Shown piece by piece: positions 1-64,000 of a DNA stretch of 64,000 nucleotides. The stretch spans positions 1 through 64,000 of the forward strand of contig SIAD01000005.1 of NCBI GenBank assembly GCA_009691915.1. Reading direction: 5' to 3'. The position numbers and the translations under genes were made by a program. Each line of letters opens with the position of its first letter. The stretch's first letter is position 1. Under the pieces are notes generated by a model that was given only the letters and a program-made list of their open reading frames with translations, ran no database searches and was not told the DNA's origin. This DNA is from Phycisphaerales bacterium (GTDB taxonomy: Bacteria > Planctomycetota > Phycisphaerae > Phycisphaerales > SM1A02).

Positions 1-761
1 TTCTGGAGCAACTCCTCGAGAGGGATGAGCCGCTCGCGCCTTACGGCCTCACGCAGTTCACCGAACCGTTCGAGATTCCGCCACGAGGAGAAGATGGCGT
101 CGCCTGAGTCGGGGGCGATCCGGTGGCCTTCCATAAAGGTCGCGATCCCCTCCTCGAGCCAGACGGGGAGCTCCTCGCGGAACACAGACTGGGAGTACTG
201 GTGCCATCCCTCGTGGGCAAGAATGGTGAGGGTGTCATTGGGACCGATGTCATAGAGGATCGCCGTCGCACGCGAGGTGTATCCGCCGCGACCGAGCTCC
301 ATGTAGGCCGCCGCTTCCGGACCCAAGCGCTCTTTGGTGTAGGCCGCCCACTCATCACGCGAGCCGAACACCAGCGTCTCGAGCGTCCCACTGGGATGGG
401 GAAGTTCTCCAAGCGCAGAGGCGTACTGAGCGAGCGCGGCCTCCGCGAACTTCGGAAGGAGGCGTCTCAAGTCACCGTTGCGAACCGTGGTCCGGATCGA
501 GTAGTGACCGGTGATGATTCGCTCACCGGCTCGCGATCCATTCGTCCACGGTTCGACTGAAGGAACGACTGGATTGCGAGCCACGCGTCCGGGCATGGCC
601 GACGCGCCGCCATCGCCCGCACCCTCTCCAACCGGAGCGTTGACGAGCGGCATCACAGCGGTCGGTGAGGGACCAGTCAAGTGATGGTGGGTGGCGCACG
701 AAGCGAGGGCGGCTAGAAAGAACCCGGCCACGACAAAACCTCTCACAGTGCTCGCACTCAC
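1..761 (-). CDS. Zinc metalloprotease-like lipoprotein (3' end beyond window)
   Basis: The reading frame starts at a GTG (761-759), 4 nt after the valS stop, and is still open at the window edge, so about 253 residues are visible. The N-terminus is a lipoprotein signal peptide with lipobox LASC, the lipidated Cys being residue 22. A HEGWH zinc-binding motif (HExxH, residues 183-187) is followed 17 residues later by WLEEGIA (about 201-207), whose Glu is the expected third ligand of gluzincin-type peptidases. This arrangement resembles the DUF1570/peptidase-MA-like secreted proteins common in Planctomycetota. It is probably an envelope-anchored peptidase; the substrate is unknown. The close spacing suggests co-transcription with valS. 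Confidence 0.75.
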   Translation of the reverse strand, partial: MSASTVRGFVVAGFFLAALASCATHHHLTGPSPTAVMPLVNAPVGEGAGDGGASAMPGRVARNPVVPSVEPWTNGSRAGERIITGHYSIRTTVRNGDLRRLLPKFAEAALAQYASALGELPHPSGTLETLVFGSRDEWAAYTKERLGPEAAAYMELGRGGYTSRATAILYDIGPNDTLTILAHEGWHQYSQSVFREELPVWLEEGIATFMEGHRIAPDSGDAIFSSWRNLERFGELREAVRRERLIPLEELLQ

Positions 762-765
762 GGAC

Positions 766-3700
766 TCATCCTCCCACGGACGCTGTGAGCGCGTCAAGGG
801 TCCGCTTGGCGGCATCCGCGTCGGCTTCCGCCTGCGCCAGAAGCCTTCGTGTCTCCTCGACGAGCTCTGGCCGCGCCTTGGCGAGGTAACCCGCATTGGA
901 TAGACGCCCGCGGAAGCCGCCGGCAGCCCGCTCCCGATCGACGATCACCGACGCCAGTCTCTCGCGCTCCGCGCCGAGATCGACCTGGTCGACCAGCGCG
1001 CTGACAAAGAGTTCCTCACCCATGAACGCCAGTGCGACAGCCGTGCCCGGACGGGGTTCGCTCGAGCCGACAACCCTCTCGAGCCCCGCGAGTGTTTCGA
1101 CAACGCCAGCGGCGGCGTGAACAAGCGCGAGGGCGCCGCTGGTGGCGTGAAGGACGACCTTGCGGCGGTCGTTCACTTTGCGCTCGCCTCGCAGGTTTCT
1201 GATGGCCAGGACGAGTGCCTGCACCGTGTCGAACTGCGCCAACGCTGCCGAATCGACAAGGCTCGCGGCAGGCTCGGGCCATCTCGCCGTCGCGCACAAT
1301 TCGGACAGGGGGAGATCAAGCCCCGTGACCTTCGCGCGATGGATCGACCGGACCGGATCCCACAGCGTCTCGGTGACAAAGGGCATCACCGGGTGCATGA
1401 GCCGCAGGATCGCGTCGAGCACTGCGCGCAGAATCGCCTGCTGGACTGGGTCGGACTTGACGGTTGGCTTGATCGCTTCCAGATACCAGTCGCAGAAGTC
1501 CCGCCAGACGAAGTCGTAAAGGGCGTCGGCGATCGGGTTGAACTGATACTCGGCCAACGAGGCATTGATCGTGGACACACTCCGGGCGAGCCTCGACAGG
1601 ATCCAGCGATCGATGAGGCGCGCGGGAGCGACCGCCGAATCGCTCACGGGGGCGGGCGCGTCTGAGGGCAACTGCGCCAGTGCGAACCGCGACGCGTTCC
1701 AGAGCTTGTTGGCGAAGTTTCGACCGATGTCGAAGCGGGCGGAAGTATTGCGAGCCAGCGGCCTCTCGCGCGTGGGCTCAGCGACGCCCGTCGCCGCACC
1801 GAACGCACTCACCATCGTCTTACTCGGGTCTGTTGGACAGGTCTGGGTCGGCGCGGCGACGACATGGCCGGAACTCGTCGTCGTCGTCTGGGGGGCAAAC
1901 GCCTGATTCGTGAAAGGGCAGAGGACATCGACAGGCAGCCGGACATCCTGCGTCGCCGTCGAGATCTGCGTGAGGACGAAGCGCATCGCGTCGGCGCCAT
2001 GGGTGGCAATGATGTCGCGCGGATCGACTCCGTTGCCAAGGGACTTGGACATCTTCTGCCCGAAGCCATCCTGCACAACGCAGTGAATGAACACATGGCG
2101 AAACGGGAGCCGCCCACCCATGAAGTACCGATTGAACATCACCATGCGGCTCACCCAGAGCGTGATGATCTCCCGTGCGGTCGAGAGCACCGCGCTCGGG
2201 TTGAAGGTGTCGAGCATCCCCTCCATCGAGAAGCGAGCGCCGACAGGCCATCCGAGGGTGGAGAGTGGCCAGAGCGCGCTTGAGAACCAGGTGTCGAGAA
2301 CATCTGGATCCTGGGTGTACCCCTGGGCCACGAGTTCAGGCACGATGGCTTGATCGCGCGACTCGGGGACGCAGACGAAGAGTTCGATCCGCCCATCAGA
2401 GAGAGTGCGTCTGAGCTCGCTGGCCCCCTTCGACTCCCACGCTCCCTGTGCGGGTGTCGCCCCAGGCTCGAACGCTTTCGCCCAGACCGGAATGCGATGC
2501 CCCCACCACAGTTGGCGCGAGATGCACCAGTCGCGGATCCCTTCATGCCACTGCTGGTAGGTCCGTGCGTAGCGCGCGGGGAAAAATCGCAGGCCGCCAT
2601 CTCCGAGGCGCCGCGTTGTGGGTGGGCGCACGCCGTCGAACTGGTCATCCGCCATCGCCGAGAGCGCGGAGTGCGCGAGCCGAGGATCGGTCACCTTCAC
2701 ATACCACTGGTCCGAGAGGTAGGGCTCCACCGGAACATGACTTCGATAGCTGTGACCGACGCTGTGGCGGTACGGCTTGACCCCCTCAAGTAGCCCGTTC
2801 GCCTTGAACCACTGGGAGATTGCCGCGCGCGCCGCCTCCCGCGACATGCCGCAGAATGGGCGAGCCTCGTCGGAACAATCCTTCCACCCGTGACGATCAC
2901 TGATTGAGGCATCGGGCGCCATCACGGTGATCGCTTCGAGGCCGTGGCGCAGGCCGAGTTCCCAGTCGTTGGGATCGTGCGCGGGAGTCACCTTCAGGAA
3001 TCCCGTCGCGAACTGGGCCTTTGCGTCCAGAGGATCTCCGCCGAGCGCGAGGGGCATCACGACATAATCATCTTCGACGATGGGGATGATCCTGCCGACG
3101 ATCGGCAGCCGTACGCGCTTGCCGCGCAGTGCCGGTGCGCGCGGGTCACGGGGATTGATGGCCACCGCGGTGTCACCGAGCATCGTCTCCGGGCGGGTCG
3201 TCGCCACCGTCACATGGCCCGATCCATCCTCCAGCGGATATCTCAGGTACCAGAAGTGTCCATCGACTTCCTCCATCTCGACCTCGTCGTCGGCGAGTGC
3301 GGTCTGGGTGACTGGATCCCAGTTCACGAGACGCTTGCCGCGCTCGATGAGGCCATCCTGAAAGAGCCGGAAGAACGCCTCTCGGACCGCGGCGGTGCAC
3401 ACCGGATCCATGGTGAAGCGCGTACGCGCCTCATCGCACGACGCACCCATCAGGCGAAGCTGCGAGAGGATGACCGCTTCGTACTCGTTCTTCCATGCCT
3501 GCACCCGCTCGACGAACGCCTCACGGGTGAAATCCGTGCGACGCTTCCCCTCTTGTGCGAGTCGTTTCTCGACGACGGACTGCGTCGCGATCCCCGCATG
3601 ATCGGTGCCGGGCATCCACAGGGTGTTGCGGCCACGCATGCGCGCCACACGCACGAGTACATCCTGCAGCGTGTTGTTGAGCGCGTGGCCCAAATGAAGT

Positions 3701-3855
3701 GCGGCCGTCACATTGGGCGGTGGGATGAACACTGAGTAGGGTTCGCCCGCGCCACCCGGCTCCGCATGAAAACACCCCGCGGACTCCCACCGCGCAGTGA
3801 CCGATGGCTCATGCTCGCTCGGGGAGTAGGATTTGGGAAGCGTGACGAGGCTCAT
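766..3855 (-). CDS. valS: Valyl-tRNA synthetase
   Basis: This class I synthetase charges tRNA-Val with valine in the cytoplasm. The HIGH-type motif HLGH is at residues 54-57 and KMSKS near residue 600. The editing (CP1) domain lies between them, the GRNFANKLWNASRF anticodon-domain block follows, and the C-terminal coiled coil typical of ValRS ends the protein. At 1029 residues it is longer than usual. Part of the excess is a Thr/Ser/Pro-rich stretch of about 50 residues (roughly 650-700) between the end of the catalytic core and the anticodon-binding domain. The ATG at 3855 fits the family N-terminus (TLPKSY) and shares the CATG palindrome with the divergent lipoprotein gene's start. Confidence 0.97.
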   Translation of the reverse strand: MSLVTLPKSYSPSEHEPSVTARWESAGCFHAEPGGAGEPYSVFIPPPNVTAALHLGHALNNTLQDVLVRVARMRGRNTLWMPGTDHAGIATQSVVEKRLAQEGKRRTDFTREAFVERVQAWKNEYEAVILSQLRLMGASCDEARTRFTMDPVCTAAVREAFFRLFQDGLIERGKRLVNWDPVTQTALADDEVEMEEVDGHFWYLRYPLEDGSGHVTVATTRPETMLGDTAVAINPRDPRAPALRGKRVRLPIVGRIIPIVEDDYVVMPLALGGDPLDAKAQFATGFLKVTPAHDPNDWELGLRHGLEAITVMAPDASISDRHGWKDCSDEARPFCGMSREAARAAISQWFKANGLLEGVKPYRHSVGHSYRSHVPVEPYLSDQWYVKVTDPRLAHSALSAMADDQFDGVRPPTTRRLGDGGLRFFPARYARTYQQWHEGIRDWCISRQLWWGHRIPVWAKAFEPGATPAQGAWESKGASELRRTLSDGRIELFVCVPESRDQAIVPELVAQGYTQDPDVLDTWFSSALWPLSTLGWPVGARFSMEGMLDTFNPSAVLSTAREIITLWVSRMVMFNRYFMGGRLPFRHVFIHCVVQDGFGQKMSKSLGNGVDPRDIIATHGADAMRFVLTQISTATQDVRLPVDVLCPFTNQAFAPQTTTTSSGHVVAAPTQTCPTDPSKTMVSAFGAATGVAEPTRERPLARNTSARFDIGRNFANKLWNASRFALAQLPSDAPAPVSDSAVAPARLIDRWILSRLARSVSTINASLAEYQFNPIADALYDFVWRDFCDWYLEAIKPTVKSDPVQQAILRAVLDAILRLMHPVMPFVTETLWDPVRSIHRAKVTGLDLPLSELCATARWPEPAASLVDSAALAQFDTVQALVLAIRNLRGERKVNDRRKVVLHATSGALALVHAAAGVVETLAGLERVVGSSEPRPGTAVALAFMGEELFVSALVDQVDLGAERERLASVIVDRERAAGGFRGRLSNAGYLAKARPELVEETRRLLAQAEADADAAKRTLDALTASVGG

Positions 3856-4822
3856 GTTCCGTCGAGTCTACCGGTCGAATCGTGGTGGAATTTCTGTTGG
3901 CGCCCTCGCGTTCGTGTTCGTCATGGGCTGCGACCGCTCCTCGAACGAAACAGGACTGCGAGCGGACGATCCCGTCGCCATGAGACAGGCGATGCAGGCG
4001 ATCGAGAGCTCTCTGGCCTCGGCACGCATTGACGATGCTCTCAGAATCGCCTCTCGACTGACCGAGGTCGCGCCCGAGTCGGCATCTGCCCAGGAACTGC
4101 TCGGCCGCGCACTGATTGCCCGAGCGAATGAGACTAGGGATCCGCTCGAGGCGGCAGCAGTACGCACGAGCGCCGCCGATGCCTACGCGCGCGCAGTCGC
4201 ACTAGCCGCTCCCGCGAGTGCCGGACTACTCAACGCGGCGGGGGTCACCGCCCAAGCGGCGCAACGAGTCGACGAGGCGATCGCATTGTTTCTCGAGGCA
4301 GAACTTGAGGATCCGTCAAACGCACAGCACCCACTCTTCGCCGGGCTCGCCCTGCACCAGGCGGGTCGAGTCCCCGAAGCGCGCGCCGCGCTCGAGCGCG
4401 CGGCGAGGGTCGATCCCGCATCGCCGTGGCCTGTGGCTGGACTCTCGGCGATCGCACTTGCCTCGGGGGATCCAGAAGAGGCACTGAAGCTCGCGCGCAA
4501 AGCACGGGCGAAGGCGCCACGGCAGGATGCGCTCCGCGTCGCCGAAGCCAAGGCGCTGCGCAAGCTCGCTCGGCACCGTGAGACGCTGACACTGCTCTTG
4601 GCGCTGCCTACCGAGAGCCAACTCACCGAGGCGGTCGCGTGGGAGATCGCCGCGGCGTATGGTGCGCTGGGAGAACCAATCGAGGCCGCACGCTTCTGGG
4701 GGAAGTTTGCTGAGTCTGTGTCAACGAGCGAGTCGGCGCTGGAAGCCGCCCGACTCTGGCTCGAGGCTGGCGATCCCGTTCAGGCCGGGAGCTGGCAGCG
4801 AGTGGCCGCAAGTCGGTCGTGA
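3854..4822 (+). CDS. TPR-repeat lipoprotein
   Basis: The protein has 322 residues from the ATG at 3854; in-frame GTG (3842) and TTG (3833) starts also exist, both inside valS. The N-terminus has basic residues, a hydrophobic stretch and a VMGC lipobox with Cys26, so a lipoprotein is predicted. The rest is Ala/Arg/Glu-rich helical sequence with tetratricopeptide-like periodicity (for example HPLFAGLALHQAGRVPEA and WPVAGLSAIALASGDPEEA), suggesting a protein-interaction scaffold in the envelope. No enzymatic motif is seen. It is transcribed divergently from valS with overlapping start codons. The specific role is unknown. Confidence 0.8.
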   Translation: MFRRVYRSNRGGISVGALAFVFVMGCDRSSNETGLRADDPVAMRQAMQAIESSLASARIDDALRIASRLTEVAPESASAQELLGRALIARANETRDPLEAAAVRTSAADAYARAVALAAPASAGLLNAAGVTAQAAQRVDEAIALFLEAELEDPSNAQHPLFAGLALHQAGRVPEARAALERAARVDPASPWPVAGLSAIALASGDPEEALKLARKARAKAPRQDALRVAEAKALRKLARHRETLTLLLALPTESQLTEAVAWEIAAAYGALGEPIEAARFWGKFAESVSTSESALEAARLWLEAGDPVQAGSWQRVAASRS

Positions 4823-4854
4823 TCGTGGCGTGAGTCCACCGATCGGCCTCTGCG

Positions 4855-5637
4855 TCACTCAGAAGAACTGGTGCCGAGCCAGCGGCCGCCGTCGACGCGG
4901 ATGATCTCACCGTTGACGAAATGCGCGTCGATGGCCAGCCACGCCGCGCAGGCGGCCGCCTCAGCGGGAGTCCCCGCTCTCCCCAATGGTGTTCGCGCGA
5001 GATATCGCGCCTTGAAACCCTCGTCCGCGTCGACGGGCCACGCAACGACCCCAGGTGCGATCCCATTCACACGCACTTTGGGTGCGAGTTCGACCGCGAG
5101 CGCACCGACCAGCGCATCGACCGCCCCTTTCGAGGCGAAGTACGACGCGTGACCGCGATAGAAGCGTCCTTGCGTGTGCATGTCCGAGAAAAGCACGATG
5201 GCTCCACCGCCTGGGAGGACGCTGCTCGTAAGCGCACCGCGTAGGGCCTGGGCCAGCATGAGCGGGGCAAGGGCATTGACTCGGTAGTGAGAGAGAGCAG
5301 TGCCAGGATCGATCTGACCGATGGGCTGAGACTCGTACCGCGCTGCGCAGTGGACAAGGGCGTCGATCGGTCCGTCCATGAGCGATGCTCCCAGCGAAGA
5401 GACCGCCTCGGAGTCGTCGAGATCGCACGCGCGGATCTCCACAGTTGCAGCGCCACCCGACGCGGCGCGCACCGCGTCCGCAGCTTCCTCGGCGCGCGCG
5501 TCGAGTGCGCGAACGAGCATCACGAGGTCATGGCCGCGCCGTGCAAACTCACACGCCACCGCGAGTCCTACCCGCCGCGCCGCTCCGGTCACGAGCGTCC
5601 GTGGCCTGCGGTTACTTGAATGGCACGCTGAACTCAT
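4855..5637 (-). CDS. SDR-family oxidoreductase, pteridine-reductase-like
   Basis: This is a short-chain dehydrogenase/reductase of 260 residues. The N-terminal nucleotide-binding motif TGAARRVGL has the TGxxxRxG form seen in pteridine reductases (PTR1/FolM) rather than the usual TGxxxGxG, which suggests NADPH and a pteridine substrate. The catalytic YxxxK is in SYFASKGAVD near residue 165, and the C-terminal family block VNGEIIRVDGGRW is present. It may act in folate or tetrahydromonapterin reduction, but related SDRs reduce other carbonyls, so the substrate is an inference. Its ATG overlaps the stop of the upstream small membrane-protein gene by 4 nt (ATGA), so the two are translationally coupled. 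Confidence 0.85.
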   Translation of the reverse strand: MSSACHSSNRRPRTLVTGAARRVGLAVACEFARRGHDLVMLVRALDARAEEAADAVRAASGGAATVEIRACDLDDSEAVSSLGASLMDGPIDALVHCAARYESQPIGQIDPGTALSHYRVNALAPLMLAQALRGALTSSVLPGGGAIVLFSDMHTQGRFYRGHASYFASKGAVDALVGALAVELAPKVRVNGIAPGVVAWPVDADEGFKARYLARTPLGRAGTPAEAAACAAWLAIDAHFVNGEIIRVDGGRWLGTSSSE

Positions 5638-5888
5638 GACTTGCCGTCCGGGCTGTCGCCGAATTGCTGCTCAATCTCCTGCGCGCTGGGCGTCTGGGCG
5701 CGACGGGCCGCCTCGGACCAGCCGGGCGTCGAGTTCGATGAAACGGGAGTTGCCCGCCGCTGCATTCTCACGATCGATCGTCGAAGCGCGCCCCAGGACA
5801 GCACCGCCAGCGGCACGGCAAGAAGCAGCGCGACCATCGCCACCATGAGCGTAATCCCCAACACCGGGCGTGGATCGACCGCGGCCAT
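5634..5888 (-). CDS. Small single-pass membrane protein
   Basis: The protein is 84 residues. Hydrophobic residues about 9-31 (GITLMVAMVALLLAVPLAVL and following) form one transmembrane helix. A basic juxtamembrane segment (RRSIVRMQRR) and a short polar tail ending in QEIEQQFGDSPDGKS follow, so the tail is probably cytoplasmic. There is no recognised family. The stop overlaps the SDR start by 4 nt, which supports it being a real gene. It is divergent from the AsmA-like gene, with only 23 bp between the start codons. Confidence 0.65.
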   Translation of the reverse strand: MAAVDPRPVLGITLMVAMVALLLAVPLAVLSWGALRRSIVRMQRRATPVSSNSTPGWSEAARRAQTPSAQEIEQQFGDSPDGKS

Positions 5889-5911
5889 GCCTCCAGTATT
5901 ACCATCGCGTT

Positions 5912-8900
5912 GTGGCCTTCACTCGTCGAGACACACTGGCACAAACTGGAGCGCGAGCCGATGGGTCTCCCTCGGCACGCTCTCGCTGGGTAACCCGCTG
6001 GCTCTTTGCACTCGCAGCCTCCGCCGTGGCCGTCGCTGTCATCGCCGTGGCGATCTGGGATGGTCGCCTCGTAAAGGCATTCATCGCCGCCTCGCTGAGT
6101 CGGGCGGTCGGTGGGCAGGTGACAATCGAACGGTTCACCTGGCGGGGGTGGGGAGATGCGCTTCTCGAAGGGTTGATCCTCACCGCACCGGGATGGAACG
6201 CTCCCGGGGCGCAGATTGCCCGCGTCGATCGAGTTGGGCTGCGCTTTGACCCCGCGTCGCTGGCCATGGGGCCGATGATCGTCGATGATGTCGAAGTCAC
6301 AGGAGTCTCGCTGACGCTCGTCGAGGATCCATTGCGGGGGTCGATCTACAACTTTCAGACCCTCGAACCTTCGGCCGCCGATTCGGACACGTCGAGCGGA
6401 GCATCAACGATTGTCCAGCGCGCCAACATCGAGACCTTTACCGTGGCCTTTGAGCGCCTAATCGGCGTGGCGACCGAGCCCCTGACGGCCTACAGCGGCT
6501 CATTCTCACTTGGACCCAACGCGGACCACCCGGCCAGGAGCGACTTCGCCATTGTGGAGAACGGTGATGGAATGCGACTCGAGGGGTGGATCGATCAGAG
6601 CACACTCGCGTTTTCGTTGGAGGCCAAGGGACTGACGATCAGCAAGCAGCTGGCGCTGATTCTGCCACGAAGCCTACGGCCGTTCGCCGAGAGTTCGGAC
6701 GCGACAGGAAGGATCACTCAGGCGCGTCTGTCGCGCGCGAGCGATGGGAGATTCAATGGAGAGATGGAGTTCGAGAATGTCCGTGCGACGCTGCCCAACC
6801 ATCTTCTGGGGCACTGGGTTCGCTACGAACGGGGAAGGATTCTGCGCGGCGGAGGACACCCCCGGTTCGAACTGGATCGCGGTTCAATCGCCATGCGCGG
6901 ACCTACCGTGGAGTTCAAGGATCTCGACTTCCGCGTTGAGAGCACCGCCGAGGACGGCCGAGTGGCGACGCTGCCGGTGCGGGCTTCTCTTTCCGCAGAT
7001 TTCTCGGCGTTTCAGCGGGACGACCGCCGCTGGCGCGACCGCAGCGACTGGGTTGACGCGCTGACCCAAGAACTCCCGTTCGACCTGCGCGTCAGCATCG
7101 GAGGGTTCGTGCTCGGCAAGAGTTCTGACAACGCCGCGATCGAGCTGCCGGAAGCCGCCGCCCAGTTCCTACGGACCTTTCATGTCGAAGAGATGGAGTT
7201 CGATCTCGGGTACTCAGCGTCCCGCGCGGCAGAGCCCATCGCTGCTTCAGCGACACGCCGGGAGATGGGCATCGAGACTTCAGGCACTCTCGTCATCACC
7301 AACGGCAAGGGGGCGTTTGACGGATTCCCGTACCCGCTTGACCGGGTCGCCGCGACCATCCGGTTCGCCGGCGATGCGATCGAGATCGCCGATCTTCGCG
7401 GGACTGGCCCCGGAGGTGACGCCGTGATGGTGCACGGGGAAGTGACCAACATCACCGGGGACTTCGGGGTCGATCTGTCGATCTCGGCATCACCCGCCCC
7501 GGTCGATGCCACACTGATCTCCTGCTTCCCCTCCGCCGCCCGCGAGTTTCTCTCCTCGCTCATCTGGTTCGATGGCTACGAGGCTCTGCGAAGCGCAGGG
7601 CTGATCTTCGGCCCCCACGAGGTCAGCGGAGCGGCCCACGAGCTTCCGATACTCGAGGCATCGCTCGCGGAGATGTGCCTTTCGGGGACGGCGACAGCCG
7701 CCGAAGTCGCATCACTTTCCACCCGCATCGGACACCTCAGACACATCATCGATCAGGGGTCGTTCGCTCCGGGTGGCAAGGTCGCGTTCACGCTGAATGC
7801 AAGGCGCGCTGAGGCGGCCGACGCGCGTGTGGTCGTCACCGGGGCGATCCGGATCCTTGAAGGCAACTTTCTCCCAAGAATCTTTCCGTATCCGGTCCGT
7901 GCCACGAGCGGCGAGATCGTCCTCCTCGAGGACCGGGCCGACTTCGGGACAGGAGTCCCATTCACCACCCTGACTGGGGCGACAGGAGTGTTCAAGGGGT
8001 CCATTGACATCGATCAGCGACAGAACGATCCGGCATTTCGCCCGCACCTTGAGTTCTCTCTCGCCGGTGAACAGGTCAATCCGCTTCTGGTGATGGCGAT
8101 CCCGCCAGCCGAGGATGCGCCCGTCGCGGGTTGGCCAGGCACCGCGCACTCCGATGGAGGCAAGATGCTCTCCCTCATTGATGTGCGCGGCGATCTCTCC
8201 CTCCACGGGACGATCGACTCGACGCACGACGATCTTTTTGATGTCAATTGCGACGCGGTGTTGGAACGCGGGTCGATTCGTCCCCACCTCTGGGTCGACG
8301 ATCCCCTCCATTTCGGGGGACTCCTCTGGCCGACGGGCTTCGGGCTCGACGACTGCCATGCCAGAATCCGTGTGACGGACGAGCGGGTTGAAGTCGCCTC
8401 CCTTGCTGGACTCCGCGGCCACGGCCTGATCGAAGCGAGCGGTTTCGTGTCTCTGATCGACAGCTCCCGTGACCTTGAGGTGCGACTGCGCCATGTCGAC
8501 CTCGCCGACTACGCGGTAAACCTCGTCCCCTATGAAGACCGCGAGGCCGCACGGGCCGTGTGGGATCGATATCGCCCCACGGGGATTTTCGATGCGGATC
8601 TCCGAGTGTCCTCGACATCCGCGGCACCGGAGGTGACCACCCACCTGGATGTCAGACCGAAGGCACTCTCGCTGAGCGTGCCCAACGGATCAGTCGCCAT
8701 TGCCTTCGACTCCGGGACATTGAGCGTTCACGGCACTACCGTCACCTGCGACGCGCTCTCCGCGCGCGTGACCGCCGTGCCTGGCCTCGAGAGTGGGTTG
8801 TGCCTGGACGGGACCTACGGCGGCGCGGGTGCGCTCGAACTTTCGGGGTCGATCGAACGGGGAGTGTTCCAGAGCCCCGCCCTGCACGAACTTCTGCGAC

Positions 8901-10246
8901 TCGTGGCTGGAACGAACGCCATCTCCACACTCGATCAACTGGACCCCCACGGCCGCTACGACGCGACCTTTCGCTATGCAAGCGGTGCGCCCCGGACCCG
9001 AGGCTCGTTCGAGGTTGATGGCTGGATCGACGAACTCGCCGTCGGGGACTCGTCAAGCAGCTTGGCCTTCCGCTTCGAACGACCGGCGCACATTCACGCC
9101 GACGAGCGCAACATCGTCCTACTGCCCGTCGATGCGACATTCGTCGGCGGACGACTCTCAGCGGCGGGCTGGCTGACGGCATCCCCTGATGGTTCCTTCG
9201 ACGAGGGGCTCGCCGAGTTGGAATTGCTCGCTTCGGGAGTCGGCCCGGAACTGGTGTCAGCTCTCCCCTCACCGGCGCGCGACACCATTCGCGCCCTGCA
9301 ATTCCGTTGCGGCGATTACCTCCACGCCTCCGTCAGTCACGCGATCGACAGAAATCGGCGAGGAACCCGAATCTCCTCAACCGACGCATTGATCATCTTG
9401 CGCGATGCGGCCCTCGATGCAGCGCCTGGAATCGCACACCTCGATGGCAACCTGGAGCTCGGGATTCTGGGTGACGCCAACGACACGACATTCACTCTTT
9501 CGATGGATGACGGAAGGTTGAAGCTCGCCGGCCGGACAATCGATCATGCCGACGCGCGCATTGCCACGACCAACACGGGTGACGGAAGCGTCGAGGCGCT
9601 CCTTACAGGGACGGTAGGCGGAGGGAGAGTCGAGATCGACGCCACGATCGGCACGAGGGATCCCTTCGCGTTCCTGAGCGAGGTGTCCGTCGATGGATGC
9701 GATCTGGCCTCGCTGACGGTCCGTGGTGATGGGGTTCCCCCACCACGAGGTGCGGCCGGGAAGGACCCCGGGGTTGTGGCGGCGCGGTTCGGAATCGGCG
9801 GCGACGGGAGGGGAATCGCAAGCAGACGAGGTCGAGGATCCGCGACGATCCACAAGGCCGATCTCGCGCGGCTGCCGATCGGACTGGCGATCCTGCAGGC
9901 GACTCAGATGAGTCTCTCGCTCGACCCCACCATCGACTCCGGAGAATTCGACTTCACCATCGACGGCCCGAACCTCTACTTCGAGCGCTTCAATCTCCGT
10001 TGCACGGATCTGATCCTCGCCGGCGGCGGCTGGCTCAACACCGAGTCGGGTGAACTCGCGCTTCGTCTGCGCAATCGGGGGACGACGCCGATTCTGAGCG
10101 ACATCCTCGGGGGCGTAGCCAATCAGCTCTTTCAAATCGATGTGCGAGGAACGCTGAGCGAACCCAAGGGGTCGCTCGCGCCGCTCCCGGGAATTGTCCC
10201 GCCACCGACGCTCTCCGGTTCGACAGCCGCAGGGGCAATTCGATGA
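5912..10246 (+). CDS. Giant AsmA/TamB-like envelope protein
   Basis: The protein is about 1444 residues if the GTG at 5912 is used; an upstream in-frame start at 5870 would overlap the divergent gene. An N-terminal basic segment and one transmembrane helix (about residues 30-50) anchor a very long beta-rich periplasmic part. That part is built of repeated short strands (GFVSLIDSSRDLEVRLRHVD-like units), as in AsmA-clan bridge proteins. The C-terminal region (about 1300-1400), with LPIGLAILQATQMSLSLDP and GGGWLNTESGELALRLRNRG, resembles AsmA_2-type C-termini. By family analogy it may help lipid transfer to, or homeostasis of, the outer membrane. It is the first gene of a five-gene overlapping chain and its stop overlaps the next start (ATGA). 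Confidence 0.8.
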   Translation: MAFTRRDTLAQTGARADGSPSARSRWVTRWLFALAASAVAVAVIAVAIWDGRLVKAFIAASLSRAVGGQVTIERFTWRGWGDALLEGLILTAPGWNAPGAQIARVDRVGLRFDPASLAMGPMIVDDVEVTGVSLTLVEDPLRGSIYNFQTLEPSAADSDTSSGASTIVQRANIETFTVAFERLIGVATEPLTAYSGSFSLGPNADHPARSDFAIVENGDGMRLEGWIDQSTLAFSLEAKGLTISKQLALILPRSLRPFAESSDATGRITQARLSRASDGRFNGEMEFENVRATLPNHLLGHWVRYERGRILRGGGHPRFELDRGSIAMRGPTVEFKDLDFRVESTAEDGRVATLPVRASLSADFSAFQRDDRRWRDRSDWVDALTQELPFDLRVSIGGFVLGKSSDNAAIELPEAAAQFLRTFHVEEMEFDLGYSASRAAEPIAASATRREMGIETSGTLVITNGKGAFDGFPYPLDRVAATIRFAGDAIEIADLRGTGPGGDAVMVHGEVTNITGDFGVDLSISASPAPVDATLISCFPSAAREFLSSLIWFDGYEALRSAGLIFGPHEVSGAAHELPILEASLAEMCLSGTATAAEVASLSTRIGHLRHIIDQGSFAPGGKVAFTLNARRAEAADARVVVTGAIRILEGNFLPRIFPYPVRATSGEIVLLEDRADFGTGVPFTTLTGATGVFKGSIDIDQRQNDPAFRPHLEFSLAGEQVNPLLVMAIPPAEDAPVAGWPGTAHSDGGKMLSLIDVRGDLSLHGTIDSTHDDLFDVNCDAVLERGSIRPHLWVDDPLHFGGLLWPTGFGLDDCHARIRVTDERVEVASLAGLRGHGLIEASGFVSLIDSSRDLEVRLRHVDLADYAVNLVPYEDREAARAVWDRYRPTGIFDADLRVSSTSAAPEVTTHLDVRPKALSLSVPNGSVAIAFDSGTLSVHGTTVTCDALSARVTAVPGLESGLCLDGTYGGAGALELSGSIERGVFQSPALHELLRLVAGTNAISTLDQLDPHGRYDATFRYASGAPRTRGSFEVDGWIDELAVGDSSSSLAFRFERPAHIHADERNIVLLPVDATFVGGRLSAAGWLTASPDGSFDEGLAELELLASGVGPELVSALPSPARDTIRALQFRCGDYLHASVSHAIDRNRRGTRISSTDALIILRDAALDAAPGIAHLDGNLELGILGDANDTTFTLSMDDGRLKLAGRTIDHADARIATTNTGDGSVEALLTGTVGGGRVEIDATIGTRDPFAFLSEVSVDGCDLASLTVRGDGVPPPRGAAGKDPGVVAARFGIGGDGRGIASRRGRGSATIHKADLARLPIGLAILQATQMSLSLDPTIDSGEFDFTIDGPNLYFERFNLRCTDLILAGGGWLNTESGELALRLRNRGTTPILSDILGGVANQLFQIDVRGTLSEPKGSLAPLPGIVPPPTLSGSTAAGAIR

Positions 10247-11349
10247 ACACTAGGAAGGGGACTCACCCGAGATCTGTCGAAGTTCGCCGGGCGATCGATC
10301 AACTGGTCGATCTTGCCATCGGTCTGAACGGGAAAGGGAGCGTCGCGGACCCCGCCACCAAGGCCGATCAATCTCGAAGGCATCTGATCGAAGAGATGGT
10401 TGCGACCGCACTCCGCCTGTACGGAGACGAGATCAATGTCGGTGAACTTCGGCTCATGCGGCAATCGCTCCGTGAGATGCGTGCCGGGTTCACGATGTTC
10501 GGAAAGTACCGGTCGCTGCGCAAGATCGCCGTCTTCGGCAGTGCCCGAACGCCAACCGATCATGCCGACTACAAGGCCGCGGTCGAGTTCACGCGCCTGC
10601 TGTCGCAGCGCAAGTGGATGACGATCACTGGTGCGGGCCCGGGCATCATGCAGGCAGGGATCGAGGGACCAACGCCGGAGTGGGCATTCGGTCTGTGCAT
10701 CCGCCTCCCCTTCGAAGAACGGCCCAATCCATTGATCGCGGGCGATCCGAAACTCCTTCCCTTCCGCTACTTCTTCACCCGCAAACTTGCCTTCATGGGC
10801 AACGCCGACGCGGTCGCGGCCTTCCCCGGCGGGCTCGGGACACAGGACGAACTCTTCGAGGCGCTCACTCTGGTCCAGTGCGGGCGCAATTCAGTGATCC
10901 CAATCGTGCTGATCGAGGGCACTGACGAACACGGTGCGCCTCTTGGTTACTGGCGCAACTGGCAGAACTTTGTGCAGAGTTCGATGTTTGACAATGGGTG
11001 GGTGAGCCGCGAAGACGAGGATCTCTACGACATCGTCGCCTCTCCTGAGGAGGCCGTCGAGATCGTCACTGGGTTCTACCGCCGCTACCAGTCAAGTCGC
11101 TATGTCGATGACCTCCTGGTGCTAAGGCTGGATTCCCCGCTGGGGCGCGATGCCTGCGCGGAGCTCACGCGCGAGTTCTCCGGGCTCCTCGTGTCGGGAG
11201 TGATCGAGGAAGGACGCTCACTCGATGGCGATGACGCTCCCGACGGCACTCCGCGACTCTGGTTCCGCCACAACCGCAAGCACTTCGGGCTCGTGCGGCG
11301 GATGATCGACCGAATCAACGCGATCCCGCATGAGGCGAGCCACGCATGA
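10243..11349 (+). CDS. LOG-family Rossmann-fold protein
   Basis: The protein is 368 residues. A helical N-terminal segment of about 85 residues precedes a lysine-decarboxylase-like/LOG fold. Visible parts are KIAVFGSART, the ITGAGPGIMQAGIEG phosphate-binding block and the family signature FPGGLGTQDELFEAL (PGGxGTxxE). Family members hydrolyse nucleoside 5'-monophosphates, releasing ribose 5-phosphate (PpnN-like) or acting in cytokinin activation. Here a nucleotide phosphoribohydrolase role is the conservative inference. It overlaps both neighbours by ATGA. Confidence 0.88.
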   Translation: MNTRKGTHPRSVEVRRAIDQLVDLAIGLNGKGSVADPATKADQSRRHLIEEMVATALRLYGDEINVGELRLMRQSLREMRAGFTMFGKYRSLRKIAVFGSARTPTDHADYKAAVEFTRLLSQRKWMTITGAGPGIMQAGIEGPTPEWAFGLCIRLPFEERPNPLIAGDPKLLPFRYFFTRKLAFMGNADAVAAFPGGLGTQDELFEALTLVQCGRNSVIPIVLIEGTDEHGAPLGYWRNWQNFVQSSMFDNGWVSREDEDLYDIVASPEEAVEIVTGFYRRYQSSRYVDDLLVLRLDSPLGRDACAELTREFSGLLVSGVIEEGRSLDGDDAPDGTPRLWFRHNRKHFGLVRRMIDRINAIPHEASHA

Positions 11350-12233
11350 GCGTCCGCCACACGATCGGCGTCTTGGCGCTGCTGACTCTCGCCTCATGCG
11401 CTACCGGCCCGAGCGCAGGCGAGCGAGTCGAACAAGTGTCTGACGAGCCAACAAACCTGACGCCTGTGGGCGATCAGTCGACGCCGATGATGAGGGTCAG
11501 CCTCCCGGTGGACGATGGCACGAACACGGGAATCGCCCTGCTCACCTGGGCCATCGATGACAACACCGCTGTGATCGAGACATTCTTCCACGCGCATCGT
11601 CCGACCTGCATCCCGCCCGAAGTTCAGGCGAACCTCGCGCGCAACGGACTTGCAGTAGCCCAGACCACGCTCGACGGACTTCCCGAAGCACTGAACGCGC
11701 TCGGCGGAACCTCGATGAGTGTCTCAGCGTGGCTCTCTCAGGCGACGCAGTGGCATCGGATCGCTCACACCAACCTTCCCGAACTGACGGCGTGCGTCGT
11801 GAACGGAAAGTCACAGCGGCTCCTCCCGGGATCGCTGCAACTGCTCGTGCGGGGATGGACTGTCCCTCTGGAGCGAGGGGCCGTCACCGACCTCGAACTC
11901 GTGCCGATGCATCTCCCCGGGGGAAGTGTGCCCGGCGCGCGACGCACCGCCAGCGAACCGTTCGCCTCGGCCGCGCTCTCCGTGTCGCTTCCGCGGCGAG
12001 CTGTCCTCTTGGTCACATCGATGACTCCACGGGGCAAGTCGTCGAGCTCGCGTGGCCCGAGCGCCGGGCCACCCGTCACCGCGCCGCCAACACTCGGGGA
12101 GTTGTTGCTTCCGAGCACCAGTGATGAGTCGCTTGCGTCGCGGAGACGCCCGGTTCTGGTGATCGGGCCCCTGATGCTCGCCGATCATTTCGCGGAAGAG
12201 TCTCCCCTAGAATCTCCGCCCTCCACGCCGTGA
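11346..12233 (+). CDS. Uncharacterised lipoprotein
   Basis: The protein is 295 residues. The signal peptide ends in the lipobox LASC (Cys18), giving a predicted lipoprotein. The mature part has no recognised domain. It contains a segment with two cysteines (RPTCIPPEV and ELTACVVNG) that could form a disulfide, and a Pro/Ser-rich C-terminal third. It lies between the LOG gene and pssA with 4-nt overlaps on both sides (ATGA and GTGA), so it is expressed with them. The function is unknown. Confidence 0.7.
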   Translation: MSVRHTIGVLALLTLASCATGPSAGERVEQVSDEPTNLTPVGDQSTPMMRVSLPVDDGTNTGIALLTWAIDDNTAVIETFFHAHRPTCIPPEVQANLARNGLAVAQTTLDGLPEALNALGGTSMSVSAWLSQATQWHRIAHTNLPELTACVVNGKSQRLLPGSLQLLVRGWTVPLERGAVTDLELVPMHLPGGSVPGARRTASEPFASAALSVSLPRRAVLLVTSMTPRGKSSSSRGPSAGPPVTAPPTLGELLLPSTSDESLASRRRPVLVIGPLMLADHFAEESPLESPPSTP

Positions 12234-13114
12234 CGAGCCCCACCCCCATCACGCCCGGCGAACTACACCGCCCCCACCGCGCAATCCGACGCCTGCCGGG
12301 AGTCGCGGTCGTCCCGACTCTTCTCACGCTCGGGAACCTGGTCTGCGGCTTCGCGGCGATCCACTACGCCAGCAAGCCCGTGGGGGCGAGCAACTTCATG
12401 GGATGGAGCACCCTGACGATTGCCGGCGCACTCGTGATCGCGGGGATGCTCTTTGACGGGATCGACGGACTCGCAGCGCGGATCACGAGGTCGGCCAGTG
12501 AGTTCGGTGCGCAGCTCGACTCGATGGCGGACATGGTGACCTTCGGGGTCGCCCCCGCCTTCATGATGCTGCGGCTAGTCAGCTACTACTACGGTGGTCC
12601 CGACCACTACACGGGAATCCTCGGCCCCGACGCGGACAATGTGTACGGCAAGATCATCTGGGGCGTCGCAGCGTTCTACATCTGCTGCACGGCTCTGCGC
12701 CTCGCGCGCTTCAACGCAGAGACTCCCTCGGTCGAAGAAGCGGATCACCGCTACTTCCGCGGGCTTCCCTCTCCTGGGGCGGGCGGGACGGTCGCGAGTC
12801 TGACGCTGCTTCACCAGCATCTGATGGTCGCGCGATTCCACGAGGTTCCCCCGTACGGTTTCGAACGAACCTCGGCCCTGTTCTTGCCGCTGGTCACACT
12901 GCTGGTCTCAGCGGCGATGATCTCGCGAATCCGATACTGGCATCTTTTCAATCGATACCTGCGCGGGCGACAACCGTTCGCCACCGTGGCCTGGGCGATC
13001 CTGCCGATCGCCTTCGCGATCTGGTGGTTCCAGGTGGCGATCGCCGCAGCATTCACCATCTACTCGCTCAGCGGACCCGTCGCGTGGGCCATCCGACGGG
13101 GACGGCGGTCATGA
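12230..13114 (+). CDS. pssA: CDP-diacylglycerol-serine O-phosphatidyltransferase
   Basis: This integral membrane enzyme makes phosphatidylserine from CDP-diacylglycerol and L-serine, the precursor of phosphatidylethanolamine. The CDP-alcohol phosphotransferase signature DxxDGxxAR-x8-GxxxDxxxD is fully present: [14 protein letters not shown] followed by [11 protein letters not shown], about residues 76-101. Several hydrophobic helices follow. At 294 residues it fits the PssA type II subfamily, and the [15 protein letters not shown] segment just before the signature is typical of it. It starts at a GTG that overlaps the previous stop (GTGA) and overlaps trpB at its end. Confidence 0.92.
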
Positions 13115-14304
13115 CCCAGATGAGTCCGGTGACAGCACCGGGACGATTCGGCCCCTACGGGGGTCAGTTTGTTCCCGAAACGCTGATGGCCGCGCTTGGC
13201 GAACTCGAGCAGGCATTCACCGAGGCGCGCGCCGACAGGACATTCAACGCCGAACTTGACGCACTTCTTCGCGACTTTGTGGGGCGGCCGACACCGCTGA
13301 CCGACGCACCGAGGCTTTCAGCCCACGCCGGTGGCGCGCGCATTCTTCTCAAGCGGGAGGATCTCGCGCATACCGGTGCCCACAAGATCAACAACACAGT
13401 CGCGCAGACATTGCTGGCGAGGCGCATGGGCAAGACCCGGATCATCGCGGAGACCGGGGCGGGCCAGCACGGAGTGGCCACCGCCACCGCCTGCGCGCAC
13501 TTCGGCCTGCCGTGCGAGGTCTACATGGGTTCTGAGGATGTCCGACGACAGGCGCTCAATGTCTTCCGGATGAAGTTGCTGGGCGCGAAAGTCAACGAGG
13601 TCTCGTCCGGCTCGCGCACTCTCAAAGACGCGACCAACGAGGCGATGCGCGACTGGATGGGCTCAGTGGGCGGGACTCACTACATTCTTGGAAGCGTGGT
13701 CGGGCCGCACCCCTTCCCCACCATGGTGCGTGAGTTCCAGAGTGTGATCGGGCGCGAGTGCCGCGCGCAGTGTCTTGAGCGCCTCTCTCGCCTGCCGGAT
13801 CTCGTCGTCGCCTGTGTCGGGGGGGGATCGAATGCTGCCGGGATCTTTGCCGGCTTCGTTGATGATGCCTCTGTGAAACTCCTCGGGGTCGAGGCAGGAG
13901 GCCGCGGCCCTGCGGCTGGCGATCACGCCGCGCCGCTCTCACTCGGATCGCCTGGAGTCCTGCACGGCTCTTACTCCTATGTCCTCCAGACCAAGGACGG
14001 ACAGACCGCCGATGTCCACTCGTGCAGTGCCGGACTCGACTACCCCGGGGTTGGCCCCGAGCACTCCTATTGGAAAGACACCGGACGGGTCGCGTATGCG
14101 ACCGCGACCGACCGGGAGGCCCTCGATGGGTTCCAGTTGCTCGCGAAGACCGAGGGAATCATCCCGGCGCTCGAGACGGCTCATGCAGTCAGTGCCGCGG
14201 TCAAGGCGGCGCGGCTGCTTCCCCCTGAGGCCATCGTCGTCATCAATGTCTCCGGCCGCGGCGACAAGGATGTCAATGAGGCGATCCGCTTGCTGGCTGA
14301 GTAG
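13111..14304 (+). CDS. trpB: Tryptophan synthase beta subunit
   Basis: This PLP enzyme condenses indole with serine to form tryptophan. The ATG at 13111 (ATGA overlap with pssA) gives 397 residues beginning just before the family N-terminus [16 protein letters not shown]. The PLP-lysine motif HTGAHKINN, the catalytic-Glu region ETGAGQHG and the phosphate-binding GGGSNA loop are all present, as are the C-terminal [12 protein letters not shown] and NVSGRGDKD blocks. This is TrpB1-type. No trpA or other trp gene lies next to it. It ends the five-gene chain and converges on the next gene with a 31-bp gap. Confidence 0.96.
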
Positions 14305-14335
14305 TTCCCGAGTGCGTGCCTCGGCGGTTTCGACC

Positions 14336-15505
14336 CTACTTCGTCTTCTTGGCGGCGTCCTTTGGAATGAAGTCGATGGCGATGGGGCGATGATCACTCG
14401 CATAGCCGGGCGGGTGCGGATCCTTCTTCCAGTCGTAGGCGTCACCTGGATAGAGCGTCTCGAGGACAAAGAATGACCCGGGAACCACTTCGCTCGCGAG
14501 GCCCGGCGACAGGAGGATGTAGTCGATCGGCCGGTCCGACTCGTGCGTCGTGTACTTCTCGTTGATCGCGTCGCGCTCTTCGTCGCTGGGCTTGTTCTTC
14601 TGGGCGGCGACATCCGCCTCATCGCGGAAGTCGTATCCATTCACAAACTTCGCGTTCTTGTAGAGATTGCGCACGCTGGAGTTCGGCGTGGCGTTAAAGT
14701 CGCCGAGGATCGCCAGGTTGCTGCGCTGCCCCTTCAAGTCCTTACGGGCCAGCTCGATTATCTTCTTCGCCTCCGCCTCCCGATGCGCCTCGAAGTCCTT
14801 GCCGCCCGCCTTGTGGTGGATCGCGTAGACGGTCAGCTGGTACCCCCCGGGGAGCTCGATGTCCGCCGCCAGCGGGCTGCGCTGAAACTTGGTGTCGTCT
14901 CGCGGGGCTGATTGCTCTCCCTCGGACCCGGCTGGTTTCTCACTGCTCCCCTCTGTGTCCACCTCGAGTTTCGCGTCGAGAAACACTCGTGGACTCTTGA
15001 TCGGAAACCGCGACAGCACCGACTGCTCGATTCCGCGGTAGTACCCCGCGTCGAGACTCTCGAGATGGGTGTACCCCATGTCCTTGAGATAGGTGTCGCG
15101 GAACCACTGGAGCGCTTCTTTCGACTCGACCTCCTCAAGAATGAGAATGTCGGCATCGAGCCTGCGGATCGCTTCGGCAAGCCCCTTTGCACGATCATCG
15201 GTCACGGCAAGAGTCATGTCATCCCACTCCCCCTTGAGCGCCGGGTCGTCGGCGTGATCGAAGAGATTCATGATGTTGTAGGCCGCCAGGCGCACTGCCC
15301 CTTCAGCCTTCTTCGGCGGAGTCGAGATTCCGAAGTGGGGACCCGCCGGGAGCTTTGGTTTCGGCGCCGTTGCCGGTGCCTTGTCGGACGCCTTGTCGGA
15401 CGCCTTGTCGGAGGGCGGCGACTGGGTCTGGCTGGCCGATACTCCCGCGTGAATCGACAGCACCGCAACGAGCGCGGCGACGAATGGTGGCTTCAAGTTC
15501 TGCAT
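14336..15505 (-). CDS. Secreted endonuclease/exonuclease/phosphatase-family protein
   Basis: The protein is 389 residues. The N-terminal signal peptide ends around AGVSA-SQ and is followed by a low-complexity SDKA repeat encoded by three 12-bp tandem units. The EEP (DNase I-like) fold is recognisable from AAYNIMNLFD, LILEEVES (metal-binding Glu), VYAIHHKAGG, LAILGDFNATP (Asp/Asn pair) and the terminal ASDHRPIAIDF (catalytic Asp-His). It is probably an exported nuclease or phosphodiesterase; phosphate or nucleotide scavenging is possible but not shown. It diverges from the ABC exporter with 30 bp between starts. Confidence 0.85.
   Translation of the reverse strand: MQNLKPPFVAALVAVLSIHAGVSASQTQSPPSDKASDKASDKAPATAPKPKLPAGPHFGISTPPKKAEGAVRLAAYNIMNLFDHADDPALKGEWDDMTLAVTDDRAKGLAEAIRRLDADILILEEVESKEALQWFRDTYLKDMGYTHLESLDAGYYRGIEQSVLSRFPIKSPRVFLDAKLEVDTEGSSEKPAGSEGEQSAPRDDTKFQRSPLAADIELPGGYQLTVYAIHHKAGGKDFEAHREAEAKKIIELARKDLKGQRSNLAILGDFNATPNSSVRNLYKNAKFVNGYDFRDEADVAAQKNKPSDEERDAINEKYTTHESDRPIDYILLSPGLASEVVPGSFFVLETLYPGDAYDWKKDPHPPGYASDHRPIAIDFIPKDAAKKTK
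15378..15413 (-). repeat. Three 12-bp tandem repeats encoding SDKA
   Basis: The unit GCCTTGTCGGAC (plus-strand reading) occurs three times head to tail, the last copy with one change. In the minus-strand gene it encodes three SDKA units directly after the signal peptide, a flexible linker. Such exact short repeats are prone to slippage, so copy number may vary among relatives. Confidence 0.85.
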
Positions 15506-15535
15506 CGTGCGATGCTATCTCCCTACCATCGCGGA

Positions 15536-17527
15536 ATGACCGGCAGCGCTAGTCGAAGGAGGTTCCGCGACTACCTCGTCGAGGCCGCCTCACGGCGACA
15601 GCGCAGCGCCACCGACCGAACGCACATCACCCGCCACGGCACCGAGGTGAGTTCCCGGCGGTCACGGACGATCGGCGCACTGCTTGGGGCATTCTGGCGA
15701 TTCCTGCGACGGGATCGCCCCTCGCTCGCGGCGGCACTGGGGTGCGCGACTGTCTCAGCGGCACTCGAACTCCTGCCCCCCGCAGCCACCAAGATTGCCA
15801 TCGATAATGTCTTTTCCGGCGACCCGCTGAGCGCGGGAGTCCGCGGCATCGCCCCTGCATCATGGACCTTCATCGATGATCCGAGCGGGCTCCTCGCGAC
15901 ACTCGCCGTAGCCATCATCGTCGTCTCGTTTGTCGCGGTCGCCTTTGGAACCTATGGAAGACTCCTCGCGACCCGAAATGTCAAACGCCTCCAGAACCGC
16001 GTGCGTCGGTTCGTCTTCACCCACGCGCTCAGGCTCCCGCTCTCTCGGATCCATCAGATGCGGACCGGCGGATTTGTCGCCACACTGCGCGAAGATGCCG
16101 GCGGCGTCGGCGACCTCGTGTTTTCGATGCTCTACAACCCATGGCGCGCGGCGATCCAGCTGACTGGCAGCCTCGCCATCCTCGCGGTGACCGACTGGCG
16201 GCTCCTCGTCGGCGCACTGGTACTTCTCCCCATGGTGGCGCTCTCCCACCGCACATGGATCGGGCGGATCCGACCGATTTACCGCGACATCAAGCACTCG
16301 CGCGACGGGATCGACGCCCACGCGACGGAAGTGTTCGGTGGAATGCGCGTGGTCCGCGGCTTCGCGCGCACGCGCACCGAATGCGTGCGCTACGCGCAAG
16401 GCAGCCACATGATGGCCCGGCAGGAACTCCTTGCGTGGTGGTGGAGCCGAGGAATCGATCTCGCCTGGGCTCTCTTCATTCCCGTCGCCTCGGCCGCGCT
16501 CCTCTGGTACGGCGGATCGCAGGTTCTCGCCGGAACGCTCAAGCCGGGCGATCTCGTGCTATTCCTCACCTATGTGCTCATGCTGCTCGTACCGATCCAA
16601 GTGCTCGCGTCAAGCGCGACGGCGTTTCAAGCGAATCTTGCGGGGCTCGACCGGATCCTTGACCTGCTGAACGAGCCGGAGGAAATGCCCGATCGCCAGG
16701 GAGCCGTGCGAATTGTCAAACGCGAGATCCTTGGCGAGATCGAGGCCCGAGGCGTGGCGTACCGATACCCGGGCAGCAACGAGGACGCACTTCACGGGAT
16801 CTCGTTCTGTGCGCGCGCAGGCCAGTCGATTGCACTCGTGGGCCCGTCGGGTGGAGGCAAGACCACGCTGTGCAACCTCGTCGCGCGCTTCTTCGATCCC
16901 ACCGCGGGCTCGATCACCGTCGACGGTCGGGACCTCCGAGATGTCACGCTCGACTCTTGGCGGCGGTCGCTCGGAATCGTCGAACAGGACATTTTTCTCT
17001 TCGACGGCACGATCCTCGACAACATCCGCTACGCAGATCGCACCGCGGATCACGCGCGGGTCGTCGCGGCCGCGGATCTCGCCAACGCCGCGGAGTTCAT
17101 CGTGAGGCTTCCCGAGGGGTATTCGACTCGCATCGGGGAGCGCGGTGTGCGACTCTCCGGCGGCCAGCGGCAGCGGCTGGCCATCGCCCGCGCTCTCCTG
17201 GCCGACCCGCGAATCCTCATCCTCGACGAGGCGACCAGCAGCCTCGACTCGGAGAGTGAACTTCTCATCCGCCAGGCGATCGCCTCACTCGTCGAAGATC
17301 GCACCACTTTCGTGATCGCCCACCGGCTCTCGACGATTCAGCATGCGGATCTGATCCTCGTCATCGAGCAGGGTCGGATCACGGCCGCGGGAAGCCATCA
17401 GGAGCTCATGGCCGCGAGCGAGAAGTATCAGCAGATGGTCCTGATGCAGACGGCCGATCCATCGGCGTGGAAGCGGTTGCGCTCGGGAGATGCACCGCAG
17501 GGCCGGACGGCCCCGGCGCTTGAGTGA
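15536..17527 (+). CDS. ABC exporter, fused membrane and ATPase domains (MsbA-like)
   Basis: The protein is 663 residues from the ATG at 15536. An N-terminal basic segment and an ABC type-1 transmembrane domain with about six helices (about 55-370) precede a complete ATPase domain: Walker A GPSGGGKTTL, signature LSGGQRQRLAIARAL, Walker B ILILDEATSSLD and H-loop IAHRLST. This is a half-transporter that should work as a homodimer exporting a lipid or other hydrophobic substrate. MsbA-like lipid A flipping is plausible in a cell that also carries LpxL- and LptC-like genes, but drug exporters share the same layout. Confidence 0.9.
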   Translation: MTGSASRRRFRDYLVEAASRRQRSATDRTHITRHGTEVSSRRSRTIGALLGAFWRFLRRDRPSLAAALGCATVSAALELLPPAATKIAIDNVFSGDPLSAGVRGIAPASWTFIDDPSGLLATLAVAIIVVSFVAVAFGTYGRLLATRNVKRLQNRVRRFVFTHALRLPLSRIHQMRTGGFVATLREDAGGVGDLVFSMLYNPWRAAIQLTGSLAILAVTDWRLLVGALVLLPMVALSHRTWIGRIRPIYRDIKHSRDGIDAHATEVFGGMRVVRGFARTRTECVRYAQGSHMMARQELLAWWWSRGIDLAWALFIPVASAALLWYGGSQVLAGTLKPGDLVLFLTYVLMLLVPIQVLASSATAFQANLAGLDRILDLLNEPEEMPDRQGAVRIVKREILGEIEARGVAYRYPGSNEDALHGISFCARAGQSIALVGPSGGGKTTLCNLVARFFDPTAGSITVDGRDLRDVTLDSWRRSLGIVEQDIFLFDGTILDNIRYADRTADHARVVAAADLANAAEFIVRLPEGYSTRIGERGVRLSGGQRQRLAIARALLADPRILILDEATSSLDSESELLIRQAIASLVEDRTTFVIAHRLSTIQHADLILVIEQGRITAAGSHQELMAASEKYQQMVLMQTADPSAWKRLRSGDAPQGRTAPALE

Positions 17528-17536
17528 CCCACCCGT

Positions 17537-18331
17537 ATGCTGCCGTGCGTGAGTGTTACCTACGGCAGCTACCTCAAGATCCCGGAACTTCTTTCGTTGC
17601 AGAAGCCGCTCTCCGAGGGGCGCGACCATGACGAGACCCTGTTCATCGTCATCCACCAGGTCTACGAGCTCTGGTTCAAGCAGCAGATCCACGAGGCGCA
17701 GCATCTCCAGCTCGCACTCATCGCGGGCGACGATGTCACCAGCGGTGCGACACTGAAGCGGATGCTCACCATCCTCAAGACGATGGTCGGTCAGATCGAT
17801 GTGCTGGAGACGATGAGTCCGGTCTCGTTTCTCTCATTTCGATCGCTGCTCTCGAACGCGAGCGGCTTTCAGTCCTGGCAGTTCCGGGAGTTTGAGTTCA
17901 TCCTTGGCAACCGCAATCCCAAGGCGCTCGAGCGCTATCCCGAGGGGAGCGCGGAGCGTGCAGCGCTCGCGCGTCGGCTCACCGAGGGCACACTCTGGCA
18001 GGCATTCCTCAGGCGGCTCGCAAAGAGCGGCCATCCGATTCCAACTGGCATCATGGAGGCTTCATTGACTGCCCTCCCAGAGCCCAACGAAGAAGTACAG
18101 AAGGTGCTGCTCGACATCTACCACCATCATCCCGCGGAACGATCGCTGTGCGAACTCCTCGTCGATCTCGACGAGGGAATCCAGGAGTGGCGCTACCGCC
18201 ATGTCAAGATGGTCGAACGCACGATCGGGATGCGCATGGGTACCGGTGGATCGCCCGGCGCGCAGTATCTTCGCTCGACCCTTTTCACGCCGCTGTTCAC
18301 CGATCTGTGGACAATCCGGGACCGCATCTAG
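17537..18331 (+). CDS. kynA: Tryptophan 2,3-dioxygenase
   Basis: This heme enzyme opens the indole ring of L-tryptophan to give N-formylkynurenine, the first step of the kynurenine pathway. Family blocks seen are [31 protein letters not shown] (substrate pocket) and [21 protein letters not shown], which contains the proximal heme His and the GTGGS loop. The length of 264 residues is normal for the bacterial enzyme. The ATG at 17537 is used here; an in-frame GTG at 17549 is a possible alternative and neither has a clear Shine-Dalgarno. It lies 9 nt after the ABC gene and 8 nt before pgi. Confidence 0.95.
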
Positions 18332-18339
18332 GAGTCATC

Positions 18340-19959
<1,620 letters not shown>

Positions 19960-19968
19960 ACACGCCGC

Positions 19969-22659
19969 TCACCCCGAGAGCGAACCGGAACCAGATCGAA
20001 TCTGGATCCGCCCCGTGGAGAGATCCCAGATCATCGATGCGGCTCGGATCGGGCTCCCCTGCCCCTTGGGAAGAACATTCACGAGTCTCCCCGCGCGCGC
20101 CTTCAGCTGCGCAATCTGGGTGACCGTGTCGTAGTCGAACTCCTCGCACTCGATGTCGTACTGCGGTGTTCGGATGAAACATCGTCCCAGCCCCCGAACT
20201 CGTTTGAGCTCTGCGGATCCTCCGAGGTCAAACGCTCCTGGGCCGGAGTCGGCGGCCGCGCCCGTGCCCTGGGCCAGCGAAGCCTCGAGGCGGTCACAGG
20301 TGACCGTCAGTGTGTCGTCCTTGCGCGACCCTGCGCGTACCAGCTCGACCGAGGAGTCCATCGTCATCAGGTAACGGTCATCGACAACTCGCTTGAGCGT
20401 CATCGAACCACCCCAGCGGAATCGGCTGACTCCTTCGACGCCTCCGCCGGGCACGAGCTGGTCGCGCGGTCGACCCGACGCAACCCGCGCATCCTGCGAC
20501 GATCCCGCGGGGACATAGATGAGCGCGCTTCCTGCGCAGGGGATGTCCGCCTCACCCGCCACCGCGTCATAGTCGATGGTCTCCGCCTTCACGCTGAAGA
20601 GCCTCGGTTCACCCTGCCGCGCGGCCGTCGGCCACTTCTGATTCTCGATTCGCGCGTCACCCTTCGCGAGCAGTCTGCGAGGCGTCACCTCAGCACCCGA
20701 AGGGCCGACGGAGGTTGGTGCGCTGCCTAGGGGCGCTGCGGAGCCAGCACGCACAAACTCCAGATGGACGCTCGCAGCATCAAGCGCGTCGAACTCATCC
20801 GCCCCTGGCTGGGCACGGACTTTCACTTTGCCCTTGAGATCGAGGGTTGCACCCTCGTCCGCATGGTCGGCGTATGTCATCGTCTCTGACCAGTTCGCGT
20901 CAAGCTGCGGGACGGTGGTTGGTGGAGAGGGGATCGCCACGCGACGAGATGCACCCTCGGTGTCACTCGCGAGGATCGGGGTTGTCCAGCTCCGCGCCCT
21001 ACCTCCGCCTTGGGAGATCGCACTTCGGGTCGCCTCGTCAACGCGAAGTTCGGGAAGCCCTTCGATGAGGACGCCGGATCGGACGAGCGAAATGCCCGGG
21101 CCAACGAGTTCCGCCCGGTGCTGCTGTGGAAACGCCGTCATCGACTGCGCGAAGACTCGCGCACCATCCTTCAACTGGATCTGCACACCGTCCTTCGCTT
21201 CCATGCGCGTGACTTCCGCGGGACCGAGGGCTGGATCGCCCAGCGTGCCCTCAGAGGACTGCGACGGCGCCGCGGCAGGTTCGAAATGCGCCGTGAGCGA
21301 GTCGCACCAGAGCGTCTGCAGCGAGTCGGTTGCTTCCACCGCCCCTCTGGCCAAGAGCAACGTCGGTGTGGTCGCCTGATTCGCGCCCTTAGAGAGGTCG
21401 ATGTCGATTTCCTGCGCACGCATCGCGAGTCCTGCATCGGTCGCGAGCTCGACCTCCTTCCCATCGAGCGCAACCTTCATGTCAGTCGCGCTCGTCGGCA
21501 CCGCATCTCGGGCCCCCACCGGCTCAAGCAGCAACCGTCCCGTGAAGCGGACGACGAGGAGGTCTCCCTCGAGGGGCGGCGCACTGACGGCGATCGCTGG
21601 TGCGGGCGTTGAGGAGAGCGCCGCTGCGGCGATCCTCGCCAGGAGGCCGCCGGCGAAGGCGCGTGTCAGCTTTGGAGTCGGCAGGCTCCTGGCGGGCGCG
21701 GCCGAGGAAATCTCCTTCGATATGAGATCGCTGTTGAGAGTGAAGATCGCGGTCAGGAGGTCACCTGTACTCCACGCCCGGTCTCTCGAGGAGTAGCGCA
21801 GCACTTCGACATCGTCGTGTAGTTCAAGCCTGTAGAACTGCGCGGCCTCGCCTTGGGGATCCAACTTCGGCGACGACTCCCACGGCCGCCATGCGATGGT
21901 GTCGGCCTCGTAGTTTGCCACCGCCCGATTTCCGTTACTCGAGGCAGCCGTGAGCTGATTCTTCGCCCGGTCGATCACGATCGGCCCCAATGGATGCTCC
22001 ACCGACAGTCGCTGAATCGTCCTCCCGTCGGGCGCAAGTAGTAGTTCTAGCCCCTCGCCGTCAAAGGTCAGCATATCTGTCGTCAGCCGGAAGTAACCCG
22101 GGCACGCGAGCGAACCGATCACCTGATCGAAGTCCATCTGCTCGGCTTCGAGAATCAGCGCTGGCGAATCCTTGACGAGATCGACGCGGCCGTCAGCCTT
22201 CGGCCGATACATCCGCACGACGACTTCGCCTGTGAACTCCCCCGACTCGAGCGCTCGGTTGGGGACATGCACCCGAGCCTGTGAAGATCGCAGTGTCGCC
22301 ACGCGCCCGTCATCCAGATAGAAGACCGCGCGCGGCGCATCCATTCGCATGTACGCGCCAGGCTGCGGGTCGATCCGCTGCGCGACATACTGCTGGGCGA
22401 CCTTTCCGTCCTTGCCCGCCACTTGCACCCATGCCCCCTGGTCGAGCTGAATCGTATTGCCGGTGCCGGCGCGCGCGATGAGCGCGTCGCGTTCCGCCTG
22501 AGTGAGTGGTTCTGGTGCGACCAGCTCCTCGATGGGAACCCGTCGATTTCGGTCGGTCTTGGGGATGGTCTCGTCAAACTTCCACGCGGCGACGAGGAGC
22601 GCGACCGCGATGAGCAGGGCGAATCCAACCGGAATGGCGCGCGCGACGGCAGGCTTCAT
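19969..22659 (-). CDS. Large LptC/OstA-like envelope protein
   Basis: The protein is 896 residues. One N-terminal transmembrane helix (about 9-27) is followed by a long periplasmic beta-rich region. The first part (AVFYLDDGRVATLRSSQARV and ALESGEFTGEVVVRMYRP) looks like the LptC/OstA beta-jellyroll. Similar units recur further on (EGDLLVVRFTGRLLLEP; YDIECEEFDYDTVTQIAQLK near the C-terminus). LptC in E. coli is under 200 residues, so this is much enlarged and may combine LptC and LptA/OstA-like repeats in one anchored bridge for lipopolysaccharide export. It follows the CPBP gene by 43 bp. Family membership is inferred from pattern only. Confidence 0.65.
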   Translation of the reverse strand: MKPAVARAIPVGFALLIAVALLVAAWKFDETIPKTDRNRRVPIEELVAPEPLTQAERDALIARAGTGNTIQLDQGAWVQVAGKDGKVAQQYVAQRIDPQPGAYMRMDAPRAVFYLDDGRVATLRSSQARVHVPNRALESGEFTGEVVVRMYRPKADGRVDLVKDSPALILEAEQMDFDQVIGSLACPGYFRLTTDMLTFDGEGLELLLAPDGRTIQRLSVEHPLGPIVIDRAKNQLTAASSNGNRAVANYEADTIAWRPWESSPKLDPQGEAAQFYRLELHDDVEVLRYSSRDRAWSTGDLLTAIFTLNSDLISKEISSAAPARSLPTPKLTRAFAGGLLARIAAAALSSTPAPAIAVSAPPLEGDLLVVRFTGRLLLEPVGARDAVPTSATDMKVALDGKEVELATDAGLAMRAQEIDIDLSKGANQATTPTLLLARGAVEATDSLQTLWCDSLTAHFEPAAAPSQSSEGTLGDPALGPAEVTRMEAKDGVQIQLKDGARVFAQSMTAFPQQHRAELVGPGISLVRSGVLIEGLPELRVDEATRSAISQGGGRARSWTTPILASDTEGASRRVAIPSPPTTVPQLDANWSETMTYADHADEGATLDLKGKVKVRAQPGADEFDALDAASVHLEFVRAGSAAPLGSAPTSVGPSGAEVTPRRLLAKGDARIENQKWPTAARQGEPRLFSVKAETIDYDAVAGEADIPCAGSALIYVPAGSSQDARVASGRPRDQLVPGGGVEGVSRFRWGGSMTLKRVVDDRYLMTMDSSVELVRAGSRKDDTLTVTCDRLEASLAQGTGAAADSGPGAFDLGGSAELKRVRGLGRCFIRTPQYDIECEEFDYDTVTQIAQLKARAGRLVNVLPKGQGSPIRAASMIWDLSTGRIQIRSGSGSLSG

Positions 22660-22702
22660 CTGGCCTGGCGAGTGTAGTCGCGGCGGTAGTCCGTCCGAAC
22701 CA

Positions 22703-23533
22703 TCAGGCGTCGCTCAGGAACAGTACGACGGCGATGTCGTACGCGGTGTGCGCACCGACGGCGATCCCGAATCCGCGGACGACATAGAGGACTCCGAAGT
22801 AGAGCCCGGCACAGAGGAAGAACGAGAAAGCCCCCCATGAGATGTGCCCACCCGCGTCGCGGAGCGGGTGATACGCGGCGAACAGAACCGCCGAGACCAC
22901 TACTGCAATGATGACCCCCCAGCGCTCCGCGACCCCGAGGAGATCGACCAGCACTCCGTGCAGCAGTGCCAGCAGCACCATGCGGAAGATGAGCTCCTCG
23001 TAGATGCCCGCCCCGATGCTCATCGTTACTCGCGAAAATGCCGGGAGACTCGCGATGGTCTCACCAGCGTCGGAAACGCCCGCCACCATCGCGGGGAGCG
23101 GGATGCGGGCGATCACCTGGGCGATCACCAGCAGTGGGAAGGCGAACAGCGCACTCTCGAGCACCATCCCACCCACCGTGGGAAGATGCACAGTCCACGG
23201 CCTGCGCGCGAGGATCTGCAAGGAGACAAGCACCAGCAGCACCGCGACCGCTGGCAACGCCAGAGCGGGCAGGCTCAGTTTCTGCGCGTCGATGCCAAAA
23301 CTCCAGAAGAACCGGAAGAGCCCTTCGTGGGCCGCATTGGTGATCACTCCGCCGCTCCCTCGCAACGCGCTCACTAGGCCCACTTCGTACACAACAACCA
23401 GCGGAGCCACGAGCGCGAGGATCTCAAGCGGGCGTTTGCTCCGCTCGAAGTAGGAGTCACGGCTTCGCAGGGATCCAACTGGCGATGCGCCACCGTCGGA
23501 CCCTCGCCTAGGTCCGCGACGGGATTTCGTCAT
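22703..23533 (-). CDS. CPBP-family intramembrane metalloprotease
   Basis: The protein is 276 residues with about seven or eight hydrophobic helices after a basic cytoplasmic N-terminus. The CPBP (ABI/Rce1-like) motifs are present in order: EELIFR (EExxxR), FAAYHP with the metal-binding His, and GAHTAYD near the C-terminus. Family members are membrane-embedded Glu proteases acting in prenyl-protein processing or self-immunity; the substrate here is unknown. It lies between rpsT and the LptC-like gene on the same strand with gaps of 30 and 43 bp, and is probably co-transcribed. Confidence 0.88.
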   Translation of the reverse strand: MTKSRRGPRRGSDGGASPVGSLRSRDSYFERSKRPLEILALVAPLVVVYEVGLVSALRGSGGVITNAAHEGLFRFFWSFGIDAQKLSLPALALPAVAVLLVLVSLQILARRPWTVHLPTVGGMVLESALFAFPLLVIAQVIARIPLPAMVAGVSDAGETIASLPAFSRVTMSIGAGIYEELIFRMVLLALLHGVLVDLLGVAERWGVIIAVVVSAVLFAAYHPLRDAGGHISWGAFSFFLCAGLYFGVLYVVRGFGIAVGAHTAYDIAVVLFLSDA

Positions 23534-23563
23534 CAGGATCCTGCACTCTCCCAGCGACGGGAC

Positions 23564-23875
23564 TTACGCGCCCTTGGCGCTCGATCCACTGGCCGCCGTC
23601 GCGTGGTGAGGAGTGCCCATCTTGCTCAGGCGCTTGGCGAGGCGGCTCTTGCGGCGGGCGGCCGTGTTGCGGTGCATGGCCGGCGTTAGTGCGAATCTGT
23701 CGAGCAGCCCCGAGAGCGCACTGAGCGACTTCTGCGCCGCCGTGCGGTCGCCATCATGAACCGCCTTGAGGAACACCTTGGTCTCGTCCTTGACTTTTGT
23801 GCGGCGCCAACGATTACGGGCGGCTCGGTCGGCACCTTGTCGGACTCGTTTCTTCGCTGATTCTGAATTGGGCAC
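23564..23875 (-). CDS. rpsT: 30S ribosomal protein S20
   Basis: This is bS20, a helical 16S rRNA-binding protein of the small-subunit body. It has 103 residues and begins at GTG 23875 with the family pattern PNSESAKKRVRQ, then RNRWRRTKVK and MHRNTAARRKSRLAKRL. The C-terminus carries an extra Ala/Ser/Gly-rich tail of about 15 residues. A purine-rich sequence (GAGGAA) sits upstream as ribosome-binding site, and a good sigma70-type promoter lies about 55-85 bp upstream. Confidence 0.96.
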   Translation of the reverse strand: MPNSESAKKRVRQGADRAARNRWRRTKVKDETKVFLKAVHDGDRTAAQKSLSALSGLLDRFALTPAMHRNTAARRKSRLAKRLSKMGTPHHATAASGSSAKGA

Positions 23876-23932
23876 TTGGATTCCTCATCGAAGGCGCAGC
23901 CCGCTCGCGGGGCGTTCACGCCAAGGTCGGGA

Positions 23933-23961
23933 AGTATGCCAGAATCCCGCGGATTCTGCAA
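23933..23961 (-). promoter_or_regulatory. Sigma70-type promoter of rpsT
   Basis: On the minus strand, TTGCAG (23961-23956) and CATACT (23938-23933) are separated by exactly 17 bp. They match the -35 and -10 consensus at 4 of 6 and 4 of 6 positions. The predicted transcription start is near 23926, giving rpsT a leader of about 50 nt. Only sequence matching supports this. Confidence 0.6.
23940..23958. promoter_or_regulatory. Perfect 8-bp inverted repeat inside the rpsT promoter
   Basis: CAGAATCC (23940-23947) and GGATTCTG (23951-23958) are exact reverse complements separated by CGC. The palindrome fills the spacer between the -10 and -35 hexamers of the rpsT promoter, the position expected for a repressor or architectural-protein operator. 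The binding protein is unknown. Confidence 0.5.
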
Positions 23962-23980
23962 GAGCAGCCCCTGTGAAGAC

Positions 23981-24009
23981 TTGACGCAACCGCACTCTCT
24001 GGGGACGAT
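23981..24009 (+). promoter_or_regulatory. Possible promoter of the coiled-coil membrane-protein gene
   Basis: TTGACG (23981-23986) and GACGAT (24004-24009) are spaced by 17 bp. The -35 is good, the -10 weaker. The predicted start of transcription (about 24016) would be 3 nt before the ATG at 24019, implying a leaderless or almost leaderless mRNA. Confidence 0.4.
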
Positions 24010-24018
24010 ATCTGGTCT

Positions 24019-25389
24019 ATGGCCATCCGCTCAGGCAGTTCGGGACCGCTCGTCTCGCTCGTCGTATTCGTGATCCTCACCGTTCTAGCACTGGTGGCGG
24101 CGATCTACTTCTATTCCGAGGCCGAGAAGGCCAGCTCCGACCGGGCGATGGCGGTCCGCGAACTCGCCAAGGTCGTCACAGACGAGCAGCGCGGCCGCGA
24201 GTCGGTTCAGTCACTTGAGAGCGCGGCTCAGGCGCAGGGTCAGTCGCTCGTGGAGCACCTGCTCGCGCGCGATGCAGCGCTGGCGAACCTCGTCACCGGA
24301 GACTCCAACAGCGAACTCGGTGCCGTCCGCTCCGCCCTCGCCCTCTCGGAGACGCAGACCGCGAAGCAGGCGCTGGATGAGGCGCGGCGCACGGCGCAGG
24401 ACGCTCAGGCGAAGCTCTCCGATCAGGTGAAGGCAAGCGCGGCGGCCGATGCTGCCGCAGCCGCCGCGGTCGCGGATGCCGAGGCCGCCATGAGATCCGC
24501 GGACGACAAAGTCACCCAACTCGCGGCGACGATCGCCCCATACAGGGAGTCGAGCGAACGCGCGATGCAGGAGATCGGGTCGCTCAAGAATGAACTCGTG
24601 CAGGCGCGTGAGCAAGCGCAAACGGAATTCGCCAACCAGCTTGCCGAGGAGCAGTCGAAGCAGGCGCAACTCGTCGCCACCAACCAGAACCTGACCGACC
24701 GCGTGCAGGTGCTTCAGCAGCAGCTCGAACAATTCCGCATCAAGCCGAGCGATCCCGCCCTTCTGTCCGACGGGTCAATCGTCGACCTCGGCACTTCCAA
24801 GGATCAGGTCTTCCTCTCGCTCGGGCTGCGCGACCATGTCCGTCCCGGGATGACTTTCGAGGTCTATCAGGACGCCGCCGCGATCATGTATGACCCCAAG
24901 ACCGATCGCCAGAGCCCTGGGAAAGCCTCGATCGAGATCGTGAAGGTCGGTGACACCACCAGTACGGCCCGGGTCACGCGCCTACGGCGGGGACAGTCGA
25001 TCGCCCGTGGCGATGTGCTGGCCAACGCGGTGTACAGCCCTAGCTACAAGTACAAGTTTCTCGTCCACGGCAGTTTCGATGTCGACTCCGACAGCAAGCC
25101 GACCACTGCCGAGACCGATTACATCCGTGGGAAGATTCAGGAGTGGGGCGGCATCGTCATCGACGGCGATGAGCTCACCCCCGAGGTCGACTTCGTGGTC
25201 ATCGGGGCGATTCCCAGCCGCGTGATGGCCAAGCCGCTGGGCGAGGACAGTGCGGGCTACAACGCCTACCTGGAGTCCAAGCGAGCCTACGACGCGTACG
25301 AGAGTCTGGTCGCGTCCGCGCGCGCCGCGCAGGTTCCGGTCCTGAACTGGAATCGATTCCAGATTCTTACAGGCGCTGCGGAGCGCTGA
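24019..25389 (+). CDS. Membrane-anchored coiled-coil protein with BRCT-like C-terminus
   Basis: The protein is 456 residues. One N-terminal transmembrane helix (about 11-30) is followed by a long Ala/Glu/Gln-rich coiled coil (about 35-240), then a compact domain starting near LSDGSIVDLGTSKDQVFLSLGL. The last part (YKFLVHGSFDVD, then IRGKIQEWGGIVID and VDFVVIGAIPS) reads like a BRCT-type fold, an inference from pattern. It is first in a same-strand set with an LpxL-like acyltransferase 7 nt downstream. Its role is unknown; a structural envelope or cell-division role would fit. Confidence 0.7.
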   Translation: MAIRSGSSGPLVSLVVFVILTVLALVAAIYFYSEAEKASSDRAMAVRELAKVVTDEQRGRESVQSLESAAQAQGQSLVEHLLARDAALANLVTGDSNSELGAVRSALALSETQTAKQALDEARRTAQDAQAKLSDQVKASAAADAAAAAAVADAEAAMRSADDKVTQLAATIAPYRESSERAMQEIGSLKNELVQAREQAQTEFANQLAEEQSKQAQLVATNQNLTDRVQVLQQQLEQFRIKPSDPALLSDGSIVDLGTSKDQVFLSLGLRDHVRPGMTFEVYQDAAAIMYDPKTDRQSPGKASIEIVKVGDTTSTARVTRLRRGQSIARGDVLANAVYSPSYKYKFLVHGSFDVDSDSKPTTAETDYIRGKIQEWGGIVIDGDELTPEVDFVVIGAIPSRVMAKPLGEDSAGYNAYLESKRAYDAYESLVASARAAQVPVLNWNRFQILTGAAER

Positions 25390-25396
25390 CCGACGC

Positions 25397-26431
25397 GTGC
25401 GTCTCAACGGCGCCATCGATCAGGCGATGCACTTCGCGCAGTACGCAGCACTTCGTTCGCTGTTCGGCATCTCACACACCTTCGGGGTCGACCAGAACAT
25501 GCGCACGGCAGCCGCGCTCGGAAGCGCCTACTACCGGTTCGGAGCGCGCCATCGCCGCCGCGCGAACGGCCACATCGAGCGAAGTTTTCCTGGGCTCTCG
25601 CCACAGGACATCGAATCCATTGCGCATCGCAGTGTGCGCAGCTTGTTCCAGATGTTCATGGTGGAGAGCGTGGCGATCCCGCGCCTGCTCACCCCCTCGA
25701 GCTGGCCCAGCTATGTCGGCACATCCGGGGTGCAGGCTCCCCTGAAGCTGCTCATGGAGGATCGGCCACTGCTCCTGGTAACCGGCCACTGCGGGAATTG
25801 GGAATTGCTTGGCTTTGTGTTGGCGCTGCTCAACTTCCGGATGAGTGCGCTCGCGCGCCCCTTGGACAATCCCTGGCTTGACCGGTGGATCCGTTCGGTG
25901 CGCGAGGCGCGGGGTCTCCGGATCATCACCAAGTGGGGAGCGACTACCGAGGTTCAGCGGCTCATTGAGAACGGCGGTCGCGTGGGGTTCATCGCCGACC
26001 AGAACGCCGGTGACGACGGCCTGTTCGTCCCCTTCTTCGGGCGACTCGCCTCAAGTTACAAGTCGATCGGACTCCTCGCGATGCGCCATGAGACACCGAT
26101 CATCGCCGGGTGCGCGCGCCGGATCAACGACCAGTTTCGCTATGAACTAGAGTGCCAGGACATCATCCGGCCCGAAGAGTGGCGAGACCAGCCCGATCCC
26201 CTCTTCTACATCACCGCCCGCTTCAACCGAGCTATCGAGATGATGGTCCGTCGCGCTCCCGAGCAGTACCTCTGGGTGCATCGGAGGTGGAAAAGCCGCC
26301 CTCCGTACGAGCACCACGGCCGACCGATGCCCGACCGCTTGAAGGCGAAACTCCGCGAGTTGCCGTGGATGACGGACGAAGAGATGGATCGGCTCTCGCG
26401 CCCGCTGGAGCCGTTGAACCCGCCCCGGTAG
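25397..26431 (+). CDS. LpxL/HtrB-like lipid A acyltransferase
   Basis: The protein is 344 residues from the GTG at 25397; an in-frame ATG at 25427 is an alternative. Near residue 130 it has the acyltransferase motif HCGNWE (HxxxxE), followed by a second block around VGFIADQNAGDDGLFVPFFG, as in LpxL/LpxM late acyltransferases. These transfer secondary acyl chains from acyl-ACP to lipid A on the inner leaflet of the inner membrane. The C-terminal EQYLWVHRRWKSRP is the typical family end. It supports a lipid A-containing outer membrane. Exact acyl and acceptor specificity cannot be read from sequence. Confidence 0.88.
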   Translation: MRLNGAIDQAMHFAQYAALRSLFGISHTFGVDQNMRTAAALGSAYYRFGARHRRRANGHIERSFPGLSPQDIESIAHRSVRSLFQMFMVESVAIPRLLTPSSWPSYVGTSGVQAPLKLLMEDRPLLLVTGHCGNWELLGFVLALLNFRMSALARPLDNPWLDRWIRSVREARGLRIITKWGATTEVQRLIENGGRVGFIADQNAGDDGLFVPFFGRLASSYKSIGLLAMRHETPIIAGCARRINDQFRYELECQDIIRPEEWRDQPDPLFYITARFNRAIEMMVRRAPEQYLWVHRRWKSRPPYEHHGRPMPDRLKAKLRELPWMTDEEMDRLSRPLEPLNPPR

Positions 26432-26469
26432 CAACCGCCCGACTCCGAATTCCATATCCTTGCCGACCG

Positions 26470-26784
26470 ATGCGCCACCTCGTCGTGATCTCAAGCGCGC
26501 CCTCAATCGGCGACGGCATGGCTCCGCTAGGCTCGCGGCAGGAAGTTCTCGCCAGCCTGAGCGCGCTCAATACCTACCCCGAATCTCGGGAGGGCGATGT
26601 GCTGTACGGACCCGGCGTCGAGTTCCAGCTTGGGCCGAATCAGGATCCGATCGTGCAGATGCTTCTCGATGTGACTGATGAGGACATCGCCTGGCTGGCC
26701 ATCGAGCGGATCGGTCGCACTTTGAACTGGAAATTCGTCGACATGGCCACCGGTAATGAGTTGGCGTTCGCCCAGCCGTCCTGA
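26470..26784 (+). CDS. Conserved hypothetical small protein
   Basis: The protein is 104 residues from the ATG at 26470. No signal peptide or membrane segment is seen. Features are an acidic, Gly-poor core with GVEFQLGPNQDPIVQMLLDV and a C-terminal EEDIAWLAIERIGRTLNWKFVD-like block (quoted loosely). The pattern of a PxxQMLL segment followed by a WL-rich helix looks like a compact folded domain. The 3' end overlaps the next gene by 29 nt. I do not recognise a function. Confidence 0.6.
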   Translation: MRHLVVISSAPSIGDGMAPLGSRQEVLASLSALNTYPESREGDVLYGPGVEFQLGPNQDPIVQMLLDVTDEDIAWLAIERIGRTLNWKFVDMATGNELAFAQPS

Positions 26785-28102
26785 CGCACTGCGTGCGGTT
26801 TGCGGGCTTGTGACTGCCGCATGGGTGGGGCTGCACGCCCACGGTGACGACCTCGTCTGGCCGCGCTCAGCACTAAGTAGCCGCGGTGTCACCGTGACGC
26901 TAAGCCAACCGCAGTCGACGCAGTGGCTGGATGGAGTTCTCGACGCGAAGGTCGCGGTCGCGATCCGCCTTCCGCCACCCGCGCGAGAGATTGTCGGGAC
27001 AGTTTCAATTCGTGCGGCCTCGACAATGGACCCTGCGGCGGGCACGGTGACTCTCCGCTCGATCACCGTTCCCGCTTTGCGGCTTGAAGCCGAAGAGTCG
27101 GCGATCCCTGCTCTTCGAGAGGCGCTTGATGAAGTCCTCGCTACTGGACCGATCACTGCACGATTCGACGACCTCGTCGCGACGCTGCCAGCCCACGGTT
27201 TTCCTTCCGCCCCCAGAGAGCCGGCACCGCCGGGTGCCGTGCCCCTGATCACGATCCCCGGCGGCAGCGCGGCGACATTTTCTCCCATGGTCGTCGGCGA
27301 ACTTGAGGGAATCGCAGACTCTGCGATCCTGCTGTTTCGCACTGTGGGAGGCCATCACTACCTCTTTCTCGGTGGCCGGTGGCTGGCTACGGCAACGCTC
27401 GCGGCACCGGCCTGGTCGTTCGTCGATCCGGGAGAGCTTCCGCCTTCGTTCGCCCTCATTCCGGAAGAGTCAGTGTGGTCAGAAGCGCTCGTCGGGGTGA
27501 TCGGCACGGTCGCCAACCGCCGCGCGCTGCTCGCGGCATCGCTTTTGCCGCAGGGTGCCGCAGACGCCAGGTCACTCAGCCGAGATCGATTCCCTGCGCC
27601 GGGTTCGACAACCGATCCCCTTCTCTGGTGGAATCCGTGGACACTGAGTTGGTGGAGTGCTCGGTGCGCGAATGAGGGCGCATCCGCAACTCCGGTCGAG
27701 GCTCCAAGAACCACAGAGCCCGCCTCACGACTCGTACAAGATCCGCTGGCTGAGAATCGAATGGTTGGGCTCGATGGCCGGGTGTATGCGTACCGCCCGA
27801 TCCAGGGACAGGACGCGGACTGGTATCGCAGCACGATGGATGGACCATGGACGCCGCTGACTTCCGAGAGGTCCACCTTGCGGAACCTGAAGGCTGATCA
27901 ACTGGCCCGTGATGCGGCCCTGGCGTGCGCGGCCTCTCGCGCCGCGTGGGCGGCACGACAGCGGGAGTTGCGCGCGACACCCGGCGCGAATTCCTGCGAT
28001 CGCCTCATGACAATGGCTGGCGTCCGCCCGACATCGAACTCGTTTCGTTGCGTGAATCGATCGCTGATGCTTCCCCCTGAGACTCCCCCCGCAGCTCCCT
28101 AA
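26756..28102 (+). CDS. Uncharacterised exported protein
   Basis: The protein is 448 residues from the ATG at 26756. The N-terminus has basic residues and a hydrophobic stretch (LRAVCGLVTAAWVGLHAHG), a likely signal peptide. The mature part contains no motif I recognise; a central stretch (GHHYLFLGGRWLATATL) and the aromatic YRPIQGQDADWYRSTMDG suggest a beta-rich extracytoplasmic domain. It overlaps the 104-residue gene by 29 nt and converges on rsmG with overlapping stop codons (CTAA). Confidence 0.6.
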   Translation: MSWRSPSRPDALRAVCGLVTAAWVGLHAHGDDLVWPRSALSSRGVTVTLSQPQSTQWLDGVLDAKVAVAIRLPPPAREIVGTVSIRAASTMDPAAGTVTLRSITVPALRLEAEESAIPALREALDEVLATGPITARFDDLVATLPAHGFPSAPREPAPPGAVPLITIPGGSAATFSPMVVGELEGIADSAILLFRTVGGHHYLFLGGRWLATATLAAPAWSFVDPGELPPSFALIPEESVWSEALVGVIGTVANRRALLAASLLPQGAADARSLSRDRFPAPGSTTDPLLWWNPWTLSWWSARCANEGASATPVEAPRTTEPASRLVQDPLAENRMVGLDGRVYAYRPIQGQDADWYRSTMDGPWTPLTSERSTLRNLKADQLARDAALACAASRAAWAARQRELRATPGANSCDRLMTMAGVRPTSNSFRCVNRSLMLPPETPPAAP

Positions 28103-28812
28103 AGAGGGTTTCGCTCGGGCTCGCCCTTCTCACGCGGATACCGCCGCGGAGTGCGACCGGTCTTCTCGACGATGACCAGTGTGCCGGTCAGAGTTCGCCG
28201 CTGCTCGATCACCACCCCTCGCAGTTCACCAAGCGCGTGGATCGACGCGACCACTTCGGCAGCACCCTGCTCTCCCTTGATCGCGACGAACAATCCTCCT
28301 GGTCTGACCATCGGGAGGGCATACTCAAGCAGCGATGGCAGCTTCCCTACGGCGCGGCTGACGACCACATCCATCGACTCGCGGATCTCCTTCACCCCGA
28401 GGACTTCTGCTCTCTCCTGCCGCACCACCACTTTCTTGAGGCCGAGTGCCGTCGCCGTTTCCTCGAGAAATCTCGCCTTTTTTCCCACACTCTCGATGAG
28501 GGTGAACTCGACTTCTGGAAGGACCAGCGCCAGGATGAGCCCCGGGATTCCACCACCACTGCCGATGTCCGCCGCCCGCACCGCCTGAGTCCCGGTGAGC
28601 ACGCTCAGCAGAGTGAGCGAGTCGAAGATGTGTCGCATCCACGCCGCCGACGGGTCTCGGACGCCAGTCAGATTCATCCGCTCATTGGCGGCGTAGAGCA
28701 GTTGGAGAAAGCTCGCAATCCGCTCGAGATCCCCCGGATCAAGCGCGATACCTGCACTCTTCAGCGCGTCGTGAAACTCCTGCGGCGGATCCGGGATCGG
28801 GGAGCTCGTCAT
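28099..28812 (-). CDS. rsmG: 16S rRNA (guanine-527-N7)-methyltransferase
   Basis: The enzyme methylates G527 of 16S rRNA using S-adenosylmethionine. It has 237 residues from the ATG at 28812, which overlaps the rodA stop (ATGA). Family blocks are NLTGVRDPSAAWMRHIFDSL, the SAM-binding ADIGSGGGIPGL, VVSRAVGKLPSLLEYALPM and GGLFVAIKG. The usual partner mnmG (gidA) is not adjacent; instead it ends the mrdA-rodA-rsmG set. Confidence 0.94.
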   Translation of the reverse strand: MTSSPIPDPPQEFHDALKSAGIALDPGDLERIASFLQLLYAANERMNLTGVRDPSAAWMRHIFDSLTLLSVLTGTQAVRAADIGSGGGIPGLILALVLPEVEFTLIESVGKKARFLEETATALGLKKVVVRQERAEVLGVKEIRESMDVVVSRAVGKLPSLLEYALPMVRPGGLFVAIKGEQGAAEVVASIHALGELRGVVIEQRRTLTGTLVIVEKTGRTPRRYPREKGEPERNPL

Positions 28813-30020
28813 GCATCCCCCCCGCGTCGCGCCGAGCCGCCCATCATGGACCCAGCGCGGGCATCGCGTGCCGAGATTGAAAAGAGGAGGCCGATCGCCA
28901 TCCACGAGGCGACAATGCTGGACCCGCCCGACGAGACGAAGGGGAGCGTGAGCCCAGTGATCGGCATGAGCCCCATCGTCATCCCGATGTTCACGAACGC
29001 CTGGAATCCCATCATCGCGCCGACCCCGGCGCCTACCAGCCGCCCGAACGGAAGCCGCGTCGAGACAGCGATCCAGAACGCACCGACGGCGAGGGCCGCT
29101 TCAAGCCCGATGATCGTCAGCCCACCCAGCAGCCCCCATCGGCACGCGGCGACGACGAAGATCATGTCGTTGTGCTCCTCGGGCAGCGCGTTGAACTTCA
29201 CGAGCGCCCCCGCGCGCTCCTCAGCGTTGCCGAACACCCCCCCCGCGCCGATCAGGGTTCTCGCGCGATCCCCCTGAAACCCAATCGTGCGCGTGTATCG
29301 CTCGTCGCCGACAATCTGCGCCACCAGCGAGTCAATCCGCGCGCGCTGATGCGGCTTGAGGAACGGATACGACGCGGGAGCCAGCAGAGCCGCGGTCACG
29401 ACGACGATGACGAGGTGCTTGCGCCGCGCCCCCTGCGCCAGCAGCATCGCCAGCAGCGTGGGAAAGAAGAGCAGGGCCGTGCCGAGGTCGGGCTGCATCA
29501 GAATGAGCACGACCGGCACCGCGGTCAGCACCAGTGGCAGGGTGATCCCGAGGCGGCTCTTCAGATCCGCGGCGCGCGCGAGCCACCACGCACTGGCGAG
29601 GATCCATGCCACCTTGGCAAACTCCGCGGGCTGCATGTCGATGGGACCGAGGTCGATCCAGCAGCGGCTGCCGTTGCGCGGCCTGACGATCGCGTCGGGG
29701 ACGCCGGGGGCAACAAGCAGCACAAGGAGCGCGAGCGTTGCCACGAAGACACGCACACTCCAACGCTCGATGAGGGCGGGAAGCGGCACCACCATCATCG
29801 CCGCCATCACCAGGCCGACCGCGGCATACGCCGTCTGCCGCGCGGCGAGCGAGGGCTGGGTCGTCGAGATCGCGAATATGCCGATCAGCGTCAGCGCGAG
29901 AGCTGACAGCACGGGAATCCACCCCGCATTCACCCAGGAAATGCCCAGCAGTTTGGAGATGACTGGGCGGTTGGGTGCGGCTCGAACGCCGCGGGCGGGA
30001 GCGCGTTGGAGGGTGGTCAA
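28809..30020 (-). CDS. rodA: Rod-shape-determining protein RodA (SEDS polymerase)
   Basis: This SEDS-family peptidoglycan glycosyltransferase is an integral membrane protein with about ten helices that polymerises lipid II together with PBP2. The start is most likely TTG at 30020, because it forms a 4-nt TTGA overlap with the mrdA stop; this gives 403 residues, normal for RodA. Conserved blocks are MQPDLGTALLFFPTLLAML, the PEEHNDMIFVVAACRWG loop and the C-terminal ITGLTLPFVSSGGSS. FtsW shares the fold, but adjacency to a class B PBP2 argues for RodA. Confidence 0.92.
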   Translation of the reverse strand: MTTLQRAPARGVRAAPNRPVISKLLGISWVNAGWIPVLSALALTLIGIFAISTTQPSLAARQTAYAAVGLVMAAMMVVPLPALIERWSVRVFVATLALLVLLVAPGVPDAIVRPRNGSRCWIDLGPIDMQPAEFAKVAWILASAWWLARAADLKSRLGITLPLVLTAVPVVLILMQPDLGTALLFFPTLLAMLLAQGARRKHLVIVVVTAALLAPASYPFLKPHQRARIDSLVAQIVGDERYTRTIGFQGDRARTLIGAGGVFGNAEERAGALVKFNALPEEHNDMIFVVAACRWGLLGGLTIIGLEAALAVGAFWIAVSTRLPFGRLVGAGVGAMMGFQAFVNIGMTMGLMPITGLTLPFVSSGGSSIVASWMAIGLLFSISARDARAGSMMGGSARRGGDA

Positions 30021-32272
30021 CGCACGGCTCCGACCTCGACAGGTCCTAGGACGCGTGACCTCGCGGAACCGAGGTACTCCTCTTGCACCAGGGCACGGAT
30101 GACCGCCGCCATCACCGGGCCGGAGGTGCGTCCGCCGCCGCCACCATGTTCGACGATCACGGCGATTGCGTACTTCGGCGTTTCGTTCCATGAGTCTCCG
30201 ACCAGCGCGACGCACCACGCATGGTCGGCATCGGCGAATGACCCCTCGGCCACGCCGTCGCCATCGCGGTCGAGTCGCAGCGGTGGTGCCTCGGCCGTTC
30301 CGGTCTTCGCCCACAGCGTCACATCGGGAACATCGATGATGGGATCGCGGGATCCATCCCCATACTCCATGTGATGCGCGGTGCCATAGGTCGCTGCGGT
30401 GACTCGACGAAGTCCCTCTTGAGCGCGCGCGATGGCCGTCGGTGGAATGTCGAGCCGCGTGTTCGGTTGGTGCCCGCCGGACCGCCACGACGGCGGCCTG
30501 ATCACTCCTCCGCGCCCGATGATCGCGTAGGCATTCGCCAGTTCGAGTGGCGTCACCGTCAGCGGCCCCTGACCGATCCCCAGAGAAATCGTCGCGAAAG
30601 TGTCATGCCTCGCGTCAATCTGCGCGGCAGCGTCCGAGGAGATCACGCTGCCCCCCATCGTGCCCAGCCCGAATCTCCTGTACCAGTCGCACAGCCGCTG
30701 CGCGCCCAGCCGGTGCGCCAGCGTATAGAAGTAGATGTTGCAGCTGCTGGCAAGCGCGTATTCGATCGCGAGGGGCGCCCCGGTTCGCGCCGAGTGCGTG
30801 GCGAACTGGTTTTGCGACCGATAGATCCAGCAGCGCGCGACATCCGTTCGGTCATTGAAGTAGTGCCCGCTGCACACGACCGACTCTCCTTCGTCGACGG
30901 CACCCTCGGCAACCGCTGCCAGATAGACCAACGGTTTCACAATCGACCCGGGGGGATACGCCCCTTCGAGTGCGCGATTCATGGAGGCCGTCTCAGCTCC
31001 CACCACCAGCGGCCCTGACCGGGTGACGGTCTCGGGAGTCGGAGTCGACGCCGCCGCCACCACCTCGCCCGTGGCGACATCGACTATGACCGCCGCCGCG
31101 GGGAGGGCATCGCCGATCCGGAGCCCCTCGCTGTGCGACTGCCATCCCTGTACCCGAGTGAGACCGAGCCGCGGATCGATCGCCGCCTGAACACGCGCCT
31201 GCAACTGCGCGTCGATCGAGACACGCACATCCTGCCCAGGGACGGGGGCGATGCGGTCCTCCTCATCAGTGTCGAGGCGACGAGTGACTTGCCCGCGGCT
31301 TCCGCGCAAAGTGTCCTCAAACTGCCGCTCGAACCCCCGTGCGCCGACCGAGTCCGGGCCCACGCGATAGCCGCCCAAGTCGACCTCGATCGTGCCGTCG
31401 TCCAGAGTTTTCTCGAAGGGGCGTCGCTTGAGATCGGCCTCCCATGTCTCGTGTCTAATCGACCCCAGAAGGCCATCGAGCGCACCCTCCAGTCGCATCA
31501 CCATCGGAACGCTGGTGCGGATCCGCCTCGGGAGTCGCTCTCGTGAGATTTCAACCTCCGTCGCCTCCCATGGGTGGTTGCGCCGCGTCGCGTCCGCGAC
31601 TGCAACGCCGCCGGGCATGGTGTCGGCAAGTTTCCGCAATTCATTGGCGGTCTCGGGCGCAATGTCGCGCAGAACTGGATGGAACTCACGCATCTCGCGG
31701 ATGGGTTCGCTCGGGATGTCGAGCGAGAGTCCTCGTTCGCGACGGCTTGCGAGTGCGCGTTCGTACACCGCCGCGGTCCGACTATCGATCCGCGCCGCGA
31801 TCGCCTGAAGGCGCGCCTCAAGCTCCGCGGACGAGAGACCCCCGCGCACCGCGAGCACTTCGTGCAGTTGCGTCTGTCGATGTTGCCATGGGGCCAGTCT
31901 GGCATCGGTCTCCCGCTGTCGCGCCTCCACCGACAGGGCGCGCCATGCGGCCCGGCCAAGAGCTGACCGCGCCTCCTCCGTCGCACGCTCGTAAGCCCAG
32001 GTTCCCTTCGCCAGCGGATAGCTGACCGCCGCGTCGTAACTGGCAACATCTTCCGCGAGCACCCGTCCCATGCGGTCGACAATCTTCCCTCGCCATGTCG
32101 GGAGGAGCCGCTCCGTGTCGAGGCGTTCCTCGGCACGGTCAGAGAGCCGTCCCCCCTGCACGACGGTCAGCACAAAGAGTCGGGCCGTGAGCACCGGAAC
32201 CGCCAGCAAGGCGATCACGAAGAGCACCGCAAATTTCCTGCGTAGATCTCGCTGGATCCTCGAATGGGCCAA
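30017..32272 (-). CDS. mrdA: Penicillin-binding protein 2 (class B transpeptidase)
   Basis: This inner-membrane transpeptidase crosslinks peptidoglycan during elongation. It has 751 residues against about 630 in E. coli. An N-terminal transmembrane helix (about 13-33) precedes the pedestal domain. The active-site PGSIVKP (SxxK Ser near residue 441), the SCN motif (about 507) and KTGT (about 653) are all present. The extra length lies mainly in the non-catalytic N-terminal half, which contains long Arg/Glu-rich helical stretches (about 95-260). It is co-transcribed with rodA and rsmG. It diverges from ychF across 79 bp. Confidence 0.93.
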
Positions 32273-32351
32273 TCAGTCCTCCATGACTGCGTCGCCCTCA
32301 GTGGGCGGGGTGAGTGTAGCCCTCGCGAGCCTCGCTACCATCCTTCCCCCC

Positions 32352-33440
32352 ATGGAATGCGGCATCGTCGGACTTCCCAATGTCGGCAAGAGCACCCTCT
32401 TCAACGCCCTGACCGCGGCGGGTGCGGCAGCGGCGAACTACCCGTTCTGCACGATTGAACCGAATGTCGGGATCGTCTCGGTCCCTGACCCGCGCCTCGA
32501 GGAGATCCACGCACTCATCGACACCCAGAAGGTGATCCCGGCCGCGCTGCGGCTCGTGGATATTGCGGGACTGGTGAAGGGGGCCAGCGAAGGCGAAGGG
32601 CTCGGGAACAAGTTCCTCTCGCACATCCGTCAGGTTGACGCGATTCTGCATGTCGTCCGATGTTTCGTCGATCCGGATGTCACCCATGTCGACGGAACCG
32701 TTGATCCTGTGCGGGACATCAACACCATCGAGACCGAGCTCATGCTGGCGGACCTCCAAGTGGCCGAGGGGCTCGTCGACAAGGCTCGGCGAACCGCGCA
32801 GCATGGCGACAAGGAGGCCGCTACGCGGCTGTCGATTCTTGAACGATGCCTCGGGGCGCTCAACGACTCGAAGCCGGTTCGCTCCATCGCCCCGACCGCG
32901 GAAGAGTCGGTCGAACTGCAGCAGCTGGGAATGATCACCGCCAAGCGGGTCCTGTTCGTCGCCAATGTCGACGAGGCCGACCTCCATGGCACCAGTCCTC
33001 TGGTCGAGAAGGTTCGCGCCTACGCAAAGGGGCATGGGGGCCTGGTGACCGTCGTCTGTGCCAAGATCGAAAGCGAGTTGTCGGAACTTGCCCCAGGCGA
33101 TCGGGCCGAGATGCTCGGATCGCTCGGGATGGAAGAGCCGGCGCTGGCCGCGGTCGCGCGCGCGGCCTACGAACTGCTCGGTCTCCAGTCCTACTTCACC
33201 GCCGGCGAGAAGGAAATCCGCGCGTGGACCGTGCGCAAGGGATCAACGGCGCCCCAGGCAGCGGGAGTCATCCACACCGACTTTGAGCACGGGTTCATCC
33301 GCGCGGAGACCTACTCGGTCGCGGACCTGCGGGAATTCCGAACGGAGAAGGCGATCCGCGAGGCCGGCCGCATGCGCAGCGAGGGCAAGGCGTATGTGAT
33401 GCAGGACGGCGATGTCGTGCACTTTCTCTTCAATGTCTAG
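32352..33440 (+). CDS. ychF: Redox-regulated ribosome-binding ATPase YchF
   Basis: This is an Obg-family P-loop NTPase of 362 residues from the ATG at 32352, the usual YchF length. The P-loop is GLPNVGKST. The base-specificity position reads NVDE instead of the GTPase NKxD, which is why YchF prefers ATP. The C-terminal TGS domain ends with the conserved [12 protein letters not shown] and [17 protein letters not shown]-type close. It binds ribosomes and acts in translation and stress responses. It converges on aat with 15 bp between stops. Confidence 0.96.
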
Positions 33441-33455
33441 GTGCGCGCGCGGGGG

Positions 33456-34073
33456 TCAGTCGTTGGCCGACCTGGGGTGCACACTCAGCGCATGCGCGAG
33501 CCGTCGGAGATACTCCTCGACGGGAATTTCTTCTGCACCAAGCGACAGAATGTGGGGATTGGCATACTGGCAGTCGAGGAGCGCGAAACCCCGCGCACGC
33601 AGCCGGTCGACGAGTGCGATGAGACAGACCTTGCTGGCGTCAGTTCCGCCCAGATCCGGCCGTGAGAACATGCTCTCGCCGAAGAAGGCGCCCTCGACCG
33701 CAACGCCGTAGAGACCGCCGACGAGATCGTCGCCTCGCCAGGCCTCGACGCTGTGCGCGTGACCCAGCCGATGCAGTTCGAGGTAGAGCGACTGGAGCTC
33801 TTTGGAGATCCACGATCGGTTCTCGCCTCCTCGATCACTGGCGCACGCGGCAATGACCCGGTCAAACGCGCCGTCCCACGCGATGCGAAACCGCCCCGAC
33901 TTCGTCCGTCGGGAGAGCGATCGTGAGATCTTCATCCTCCCCCGTTCCAGTGGCATAACGCAGCGGGGATCGCACGCAAAGAGCGATATCTCCCCCGAAT
34001 CTGGGTTCGCCATCGGAAACGCGCCCGCGCGATACCCCGCAAGGACGACCTCCGGAGTCAGGGGTGAACTCAT
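33456..34073 (-). CDS. aat: Leucyl/phenylalanyl-tRNA-protein transferase
   Basis: This N-end-rule enzyme adds Leu or Phe from aminoacyl-tRNA to proteins with N-terminal Arg or Lys, tagging them for ClpS/ClpAP. It has 205 residues. Family blocks are GYRAGAFPMANPDSG, SWISKELQSLYLELHRLGHAHSVEAW (split across two conserved motifs) and the C-terminal DCQYANPHILSLGAEEIP. An Asp/Glu-specific Bpt would look different around these motifs. A weak promoter lies directly upstream. Confidence 0.94.
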   Translation of the reverse strand: MSSPLTPEVVLAGYRAGAFPMANPDSGEISLFACDPRCVMPLERGRMKISRSLSRRTKSGRFRIAWDGAFDRVIAACASDRGGENRSWISKELQSLYLELHRLGHAHSVEAWRGDDLVGGLYGVAVEGAFFGESMFSRPDLGGTDASKVCLIALVDRLRARGFALLDCQYANPHILSLGAEEIPVEEYLRRLAHALSVHPRSAND

Positions 34074-34448
34074 CCACCGCCCTGCCGTAGAGGGGTCGAG
34101 GCGACTTGTGTCAAGTCGGAAATCAGGTAACTTCTCCGCTCCTCATTCAGGGGCCGTCGGTGACGGACGATCGCGGGCAATGGCCCGGATCGGCGGCGCC
34201 GCAAGGGGCGTCTTGGCGCGGCCAGAAGACGCTTCAGCTCAGAGGAGTGCCGCGGCAAGGGTCCCCTCGACGGGCGCCCGACCCCGCGTCGAGCGTTTCC
34301 GTCGTCGGTTGATCCGACGCGGTGCTGCCTGGGAACGCAGGGCAGCGCTGAACCAACAGGCGTTCCTCCCCCTTTCGAGGGTGGACGAGCCACGCTGAAT
34401 TGAAGAGTCAAGCCCGCTTCGGCCGCGCGTAGAATTCGGCCGTTCGAT
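34074..34448. other. Hairpin-rich intergenic region without a recognised gene
   Basis: These 375 bp between aat and tRNA-Gln hold no convincing reading frame. Near the aat end, minus-strand TTGACA (34114-34109) and TCTACG (34091-34086), 17 bp apart, may be the aat promoter. Near the tRNA end, TAGAAT (34430-34435) is a good -10 for tRNA-Gln but no good -35 is seen. Between them are strong short hairpins: CCGTC-GGT-GACGG, GTCGG-TTGAT-CCGAC, and an 8-bp stem with one bulge (GCTGCCTG pairing with CAGGGCAGC). A structured RNA is possible. I looked for tmRNA, RNase P, SRP and 6S hallmarks and did not find them. Confidence 0.4.
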
Positions 34449-34519
34449 TGGCCCATGGTGTAACGGTAGCACAGGAGATTTTGGTTCTCCTTGTCCTTGT
34501 TCGAATCAAGGTGGGCCAA
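34449..34519 (+). tRNA. tRNA-Gln (anticodon TTG)
   Basis: A full cloverleaf is visible. The acceptor stem TGGCCCA (34449-34455) pairs with TGGGCCA (34512-34518). The anticodon stem GGAGA/TCTCC encloses the 7-nt loop TTTTGGT, with anticodon TTG at 34481-34483. The T-arm contains GTTCGAATC. U1-A72 is typical of glutamine tRNAs. The discriminator base is A34519 and CCA is not encoded. Confidence 0.96.
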
Positions 34520-34578
34520 CTCCCCTCTCCCCTGGGCATGACTCGACAACTCGGCGTCCCCAATCGGGATCGACACTC

Positions 34579-35400
34579 GTGACCGCTCAGACCCAAGACC
34601 AGTTTCAGACCATCGCCGTGATTCTCGCGGCGGGCAAGGGCACTCGCATGAACAGCGATCTGCCCAAGGTCATGCACTGCGCCGCGGGGAAGCCACTCGT
34701 CGAGTGGGTCGTCAACGCAGTCAACGCCGCAGGGGTCAAGCGGATCATTCTTGTCGTCGGCCATCAGGAAGAGGTCATCAGGGCGCATTTCGCCAATCAC
34801 GCGGGCATCGAGTTCGTCCGACAGTCCCCGCAATTGGGGACCGGCCACGCCGTCGACCAGGCTCGACCGCTCGTTGCGGGGAGCCCAGCGTCGAGCGAGC
34901 TCCTCGTCCTGTGTGGCGATGGCCCGATGATCACTGCGGGAACGATTGGGTCACTTCTCGCGGCGCACCGAACCGCGCGCGCCGCAGCGACGCTGGCGAC
35001 GAGCGTCATCCCCGACCCGACTGGCTACGGTCGGATTGCACGCGACGATACCGGCGCATTCGAGGCAATTGTCGAGGCCAAGGACTGCACGGGGGAACAG
35101 CTCGGGATCCGCGAGGTCAACCCCTCCTACTACTGCTTCGAGCTCGGAACACTGCTCGACACGCTCGCGAAGGTCCACAACCGCAATGCGGCGGGCGAGT
35201 ACTACATCACCGACATCTTCCACATCCTCAAGGCCGCTGGACGCAGAGTGCGTGTCGTCGACGCCGTCCCGCCAGAAGAGGTGCTCTCCGTCAACAGCCC
35301 GGCCCAGCTCGCGGAAGTCGACGATCTCCTGCGACAGCGCACCAAGAACCACCAATCCCTGAATCGCACCTGCACACCAACCACGGAGGCCACCCGATGA
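34579..35400 (+). CDS. UDP-GlcNAc pyrophosphorylase domain protein (GlmU N-domain only)
   Basis: The protein is 273 residues from the GTG at 34579. It matches the N-terminal uridyltransferase half of GlmU: LAAGKGTRM nucleotide loop, SPQLGTGHAV, TGYGRI, IVEAKDC and GEYYITDIF. Where GlmU usually has GDVPLI, this protein has CGDGPMI. It should join GlcNAc-1-phosphate (or a related sugar phosphate) with UTP to make UDP-GlcNAc for peptidoglycan and lipid A. The C-terminal left-handed beta-helix acetyltransferase half is absent, so GlcN-1-P acetylation must be done elsewhere. It overlaps prs by 4 nt. Confidence 0.88.
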   Translation: MTAQTQDQFQTIAVILAAGKGTRMNSDLPKVMHCAAGKPLVEWVVNAVNAAGVKRIILVVGHQEEVIRAHFANHAGIEFVRQSPQLGTGHAVDQARPLVAGSPASSELLVLCGDGPMITAGTIGSLLAAHRTARAAATLATSVIPDPTGYGRIARDDTGAFEAIVEAKDCTGEQLGIREVNPSYYCFELGTLLDTLAKVHNRNAAGEYYITDIFHILKAAGRRVRVVDAVPPEEVLSVNSPAQLAEVDDLLRQRTKNHQSLNRTCTPTTEATR

Positions 35401-36380
35401 CCGCAACCGATCGCGAGCAGCTGAAGATCTTCGCAGGGACCAGCGGACGCGACCTCGCGCAGGCGATGTGCGACCACCTCGAGCTTCCGCTCGGGCAGGC
35501 GCAGACGACGCAGTTTCCGGACGGGGAGTTGATCGTCAAGCTCGATGAGGATGTGCGCGGTCGCGACTGCTTCGTCGTGCAGTCGACCTGCGATCCGGTG
35601 AATCAGAATCTGATGGAACTCCTGGTGTACATCGACTGTCTGCGCCGAGCGAGCGCGCGGCGCATCACCGCGGTGATCCCATACTTCGGGTACGCGCGCC
35701 AGGATCGCAAGGACGAGGGGCGCGTGCCAATCACCGCCAAGCTCGTCGCCAATCTGATTACGACGGCTGGTGCGCAACGGGTCCTCTGCATGGATCTGCA
35801 CGCCCCCCAGATCCAGGGCTTCTTTGACATTCCCGTCGACCATCTCACTGCGGCTCCTGTCATCAGCGAGCACTTCCGGAGAATTCGCGGCGAACTCGGC
35901 GAGCTCACCATCGTCTCCCCCGATGTGGGAAATGTGAAAGTGGCCAACATGTACGCCAATCTCTTGGGCGCGGATCTTGCCATCATCGACAAGCGCCGCC
36001 ACTCGGGATCGAAGGTCTCGGTCAAGAATCTGATCGGCACCGTCGATGGAACCACGGTGCTGATGTTCGACGACTTGATCTCCACCGCGGGCACGGTCTG
36101 CGAGGCGGCCAAGGTCGTCATGGAGAACGGGGCCAAGGGGGTGCAGGTCGCCTGTTCCCACGGACTCTTCGTGGGGATGGCGTGCGAACGGCTGATGGAG
36201 AGCCCGATCGCGCGAGTCGTTTGCACGGACTCGATTCCCGACGGGCTGCGCACCAAAGTGCTCGCCCCCAAATTGACCGTCCTCTCGGTTGCGCAGCTGC
36301 TCGGTGAAGCCGTGCACCGCATTCACCATGATCAGTCGATCTCGGCGCTGTTCACACTCGGCGCTGGAGTCAAGCGCTAG
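35397..36380 (+). CDS. prs: Ribose-phosphate pyrophosphokinase
   Basis: This enzyme makes PRPP from ribose 5-phosphate and ATP for nucleotide, His and Trp synthesis. It has 327 residues from the ATG at 35397, preceded by GGAGG at 35385-35389 and overlapping the upstream stop (ATGA). Family motifs are FPDGELIVKLDEDVRG, YFGYARQDRKDEGRVPI, the SPDVGNVKVAN and IIDKRRHSGSKV region, and the PRPP loop DDLISTAGT (more often D(M/L)IDTAGT). The function is firm despite that substitution. Confidence 0.96.
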   Translation: MTATDREQLKIFAGTSGRDLAQAMCDHLELPLGQAQTTQFPDGELIVKLDEDVRGRDCFVVQSTCDPVNQNLMELLVYIDCLRRASARRITAVIPYFGYARQDRKDEGRVPITAKLVANLITTAGAQRVLCMDLHAPQIQGFFDIPVDHLTAAPVISEHFRRIRGELGELTIVSPDVGNVKVANMYANLLGADLAIIDKRRHSGSKVSVKNLIGTVDGTTVLMFDDLISTAGTVCEAAKVVMENGAKGVQVACSHGLFVGMACERLMESPIARVVCTDSIPDGLRTKVLAPKLTVLSVAQLLGEAVHRIHHDQSISALFTLGAGVKR

Positions 36381-36404
36381 CCCACCACTTACAGGAGTCA
36401 TCCC

Positions 36405-37097
36405 ATGAGCAAAGAAGTCCCAGTCATCGAAGCCACGCCGCGCGAGCGGATGGGCACCCGCTACACCAAGCGCCTCCGCGCCGCGGGGAAATTGCCTGCC
36501 ATCATCTACGGCCACGGGTCCGTGCCGACGGCGGTGACCGTCGACGGAAAGAGTGTCGTATCGGCGCTCAAACGCGGTCTTCATGTCTTCGAGCTCAAGC
36601 GCGCGGGCACGGCCAACGAGACCTGCCTGGTCAAGGACCTGCAGTTTGGATGGCTCGGCGACGATGTCATCCATGTCGACTTCACCCGCGTCAACCTCGA
36701 CGAAGTGGTGACCGTGAGCGTGGCCCTCCACTTCATTGGCACTCCCGAGGCCGCCAAGAAGGTCGGCAGTGTGCTCACCCACGACATCGCCGAACTTCAG
36801 GTGCGCTGCAAGGTGCGCGACATTCCCGAGTCGATCCGAATCGATCTCTCGGGACTGACCAACGACATCATGACGGTCGCCGAATTGAAACTTCCACCGG
36901 AGCTGACCGCGATGAGCAATCCGCACACCGCCCTCGCTCGAATCGTCGTCGTGCTTGAGGAAGCCGCAGGGGAAGCTGTCACCACGACGGCAACAACCGA
37001 ACCGGAAGTTCTCACGGCCAAGAAGGAGGAGGGTGCCGTTGGGGCTCCTGGTGACGACAAGAAGAAGGCGGCACCTACCGAGGAGAAGAAGAAGTAG
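36405..37097 (+). CDS. rplY: 50S ribosomal protein L25 (CTC form)
   Basis: This is bL25 with the C-terminal CTC extension, a 5S rRNA-binding protein. It has 230 residues. The N-terminal L25 domain shows ERMGTRYTKRLRAAGKLPAI. The second beta domain follows, and the C-terminus is a low-complexity Lys/Glu/Ala tail. Its ribosome-binding site AGGAGTCATCCC repeats the leader motif found before pgi and rpsF. It is the first of rplY-pth-rpsF. Confidence 0.95.
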   Translation: MSKEVPVIEATPRERMGTRYTKRLRAAGKLPAIIYGHGSVPTAVTVDGKSVVSALKRGLHVFELKRAGTANETCLVKDLQFGWLGDDVIHVDFTRVNLDEVVTVSVALHFIGTPEAAKKVGSVLTHDIAELQVRCKVRDIPESIRIDLSGLTNDIMTVAELKLPPELTAMSNPHTALARIVVVLEEAAGEAVTTTATTEPEVLTAKKEEGAVGAPGDDKKKAAPTEEKKK

Positions 37098-37152
37098 GCG
37101 GCCCATCCCGGCGCACCCGCTGATTCATCATGTTCATTATGAGTACACCCCC

Positions 37153-37743
37153 ATGAAACTCGTCGTCGGACTTGGCAATCCAGGGCCTGAGTACGCACGA
37201 ACCCGCCACAATGTCGGGTTTGAGGTCGTTGACTCGTTGGCGCGCCGGTTCGTCGATCCCTCACGCGCCTCGGCGCGCGCGCGATTTCATGGACTTGTCC
37301 TCGAGGCCGAAATCGCCTCGGAGATGGTTCTGCTCATCAAGCCCACCACCTTCATGAACAAGTCGGGGCGGAGCGTGGCCGATGCCATCTCGTTCTACAA
37401 GCTCGATGCCGCGCGCGATGTCATGGTTGTCGCCGACGACATCGACCTTCCATGCGGCACGATCCGTGTCCGTGCCGACGGTGGCACGGGAGGCCACAAC
37501 GGCCTAGCCGACATTCTCGGCGCACTTGGATCGGCACAGTGGAGTCGGTGCCGCATCGGCATCGACCCGCCGGGGATCATCCCGCAGGCCGACTATGTCC
37601 TCGGGCGCTTCACGGCCGAGCAGCAGCCGCTCGCTTCGCAGGGGATCGATCTCGCCTGCGAGGCACTCGAGTGCTGGTGCCGGGAGGGTCTCGCCGCAAC
37701 TATGAATCGCTTCAATCGTTCTCGAGTCACCAACAACGCATAG
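37153..37743 (+). CDS. pth: Peptidyl-tRNA hydrolase
   Basis: The enzyme releases tRNA from peptidyl-tRNAs that drop off ribosomes. It has 196 residues from the ATG at 37153. Active-site elements are all present: GLGNPGPEY (Asn), RHNVGF (catalytic His), TFMNKSG (Asn), DDIDLPCGTIR (Asp) and GGTGGHNGL (Asn). It sits in the usual context after the L25/CTC gene. Confidence 0.97.
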   Translation: MKLVVGLGNPGPEYARTRHNVGFEVVDSLARRFVDPSRASARARFHGLVLEAEIASEMVLLIKPTTFMNKSGRSVADAISFYKLDAARDVMVVADDIDLPCGTIRVRADGGTGGHNGLADILGALGSAQWSRCRIGIDPPGIIPQADYVLGRFTAEQQPLASQGIDLACEALECWCREGLAATMNRFNRSRVTNNA

Positions 37744-37751
37744 GAGTCATC

Positions 37752-38195
37752 ATGTCCACCACCACAGTAAGGACCACCGTTCGACAGTATGAGGGGATGT
37801 TCCTCTTTCCCCAGAGCGTCACGGCCGACCTCACCGGCGCCACGGATCACGTCCGCGAGTGCATCACCAGGCACGGCGGTGAGATCGTCAGCCTCGTCAA
37901 ATGGGATGAGCGCCGGCTCGCCTTCGACATCAAGGGGAACAAGCGAGGCGTCTACTTGCTCGCCTACTTCACGGCACCGACCACGGCGGTCGGAGCTATC
38001 GAGCGAGACTGCATCCTCTCCGAGCGGCTGCTGCGCACGCTGATTGTCAAGGCCGACCATCTCTCCAAGGAACAGATGCTGGATGCCGAGGGGCAGGCCC
38101 GACTGGTGATGGAGTCAAAGCTCCGCCGCCAAGCTGCGGAAGCCGCCTACGCCGAGGGGGCCGAGACCCCGCCGCCGTCGCCCGTGGAAGGCTGA
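37752..38195 (+). CDS. rpsF: 30S ribosomal protein S6
   Basis: This is bS6 of the small-subunit platform, with 147 residues from the ATG at 37752. The ferredoxin-like core (YEGMFLFPQS, GGEIVSLVKWDERRLAFDIKG, RGVYLLAYF) is followed by a tail of about 40 residues with Ala/Glu and PPPSPVEG. The ribosome-binding site is TAGGAGTCATCATG, where the pth stop TAG is part of the Shine-Dalgarno. The usual rpsR and rplI partners are absent, and a terminator separates rpsF from ssb. Confidence 0.94.
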   Translation: MSTTTVRTTVRQYEGMFLFPQSVTADLTGATDHVRECITRHGGEIVSLVKWDERRLAFDIKGNKRGVYLLAYFTAPTTAVGAIERDCILSERLLRTLIVKADHLSKEQMLDAEGQARLVMESKLRRQAAEAAYAEGAETPPPSPVEG

Positions 38196-38220
38196 GCCTG
38201 CCGAAGACCCGAGAACGAAC

Positions 38221-38253
38221 GCACCCCGTGCAGCAATGCGCGGGGTGCTTTTT
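38221..38253 (+). terminator. Rho-independent terminator after rpsF
   Basis: A stem of 12 pairs runs from GCACCCCG (38221-38228), continued inward to the base before the loop, to CGGGGTGC (38241-38248), closed by the stable tetraloop GCAA (38233-38236). It is followed immediately by five T (38249-38253). This is the clearest intrinsic terminator in the window and marks the end of the prs/rplY-pth-rpsF unit. Confidence 0.92.
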
Positions 38254-38327
38254 CCCCCGCAGGAAAAAGGGGGACATCCAAGGGAACCCGGAGACTCGCC
38301 GCTAGGATTCGCTCAGGAGAGAACACC

Positions 38328-38840
38328 ATGGCCAGCTACAACAAAGTCCTTCTGATGGGCAACCTCACGCGCGATGTCGAACTCAAACATGTCGCGGGCA
38401 ACCAGCCGGTCGCGGAGATTGGCCTCGCCGTCAATCGGCGCTACCGCACGAAGGAGGGAGAGGAGCGCGAGGAGACGACCTTTGTCGACTGCGAGGCGTG
38501 GGGACGGACCGCCGAGGTGATGAAGCAATACCTCGCTAAGGGCCGCCCAGTGTTCATCGAAGGACGGCTCAAGCTCGACCAGTGGAAGGACAAGGACGGT
38601 CAGAACCGATCGAAGATGCGTGTGGTCATTGAGAACTTCCAGTTCATCGGCGGTCCCGCTAGTGGCGGGGCAGCGCGCGGCGGGGCGCAGGACCGCGGCT
38701 CGAATCCTCAGTCGGACTCTCCGTCCGACTCTCAGTCTGGCTCTCAGTCTGGCTCTCAGTCCGACTCCCACGCGGGACCCCAGTCTGGCTCCCGCGCTGA
38801 AGAGCACATTCCGACGCAGAGCGAAGACATTCCGTTCTAG
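38328..38840 (+). CDS. ssb: Single-stranded DNA-binding protein
   Basis: The protein has 170 residues. The OB fold (about 1-107) begins MASYNKVLLMGNLTRDVELK and includes FVDCEAWGRTAEVM and GRPVFIEGRLKLDQW. A disordered Gly/Ser/Gln linker follows, with a 12-nt tandem-repeat segment, and the end is the acidic partner-binding tip EDIPF. It acts as a tetramer in replication and repair. It starts behind AGGAGAGAA. Confidence 0.96.
   Translation: MASYNKVLLMGNLTRDVELKHVAGNQPVAEIGLAVNRRYRTKEGEEREETTFVDCEAWGRTAEVMKQYLAKGRPVFIEGRLKLDQWKDKDGQNRSKMRVVIENFQFIGGPASGGAARGGAQDRGSNPQSDSPSDSQSGSQSGSQSDSHAGPQSGSRAEEHIPTQSEDIPF
38709..38768 (+). repeat. Five 12-nt tandem repeats in the ssb linker
   Basis: Five in-frame units related to CAGTCTGGCTCT (two exact copies at 38733-38744 and 38745-38756) encode QSDS, PSDS, QSGS, QSGS and QSDS. 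They lengthen the disordered linker between the OB fold and the acidic tip. Copy number is likely to vary by slippage. Confidence 0.85.
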
Positions 38841-38899
38841 CTCGCCCCGGAGTCGATGCGCTGGGGCGTGATCGCAGGGCAGACCCTACGATCGTCTGC

Positions 38900-40105
38900 A
38901 TGCACGACGAATCGCTCCACCTCGAGAGCCGCTGCGTTCACGGCGGTCAGCGTCCGGATCCGTCGACCGGGGCGGTCATGCCCCCTATCTACACCTCGTC
39001 GACCTTCGTTCAGGAGTCGCCGGGGGTCCACAAGGGATTCGAGTACTCGCGGAGCCATAATGTCACGCGCTTCGCGTTCGAGCGGTGCATCGCCAACCTT
39101 GAGTCAAGCACTCTCACCGAGGAGGATGACCGTACCGCAGGCGGATTCGCCTTCGCCAGCGGGCTCGCTGCGATTGCCACCTGTCTCGAACTGGTCGACT
39201 CGGGTGCGACGATCCTCTGCATGGACGATGTCTATGGCGGAACCAACCGGCTCCTCCAACGCGTCCGTGCGCGGTCACAGGGACTCAAGATCGTCCTGGC
39301 GGACCTGAGCAATCCAGAGGAACTTGCCAAGGCAGCTGCTCAACACCGCCCCGCGATGATCTGGGCGGAGACGCCGACCAATCCGACGCTCAAGATTGTC
39401 GACCTTGGCGAGGTCGCTCGCATCGGCGCAGGGGTCGGGGCGCTCACCGTCGTCGACAACACCTTCGCCTCACCGATCCTGCAGCGGCCACTGGAGTCGG
39501 GGATCGACATCGTGATGCACTCGGTTACCAAGTACATCGGCGGACACAGTGATGTCGTCGGCGGTTGCCTCGTCACTCGGCGCGCGGACCTTGCCCAGAA
39601 ACTGCGATTCATGCAGAACGCCATCGGCAGCGTGATGGGTCCGTTCGACGCGTACCTGACCCTTCGTGGCGCCAAGACGCTCGGCCTGCGCATGGCTCGC
39701 CACTGCGAGAGCGCGATGACCATCGCCTCATGGCTCACCAAGCACCCCGCCGTGGAGCGAGTCGTCTATCCGGGACTCCCCTCCCACCCGCACCACGCGC
39801 TCGCGTCACGGCAGATGCGCCTCAATGGATCCCCCGCCTATGGTGGGATGATCACGATTTCCCTGTGCGGCGGAATTGTGAAGACCCGCCGGTTCCTCGA
39901 GCGCGTGCAGATTTTTGCGTTGGCCGAGAGCCTCGGAGGTGTTGAGAGTCTCATCGAGCACCCTGCGATCATGACCCACGCGAGCGTCCCCGACGCGGAG
40001 CGCAAGGCGCTTGGAATCACCGACTCCTTGGTCCGTCTCTCGATCGGGATCGAGAGTGCACAGGATCTCGTCAACGACCTCGACCAGGCACTGTCGGGGC
40101 AGTGA
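38900..40105 (+). CDS. Cystathionine gamma-synthase/beta-lyase-family PLP enzyme
   Basis: The protein has 401 residues. This Cys/Met-metabolism PLP family handles trans-sulfuration or homoserine-ester sulfhydrylation. Visible blocks are MPPIYTSSTFVQ, YSRSHNVTRFAFERCIANLE (normally YSRxxNPTR), the ETPTNPTLKIVDL segment, VVDNTFASP, the PLP-Lys motif SVTKYIGGHSDVVGG and the C-terminal SLGGVESLIEHPAIMTHAS. Paralogues differ only subtly, so MetB, MetC or O-acetylhomoserine use cannot be decided here. It converges on the next gene with a 3-bp gap. Confidence 0.9.
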   Translation: MHDESLHLESRCVHGGQRPDPSTGAVMPPIYTSSTFVQESPGVHKGFEYSRSHNVTRFAFERCIANLESSTLTEEDDRTAGGFAFASGLAAIATCLELVDSGATILCMDDVYGGTNRLLQRVRARSQGLKIVLADLSNPEELAKAAAQHRPAMIWAETPTNPTLKIVDLGEVARIGAGVGALTVVDNTFASPILQRPLESGIDIVMHSVTKYIGGHSDVVGGCLVTRRADLAQKLRFMQNAIGSVMGPFDAYLTLRGAKTLGLRMARHCESAMTIASWLTKHPAVERVVYPGLPSHPHHALASRQMRLNGSPAYGGMITISLCGGIVKTRRFLERVQIFALAESLGGVESLIEHPAIMTHASVPDAERKALGITDSLVRLSIGIESAQDLVNDLDQALSGQ

Positions 40106-40108
40106 TCC

Positions 40109-42679
40109 TCAACGAACCTGCGGGGCCCCGGCGGTGCGCACCCACCTTCCGTCGCGCCATACCGACAACGAGGGGTCGACGCCAAAGATCTCCTGAGGCG
40201 AACCGATCGGTGCGTCAACCGCAGCTCCTGCGCGTCCGAGTGAGATCGCGTCTATCCATGAGTCGCTCTCCGGCTGCAGCAAGGCGCGTTCAAGACGAAG
40301 GATCGAATCGAGAGTGGCCGCGTCGAGTGCCGGAGGCTCGCCCGCGACATGCACCGCGGCCAGACGGTCGAACTCCAACGCGCTGCCTGGCACCGACTCC
40401 ATGGCTCGTTCGAAGAGGTCGCGGGAGCGAGGGTCCTTCAGACGGTCGGACGCCCGTCGACCGTATCCGCGTCGATACTGGGCCAAGGCGTCGACGACCG
40501 CGAGCCGCGCGACAGATCCCGCCTGCAACGCATCAACGCCAACTGCCGGGTCTTTCGCAACACCCCCCGCTCCGAAGAGGCGCGCCGCCGCTCTCCACTG
40601 CGCGACCGCGTCGGTCGCGTCCGGCGCCGACGGATCCTCAAGTGAGGCCATCATGAGCGCCGCCGAAGCGCCGAGCGCCTGCGGGTCGAGTACCCCCGCG
40701 AGTGAGGCAAGGTGTCCGGCGAGCAGGCGCGCTGAAGAGTGGTCGGCGTCTGCGCTGATTTCTTCCGCGAGTTCCAGGTAGGCCTCGGCGTTCGTGGGTT
40801 CGAGCGACTCAAGTCGGCGAGCCCATCTCTCCGAGAGCGCCGGGTCGAGCGGCGTGGCTAGCCGGACTCGATCCGCGCGGGATACAGCGGCAGGCGGAGT
40901 GCCCCGAGGGGAAGCCACACCGAGCTCGATAGCGTCGAGCACCAGAAGACCGCGGAGATCGGCGATGGCCTGCGCTAGTGCAGAGATTGACGCGCTGCGC
41001 TCATGGGACGCATCGACGATGGCCTGGAGAATGGTGGGCTCATCGGCCTTGCGGCGCTCCGCCAGCGCCAGCCCTTCAAGCCGCAGGAGTGCGGTCAGAT
41101 TCCCAGCGAGCGCGTTGAGGGAGTGTCCGCCTCCAGGGAGCGCCCACGAGTGCGTACCGCGTGAAGGTGGCGGGCTCAGCGCCGCCACCAACCGAGCCGG
41201 ACTCTCGACTGTTGCGCCAGGGCGCCCTCGGTGTATTGCCGCCGCCATCGTTGCCGAGAGCGCATGCTCGGCGGCCTCGATCTGCTGTGTGCGTGACCCG
41301 CGCGCCGCGAGAATCTTCGCAACAATCGCCGCGCGAGCGCCGGAGAATCCCTGAGTCCCCTGGGGATCAACATCGGCGACTGCCCTGATGACACCAGCGC
41401 TAGCCGGATCGAGAGCGAGTTCGGAATAGCGCTCCTCGACCGCCTCCATGGTGTCGAGCGAGTCTGCGCCGCGCGCGACGAGGATGGCCCTAGCGAGCGT
41501 GCGCGTCGCCCGGCTTGGCCCCTTGAGTGCCTCGTGGACCAGCGTGCGCGCGTCGGTCGGCCCCGGAGGGGATCCACGGGTCTTGTAGTTACGCAGCAGC
41601 GCCGCGCGCGCCTCCGTTGACCCAGGCACGCGCTGAAGCATCGCGGCGAGCTGGCCATCATCCGCGCCCGCCGTCGAGTGCACGGCCGCTGGCGCGGCGG
41701 GCACGGTGATGACGGCATCGGTCGGCAGCGTGTCGAGGGTGCGAGACGCATTGGAGTCTTCTCCCGCAACGAGATCCCGTGCCGCTGCATGGAGGGCCAT
41801 CAGCCGTTCGAGGAGCATGGCCTGCCTCAGGGGAACAAGCAGCGGATCGCCCGGACTCAGCCGGTCAGTCGCAAGCGGTCCGATCTCGCCCAGTGAAATG
41901 GCAAAGGCGGCCGATGTCGTCCGCTGCCAGCGCTGACGCAACGCGCGCGCCTCCTCATTGCCAGATGCCCCCGCGCTCTCGCCGAGCACTTTTTGGACTG
42001 GCACTTGTGGGTCCTTCGCCATCGTGCCGCCAGCTGGTGCCGGGGTGCTTGATGGCAGAACCGGAGGCTCGGATTTCCGCCGAGCCGCGGGCGGACTCTG
42101 CGTCTCCGGGGTCGAAGGCGTCTCACGATTGCGCGCAGCGTCGCTCGATGCTCCCAAGTCCCGTGTGGCAATGACGATCTCGCCGATCAGCGCAATGAGC
42201 GAGATCACGACGATGCACAAGAGCACCCACGGCACACCAGTGCGCATGTCCGGGTCGACCGCGGGAAGCGGCAGCCGTGCGACCTCCGCGCCGCCTCTCG
42301 TGTCGCGCGCGCCTGAAGTGTCGAATCCCTTCAGTCGCTGAGGTGCCCTTCCCGCGGCAAGAAACATCCGTGCACGCCTGGGATCACGCCGCATCAGAAC
42401 CATCGCTCGGCGCGAAAACGACCGTCGCGGGCCGGACGAAGCGCGTGACGAGCCTGAGGGAGACAACAGCCCAGACGCCAATCGGTACGCCGCGGCCTGA
42501 ATCTCCATCCGATAGGCGCGGTGCTCACTCTCGGTGAGAGCTGTCCACTGTCCCGCCTGCGCGAGTCGTCGGCGGCCAGCAGCGACGACCGCCTCGCGCG
42601 TCGCGCCGTGCACGACTCCGAGCAGCGCTGCATCGTCCGCGTCCGCAGGGAGACGGAGGAAGGATCTGGCCACACTCAT
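40109..42679 (-). CDS. Large single-pass protein of the ExbBD-VWA operon
   Basis: The protein has 856 residues from the ATG at 42679, which overlaps the upstream stop (ATGA). The N-terminal part (about 1-130) is probably cytoplasmic and basic; its opening (SFLRLPADADDAALLGVV, then EHRAYRMEIQAAAYRLA) faintly recalls J-domain-like helices. One transmembrane helix (VPWVLLCIVVISLIALIGEIV, about 150-170; middle residues as listed) leads to about 680 periplasmic residues, almost all Ala-rich helices, probably repeats. There is no enzyme motif. It is the last gene of the seven-gene overlapping operon, so it likely works with ExbB/ExbD and the VWA protein. Confidence 0.65.
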   Translation of the reverse strand: MSVARSFLRLPADADDAALLGVVHGATREAVVAAGRRRLAQAGQWTALTESEHRAYRMEIQAAAYRLASGLLSPSGSSRASSGPRRSFSRRAMVLMRRDPRRARMFLAAGRAPQRLKGFDTSGARDTRGGAEVARLPLPAVDPDMRTGVPWVLLCIVVISLIALIGEIVIATRDLGASSDAARNRETPSTPETQSPPAARRKSEPPVLPSSTPAPAGGTMAKDPQVPVQKVLGESAGASGNEEARALRQRWQRTTSAAFAISLGEIGPLATDRLSPGDPLLVPLRQAMLLERLMALHAAARDLVAGEDSNASRTLDTLPTDAVITVPAAPAAVHSTAGADDGQLAAMLQRVPGSTEARAALLRNYKTRGSPPGPTDARTLVHEALKGPSRATRTLARAILVARGADSLDTMEAVEERYSELALDPASAGVIRAVADVDPQGTQGFSGARAAIVAKILAARGSRTQQIEAAEHALSATMAAAIHRGRPGATVESPARLVAALSPPPSRGTHSWALPGGGHSLNALAGNLTALLRLEGLALAERRKADEPTILQAIVDASHERSASISALAQAIADLRGLLVLDAIELGVASPRGTPPAAVSRADRVRLATPLDPALSERWARRLESLEPTNAEAYLELAEEISADADHSSARLLAGHLASLAGVLDPQALGASAALMMASLEDPSAPDATDAVAQWRAAARLFGAGGVAKDPAVGVDALQAGSVARLAVVDALAQYRRGYGRRASDRLKDPRSRDLFERAMESVPGSALEFDRLAAVHVAGEPPALDAATLDSILRLERALLQPESDSWIDAISLGRAGAAVDAPIGSPQEIFGVDPSLSVWRDGRWVRTAGAPQVR

Positions 42680-45345
42680 CGCGGCGTCACCTTGTTTGGA
42701 ACGATCCCGAGCCTCTGGGCGAGCGCGCGCAGGCGTTGTCCGCCCGCACCCGGACCCCACTCGGGCACCAGCACCGCGTGCTGCGCCAAGACCCCGCGCG
42801 CCTCTACGGGATCCGTTCGCGCCAGCAGTTCACAGAGATCGGCCTTGCGGGAGAACCACTCGTCGCTGCGCTCTGGAAGTCCTCCGACCAGACGGATGAG
42901 CGCCCCATATGCCACATCGAACTCTCCGCAGGCCATCGCCGCGTCGGCCTTGAGCGCGACGGCATGGGCATTGTCCTCGCGATGCGCGAGGACTTCGGCA
43001 GCGATCGCCAACGCCTCGCGGTCGAGCGCGGACGCCTGGTCGCGGGCACTCGCATCATCCGCTGCTATGGCCCCCCGAATTGCACGGGCCTCCTCGATCA
43101 GGGCGCGCCCCAGGGCGATGCTGGCGGAGTCGGCCCGTGATGTGTCGGCAGTTCGCAGAGCGGCATCACGCAGGCTTCTGCGGGAGTGCGATATCGCCCG
43201 CGCCACGAGTCCCGCATCGACCCCGCGCAGCGCTCCCTCCTGCTCCATCCGCTCGATGCCGACGACGAAGAGCGCCTCTCCCACGGGACGCCACAAAGGA
43301 TCGGCGACTGCTCGAAGGTCCGTGAGCGATTCGAGCGCGCAAGAAATGTCTCGCTCCTCAAGTGCGAGGCTCAGTCGGCGGACCGCGATCTCGGCCCGGT
43401 ACCCCTGAGGCTCCTGCATGCGCGCATAGACGCTGCCGATCTCACCGAGCAGGCGCCGCCCATCAGACAGTTGGCGGACGGCCGGATCGAGCGCCGCCTC
43501 GAGTTGCTGCCGGACAACAAGGTCGATCCCGCCACGCACCCATCGCGCCGCAGGAGGGGCCGGAATCGACAGGAGGCGGAGTGCCTCCTCACGCCGCAGG
43601 TGGGCGCTGGCCGCGCGAAACCTGCGGTAGAGAAGCGTGGCTGCCGCCTCCCGAACTTCGGCCACAGCGTCATCGCGTCGTGCATGGCTCAGCAGTGCAT
43701 CGACGAAGGTCCCATCGAGATGCGCGCCCGGGCTCCGAGCGAGTGTCGCCATCGCCGCTTCCGTGTGATTCCCCGCCGGATACGACTGGAGGTATCGCGC
43801 GGCGATCTCTGCGCTGCGGGATCCATCGGAGCTGTCTTTCGCGGGGCACTTTCCGAGTTCCGCCATGCGAAGTGCCATCCACAGTGACTCATCCGCCTGA
43901 TTGCCACTTCGCTTGACTGATGCGTTCTCGAAACTCTCGGCGGCATCACAATGCTGGCCCGCGCCAAGTTGGGACCACGCAAGCAGTTCCTCGACACCGG
44001 CCGCGGCCTTGCTGAGACTGGGAGCCAGTGCCGCCGCCTTTGCTAGTTCCGTGGTGGCAAGGGTGAACGCCGAGCGCGCCGAGGCGGCAACGCCATTCGT
44101 GCGAGCCATCTCGTACTGCTCGATCCCGCGCACTAGGCAAGCTTCGAAGCCATCGCCGACGGACAACTGCGGTACGGCGCCACCAATGCGTCGGACTGCG
44201 GCCAGGTCTCCGGCCCCGGCGGCGTGCGCGAGTGCATGGCGCGCGAGTTCCCCTGCCTCGGGCGATCCCGCGGACTCCACGAACGCCCGAACCGCGCCGC
44301 CGACCGCCTCATCCGGGTCGACTTCGCGCGTCGTGTCCGAGAGTAGCGCTCCGGCCCGCTGATACTCGCCCGTGTCGACCAGGGCCTGATAGAGCCACCC
44401 ACCATGATCGCGCAGCCCCGACCAGATCCCGTCCGAATCGAGCAGTTCGAACCATCCATCGGCCAGAGCCATCGGACCCTTCAGCGCCTTGGTGAGCGCC
44501 ATCCCAAGAATGGATTGCGCGTAGTACTCCTCGCCGCGAAGATCGATCGAGGCGTGAACGGGCTCGGGAAATGGTATGCCCGTCTCAAGGATTTCCGCCC
44601 ACTGGCGGAGCGCGTCGAGCACCAGCTCGTCGCGAATCGCGCTCTTCGGCTTGACGACGCCTGCCGAGGGCCTCGAGATCCACAGCGCCCAGTAGGCGCA
44701 CCACGAGCGCAGAAACTTTGCCTCCAGCAGTTGTTGCTGGTGTTGCTCCTCCAGCTCCAGCACGCCCTGTCGCTGCGCGTCATCCGCCCCCGCCGCCAAT
44801 CGTCGGTCTTCATCGATCCTGGATCGAAGCAGCGCGATGTCCTCGCGAAGCGGATCACTTGCACGGGCGAGTGCCGCCGTCGCGCGCGAAGCGAGTTGAT
44901 GATCGCTGTGCCCTCGGCGAAGCTGCTCAATGTCGCGCAGTGCCAGGCGGTAATCCGCGTGCGCGACTGCCAATCGCAGCTGGATCTCATCCGGATGCCG
45001 TTCGCGCGAGAGAAACCTGAGAACCCGGTTGCGAAGGTCCGCGAGTCGATCCTCATCGGACGCGGTCCTAAGGAGCCGGATATAGGCCTCCGACAGTCGC
45101 GCGATTGATGACGCGTTGGTCGATGGCGCCTTGCGCACCTCCTCTTCGAGCACCGCCGCGAGCAGCCCATCGAGTCCCGCCTGCGAGAGCCACTCGGTGA
45201 GTGCGCGCGTATCGTCCGCCTCCGCAGCGTCGTCGGCGGCGCGCACGCTGGGTGTCACAAGGCATGCGCTGACGCACACCGCAGCGCACACCGCCAGGTG
45301 CCAGTGCCTCGGCCGTGTCGACCCCTCAGTGGCCGCGCGACACAT
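42676..45345 (-). CDS. Large secreted helical-repeat protein of the ExbBD-VWA operon
   Basis: The protein has 889 residues from the ATG at 45345, overlapping the second exbD by 20 nt. This start gives a clean signal peptide (HLAVCAAVCVSACLV, cleavage near SVRA-AD). The mature protein is almost entirely helical with TPR-like spacing and a cysteine pair around residues 485-510. There is no catalytic motif. Together with the 856-residue neighbour it may form a periplasmic scaffold for the proton-driven complex, an inference from the operon. It overlaps the last gene by 4 nt. Confidence 0.65.
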   Translation of the reverse strand: MCRAATEGSTRPRHWHLAVCAAVCVSACLVTPSVRAADDAAEADDTRALTEWLSQAGLDGLLAAVLEEEVRKAPSTNASSIARLSEAYIRLLRTASDEDRLADLRNRVLRFLSRERHPDEIQLRLAVAHADYRLALRDIEQLRRGHSDHQLASRATAALARASDPLREDIALLRSRIDEDRRLAAGADDAQRQGVLELEEQHQQQLLEAKFLRSWCAYWALWISRPSAGVVKPKSAIRDELVLDALRQWAEILETGIPFPEPVHASIDLRGEEYYAQSILGMALTKALKGPMALADGWFELLDSDGIWSGLRDHGGWLYQALVDTGEYQRAGALLSDTTREVDPDEAVGGAVRAFVESAGSPEAGELARHALAHAAGAGDLAAVRRIGGAVPQLSVGDGFEACLVRGIEQYEMARTNGVAASARSAFTLATTELAKAAALAPSLSKAAAGVEELLAWSQLGAGQHCDAAESFENASVKRSGNQADESLWMALRMAELGKCPAKDSSDGSRSAEIAARYLQSYPAGNHTEAAMATLARSPGAHLDGTFVDALLSHARRDDAVAEVREAAATLLYRRFRAASAHLRREEALRLLSIPAPPAARWVRGGIDLVVRQQLEAALDPAVRQLSDGRRLLGEIGSVYARMQEPQGYRAEIAVRRLSLALEERDISCALESLTDLRAVADPLWRPVGEALFVVGIERMEQEGALRGVDAGLVARAISHSRRSLRDAALRTADTSRADSASIALGRALIEEARAIRGAIAADDASARDQASALDREALAIAAEVLAHREDNAHAVALKADAAMACGEFDVAYGALIRLVGGLPERSDEWFSRKADLCELLARTDPVEARGVLAQHAVLVPEWGPGAGGQRLRALAQRLGIVPNKVTPR

Positions 45346-45745
45346 AGGACACCTTCGTAAATCCCGCGTCGTGAGCGGCCTGCATTGCGGCCGCCACAGC
45401 AGCGACCGTCGGTCCCGAGTGAACCCGCACCACCACACCAACATCGTGCGGTAACTGCTCGAGAACCGCCGCGAGCTCGGCGCGCGAACGCACGCTCCTC
45501 GAGCCGATCCGGAAGAGCGGTCCCAGGGCATCCGCCTCGACATCGATGTTCTGCCCGCTCAAGGAGGATCCACTGATCCCCGCGCGCGCCTGGGTCACCT
45601 GGGCAAAGAGGTGGGACTCCTGACCACCCACCGAAGTCGTAAAGAGGAAGTACGCCAGCAGCAGGAAGGTCGCATCGATCATGCTGGTCATGTCGAGGGC
45701 GACTGCGCCGTGAGCCCCGCGCCTCGATCGTGTCCCGATCTTCAC
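45326..45745 (-). CDS. ExbD/TolR-family protein, second copy
   Basis: The protein has 139 residues from GTG 45745, which overlaps the first exbD's stop (GTGA); a longer frame from 45793 exists but would intrude 52 nt into that gene. A short cytoplasmic N-terminus leads into one transmembrane helix with the proton-carrying Asp (DMTSMIDATFLLLAYFLF). The periplasmic domain ends VVVRVHSGPTVAAVAAAMQAAHDAGFTKV-like (quoted in part), as in ExbD. It should pair with ExbB to turn proton flow into mechanical work. Confidence 0.9.
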   Translation of the reverse strand: MKIGTRSRRGAHGAVALDMTSMIDATFLLLAYFLFTTSVGGQESHLFAQVTQARAGISGSSLSGQNIDVEADALGPLFRIGSRSVRSRAELAAVLEQLPHDVGVVVRVHSGPTVAAVAAAMQAAHDAGFTKVSYVSRGH

Positions 45746-46161
45746 GGGACCCGCTCCGAAGGCGACACAGTGGCGAGGCGAATCGAGCGACACCCCCCCG
45801 TGCGCAAGGCGTCCATCACCCTGTTCAGCGTCCCCGCGGCCAGTGCGCGGTCGGCACGGACAATCGGAACAGCGTTCGGATCGGCCGCCAGGGCCGAACG
45901 CACCCGCGCTGGCAGGTCTTCGATTGGCACAGGCTCATCGAGGATAGTGATGGTCCCATTCGAGCCGAGATTGACCACGAGTCCGGACGCTCCTCGACTG
46001 GCCTCATTCGCGCCAGACTCCTGCGGCAGATCAAGGTCGCTTGACGCAAGCTCCGCCAGTTGGGCAGTCGTGAGGAAAAAGATCAGGAGCAGAAACACGA
46101 CATCGATCATTGGTGTCATGTCCAGCGCGAGCGGTCCGCGTCGTTGGGTGCAGACGCGCAT
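45742..46161 (-). CDS. ExbD/TolR-family protein, first copy
   Basis: The protein has 139 residues, the same length as the following paralogue. The transmembrane helix carries the conserved Asp in MTPMIDVVFLLLIFFLTT. The periplasmic domain contains PIVRADRALAAGTLNRVMDALR, typical of ExbD. Its ATG shares its A with the upstream exbB stop (TGATG). Having two ExbD genes next to one ExbB suggests a hetero-dimeric rod in the ExbB channel or two alternative complexes. Confidence 0.92.
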   Translation of the reverse strand: MRVCTQRRGPLALDMTPMIDVVFLLLIFFLTTAQLAELASSDLDLPQESGANEASRGASGLVVNLGSNGTITILDEPVPIEDLPARVRSALAADPNAVPIVRADRALAAGTLNRVMDALRTGGCRSIRLATVSPSERVP

Positions 46162-46829
46162 CAGGACTGACCCGCGTGAGCCTCCGCGGCGGGTCCCTCA
46201 ATCTGTTCCAGCGCCATCGCCAGTGGCTCGAGTGCTCGTCCCGCATCCGAGGCTGCGCGGTCGATCCGCCGACGCAGCCACGCATGAACCATCACGCAGG
46301 GAATAGCCACGACGAGCCCCTGAAAGGTCGTGGTGAGCGCGATGGAAATGTTGGTGGCGAGAGTCTCGTAGTACGCGCTGCTCTTGGTCGCAGCCGAGGC
46401 GACAGTCTCGAAGGCGCCGATCATGCCCTGCACGGTTCCAAGGAGTCCCAGGAGCGGGGCCACCGAGGCGATCACCGCGATGGAGTCGATCGCCCGGAAG
46501 AGTCGTGCGGTCTCATCCTCGCCGGAATCTTCCATTGCCGCTCGCGCCTCGAGCCCACCGAGTGGCCCTCGCATCGCGCGTTCGATCCCGGCGGCGGCGA
46601 TGCGCCCGACAAATGTGTCGCCCGCCTCGCTGCGGCAGCCCTCGAGCGCGTGCTGAAAGTCCCGCGCCTCTGCCTGCTTGCGAAGCCGCGCGACCTGAGA
46701 GTCGGGCACGAGCTTGGAACGGCGCGTCCTCAGCGCGGCCGCGATCGCGAAGGCGACGCCGAGCACGCTCAGCGAGAGAATCACATACCCGATTACTCCG
46801 CCACCGTCGATGTACTTGAACAATGTCAC
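46161..46829 (-). CDS. ExbB/TolQ/MotA-family proton channel
   Basis: The protein has 222 residues with three transmembrane helices (about 12-33, about 112-135 and about 160-182) separated by a cytoplasmic loop. The family block VAPLLGLLGTVQGMIGAFE and the third helix TNISIALTTTFQGLVVAIP are diagnostic. It should form a pentameric channel around the ExbD helices. The start overlaps the upstream gene (ATGA) and the stop overlaps exbD. Confidence 0.93.
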   Translation of the reverse strand: MTLFKYIDGGGVIGYVILSLSVLGVAFAIAAALRTRRSKLVPDSQVARLRKQAEARDFQHALEGCRSEAGDTFVGRIAAAGIERAMRGPLGGLEARAAMEDSGEDETARLFRAIDSIAVIASVAPLLGLLGTVQGMIGAFETVASAATKSSAYYETLATNISIALTTTFQGLVVAIPCVMVHAWLRRRIDRAASDAGRALEPLAMALEQIEGPAAEAHAGQS

Positions 46830-48040
46830 TGACTGGCTCCTTGGTTCACTGGGGTTGTCTCCTCGGGTTCGGCGTGATCGCTCATGGCCCGAAGCGACGC
46901 CGCGGACTCGTCATCGTGGATCCGCCCGAGGGCGATCGCTGATTGCGCGCGGGCTGCTGCGGCCAGTTCCGGGTACTCGCCCTCATAGGCCGCCGGAATC
47001 GTGAGCATCCGTCCGACGCCGAGACGCACGCTCTCCGGATCCTCTTCCATCACCAAGCTTCGGCCGATCGCATAGATGACCCACGCGCGCGATGGACCTG
47101 GGTCGCTTCGGAGAATCGCCTGCAATGTCTGCCGACCTCGTCGCCGCGCAGGTCCATCGGAACCAACAGCATCCGCCCACGCCTCCATGAGGCGCAACGC
47201 GCGCGTCCCGGCGAGGCGGGACTCCGCGCCCGGCGCCGCCGATTGGTCGGGAGAATCGACCGCGCGACCTTCCGCCGCGGGACGACCATTCGATGCGGTG
47301 GCGATGCCGGAATCGGCCGATGCGATCTCCGCCGCGGCCCGCGAAAGCCGTGCATGCAGCATGTCACTCCGTGCCATGGCCGCGTCGGCGTCGGCGACCA
47401 GTGCGTCCTGTGCGGCCTTCGCCGAGTCCCCATCCATCCACGCCGGAGGCACCGACAGCACGAGCCCGCATTGGCGTTGAACCGGATCACCGCCCCCGAT
47501 CCACACACGCGGAACTGAAACACTCGATCGCGCCGCGGCCGTGGCTAGTGCCGCCGTCAACGACCGTGCCTGATCCGCCGGAGAGGCGGAGGCCGTTCTT
47601 GCAACCCCCTCGAGCGCCAGTTGCCGCAGCACTCGTGCGTCCGGCTCCAGAAGGTCGAGGCCGCGAATGAACATCCGACGCGCCCCGGCGAGGTCGGCGC
47701 GCGCCAGCCGAGTGCGGCCGCGCCAGAGTGCCTCCCCTGCGGCCAGTCTCGCCGCGCGCTCCGTCGGCACCGGGTTGCAGTCGACGGTCTCGATCTGGTC
47801 CCAGCGCAGCGCGATGGTGGGAGACGATGGGTCATCCGTCTCTCGAATCGAGATCCCGTCTGGTCCCTCATCGTTGACATAGCCCGAACTTCGTGCGCCG
47901 CCGTCGCGAAGTTCGACCGTGCACGGGGGAGCCGATCCCGCAGCGGCTGCCGCGCTCGCTACTGTCATCACTCCAAGGAGAGTTGCACCCCGTGCGAGTG
48001 CGGCGAGGCACGCGCGCAATGTGCGCCGTGGTCTCATCAT
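46826..48040 (-). CDS. Secreted protein with N-terminal beta-barrel-like domain
   Basis: The protein has 404 residues. A twin-Arg-rich start and a hydrophobic stretch end in ASAAAAAG, a likely signal peptide. The first mature segment (CTVELRDGGARSSGYVNDEG, then IALRWDQIETVDC) reads like a small SH3-type barrel with a possible disulfide. The remainder is Ala/Arg-rich helix with TPR-like character (RARADLAGARRMFIRGLDLLEP-type segments). No function is recognised. It overlaps the VWA gene and exbB by 4 nt each, so it is a fixed member of the operon. Confidence 0.65.
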   Translation of the reverse strand: MMRPRRTLRACLAALARGATLLGVMTVASAAAAAGSAPPCTVELRDGGARSSGYVNDEGPDGISIRETDDPSSPTIALRWDQIETVDCNPVPTERAARLAAGEALWRGRTRLARADLAGARRMFIRGLDLLEPDARVLRQLALEGVARTASASPADQARSLTAALATAAARSSVSVPRVWIGGGDPVQRQCGLVLSVPPAWMDGDSAKAAQDALVADADAAMARSDMLHARLSRAAAEIASADSGIATASNGRPAAEGRAVDSPDQSAAPGAESRLAGTRALRLMEAWADAVGSDGPARRRGRQTLQAILRSDPGPSRAWVIYAIGRSLVMEEDPESVRLGVGRMLTIPAAYEGEYPELAAAARAQSAIALGRIHDDESAASLRAMSDHAEPEETTPVNQGASQ

Positions 48041-49029
48041 GGCACTCCCTGCCCGACTACGGCGAATGTGCCGCCAGTTTCGGCGGCGATCCTTCGCAGC
48101 GGCGCGGTGGCCGCTGCCTGCCCGAAGGCGATGCAGTGGATGACCGTGTTGGGACCCCGCCGATTCAGCCGAAGGATTTCCTCCGCGGCATCGATGGGGA
48201 TCTCGCCATCACTCATGAAGTAGACGAGATCGGGGCGCTCGCTGCGCGAGAAGATGAGCTGGAAGGCGGGGACCGGATTGGTCCCCCCCCCCGGCGCGAT
48301 CTCGCGCAGCCACTGCCTGATCTTCGCCAAGGACGACTCCCGGCACTTGACGAACTGCCCGTCTTCGTCGAACGACACAACCCCGGAGTCGAAGAGTGCG
48401 ATGTTCACCGACGCGAAGTCGGGAAGCGCAGAGATGCTCCGGTCCAGTTCCTGTTTCGCAACGGTGATCCGAGTGATTGGTGGCGCGTTGGGGCTCCGAG
48501 GATCCGGGGCTTCGCCCAGTGGAGCCCCCATTGACCCCGACTTATCGACGACATAGGCAACCTTGCGGCCGCGACCCCCGACGCCGAAAAACGAGACCCC
48601 CACGCCATTCCCCCCGCCACCATCGGCGCCACCTCCGAAGTCAGAAATGATTCCCGGTGCCCCGCGCGCGGAGACAACCGCATCGCCATCGGCGTTTCCC
48701 GTCGGGTCCGGCATCCCGAAGACCTCTGTCGGCATCCCCGCCGAGGGGGACTCGGTGACCGCCAGTTCGGGAGCGGCCTGCTCCAACCCCGAAGGCGAGC
48801 CCGAGTCCGGCTCGAGTGGGTCTCCGTCGACGAAGACAACCTCGATGGTCGAGTCGCCATCACCGGCATATGCCGTGGACGCGATGGGGATCCGAGCGAG
48901 CACGGCGATCAGGATCGCGTGGATAGGGATCGACAGCGCCAGCCCGATCCACAGCCACGAGACCCCCCGTCTCGAGGCACCTTTGGGCTTCGCAGTGAGC
49001 TCGCGCCCTCGTGGTGGATCAATCGCCAT
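48037..49029 (-). CDS. TonB-like N-terminus fused to a von Willebrand factor A domain
   Basis: The protein has 330 residues from the ATG at 49029. A basic cytoplasmic start and one transmembrane helix (IGLALSIPIHAILIAVLARI, about 27-47) resemble TonB/TolA-type energy transducers. A Pro/Ser/Gly-rich linker with a Gly run (about 60-145) then leads to a VWA domain with a complete MIDAS: DKSGSM (about 161), the Thr in GGGTNP (about 249) and the Asp in MSDGE (about 270). A metal-dependent ligand-binding head energised by ExbB/ExbD is the natural inference. It is first in the operon, with 21 bp between its start and the divergent pyrH start. Confidence 0.82.
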   Translation of the reverse strand: MAIDPPRGRELTAKPKGASRRGVSWLWIGLALSIPIHAILIAVLARIPIASTAYAGDGDSTIEVVFVDGDPLEPDSGSPSGLEQAAPELAVTESPSAGMPTEVFGMPDPTGNADGDAVVSARGAPGIISDFGGGADGGGGNGVGVSFFGVGGRGRKVAYVVDKSGSMGAPLGEAPDPRSPNAPPITRITVAKQELDRSISALPDFASVNIALFDSGVVSFDEDGQFVKCRESSLAKIRQWLREIAPGGGTNPVPAFQLIFSRSERPDLVYFMSDGEIPIDAAEEILRLNRRGPNTVIHCIAFGQAAATAPLRRIAAETGGTFAVVGQGVP

Positions 49030-49050
49030 GGGTGATGGGAGATTGTAGTC

Positions 49051-49797
49051 TTGCGCCCAGTGCAGGCACCGAGCTCCGTCGATCATCGGTCGTACAGCCG
49101 AGTCCTCCTGAAGCTCAGCGGAGAGAGTTTCGCATCGGAGGGGACATTCGGCATCCATCCGCAGGAGCTCTCGCACATCGCCGCCGAGATCGCCGGAGCC
49201 TTCGGCACCGGTGTGCAACTCGCGGTCGTTGTCGGCGGCGGCAACATCATTCGCGGCTCCCGTCTGGCCGCGTCGGGGAAGTTCGACCAGTCGACGGCCG
49301 ACTACATGGGGATGCTCGGCACCGTCATCAATGGACTCGCCCTCAAGGAGGCGCTCAAGGGCGTTGGAGTCGAGAGCCGCGTGATGAGCGCGGTGGCGGT
49401 GCCTTCGGTGGCAGAGTCCTTCATTCGCGCGCGCGCACTTCGGCACTTTGAGAAGGGTCGGATTGTGATCCTCGTCGCCGGCACGGGCAACCCGTACTTC
49501 ACGACCGACACATGCGCCGCACTGCGGGCGGTCGAACTGGGCTGCGAAGTCCTCCTGAAGGCCACCAAGGTCGATGGGATCTACTCGGCGGATCCGCGCA
49601 CGGATCCCTCCGCAACCCGCTTTTCAACGCTGACATTCGCACGGGCACTTGAGTCACGGCTGGGGGTGATGGACTTGACCGCCATGACGATGTGCGTCGA
49701 GCACTCGCTTCCTGTTGTCGTATTCGACTACAAGGTGACTGGCAACATCCGGCGCGCCGTCTGTGGCGAGACCATCGGCACGCATGTGACGGTCTGA
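49051..49797 (+). CDS. pyrH: UMP kinase
   Basis: The enzyme phosphorylates UMP to UDP and is a hexamer of the amino-acid-kinase fold. The start is probably TTG 49051 or GTG 49060, giving 248 or 245 residues. Motifs are VLLKLSGESFA, the VVVGGGNIIRG phosphate loop, ADYMGMLGTVINGLAL, VAGTGNPYFTTDTCAALRA (quoted in two parts) and KVDGIYSADP. It is followed 23 nt later by frr, the usual pyrH-frr pairing. Confidence 0.96.
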   Translation: MRPVQAPSSVDHRSYSRVLLKLSGESFASEGTFGIHPQELSHIAAEIAGAFGTGVQLAVVVGGGNIIRGSRLAASGKFDQSTADYMGMLGTVINGLALKEALKGVGVESRVMSAVAVPSVAESFIRARALRHFEKGRIVILVAGTGNPYFTTDTCAALRAVELGCEVLLKATKVDGIYSADPRTDPSATRFSTLTFARALESRLGVMDLTAMTMCVEHSLPVVVFDYKVTGNIRRAVCGETIGTHVTV

Positions 49798-49820
49798 GGC
49801 GCATTCGGGAAGGAACCTCC

Positions 49821-50387
49821 ATGGACACCGACACAATTCTGCTCGAAGTCGAAGAGAAGATGGAGAAGAGTCTTGAGCACCTCCAAAGGGAAGTCCGGGG
49901 GATTCGCACAGGCAGGGCGAGCACCGCCCTGCTTGAATACATCAAGGTTGACTACTACGGCAGCTTTGTTGATCTGCGCGAACTCGCCGGCATCAGCGTT
50001 CCCGAGCCGACCCAACTGCTGGTCAAGCCCTTTGATCCGGGAGCGAAGGCTGCAATTGTCAAGGCGATTGAGACCAGCAGCCTCGGGCTGAATCCGCAAT
50101 CCGAAGGAACGCAGATCCGGGTCAGTGTGCCATCCCCCAGCTCGGAAAGACGCAAGCAACTCGCGACCCAGGTGCGCAAGATGGCGGAGGAGTCACGGGT
50201 GGCGATTCGCAACGAGCGGCGCGATGCCAACAAGGCGATCGATCTTCTCGCCCACGACGCCAAGGCCAAGATCTCCGAGGATGCCGCCACGAAAGCCAAG
50301 GAGTACATCGACGAGCTGACCAAGAAGGTCGCCCTCAGGATCGATGAACTCTCCGACAAGAAAGTCAAGGAGATTGAGGAAGTCTGA
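49821..50387 (+). CDS. frr: Ribosome recycling factor
   Basis: RRF splits post-termination ribosomes with EF-G. It has 188 residues. Conserved blocks are REVRGIRTGRAST, YYGSFVDLRELAGISVPEP, SLGLNPQSEGTQIRV, and the helical C-terminus RNERRDANK and YIDELTKK. GGAAGG at 49808-49813 serves as ribosome-binding site upstream of the ATG. Confidence 0.97.
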   Translation: MDTDTILLEVEEKMEKSLEHLQREVRGIRTGRASTALLEYIKVDYYGSFVDLRELAGISVPEPTQLLVKPFDPGAKAAIVKAIETSSLGLNPQSEGTQIRVSVPSPSSERRKQLATQVRKMAEESRVAIRNERRDANKAIDLLAHDAKAKISEDAATKAKEYIDELTKKVALRIDELSDKKVKEIEEV

Positions 50388-50388
50388 G

Positions 50389-52698
50389 ATGGGCTGTGGC
50401 GGCGCCATGACAGGGACCGCCTCGTCCATCGCGGCGATCAGCGCTGTCCTAGTCATCGGGGTCTGCGCAGGGTCCTCGCGCGCCGAGGATCTCCCTCAGG
50501 AGGTTGCGGCCTTCGACAACACGAAGGTCATCCGCTCCTGCCGGCTGATCCTCCCACAGCGGCCCCTTAGAGATGAGGACAACAACGGGGTCATCCACAT
50601 CGAGGGCGACGACATCACGGTTGATCTCGATGGCCGGATGCTGATCGGTGCTGAGCCATCAGCGCCGCAGGAGTTGCTCACAGGGATCGGAATCCGGGTC
50701 ACAGGAAAGCGCGTCACCGTTCGCAACGGTTTCGTGTCGGGCTACCGGGTCGGTCTTGAAGGGATGCAATGCGACGGTAGCTCGTTCCGCGAGCTCGGCT
50801 TCATTCGGAATTTCGCCCAGCGACTTCGGTCCACTCCGGAGGCGGAGGACCAGGCGGACTGGCTCTGGCCACACACCAATGACGCCGATGAGTGGGCGAC
50901 GAAGTACGGCGCGGCCATCTCGATCCGCAACTCGACCGGGGTCACGCTGAGCCGCGTACATGTGCGGCAGGGACAGAACGGAATCCTGCTGTCGGATGTG
51001 AAGAACTCGCGCGTTGAGGATTGCGACGCATCATTCCTCTCGGGATGGGGAGTCGCGCTCTGGCGCAGTTCAGCCAATACCCTCTCGCGCAATTCTTTCG
51101 ACTTCTGCATCCGTGGATACAGCCACGACATCTACTCGCGAGGACAGGACTCGGCGGGGATTCTCTGCTTCGAGCAGTCCAGCGGCAACCGTTTCTTGCT
51201 CAACAGCGCGACTCATTGCGGCGACGGTTTCTTCCTCTTCGCGGGGCGCGAGGCACTGGGGGACTCAGAGGGTGCCACCGCGCCTTCCGACACGCGCGCG
51301 TTCGTCGGGCGCGGGAGCAACGACAATCTCATTGCCTTCAACGACTTTTCCGACGCTGCTGCGCACGGCATCGAAGTGACCTTCTCCTATGGCAATCGAA
51401 TTCTTTTCAACCGCCTCGATCGCGCTGGGATCTGCGGAGTCTGGGGGGGATACTCACACGGCCTCACGATCCGCGGCAACACCATCCGAGGCAATGGTGT
51501 TGTGGGAGCCATCGAAGGCGGCGGCGTCAACATTGAACACGGGTCAGAGTGTCGAATTGAAGCGAATCGGATGTCCGACAATTCCGTGGGGGTCTCGCTT
51601 TGGTGGGATGCCGACGAGGCACTGGCCGCGAAACCCTGGTGTGTCGCCAACGGGACCGCCTCCAAGGACAACGCGGTGGTCGGCAACAGCTTCAGCGACG
51701 AGCCGGTTGCGCTCAGGCTGCGCGCCACAACGGGCACTGTATGGATGGGTAATTCGCTCGCAGGGGTTGGGATTGCCATCGACGCCGATGACCCGAGCAG
51801 GAAGTCGATCGTCGAATCTGCTGTCGTGCCAGATCCGCCCGACGATGCCGCCACCATCGACCTGCGCAACACGCTCACGGGACCATCGATGCCCGTCACC
51901 ATCGCCGGTTCGTCGGTGGTGACGGCACGGCCCCAGCTCTCCGGTCGTGCCGCAATCGTCATGGGTGAGTTCGGGCCCTACGACTATGTCGCACCCATGG
52001 CCGTCCGACTTCCCTCCGGAACGAGCGAGCACCGCTGGAGGCTTCTAGGACCGAGGACCATCGAACTCGTGCAGGCCACCCACGGCACGGCCGACCTGCG
52101 CACTGATATCGATCCTGAGAAACGCCTCGCCGTCGTCACCAACGAACAACTCGGAGGCCTCAGCCCGTACGAACTCGAGATCTTCTGGGGCAAGCTCCGC
52201 GGGGAGTCGCAGCGCGTACGCGGCACGGTCTTCAACGCCAATTGGCGAGTGTCACTCTTCCCGCTCCCCGAGGGGAGCGGGAGCGATTCAATTCCAACGC
52301 GCGAAGCCTTCGACGCTGCCGCGAAGATTGGTCAGCCTGTGTATGTCGAGTCGCTCACCTTTGCCTTCGGCTCCGGCGGGCCATCCGCCGCGAAGTTGAT
52401 TCCCACCGGCGATGCCGAGAAGGTGTTCGGCACCGACCGCTTCGGACTGAGGGCAACCACCCAGTTCACGCTTCCCGCGGGCGAATGGACTGTCGAGACC
52501 ATGTCCGATGATGGGATCCGTGTGATGCTCGACGGGACGGTCATCATTGACCGATGGACCCATCACGGGCCGACGATTGATCGCGTCGAGGTGACCGCCA
52601 GCGCCCCAAGGGAGGCAGCGCTCACGGTCGACTACTTCGAACTCACCGGGCACGCTGTACTCGACCTCAAGATCCTCCCCAAAGCGGCCCCCAAGTGA
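50389..52698 (+). CDS. Secreted right-handed beta-helix protein with PA14-like domain
   Basis: The protein has 769 residues from the ATG at 50389 (a second ATG is at 50407). The signal peptide ends near GSSRA-ED. Residues about 60-480 contain many short N-x-I/V-x-x-N units (NRFLLNSATHCGDGFFLF, NDNLIAFNDFSDAAAHGIEV, NRILFNRLDRAGICGVWGGY), the pattern of parallel beta-helix proteins such as polysaccharide lyases and epimerases. The C-terminal part (about 610-765) has SDDGIRVMLDGTVIIDRW, the core of a PA14-type carbohydrate-binding domain. It is probably an extracellular or periplasmic carbohydrate-active or binding protein. It starts 1 nt after the frr stop. Confidence 0.8.
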   Translation: MGCGGAMTGTASSIAAISAVLVIGVCAGSSRAEDLPQEVAAFDNTKVIRSCRLILPQRPLRDEDNNGVIHIEGDDITVDLDGRMLIGAEPSAPQELLTGIGIRVTGKRVTVRNGFVSGYRVGLEGMQCDGSSFRELGFIRNFAQRLRSTPEAEDQADWLWPHTNDADEWATKYGAAISIRNSTGVTLSRVHVRQGQNGILLSDVKNSRVEDCDASFLSGWGVALWRSSANTLSRNSFDFCIRGYSHDIYSRGQDSAGILCFEQSSGNRFLLNSATHCGDGFFLFAGREALGDSEGATAPSDTRAFVGRGSNDNLIAFNDFSDAAAHGIEVTFSYGNRILFNRLDRAGICGVWGGYSHGLTIRGNTIRGNGVVGAIEGGGVNIEHGSECRIEANRMSDNSVGVSLWWDADEALAAKPWCVANGTASKDNAVVGNSFSDEPVALRLRATTGTVWMGNSLAGVGIAIDADDPSRKSIVESAVVPDPPDDAATIDLRNTLTGPSMPVTIAGSSVVTARPQLSGRAAIVMGEFGPYDYVAPMAVRLPSGTSEHRWRLLGPRTIELVQATHGTADLRTDIDPEKRLAVVTNEQLGGLSPYELEIFWGKLRGESQRVRGTVFNANWRVSLFPLPEGSGSDSIPTREAFDAAAKIGQPVYVESLTFAFGSGGPSAAKLIPTGDAEKVFGTDRFGLRATTQFTLPAGEWTVETMSDDGIRVMLDGTVIIDRWTHHGPTIDRVEVTASAPREAALTVDYFELTGHAVLDLKILPKAAPK

Positions 52699-52771
52699 GG
52701 CTGCGGGAGGGGTTGACGGTCTCCTCGTGCTCCCCGAAGATGGAGCCCCAACGCACCGCGCGGGACTTCCA

Positions 52772-53284
52772 GTGAACTGCCCCTTCTGCAATACCAAGGA
52801 CGCCAAGGTCATCGATAGCCGTGGGATCGACTCGGGCGCGATCATCCGCAGACGCCGTGAGTGCCTTCACTGCAAGAAACGATTCACCAGTTACGAACGA
52901 GTCGAGCGCTCCGAGCGACTTGTCGTCATCAAGAAGGATGGATCGCGCGTTCCCTTCGAACTCCAGAAGATCCTCCGTGGGATCCGGTCGGCGTGCGGAA
53001 AGCGGCCGATTCCGGAGGAGGTCAAGCAGCGGGTCGCGGACGAGATCGATGACGCGATCCACCGGGAGTTCGAGCGCGAGGTCCACAGTCTCGCGATCGG
53101 ACGGCGGGTTGCAATGGCGCTGCGAAATGTCGACGCCGTCGCCTATGTCCGTTTCGCGAGCGTGTACCACGACTTCCAGAGCGTCTCGGAGTTTCAGGCG
53201 GAGATCAGCGATCTCTCCGAAAAGCCGCCGACCAAGGCCCACGAGCCGCTTCTGTTCGACCACCGGACTCCGCCGACTGTCTGA
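52772..53284 (+). CDS. nrdR: Transcriptional repressor NrdR
   Basis: NrdR is the ATP/dATP-sensing repressor of ribonucleotide reductase genes. It has 170 residues from the GTG at 52772, which places the zinc ribbon at the N-terminus as in the family: NCPFC and later ECLHCKKRF. An ATP-cone domain follows (LVVIKKDGSRVPFELQKIL and VAMALRNVDAVAYVRFASVY). No nrd gene or recognised NrdR box lies in the window. It is followed 5 nt later by thrS. Confidence 0.95.
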   Translation: MNCPFCNTKDAKVIDSRGIDSGAIIRRRRECLHCKKRFTSYERVERSERLVVIKKDGSRVPFELQKILRGIRSACGKRPIPEEVKQRVADEIDDAIHREFEREVHSLAIGRRVAMALRNVDAVAYVRFASVYHDFQSVSEFQAEISDLSEKPPTKAHEPLLFDHRTPPTV

Positions 53285-53289
53285 ACCAC

Positions 53290-55374
53290 ATGGCCACGAT
53301 CACACTGCCCGACGGCAGCACACGCGCTTATCCCACCACGACAACGCCTCAACAGGTCGCCTCGGATATCGGCCCTGGACTGGCCAAGGCTGCGCTGGGA
53401 GCGAAGATCGACGGGATCCTCTGCGACCTCTCGACTGAGATCTCCCGCGACTGCTCGTTGTCGATCGTCACGCCCAAGAGCCGCGACGGCCGCGTCGATG
53501 CCGACGCACTCTTCCTCATCAGACACTCCTGCGCCCATGTGATGGCCGAGGCGATCCAGCGGCTCCATCCAGGCACGATGCTGGTCTACGGACCGCCGAT
53601 CGATACGGGCTTCTACTACGACATGGCCTTTCCGGACGGTCGTGCGCCGAGCACCGATGACTTCGCAGCCATCGAAGCGGAGATGGCCAAGATCGTCGCT
53701 GAGAACCGCCCATTCACTCGCTACGAACTCCCTGCCCAGGACGGCATGGCCAAACTTCAGAAAGAGGGAAGCAAGTTCAAGATTGACAACGCCCAGCGGG
53801 CGCAGGAGGCCGGATCCTCGGTGTTCTCCTTCTACGCCACAGGGACACCCGGCGCGCACTGGGAAGATCTCTGCCGTGGACCGCATGTTCCTGCGACCGG
53901 TCGCATCGGCGCCTTCAAAGTCACGAGCCTTGCGTCAAGCTATTGGAAGGGAGACGAGTCACTCGACCGCCTGACGCGTGTGTATGGAACTGCATTCGCC
54001 ACCAAGCCAGAGCTTGAGGAGTATCTCCGCCAGATCGAGGAGGCCAAGAAGCGCGACCACCGCGTACTTGGGAAGCAGCTCCGGCTCTTCCACATCGACG
54101 AAATGGTCGGTCAGGGGCTGGTCCTCTGGACACCGCGCGGGTCAGTCGTCAGACAGGAGCTCCAGTCGTTCATCAGCGAGGCGCTCAAGGAGCAGGGATA
54201 TCAGCAGGTGTTCACGCCGCACATCGGCAAACTCGACCTCTATCGAACGAGCGGGCACTTCCCCTTTTACCGCGAGAGTCAGTACCCGCCGATCATCGAG
54301 CACGATGCCCTGGCACGCCTCGCCGCCGAAGGTTGTTCGTGTGCCGACCTCGCCAATCGACTGGCCTCGGGCGAGGTCGATGGATACCTGCTGAAGCCGA
54401 TGAACTGCCCGCACCACATCCGGATCTTCGACAGTGAACCGCACTCATATCGAGACATGCCGGTGAGGCTCGCCGAATTCGGAACCGTCTACCGCTGGGA
54501 GCAGTCGGGAGAGATCGGTGGGCTGACGCGCGTCCGCGGGTTCACTCAGGACGATGCCCATCTCTTCGTGCGCGAAGACCAGGTCGCGGAGGAAGTTCTG
54601 GGTTGCCTGGCGCTGGTCAAGCTCATCTTTGGAACACTCGGGATGAACGACTACCGCGTACGCGTCGGGCTGCGCGACACCACCAGCGACAAGTATGTCG
54701 GAGACAGCGCGAATTGGGACAAGGCCGAAGAGGCCTGCCGCGCTGCCGCGAAATCGCTCGGTGTTCCCTTCTCCCAAGAGGTCGGTGAGGCGGCGTTCTA
54801 CGGTCCGAAGATCGACTTCGTCGTCCGCGATGTCATTGGCCGCTCGTGGCAACTCGGCACGGTGCAGGTCGACTACAACCTCCCGGTCCGCTTCAACTTG
54901 AGCTACACCGGCGCCGACAACAAGGCGCATCGCCCGGTGATGATCCACAGAGCCCCGTTTGGATCGATGGAACGATTCGTGGGCGTGCTCATTGAGCACT
55001 TCGCGGGGGCATTTCCGCTCTGGCTCGCTCCGGAGCAGGTTCGGGTCATCCCCATCAGCGACAAGAGCGAGGGGTATGCCCAGGAGGTCCTCGCCGCCCT
55101 CAAGGCTCGGGGGATCCGGGCGACAATCGATGCTGGGAACGAGCGGGTTCAGGCGAGGATCCGCGACGCCAGCGAACTCAAGATCCCCTATCTTGCGATT
55201 GTGGGTCCGCGTGACCGAGATGCCCGGGTGGTCAGCCTCAGAGCCTTCGGGATCGACGCCAACCTCGGGGAGCTGCCTCTGGATCGTCTCCTTGACGGAG
55301 TCTCGGACGAGTATCGGTCGCGTGGGGCCAGGACTGTCCGGGCTCTGATGTCCCCGCCGGGGCCTCGAGCCTGA
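53290..55374 (+). CDS. thrS: Threonyl-tRNA synthetase
   Basis: This class II synthetase has 694 residues. The order is TGS domain (about 1-62), the N2 editing domain with HSCAH (HxxxH) and CRGPHVP, the catalytic core and the anticodon domain. The zinc-site Cys is in KPMNCPHH (normally KPMNCPGH), and VMIHRAPFGSMERF carries the zinc His. An insertion of about 30 residues (LAAEGCSCADLANRLASGEV) lies just before the KPMNC motif. The editing domain is intact, so Ser-tRNA correction is expected. Confidence 0.96.
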   Translation: MATITLPDGSTRAYPTTTTPQQVASDIGPGLAKAALGAKIDGILCDLSTEISRDCSLSIVTPKSRDGRVDADALFLIRHSCAHVMAEAIQRLHPGTMLVYGPPIDTGFYYDMAFPDGRAPSTDDFAAIEAEMAKIVAENRPFTRYELPAQDGMAKLQKEGSKFKIDNAQRAQEAGSSVFSFYATGTPGAHWEDLCRGPHVPATGRIGAFKVTSLASSYWKGDESLDRLTRVYGTAFATKPELEEYLRQIEEAKKRDHRVLGKQLRLFHIDEMVGQGLVLWTPRGSVVRQELQSFISEALKEQGYQQVFTPHIGKLDLYRTSGHFPFYRESQYPPIIEHDALARLAAEGCSCADLANRLASGEVDGYLLKPMNCPHHIRIFDSEPHSYRDMPVRLAEFGTVYRWEQSGEIGGLTRVRGFTQDDAHLFVREDQVAEEVLGCLALVKLIFGTLGMNDYRVRVGLRDTTSDKYVGDSANWDKAEEACRAAAKSLGVPFSQEVGEAAFYGPKIDFVVRDVIGRSWQLGTVQVDYNLPVRFNLSYTGADNKAHRPVMIHRAPFGSMERFVGVLIEHFAGAFPLWLAPEQVRVIPISDKSEGYAQEVLAALKARGIRATIDAGNERVQARIRDASELKIPYLAIVGPRDRDARVVSLRAFGIDANLGELPLDRLLDGVSDEYRSRGARTVRALMSPPGPRA

Positions 55375-55663
55375 GACCTGCAGGCTGGAATCTGGCACTT
55401 TTTCCCGCGTTCGTTGGTCAACCACCACATTGCGTGGTACCGTTGGCGCGTTCGGGATGTCACCGAACGAGACTGCGCACGAACGAGAGACCGACCGACT
55501 CATGACTCAAACAGACTCTCCCTTGGCATGTTGATGGGCGTTCCTCATCGTCTGCCTTCGTGCCTGAACAAGTTCTGCGCAGCACCCGGAACAACCAAGC
55601 ATTGTCCAGTCCGACTGGCGCGGATGTCCTGCATCTGCGCCGCACACTCCTGAGGATCACGCT
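55375..55663 (+). promoter_or_regulatory. Structured infC leader region
   Basis: These 289 bp have no convincing gene. A weak promoter, TTGGTC (55414-55419) then TACCGT (55438-55443) with an 18-bp spacer, would start an infC leader of about 215 nt. The leader contains a perfect 7-bp hairpin, CGTTCGG/CCGAACG (55449-55455 and 55463-55469). It also holds two alternative 7-bp pairings that share bases: CTGCGCA (55473-55479) with TGCGCAG (55576-55582), and GCACGAA (55477-55483) with TTCGTGC (55557-55563). GAGG at 55652-55655 is the Shine-Dalgarno for infC. A short stem across the thrS stop followed by a T5 run (55399-55403) is a weak terminator candidate. Confidence 0.45.
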
Positions 55664-56392
55664 ATCTCACAGTTCAATCGCCGTCCCCCTTTCCGCGACT
55701 CCAGAGACTTTGGCCCACGGATCAATGATCGAATCCGAGTAACTCCAATCCGGCTGATCGATCAGGACGGCCAGATGGTGGGGGTCGTCGAATTGGAGGA
55801 GGCCAAGCAGCGCGCCGCACAGGCCGGACTTGACCTCGTCGAAATCGCTGCTGACTCCAAGCCACCTGTCGTTCGGATCATGGACTTCGGCAAGTTCAAG
55901 TACGAGCAGGCCAAGAAGGAAAAGCAGTCAAAGACCAAGTCGAAGGCAGGCGAGATGAAGGAAGTTCGTCTCGGCCGTTCCATGAAGATCGGCCCGCATG
56001 ATGTGGAGATCCGCGTGAACCAGGCGCGACAATTCCTCATCGAGGGGTACCGCGTCATTTTCGTCCAGAACTTCCGCGGCCGCGAACTGGCGTACAAGGC
56101 GCGAGGCGACCAGCGCATGGACCAGATCGCAAAGTCGCTCGCCGACATTGGGCGGGTCGAATTGGCGCCGCGCCTCAATGGCAAACGCATGTCGATGATC
56201 TTGGTTCCTGACCGGGCGAAGATCGATTCCGTCAAGCACAAGGCGAACCGGAATTCGGCGGCAAGCTTGGCATCTTCCGCGGCATCGGCGCCTGCACCTG
56301 CGTCGCCATCGGCCGCGGCGGCGAGTCCCCCTGCTGCCACCGCAGCGGCTGCGGCCGTTTCCTCAGTACAGGCCGACGCCCCGGCGAACTGA
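55664..56392 (+). CDS. infC: Translation initiation factor IF-3, probable AUC start
   Basis: IF-3 binds the 30S subunit and checks start-codon pairing. The frame from 55664 gives 242 residues whose start reads ISQFNRRPPFRDSRDFGPRI, then NDRIRVTPIRLIDQDG, the conserved IF-3 N-domain. The first ATG (55775) would cut into that domain. No ATG, GTG or TTG exists in frame between the upstream stop (55565) and 55775. GAGG ends 8 nt before ATC 55664, so an AUC start is the best reading. The C-domain (FGKFKYEQAKKEK, EVRLGRSMKIGPHD) is intact, and an Ala/Ser/Pro-rich tail of about 45 residues is added. Confidence 0.9.
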   Translation: MSQFNRRPPFRDSRDFGPRINDRIRVTPIRLIDQDGQMVGVVELEEAKQRAAQAGLDLVEIAADSKPPVVRIMDFGKFKYEQAKKEKQSKTKSKAGEMKEVRLGRSMKIGPHDVEIRVNQARQFLIEGYRVIFVQNFRGRELAYKARGDQRMDQIAKSLADIGRVELAPRLNGKRMSMILVPDRAKIDSVKHKANRNSAASLASSAASAPAPASPSAAAASPPAATAAAAAVSSVQADAPAN

Positions 56393-56448
56393 GCCGGGAT
56401 TTCCACCATCGATTCTTCCCCCATCGACGGGATCGGCCGTGCTCCCCA

Positions 56449-56477
56449 TTGACAGATTATGCAGATCAATGCATAAT
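56449..56477 (+). promoter_or_regulatory. Sigma70-type promoter of the arginine operon
   Basis: TTGACA (56449-56454, perfect -35) is followed after exactly 17 bp by CATAAT (56472-56477, 5 of 6 of -10). It is the strongest promoter seen in the window. The predicted start point near 56484 is about 2 nt before the argR ATG, and no Shine-Dalgarno is present, so argR may be translated from a leaderless end. Confidence 0.82.
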
Positions 56478-56483
56478 CATCCG
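56450..56483. promoter_or_regulatory. Two-box ArgR-like operator over the argR promoter
   Basis: A perfect inverted repeat GATTATGCA (56455-56463) and TGCATAATC (56470-56478), 6 nt apart, covers the promoter spacer and -10. Read as ARG boxes (consensus TGAAT-N4-ATTCA) it gives TGACA-N4-ATGCA (56450-56463) and TGCAT-N4-ATCCG (56470-56483), 20 bp centre to centre. Paired boxes about two helical turns apart are the known binding unit of hexameric ArgR. ArgR with arginine bound would block RNA polymerase here, autoregulating the operon. Confidence 0.65.
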
Positions 56484-56485
56484 CC

Positions 56486-56995
56486 ATGGTTACTAAGACC
56501 CAGCGCCACCACCGAATCCTCCGCATCATCTCCGTCGAACGCCCCGCGAATCAGGGAGAGCTGGTTCGACATCTGGCACGAGTCGGGATCGACGCGACCC
56601 AGGCGACGCTCTCGCGCGATCTTCGTGAACTCGGAGTAGTCAAGTCGCGCTCGGGATACCAGACACTCTCCGACCCGACGGCCCCCGGAGCCCCAGACCG
56701 CCCTGCCATCTTCACGGCGGCTCTGCGGCGGCTCCTTGTGAAAGTCTCGCACGGTGGAACTCAGGTGATCCTGCGGACCCCGCCGGGACAAGCGAGTGCG
56801 CTGGCGATCGAGATCGACCGGGCATCGGACGCTGGAATCCTTCGCGGAGCGCTGGGGACGATTGCCGGTGACGATTGCATCTTCGTCGCCTGCGCGTCCA
56901 TCTCTGCGGGTCGCGTACTCGCCCGCCAGCTCGAGGGGATCGCTCATGAGCGCGCATCGCAGGCAAACCAGAAGCTCGTGCGCGCACTCGCCTGA
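56486..56995 (+). CDS. argR: Arginine repressor
   Basis: The protein has 169 residues. The N-terminal winged helix-turn-helix contains ATQATLSRDLRELGVVK, with the SRDLRELG recognition signature. The C-terminal hexamerisation and arginine-binding domain ends with GTIAGDDCIFVACAS, where GTxAGDD supplies arginine-binding Asp residues. It is first in the arg operon directly behind its own operator, so it likely represses the whole set, including itself, when arginine is plentiful. Confidence 0.95.
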   Translation: MVTKTQRHHRILRIISVERPANQGELVRHLARVGIDATQATLSRDLRELGVVKSRSGYQTLSDPTAPGAPDRPAIFTAALRRLLVKVSHGGTQVILRTPPGQASALAIEIDRASDAGILRGALGTIAGDDCIFVACASISAGRVLARQLEGIAHERASQANQKLVRALA

Positions 56996-57014
56996 GCCGT
57001 CCAGGAGACACGCC

Positions 57015-58142
57015 GTGATCCCACCCACCATGGACAATCGATCGCCATTGCGACAGACCACCCGCGTGGCCATCGTCGGTGCCACTGGTTACGCCGGAGC
57101 CGAGGCGGTGGGACTCCTGCTCCGACACCCGGGCGTCGACCTCGTGGCACTGTTCGGGTCTTCGCGCAATACCGAATCGGTGCGCCGATTCGACACGATC
57201 TACCCGCGCTACCGAGGATGGACCGACCTCGAGGTCCGTGCCGCCACCATCGACGCGATCGTCGAGTCTGGGGCCCAAGCGGTGTTCCTGGCAACGCCGC
57301 ACGAGGCGAGCCATGACCTTGCCCCAGCACTACTCGCCGCAGGGTTCATCGTCTTCGATCTCTCCGCAGCGTTCCGGCTTCGGGACAATTCGGCGTACCG
57401 GCGCTACTACGGGTTCGAACACGCCCACTCCGAGCTCCTTGCGCGCGCCGTGTATGGCCTCGCCGAACTCAACCGAGCGGCGATCGCCGAGGCCAGCCTT
57501 ATCGCCGTCCCAGGCTGCTATCCGACGAGCGTCATCCTGCCGCTCGCTCCTCTGGTCCGCGCCGGATTGCTGGCGGCAACTTCGATCATCGTCGATAGCA
57601 CAAGTGGAGTCAGCGGGGCGGGCCGTACGCCCGCGCTCAAGAGCATGCTCTGCGAAGTGAGCCAGCAGCCGTATGGGGTCCTGGCTCACCGTCATGAACC
57701 CGAGATGATCCAGGAAGTTGGGGCGGACATCGTCTTCACGGCACACCTTGGACCCTACGACCGCGGCATCCTCTCGACCATCCATGCCACAGTGCGAGAC
57801 GGCGTCGGCGAGGACGAGATCCGCGACGCGCTCAACCACCAATACGCGCGCGAACCATTCGTTCGAGTTCTTGCGGCGGGCGAGTGGCCTTCGGTCGGCG
57901 CGGTCGAATCGACGAATCAGTGTGACATCGCACTAGCGGTCGACACCCGTCGGCGACACCTTATCGTCGCAAGTGCGATCGACAATCTCGTCAAGGGCGC
58001 GGCTGGACAAGCGGTGCAGTGCCTCAACATCCGCTGCGGCTATCCAGAGTCCTGGGGAATTGCGCGGCATCGTGTTACCCCTCTCGCTTCCAGCGATGCT
58101 CCGATCGGTCATGCGCGCGACACCGCAGAGATCGCGCGATGA
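57015..58142 (+). CDS. argC: N-acetyl-gamma-glutamyl-phosphate reductase
   Basis: The enzyme reduces N-acetylglutamyl phosphate to the semialdehyde with NADPH, the third arginine step. It has 375 residues from GTG 57015, chosen because AGGAG (57003-57007) is 7 nt upstream; ATG 57030 is also possible. The nucleotide-binding IVGATGYAGAE and the active-site Cys in AVPGCYPTSV are present, as are HRHEPEM and DNLVKGAAGQAVQC. It overlaps argB by ATGA. The C-terminus has about 25 extra residues. Confidence 0.95.
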   Translation: MIPPTMDNRSPLRQTTRVAIVGATGYAGAEAVGLLLRHPGVDLVALFGSSRNTESVRRFDTIYPRYRGWTDLEVRAATIDAIVESGAQAVFLATPHEASHDLAPALLAAGFIVFDLSAAFRLRDNSAYRRYYGFEHAHSELLARAVYGLAELNRAAIAEASLIAVPGCYPTSVILPLAPLVRAGLLAATSIIVDSTSGVSGAGRTPALKSMLCEVSQQPYGVLAHRHEPEMIQEVGADIVFTAHLGPYDRGILSTIHATVRDGVGEDEIRDALNHQYAREPFVRVLAAGEWPSVGAVESTNQCDIALAVDTRRRHLIVASAIDNLVKGAAGQAVQCLNIRCGYPESWGIARHRVTPLASSDAPIGHARDTAEIAR

Positions 58143-58969
58143 GATCCGGTGCGCCGTTTATTGTGAAGGTCGGCGGGGCGCTGCTCGATGACTCCGCCGC
58201 ACTAGAGGGTGTCGTCGCGGGGATTGCCGGGCTCCACGCGCGGCGTGCGGGATCCGTCGCCGTCGTCCACGGAGGGGGTGCGGCGGTCGATCGACATCTC
58301 GGGCGCCTCGGGTTTTCGACACAGAAGCGCGCTGGAATCCGGATCACTCCCGCAGATCAGATGGTCGAGATTGCGTCGATCCTTGGTGGGGCGGTCAACC
58401 AGCGCCTCGTCGGAGCACTCTTGGCACACGGAGCATCGGCGGTCGGCCTGACCCTTGGCGATGGAATGACGGCCGTCGCCGCGCCGATCGAGGGACTGGA
58501 CTTCGATCCCGGTCGCGTCGGAATGGTCTCGTCCGGCGACGAAACACTCCTGCGAACCCTTCTGGAGGCGGGCTTCCTTCCGGTTCTCTCCAGCGTCGGC
58601 ATCGATGCCGAAGGCGGGCTTCTCAATGTCAACGCCGATGACGCCGCCGCTGCGATCGCCTCGATTGTCGGGGCGTCGGCGCTGGTGTTCCTGACCGATG
58701 TCCCTGGAGTCCTCGATGCCGACGGATCGCTCATCGAGTGCCTCGACGCCGCGGCGATCGAGTCGCTCATTCTCGAAGGCGTCATCCGCGATGGAATGAT
58801 CCCCAAGGTCCGTGGAGCGCTCGAGTCCGCTCAGCGCTGCGGCATCGGCGTGATCATCGCCTCCTGGCGCGACCCGCGGGCGCTTGCCCGGCTAGCCGAG
58901 GGAGATCCGTGCGGCACTCGAATTGTCGCCTCGCTCGCAGACCCACTTCCCGCCCCCAGAGGCCGCTGA
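58139..58969 (+). CDS. argB: Acetylglutamate kinase
   Basis: The enzyme phosphorylates N-acetylglutamate, the second arginine step. It has 276 residues from the ATG at 58139, overlapping the argC stop. Amino-acid-kinase motifs are IVKVGGALLDD, VAVVHGGGAAVDRHLGRLG, LNVNADDAAAAIA and FLTDVPGVLDADG. The N-terminal extra helix typical of hexameric, arginine-inhibited NAGK is short here, so feedback inhibition cannot be assumed. Confidence 0.94.
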   Translation: MRSGAPFIVKVGGALLDDSAALEGVVAGIAGLHARRAGSVAVVHGGGAAVDRHLGRLGFSTQKRAGIRITPADQMVEIASILGGAVNQRLVGALLAHGASAVGLTLGDGMTAVAAPIEGLDFDPGRVGMVSSGDETLLRTLLEAGFLPVLSSVGIDAEGGLLNVNADDAAAAIASIVGASALVFLTDVPGVLDADGSLIECLDAAAIESLILEGVIRDGMIPKVRGALESAQRCGIGVIIASWRDPRALARLAEGDPCGTRIVASLADPLPAPRGR

Positions 58970-58971
58970 CA

Positions 58972-59958
58972 ATGTCCGCACCGACCCACCCGCTGCTCGC
59001 ACGCGACCTCCTGACCGTCACCGATCTTTCGTCGACCGAAATCCTTGGCCTCTTCGGTCTGGCGTCCCGCCTCAAGGCGGACTATGGATCATTCGCAGGA
59101 TCGCTCGCGCAGCGCTCGCTCGTCCTCCTGTTCGAGAAGCCATCGCTGCGTACCCGTGTCACCTTCGAACTTGGATTTCAGAAGCTCGGGGGTGCCGTCT
59201 GCTTCCTCGACCATCAGGGAACTCCCATCGGTGAGCGCGAAACGGTGGAGGACTACGCGGGAAATCTCTCCCGCTGGGCCGATGCCATCGCCATTCGCTG
59301 CCGGAGCCACACACTGCTGGAACAGTTTTCGCGCGCGGCGAGAGTTCCGATCATCAACGCTCTCAGCGATCTCCACCATCCCTGTCAGGCACTCGCCGAT
59401 CTGTTCACGCTGGTCGAAGCCGGGATACCCCTCGAACAACTCCACTTGGCCTGGGTCGGCGACGGCAACAATGTCTGCAACTCGCTCATCGAGGCGGTAG
59501 CCACGCTGGGCGCGCGTATGACGATCGTGACACCGGAACAGTTCCGGCCTGCCGAGTCGATCCTGCGACGGGCGCAAGCGCGCGCGTTGCGCAGCGGTGC
59601 CCGCATCGTCTGTACCTCGGACTGTGCCCGGGTCGATGGGGTGCACGCGATCTACACAGATGTGTGGTTTTCCATGGGGGAAGAGTCGAAGGCGCAGAGC
59701 AAGCGCGATGCGCTTGCGCCGTATCAGGTCGACGCCGCGCTAATGCGCCGCGCGGGATCCCAGGCCAAGTTCATGCACTGCCTTCCCGCACGGCGCGGCG
59801 AGGAGGTGACCACCGAGGTGCTCGACTCGCCGGCGTCCATCGTCCTTGATCAGGCGGAGAACCGCATGCACCTCCAGAACGCGATCCTCCTGACCATGCT
59901 GCGCCCCGACCTTTCTGCGCTCACTAGCGATGCCGTCGCGCTCGGGGGCGCACACTAG
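58972..59958 (+). CDS. argF: Ornithine carbamoyltransferase
   Basis: The enzyme joins ornithine and carbamoyl phosphate to citrulline. It has 328 residues. The carbamoyl-phosphate loop is [26 protein letters not shown] and [11 protein letters not shown] follow, and the ornithine-site Cys is in [13 protein letters not shown]. These favour OTCase over acetylornithine transcarbamylase. It starts 2 nt after argB; a 47-bp gap precedes argG. Confidence 0.94.
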
Positions 59959-60005
59959 CCAGACCACTTCGCATTTCACTCACTCTCATCACAGAAAGAA
60001 TCCCC

Positions 60006-61292
60006 ATGTCCAGCTCGTTCAAGCCTCGCCGCGTCTCCCTCGCCTACTCGGGAGGTCTCGACACATCGTGCATCATTCCCTGGCTGGTGGAGAGCTACGG
60101 ATGCGAAGTTGTCGCGGTCGTCGCGGATGTGGGACAGGGTGCGCGGGAACTGGAGGGAATCGAGGCCAAGGCGATCCACTCCGGGGCAGCCAAGTGCGTC
60201 GTGAAAGACTTGCGTCAGGCGTTTCTCGAAGAGTTCGCCTACCCCATGGCAATCACGGGTGCGGTGTACGAAGGGCGGTATCTGCTTGGGACCTCGATCG
60301 CCCGGCCGATCATCGCGCGCGCGCAGGTGGACGCGGCTCTGGCCGAGGACTGTGATGCGCTCAGCCATGGATGCACGGGCAAAGGAAACGATCAGGTGCG
60401 CTTTGAGTGCGCGTTCGCCGCGCTCGCACCACAGCTCCCGGTGATCGCTCCGTGGCGCCTGTGGAACCTCAAGAGCCGCGAGCAGATGCTTGAGTATCTG
60501 AAGGTGCGCTCGATTCCCTGTGCGGCAACCGCTGAGAAAATCTACTCGCGCGATGCGAACATCTGGCACATCTCGCATGAGGGGGGCGATCTCGAGGATC
60601 CGTGGAAGGCTCCCCCCGAGGATGTGTGGATGCTGACGGTTGACCCGCGGCGCGCGCCTGACGCAGGTGCCGAAGTCACCGTGAGCTTCCGCGCCGGTTT
60701 CCCCACCGCGCTCGACGGCGTTCCCATGGACTCCGTGTCACTGCTCGATTCGCTGAACAGGGTTGGCGGGCAACACGGGGTTGGACGGATCGACCTCGTA
60801 GAGAATCGACTCGTCGGAATGAAGAGCCGAGGCGCATACGAAACTCCGGGCGGAACGATTTTGATGGAGGCGCTGCGAGGTCTTGAGCAACTGTGCTACG
60901 ACCGCGACACGCTTCAGTGGCGTCAGAGGCTTGCGCTCGACTTCGCACGCATCGTGTACGAGGGAACCTGGTTCACTCCCCTGCGGGAGACTCTGTGGGC
61001 GAGCGCGCGGGAAGCTGCCGGCGTCCTCACGGGAGATGTTCGCGTCCGCCTCTTCAAGGGGACGGCCTCGGTCGCCGGACGACGCAGCCCGAACTCCCTC
61101 TACAACCAGGACTTTGCCACATTCGGCGAAGACGCGGTCTACGACCAGACCCATGCGGAAGGATTCATTCGACTCTTCTCTCTGCCGAGCCGGATCCGCG
61201 CTCTCAAGGACATGACCTCCCACAGCGGCGGCACCTCTCGCTTGGCTGACACTACTGCAGCCGGCGGCCACAGGGCGCAGGAGTGTCGATGA
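60006..61292 (+). CDS. argG: Argininosuccinate synthase
   Basis: The enzyme condenses citrulline and aspartate using ATP. It has 428 residues. The PP-loop is [12 protein letters not shown]; further blocks are [45 protein letters not shown] and ETPGGTILM. The C-terminus carries about 20 extra polar residues. It overlaps argH by 4 nt (ATGA). Confidence 0.96.
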
Positions 61293-63169
61293 CTGTCACT
61301 TGGGCGGGCCGATTCGAGAAGGCCGCCGACCCGATGTTCCGCAAGTTCAACGACTCGCTCTCCTTCGACCGGACTCTCCTGTGCGAGGACATCGAGGGAA
61401 GCGTGGCGTGGGCGCGTGCCCTCGCTCGCGCACAGGTGCTCACCCAGGCCGAGTCGGATGCGCTGGTCACGGCCTTAGGTGATGTGCTTGGCCACGGGGT
61501 CGACAATCCCGCCGCCCTCGCAAACGCTGCCGACGAAGACATCCACTCCTGGGTCGAGCGTGAACTTGTGGCGCGCGTCGGTGATCTCGGCAAGAAACTG
61601 CACACTGGTCGAAGCCGCAATGATCAGGTAGCGACAGACCTCCGGCTCTGGACGCTGAAGGAGACCGCCCGGCGCCAGTCGGAGATCGACGCCTGCATCG
61701 GAAGCCTAATCGCGCTCGCCGAGCGCGAGCGCGAGACGGCCTTCCCTGGGTACACGCATCTCCAACGGGCGCAACCCCTGCTTTTCGCTCACTGGTCGCT
61801 CGCGTATGTCGAGATGCTCTCACGCGACCGGGGGCGGTTCGAGGATGCGGCCCGTCGCGCGCGCCAGTGCCCGCTGGGTTCGGGCGCACTCACCGGAACC
61901 GCATATCCAATTGATCGTGCGAGGCTGGCGCGCGACCTCGGATTCAGCGCTCCCACCGCCAACTCACTCGATGCCGTCAGCGACCGTGACTTCGTCGTCG
62001 AGACTCTAGCGGCCGCAGCACTCTGCTCCGTGCATCTCTCTCGCCTGGCCGAAGACCTCATTTTCTACTCGAGCAGCGAGGCGGGACTGGTTGAACTCTC
62101 AGAGAGCGTGACCAGCGGGTCCAGCCTCATGCCGCAGAAGAAGAATCCTGATGCGCTTGAACTGATCCGCGGGAAGACGGGGCGGCAGGTCGCCGGCCTC
62201 GTCTCGATCCTCACCGTCCTCAAGGGTCTGCCACTCGCCTACAACAAGGATCTTCAGGAGGATAAGGAGCCGCTCTTCGACTCGATGGAGCATCTCTCGC
62301 TCTGCCTCCGGATGGTCCCGGCGGTACTCGACGGACTCGTCATCAACCGCGAACGATCGTTCGCGGCGGCGCAGGGCGGATATTCGAACGCCACCGAACT
62401 GGCGGACTATCTCGTCTCCAAGGGGCTCCCCTTCCGTGACGCTCACCACAGCGCGGGGAGGCTTGTGCGTGAAGCAATCAGAGAGCAGAAACCGCTCGAG
62501 AGGCTCTCGGTCGAGCAGTTTCAGCGGATCGAGCCCCTCGTTGATGCGGATGTCTATGTGGCGCTCAGAGTCGACAGCGCGCTGGCGAAGCGCAGCGTCG
62601 AGGGTGGAACCGCACCCGCGCAGGTCGCCCAGTCGATTGCGACGGCTCGACGCGATCTCTCGCGGCACCTTGATCCGACGGCCGCGAACGCCTTGATCCG
62701 CGAAGCGCGCATTGATGACCTCGATGCGATCTGCGCGATCATCGAACACTGGCGGGCACAAGGGGAACATCTCCCCCGCTCGCGCGAGGAAGTTCTTGAA
62801 TCGCTGTCGGAGTTTGCCGTCGCGGTGGACGGCGACGAGGTGATCGGCTGCGGATCGCTCTGGATCTACACGCCGCAACTGGCGGAAATCCGCTCGCTGG
62901 GCATCGCTCCCGGCAAGCGAGGCTCGGGGCTGGGGACGACACTCACAAAGTATTTCGTCGAGTGGGCCGCCGACCTCGGGATTCCGCGCGTCTTCGTGCT
63001 CACCCGTGCGCCGGAGTTCTTCGCGCGCTGTGGATTCAAGACCGTCAGCGTCAGCATCCTCCCCGAAAAGGTGCTCAAGGACTGCGCGAAATGTCCACGG
63101 AACACCGCGTGCGATGAGGTGGCGATGGTTCTGGACACCGGTGCGCCTCCGTTGGTAACAGTCACATGA
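61289..63169 (+). CDS. argH: Argininosuccinate lyase fused to N-acetylglutamate synthase-like GNAT domain
   Basis: The protein has 626 residues. Residues 1 to about 460 are a complete argininosuccinate lyase ([34 protein letters not shown], signature [12 protein letters not shown]), which splits argininosuccinate into arginine and fumarate. From about 468 a GNAT acetyltransferase follows, with the acetyl-CoA loop [12 protein letters not shown] and an end ([17 protein letters not shown]) that matches short ArgA-type synthases. The same polypeptide would thus make the first intermediate, N-acetylglutamate, and catalyse the last step. Argininosuccinate lyase-ArgA fusions, ArgH(A), are known in some marine Gammaproteobacteria. 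ATG 61289 is used because of the ATGA overlap with argG. Confidence 0.92.
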
Positions 63170-64000
63170 CGCTCTCGCTCAGGGAAAGCGACCGTGCGGT
63201 GATGACCGCTCCCCCATGGCCCCAGGGGTTTCGCGGCGCCGGGGTCGCCGCAGGAATCAAGAAGGCAGGCGTCGCCGACCTTGCCCTGCTGGTCGCGGAC
63301 TCTCCGGCAACCGCCGCGGCGGTCTTCACGAAGAACTTGATCGCGGCGGCTCCCATCGCTGTGTCCAAGGCCAATCTCGTCGCATCGCACGGACTCGTGC
63401 GGGCACTGATGGTGAACTCCGGATGCGCCAACGCAGCGACCGGACCCGACGGCCTTCACCGCGCACACGCGTCGAGTGTCGCGCTCGCACGATCCCTGGG
63501 CGTTGCGCCGCACGAAGTGCTCATCAACTCAACGGGCGTGATCGGGGTAGCGCTCCCACTTGCGCGGATCGAGGCAGCGATTCCTCTGCTCGTGACCTCG
63601 GCGACCGCAGGTTCCTGTGAGAGCTTCGCGCGCGCCATCATGACCACCGACACCCGTCCAAAGTGGTCATCCCGCACCATTCTCTGGAACGATGCCCACG
63701 GCACTCAAAGGTGCCGGATCACTGGTGTTGCCAAGGGAGCTGGCATGATCCATCCCAATATGGCCACAATGATCTGTGTCATCGCCACCGATGCAGTGGT
63801 GGCCCCAGACGAACTCGACAGCACCTTGCGCGAAGTGGTAGAGGGATCGTTTCATCGGATCTCCGTCGATGGCGACACCAGCACGAACGACAGCGTGTTT
63901 GCGCTGGCTTCCGGGGTCGCCGGTGCGCCGCCGCGCCCCGAGTTCCATGGGGCGATGGCGGAAGTTGCAGCCGAGCTCGCGCAGATGGTCGTCCGCGACG
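63166..64000 (+). CDS. argJ: Glutamate N-acetyltransferase (3' end beyond window)
   Basis: The frame starts at ATG 63166 (ATGA overlap with argH) and runs off the end; 278 residues are visible. ArgJ moves the acetyl group from N-acetylornithine to glutamate. Seen are NSGCANAATG, the oxyanion-hole region INSTGVIGVALPL, and KGAGMIHPNMATMI with the autocleavage Ala-Thr site whose Thr becomes the nucleophile. DGDTSTNDSVF is the substrate-binding block. With an ArgA-like domain in the same operon, ArgJ is likely used for acetyl recycling. Confidence 0.93.
   Translation, partial: MTLSLRESDRAVMTAPPWPQGFRGAGVAAGIKKAGVADLALLVADSPATAAAVFTKNLIAAAPIAVSKANLVASHGLVRALMVNSGCANAATGPDGLHRAHASSVALARSLGVAPHEVLINSTGVIGVALPLARIEAAIPLLVTSATAGSCESFARAIMTTDTRPKWSSRTILWNDAHGTQRCRITGVAKGAGMIHPNMATMICVIATDAVVAPDELDSTLREVVEGSFHRISVDGDTSTNDSVFALASGVAGAPPRPEFHGAMAEVAAELAQMVVRD

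Follow-up and report, generated by a model that had tools for sequence, protein, structure and literature searches.

A candidate extended vWA force-transducer system in a Phycisphaerales bacterium

A cluster of seven overlapping genes in a Phycisphaerales bacterium appears, judged by its gene content, to be an extended form of the "vWA force transducers", a type of system published in 2025 without an assigned function (PMC12204202). The core of the cluster, consisting of VWA, ExbB, two ExbDs and a large TPR-type protein, matches these systems in its gene content and architecture. The possibility that the set corresponds to an already named system is thus partly realised: the core does, while the extended gene set is additional to what the text of PMC12204202 describes. 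New here are the eight-gene order found in relatives, the LONG::SHORT and P404::P889 fusions, a putative degenerate J-domain, and loci that lack the motor genes.

The window, a 64,000-nucleotide stretch of contig SIAD01000005.1, carries the seven genes packed on its minus strand between 40109 and 49029, with successive overlaps of 4, 4, 1, 4, 20 and 4 nt read directly from the sequence (Table 1). The initial annotation described a seven-gene operon with neighbours overlapping by 1, 4 or 20 nt and containing ExbB, ExbD and ExbD; its coordinates, strand, lengths and overlaps are all borne out, and Pfam gives one MotA_ExbB and two ExbD matches. The VWA gene of the window was overlooked by the gene caller, and homology was used in its place. 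Compared with L038, the nearest of the relatives analysed, each of the seven genes has a dN/dS of 0.11-0.25, ratios that are rough because dS is 1.07-1.75. All seven are conserved and under purifying selection.

Table 1. The seven genes of the cluster and the adjoining divergent gene in the window
Gene	Position	Strand	Length	Features
VWA	48037-49029	-	330 aa	Pfam VWA confirmed
P404	46826-48040	-	404 aa	No Pfam match up to E 1
ExbB	46161-46829	-	222 aa	Pfam MotA_ExbB 1.7e-25; three hydrophobic peaks
ExbD1	45742-46161	-	139 aa	Pfam ExbD 3.8e-23; transmembrane helix with MID aspartate
ExbD2	45326-45745	-	139 aa	Diverged second ExbD; Pfam ExbD 3.5e-9 (computed on a version with a longer start); transmembrane helix with MID aspartate
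P889	42676-45345	-	889 aa	Signal-peptide-like N-terminus; TPR-like near C-terminus; Pfam TPR sub-threshold
P856	40109-42679	-	856 aa	LONG::SHORT fusion; no Pfam match up to E 1
Presumed pyrH (UMP kinase)	49060-49797	+		Divergent neighbour of VWA; outside the machine

The VWA protein consists of an N-terminal stretch, one transmembrane helix (hydropathy peak 26-44), a linker and the VWA domain. An SxxxH motif, SIPIH at residues 33-37, lies within the helix, and the MIDAS residues are complete (D162-K-S164-G-S166, T250, D274) and invariant in 20 of 20 aligned VWA sequences. SxxxH is present in 76 of the 80 named loci and in 33 of 34 loci of relatives, the exception (L056) having undetermined bases at the site; in alignment A2, H is invariant and S nearly so, these being the two motif positions compared. 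Of the TonB-like/VWA fusion claimed for this gene, the TonB-like membrane helix and the VWA domain stand, and a TonB C-terminal domain does not. The same layout of a TonB/TolA-motif helix, linker and VWA domain is described for the vWA force transducers, Planctomycetes included; their conserved Ser/His motif (SHLS) is matched by SIPIH in S and H, and they likewise combine one TolQ-like gene, two different TolR-like genes and one TPR-type gene (PMC12204202). Unlike the systems in that text, with their one TPR gene, the window adds P404, LONG (J-like domain plus transmembrane helix) and SHORT, its type of cluster begins with the VWA gene, and some loci lack the motor.

The window's ExbB scores far below the NCBIfam TolQ and ExbB equivalog cut-offs, and NCBIfam offers no match for ExbD2 at E 0.1 or better. 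The MID aspartate is conserved in 33/33 ExbD1 and 33/33 ExbD2 sequences, 11 rows that failed the pattern having been scored by eye. A flagellar or Zorya motor was considered and set aside, since a PADLOC scan of the window's ExbB, ExbD1 and P856 gave nothing at E 0.01 or better, ZorA/ZorB included, and the MotA1 equivalog reached 14.3 bits vs. a cut-off of 303.8.

The initial annotation found no TonB-dependent receptor, TolA/TolB, Pal or MoxR ATPase nearby and took the cluster for something other than standard Ton, Tol or Bat; marker-domain searches favour that view. In the window's genome (95.9% complete, with the window on contig C13), Plug (TonB receptor), TolA and TolB_N domains were detected nowhere, and no TonB C-terminal domain was found. 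TolA and TolB_N were each detected in 0 of 61 genomes with Pfam models that may miss diverged forms: among 14 control genomes, 1 gave a TolA match and 3 a TolB_N match. Five MoxR-type AAA_3 genes occur in the window's genome, none of them on C13. All 61 of the 61 genomes encode OmpA-domain proteins, a Pal possibly among them; these lie outside the cluster where examined, and both of those in the window's genome are on another contig. The Bat operon comprises MoxR, VWA and TPR genes; the window resembles it in its VWA and TPR-type proteins but has ExbB/ExbD, and standard Bat was dropped because no MoxR-type gene is present in the operon or on the contig. An ExbB/ExbD-type motor and the SxxxH helix are shared with Ton; in the transducer, however, VWA stands in place of the TonB C-terminal domain, and no TonB-dependent receptor is detectable in the window's genome, so that standard Ton was dropped too. 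With Tol-Pal the cluster shares a TolQ/TolR-type motor and an SxxxH transmembrane transducer (family motif: PMC12204202), but it has no Pal, and standard Tol was rejected because neither a TolA C-terminal domain nor TolB was detected. In the main text of the Planctopirus essential-gene paper, the terms ExbB, TolQ, Tol-Pal, biopolymer and von Willebrand have 0 occurrences (PMC10632474).

The remaining proteins are putative scaffold components. P404 has a signal-peptide-like N-terminus, five strands (residues 40-87), presumed from the model to form a small barrel, and then a TPR-like helical repeat (AlphaFold2 pLDDT 87.5, pTM 0.84). Its fold search gave generic helical-repeat matches, the best being Fis1 with Z 12.0, a kind of match common for helical repeats, and the whole protein had no Foldseek match at E < 0.001. 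For P889, several members out of the 22 compared give weak TPR matches (best E 3.9e-05), and the window's copy a sub-threshold one. P856 comprises a putative degenerate J-domain (residues ~1-72), a transmembrane peak (152-170), the remainder of LONG and a C-terminal SHORT part. It had been described as one single-pass protein; the one strong transmembrane peak agrees with this, but the protein is a fusion whose parts LONG and SHORT are separate genes in most relatives outside the window's genus. The LONG::SHORT and P404::P889 fusions point to a partnership of these proteins. A J-like fold of the LONG N-terminus is favoured, though weakly, by profile and structure comparisons: J-domain proteins take the top nine places among the profile matches (best E 0.0058), and the predicted fold (pLDDT 85.3, pTM 0.67) retrieves first the J-domain protein Rbj (E 0.085), then Thermus DnaJ (E 0.20), J-domain chains making up most of the best 50 fold matches listed, none at E < 0.001. 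Pfam DnaJ matches 1 of 19 LONG/P856 members, at E 0.18. The J-like domain is presumably cytoplasmic.

Our leading, though tentative, interpretation is that the cluster encodes an extended vWA force transducer whose motor pulls a VWA arm on a periplasmic helical-repeat scaffold, most likely for outer-membrane upkeep. We infer complex formation, proton drive, ligand binding, sidedness and function along the following lines. An ExbB ring with the ExbD1/ExbD2 pair would pass protons, the VWA transmembrane helix would dock on it via SxxxH in the way of TonB and TolA, and the motor would pull or turn the linker. The VWA domain may then grip a periplasmic partner through its metal site, the likeliest partners being the co-encoded P404, P889, periplasmic part of LONG, and SHORT. 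These four proteins would form a scaffold directed towards peptidoglycan or the outer membrane, with LONG anchoring it in the inner membrane and presumably exposing the J-like domain to the cytoplasm. The likeliest job would be outer-membrane tethering and upkeep, which elsewhere is the work of Tol-Pal. Docking of this kind has a precedent in modelling that places such vWA transmembrane helices where TolA and TonB bind the motor (PMC12204202, section 8). It counts against the interpretation that the cluster shows no recognisable outer-membrane lipoprotein or peptidoglycan-binding domain as an outer end of the machine. As for the dedicated energised adhesion, secretion or envelope-maintenance complex proposed at first, the parts and synteny favour a dedicated proton-driven VWA envelope complex and make no choice among the three roles. 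With neither TolA nor TolB detected in the 61 genomes of the group, this conserved proton-motor locus and its TonB-like helix become a direct candidate for coupling the outer to the inner of the two membranes that planctomycetes have.

A stronger version, which we regard as rather unlikely, is that a separable ExbB-ExbD-ExbD motor drives a VWA-P404-P889-LONG-SHORT scaffold that took over Tol-Pal outer-membrane tethering in the order, the J-like domain reporting to or being controlled from the cytoplasm. If so, one machine would link cytoplasm, inner membrane and periplasmic scaffold.

Somewhat less probable again is a surface adhesion, gliding or polymer-moving machine, in which, by analogy with Myxococcus Agl-Glt/Nfs, a TolQ, two TolRs, a transducer and secreted TPR proteins would drive an adhesin or polymer. 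The Agl-Glt system has one TolQ-like and two TolR-like proteins, several TPR proteins, three of them with signal peptides, and the transmembrane protein GltG (PMC3169522), while CglB and CglD of its machinery contain a VWA domain (PMC4488436); a possible gliding role has also been suggested for the vWA transducers (PMC12204202). This is a likeness of parts only: GltG carries FHA and TonB domains whereas the window's transducer carries VWA, and outer-membrane proteins are known for Agl-Glt (PMC3169522). Moreover, the VWA domain here sits on an inner-membrane transducer and not on an outer-membrane lipoprotein; no outer-membrane lipoprotein or outer-membrane barrel was recognised within the cluster, and some carrier genomes are ~2 Mb.

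A poorer candidate still is uptake or secretion, in which the motor would energise transport via an unlinked outer-membrane channel in place of TonB. It draws on the window's genome, where TonB_C and Plug are undetectable and the SxxxH transducers found are therefore two VWA proteins only. However, Plug is present in 22 of 49 P889-positive genomes and absent from 27, so that the set is not tied to TonB receptors; and inspection by eye of the 13 flanking gene families common to at least 3 of 21 loci, mainly housekeeping genes (pyrH and others that look like frr, nrdR and thrS), picked out no outer-membrane partner or channel. Finally, a protein-quality or assembly machine, whose J-like domain would recruit DnaK or another partner while the repeat scaffold handles envelope proteins, is very improbable: J-domains lead both searches and HPD occurs in 6 of 31 rows of alignment A8 (2 of 16 in A7), but the tripeptide is missing from the window's copy and from 25 of the 31 A8 rows (one of them, L125, with a wrong start), which makes ordinary DnaK activation unlikely in most.

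ExbB-ExbD-ExbD is missing at the locus in some genomes of two families; in one of these, P404 and P889 are then fused and a cluster-type motor is located elsewhere. Such a relocated motor is seen in G145 only, a result that is supported less firmly, in a comparison that covered part of the ExbB genes of G155. In G054 two ExbB genes were found, neither in the cluster clade of the tree. Clade membership alone is no proof of origin, because the ExbB of L219 (G176), a locus with a weak VWA, ExbB, two ExbDs and no P889, falls in that clade. Decay of SxxxH was expected where the motor had left the locus and was not observed: the motif is kept in L107, L108, L110, L112-L117, L120 and L121 (of which L113, L115, L117 and L121 end too early to show the motor's absence), and also in L190 and L230. 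This suggests that such arms still have a motor, and the persistence of the VWA arm without one at the locus means that coupling could be loose. Parts list, fusions and motor-less loci together yield testable predictions on which proteins touch, and the published vWA transducers gain a concrete set of partners.

In a neighbourhood survey, the order VWA-P404-ExbB-ExbD-ExbD-P889-LONG-SHORT recurs across four families of one order, far beyond the genus, which excludes a lack of synteny in relatives. Of the 80 named loci, 44 extend at least 9.5 kb past the VWA start (the other 36 were excluded as too short), and 38 of these carry the full set in a single order, as do 30 of 31 loci of relatives with that length. 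Also dropped from the survey were L047, L060 and L072 (no VWA gene in the stretch) and L049, L065 and L067 (short). Part of the compared loci had been selected for their similarity to the window, a choice that favours synteny. In L100, L102, L041, L042, L044 and L062, LONG or SHORT received a score only as part of a P856-like frame, and for L048 the script output listed the two fused parts in reverse. Relatives' start codons were set by rules, the second favouring short overlaps, so overlaps in relatives are not evidence.

With a cut-off of E 1e-20, P889 is found in 49 of 61 genomes, but in 0 of 11 from two families of the order. In the class sample, 2 of the 7 genomes from the window's own family (G176, G192) also lack it; the function is therefore either dispensable or supplied by the simpler paralogue. 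Two genomes of the class, G106 and G075, have a simpler VWA-ExbB-ExbD-ExbD set adjoined by a weakly P889-like gene. P889 matches number 14 of 150 in the class sample (E < 1e-39) and 13 of 244 in the overlapping phylum sample (E < 1e-90); the remaining weak matches in other classes, mostly single TPR-like stretches, were left out of the orthologue count. The cluster occurs in lake-dwelling planctomycetes. In 20 of the 21 loci compared, the gene upstream of VWA, on the opposite strand, is a pyrH homologue.

The cluster VWA-P404-ExbB-ExbD-ExbD-P889-LONG-SHORT (P404 and P889 are named by residue length) is present in the window as seven genes, since its last one, P856 (856 aa), is a LONG::SHORT fusion. 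The initial annotation had described seven overlapping genes here, and their coordinates and overlaps (1, 4 or 20 nt) are as claimed. Pfam assigns VWA to gene 1, MotA_ExbB to gene 3 and ExbD to genes 4 and 5, with nothing above threshold in the remaining three (P404, P889, P856). All seven are under purifying selection, with dN/dS of 0.11-0.25 against the nearest relative fetched, a rough estimate at dS of 1.07-1.75. The host genome comprises 2.27 Mb in 34 contigs (95.9% complete), and we infer a freshwater Phycisphaerales lineage. The named loci with the best VWA matches come from MAGs titled Planctomycetota, Planctomycetaceae, Phycisphaerales and similar; some titles are ill-fitting (Singulisphaera, Chitinophaga, Chloroflexi, Kuenenia).

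Features in the window and in other contigs of the same genome (G000)
Location	Strand	Feature
Window 40109-49029	minus	Seven-gene cluster; overlaps 4, 4, 1, 4, 20 and 4 nt
Window 50389-52698		Right-handed beta-helix (NosD-like) protein with PA14 domain
L035:5486-10832 (G000:C16)		Second cluster, VWA (SxxxH)-ExbB-ExbD-ExbD-825 aa protein
L036:8005-10337 (G000:C18)		Lone ExbB-like gene adjoining FHA + SpoIIE domain protein
L037:4436-8182 (G000:C8)		Weak ExbB-like protein, two 280-residue proteins (hydrophobic start), GYF_2-like protein

The neighbourhood survey proposed in the initial annotation, covering the best ExbB match in 37 relatives plus 80 named loci, revealed that the set is syntenic. 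It is complete, in one order and strand, in 38 of the 44 named loci that are long enough; P404 and SHORT are undetectable in three (L145, L149, L150) and the motor, ExbB-ExbD-ExbD, is missing from three (L108, L110, L112). Among the relatives, 30 of 31 loci of sufficient length carry the full set, the remaining one (L073) being of another type. L073 and L191, both of family f6, have a tandem pair of VWA genes ahead of ExbB-ExbD-ExbD. LONG and SHORT are separate genes in most relatives outside the window's genus; they share one frame in that genus and also in two genomes of other genera, G019 (802 aa) and G027 (1418 aa). In 20/21 loci compared, the VWA gene has a pyrH homologue upstream, encoded on the opposite strand.

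ExbB matches occur in all 61 genomes of the relatives' group. P889, taken at E 1e-20 as the marker of the set, is found in 49 of them (f1 36/37, f2 6/6, f3 1/1, f4 6/6), with no match in the six genomes of f5 or the five of f6. The class sample is less even: five of seven genomes of the window's family match at E < 1e-39 (weakest G188, 2.2e-40), and G176 and G192 have no P889 match. All eight genes also occur in two genomes outside the class, G295 and G359 of family f80 (loci L177, L178), where either old inheritance or transfer may account for them. Apart from these two, the samples searched yielded strong P889 matches solely from the window's order.

The TM helix of the VWA protein carries the TonB/TolA-type SxxxH motif in 76/80 named loci; L153 has AxxxH, and L141, L157 and L161 have N in place of H. 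In L141 and L161, ExbB and ExbD genes nevertheless adjoin this asparagine-bearing VWA gene. The histidine and the five residues of the metal site (MIDAS motif) are invariant in 20 aligned VWA proteins (mean column identity 33%); in row L068 the start was assigned just ahead of the histidine, and the serine is present in the upstream frame. The vWA force transducers, as described in the available part of PMC12204202, share the layout of the window's VWA arm.

Some loci lack the motor. The interval between VWA and P889 contains neither an exbB nor an exbD frame in L107, L108, L110, L112, L116 and L120. In each of these loci, P404 and P889 are encoded together in a stop-to-stop frame of 1181-1418 codons, which the contig end truncates in L107; L114 displays the beginning of such a fusion up to its contig end. 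The locus is also without a motor in G054 and G155 (family f2); G054 yielded two ExbB genes, both of which fall outside the cluster's ExbB clade. Relocation is supported in one genome only, G145, taken as the same genome as L108: one of its five ExbB genes, accompanied by two ExbD genes, groups with the ExbB genes of the cluster (clade support 99/96, 20 rows), and no VWA gene was detected in the 14 kb read. That clade also takes in L219 (G176), where VWA-ExbB-ExbD-ExbD occurs and P889 is missing, and is therefore not exclusive to the full set.

P404 is confidently predicted to form five strands followed by TPR-like helices, and P889 gives weak TPR matches. For the N-terminal domain of LONG, the nine best profile matches among solved structures are J-domain proteins (top E 0.0058, weak). 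Its predicted fold (pLDDT 85.3, pTM 0.67) retrieves mostly J-domain chains among the best 50 matches listed, none at E < 0.001: Rbj fills the first two rows at E 0.085, and Thermus DnaJ follows at E 0.20. Pfam DnaJ matches 1/19 LONG members (E 0.18), and the J-domain tripeptide HPD, missing from the window's copy, is found in 6/31 rows. Profile and fold values, though weak, agree in suggesting a J-like domain. It would lie on the cytoplasmic side, as it precedes the single strong TM peak. No literature was found on a J-domain with ExbB and TolQ.

The initial annotation saw no TonB-dependent receptor, TolA or TolB nearby; Plug (the TonB-receptor domain), TolA and TolB_N are in fact undetected in the whole of the window's own genome, as is TonB_C. 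Among the 61 genomes, TolB_N and TolA were found in none (controls positive in 3/14 and 1/14, respectively), Plug in 32, TonB_C in 32 (29 over cut-off) and the OmpA domain in all. Judging from domain content, the set is not tied to TonB uptake, because Plug is present in 22 of 49 P889-positive genomes (27 lack it) and in 10 of 12 P889-negative ones.

The natural reading is that the motor, a docked VWA arm and a periplasmic repeat scaffold would work together. Envelope upkeep is the most likely job, since P889 occupies one locus per genome, the set is kept in genomes of ~2 Mb, and it is independent of TonB receptors and present where TolA and TolB are undetected. Adhesion or surface movement ranks as the main rival by analogy with Agl-Glt of Myxococcus (PMC3169522, PMC4488436), the closest working analogue.

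As to whether the set matches an already named system, a point raised in the initial annotation, its core is already in print in PMC12204202, and P404, LONG and SHORT are additional here; some of these may be in that paper's figures or supplements. The literature search returned no other paper whose listing describes the set, and the available part of PMC12505986 contains no occurrence of VWA or von Willebrand.

The second cluster, on C16, is a simpler paralogue: its ExbB belongs to a different clade from that of the window cluster, and the P889 profile fails to recover its 825 aa protein at E 1e-4. In G106 and G075, from other families of the class, a weak P889 match (41 and 54 bits, respectively) adjoins VWA-ExbB-ExbD-ExbD, which ties P889 to the five-gene core (VWA, ExbB, two ExbDs and a TPR-type gene). 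The C8 locus gives marginal ZorA matches only. Near the cluster in 5/21 loci is a protein resembling the window's beta-helix product in length and place.
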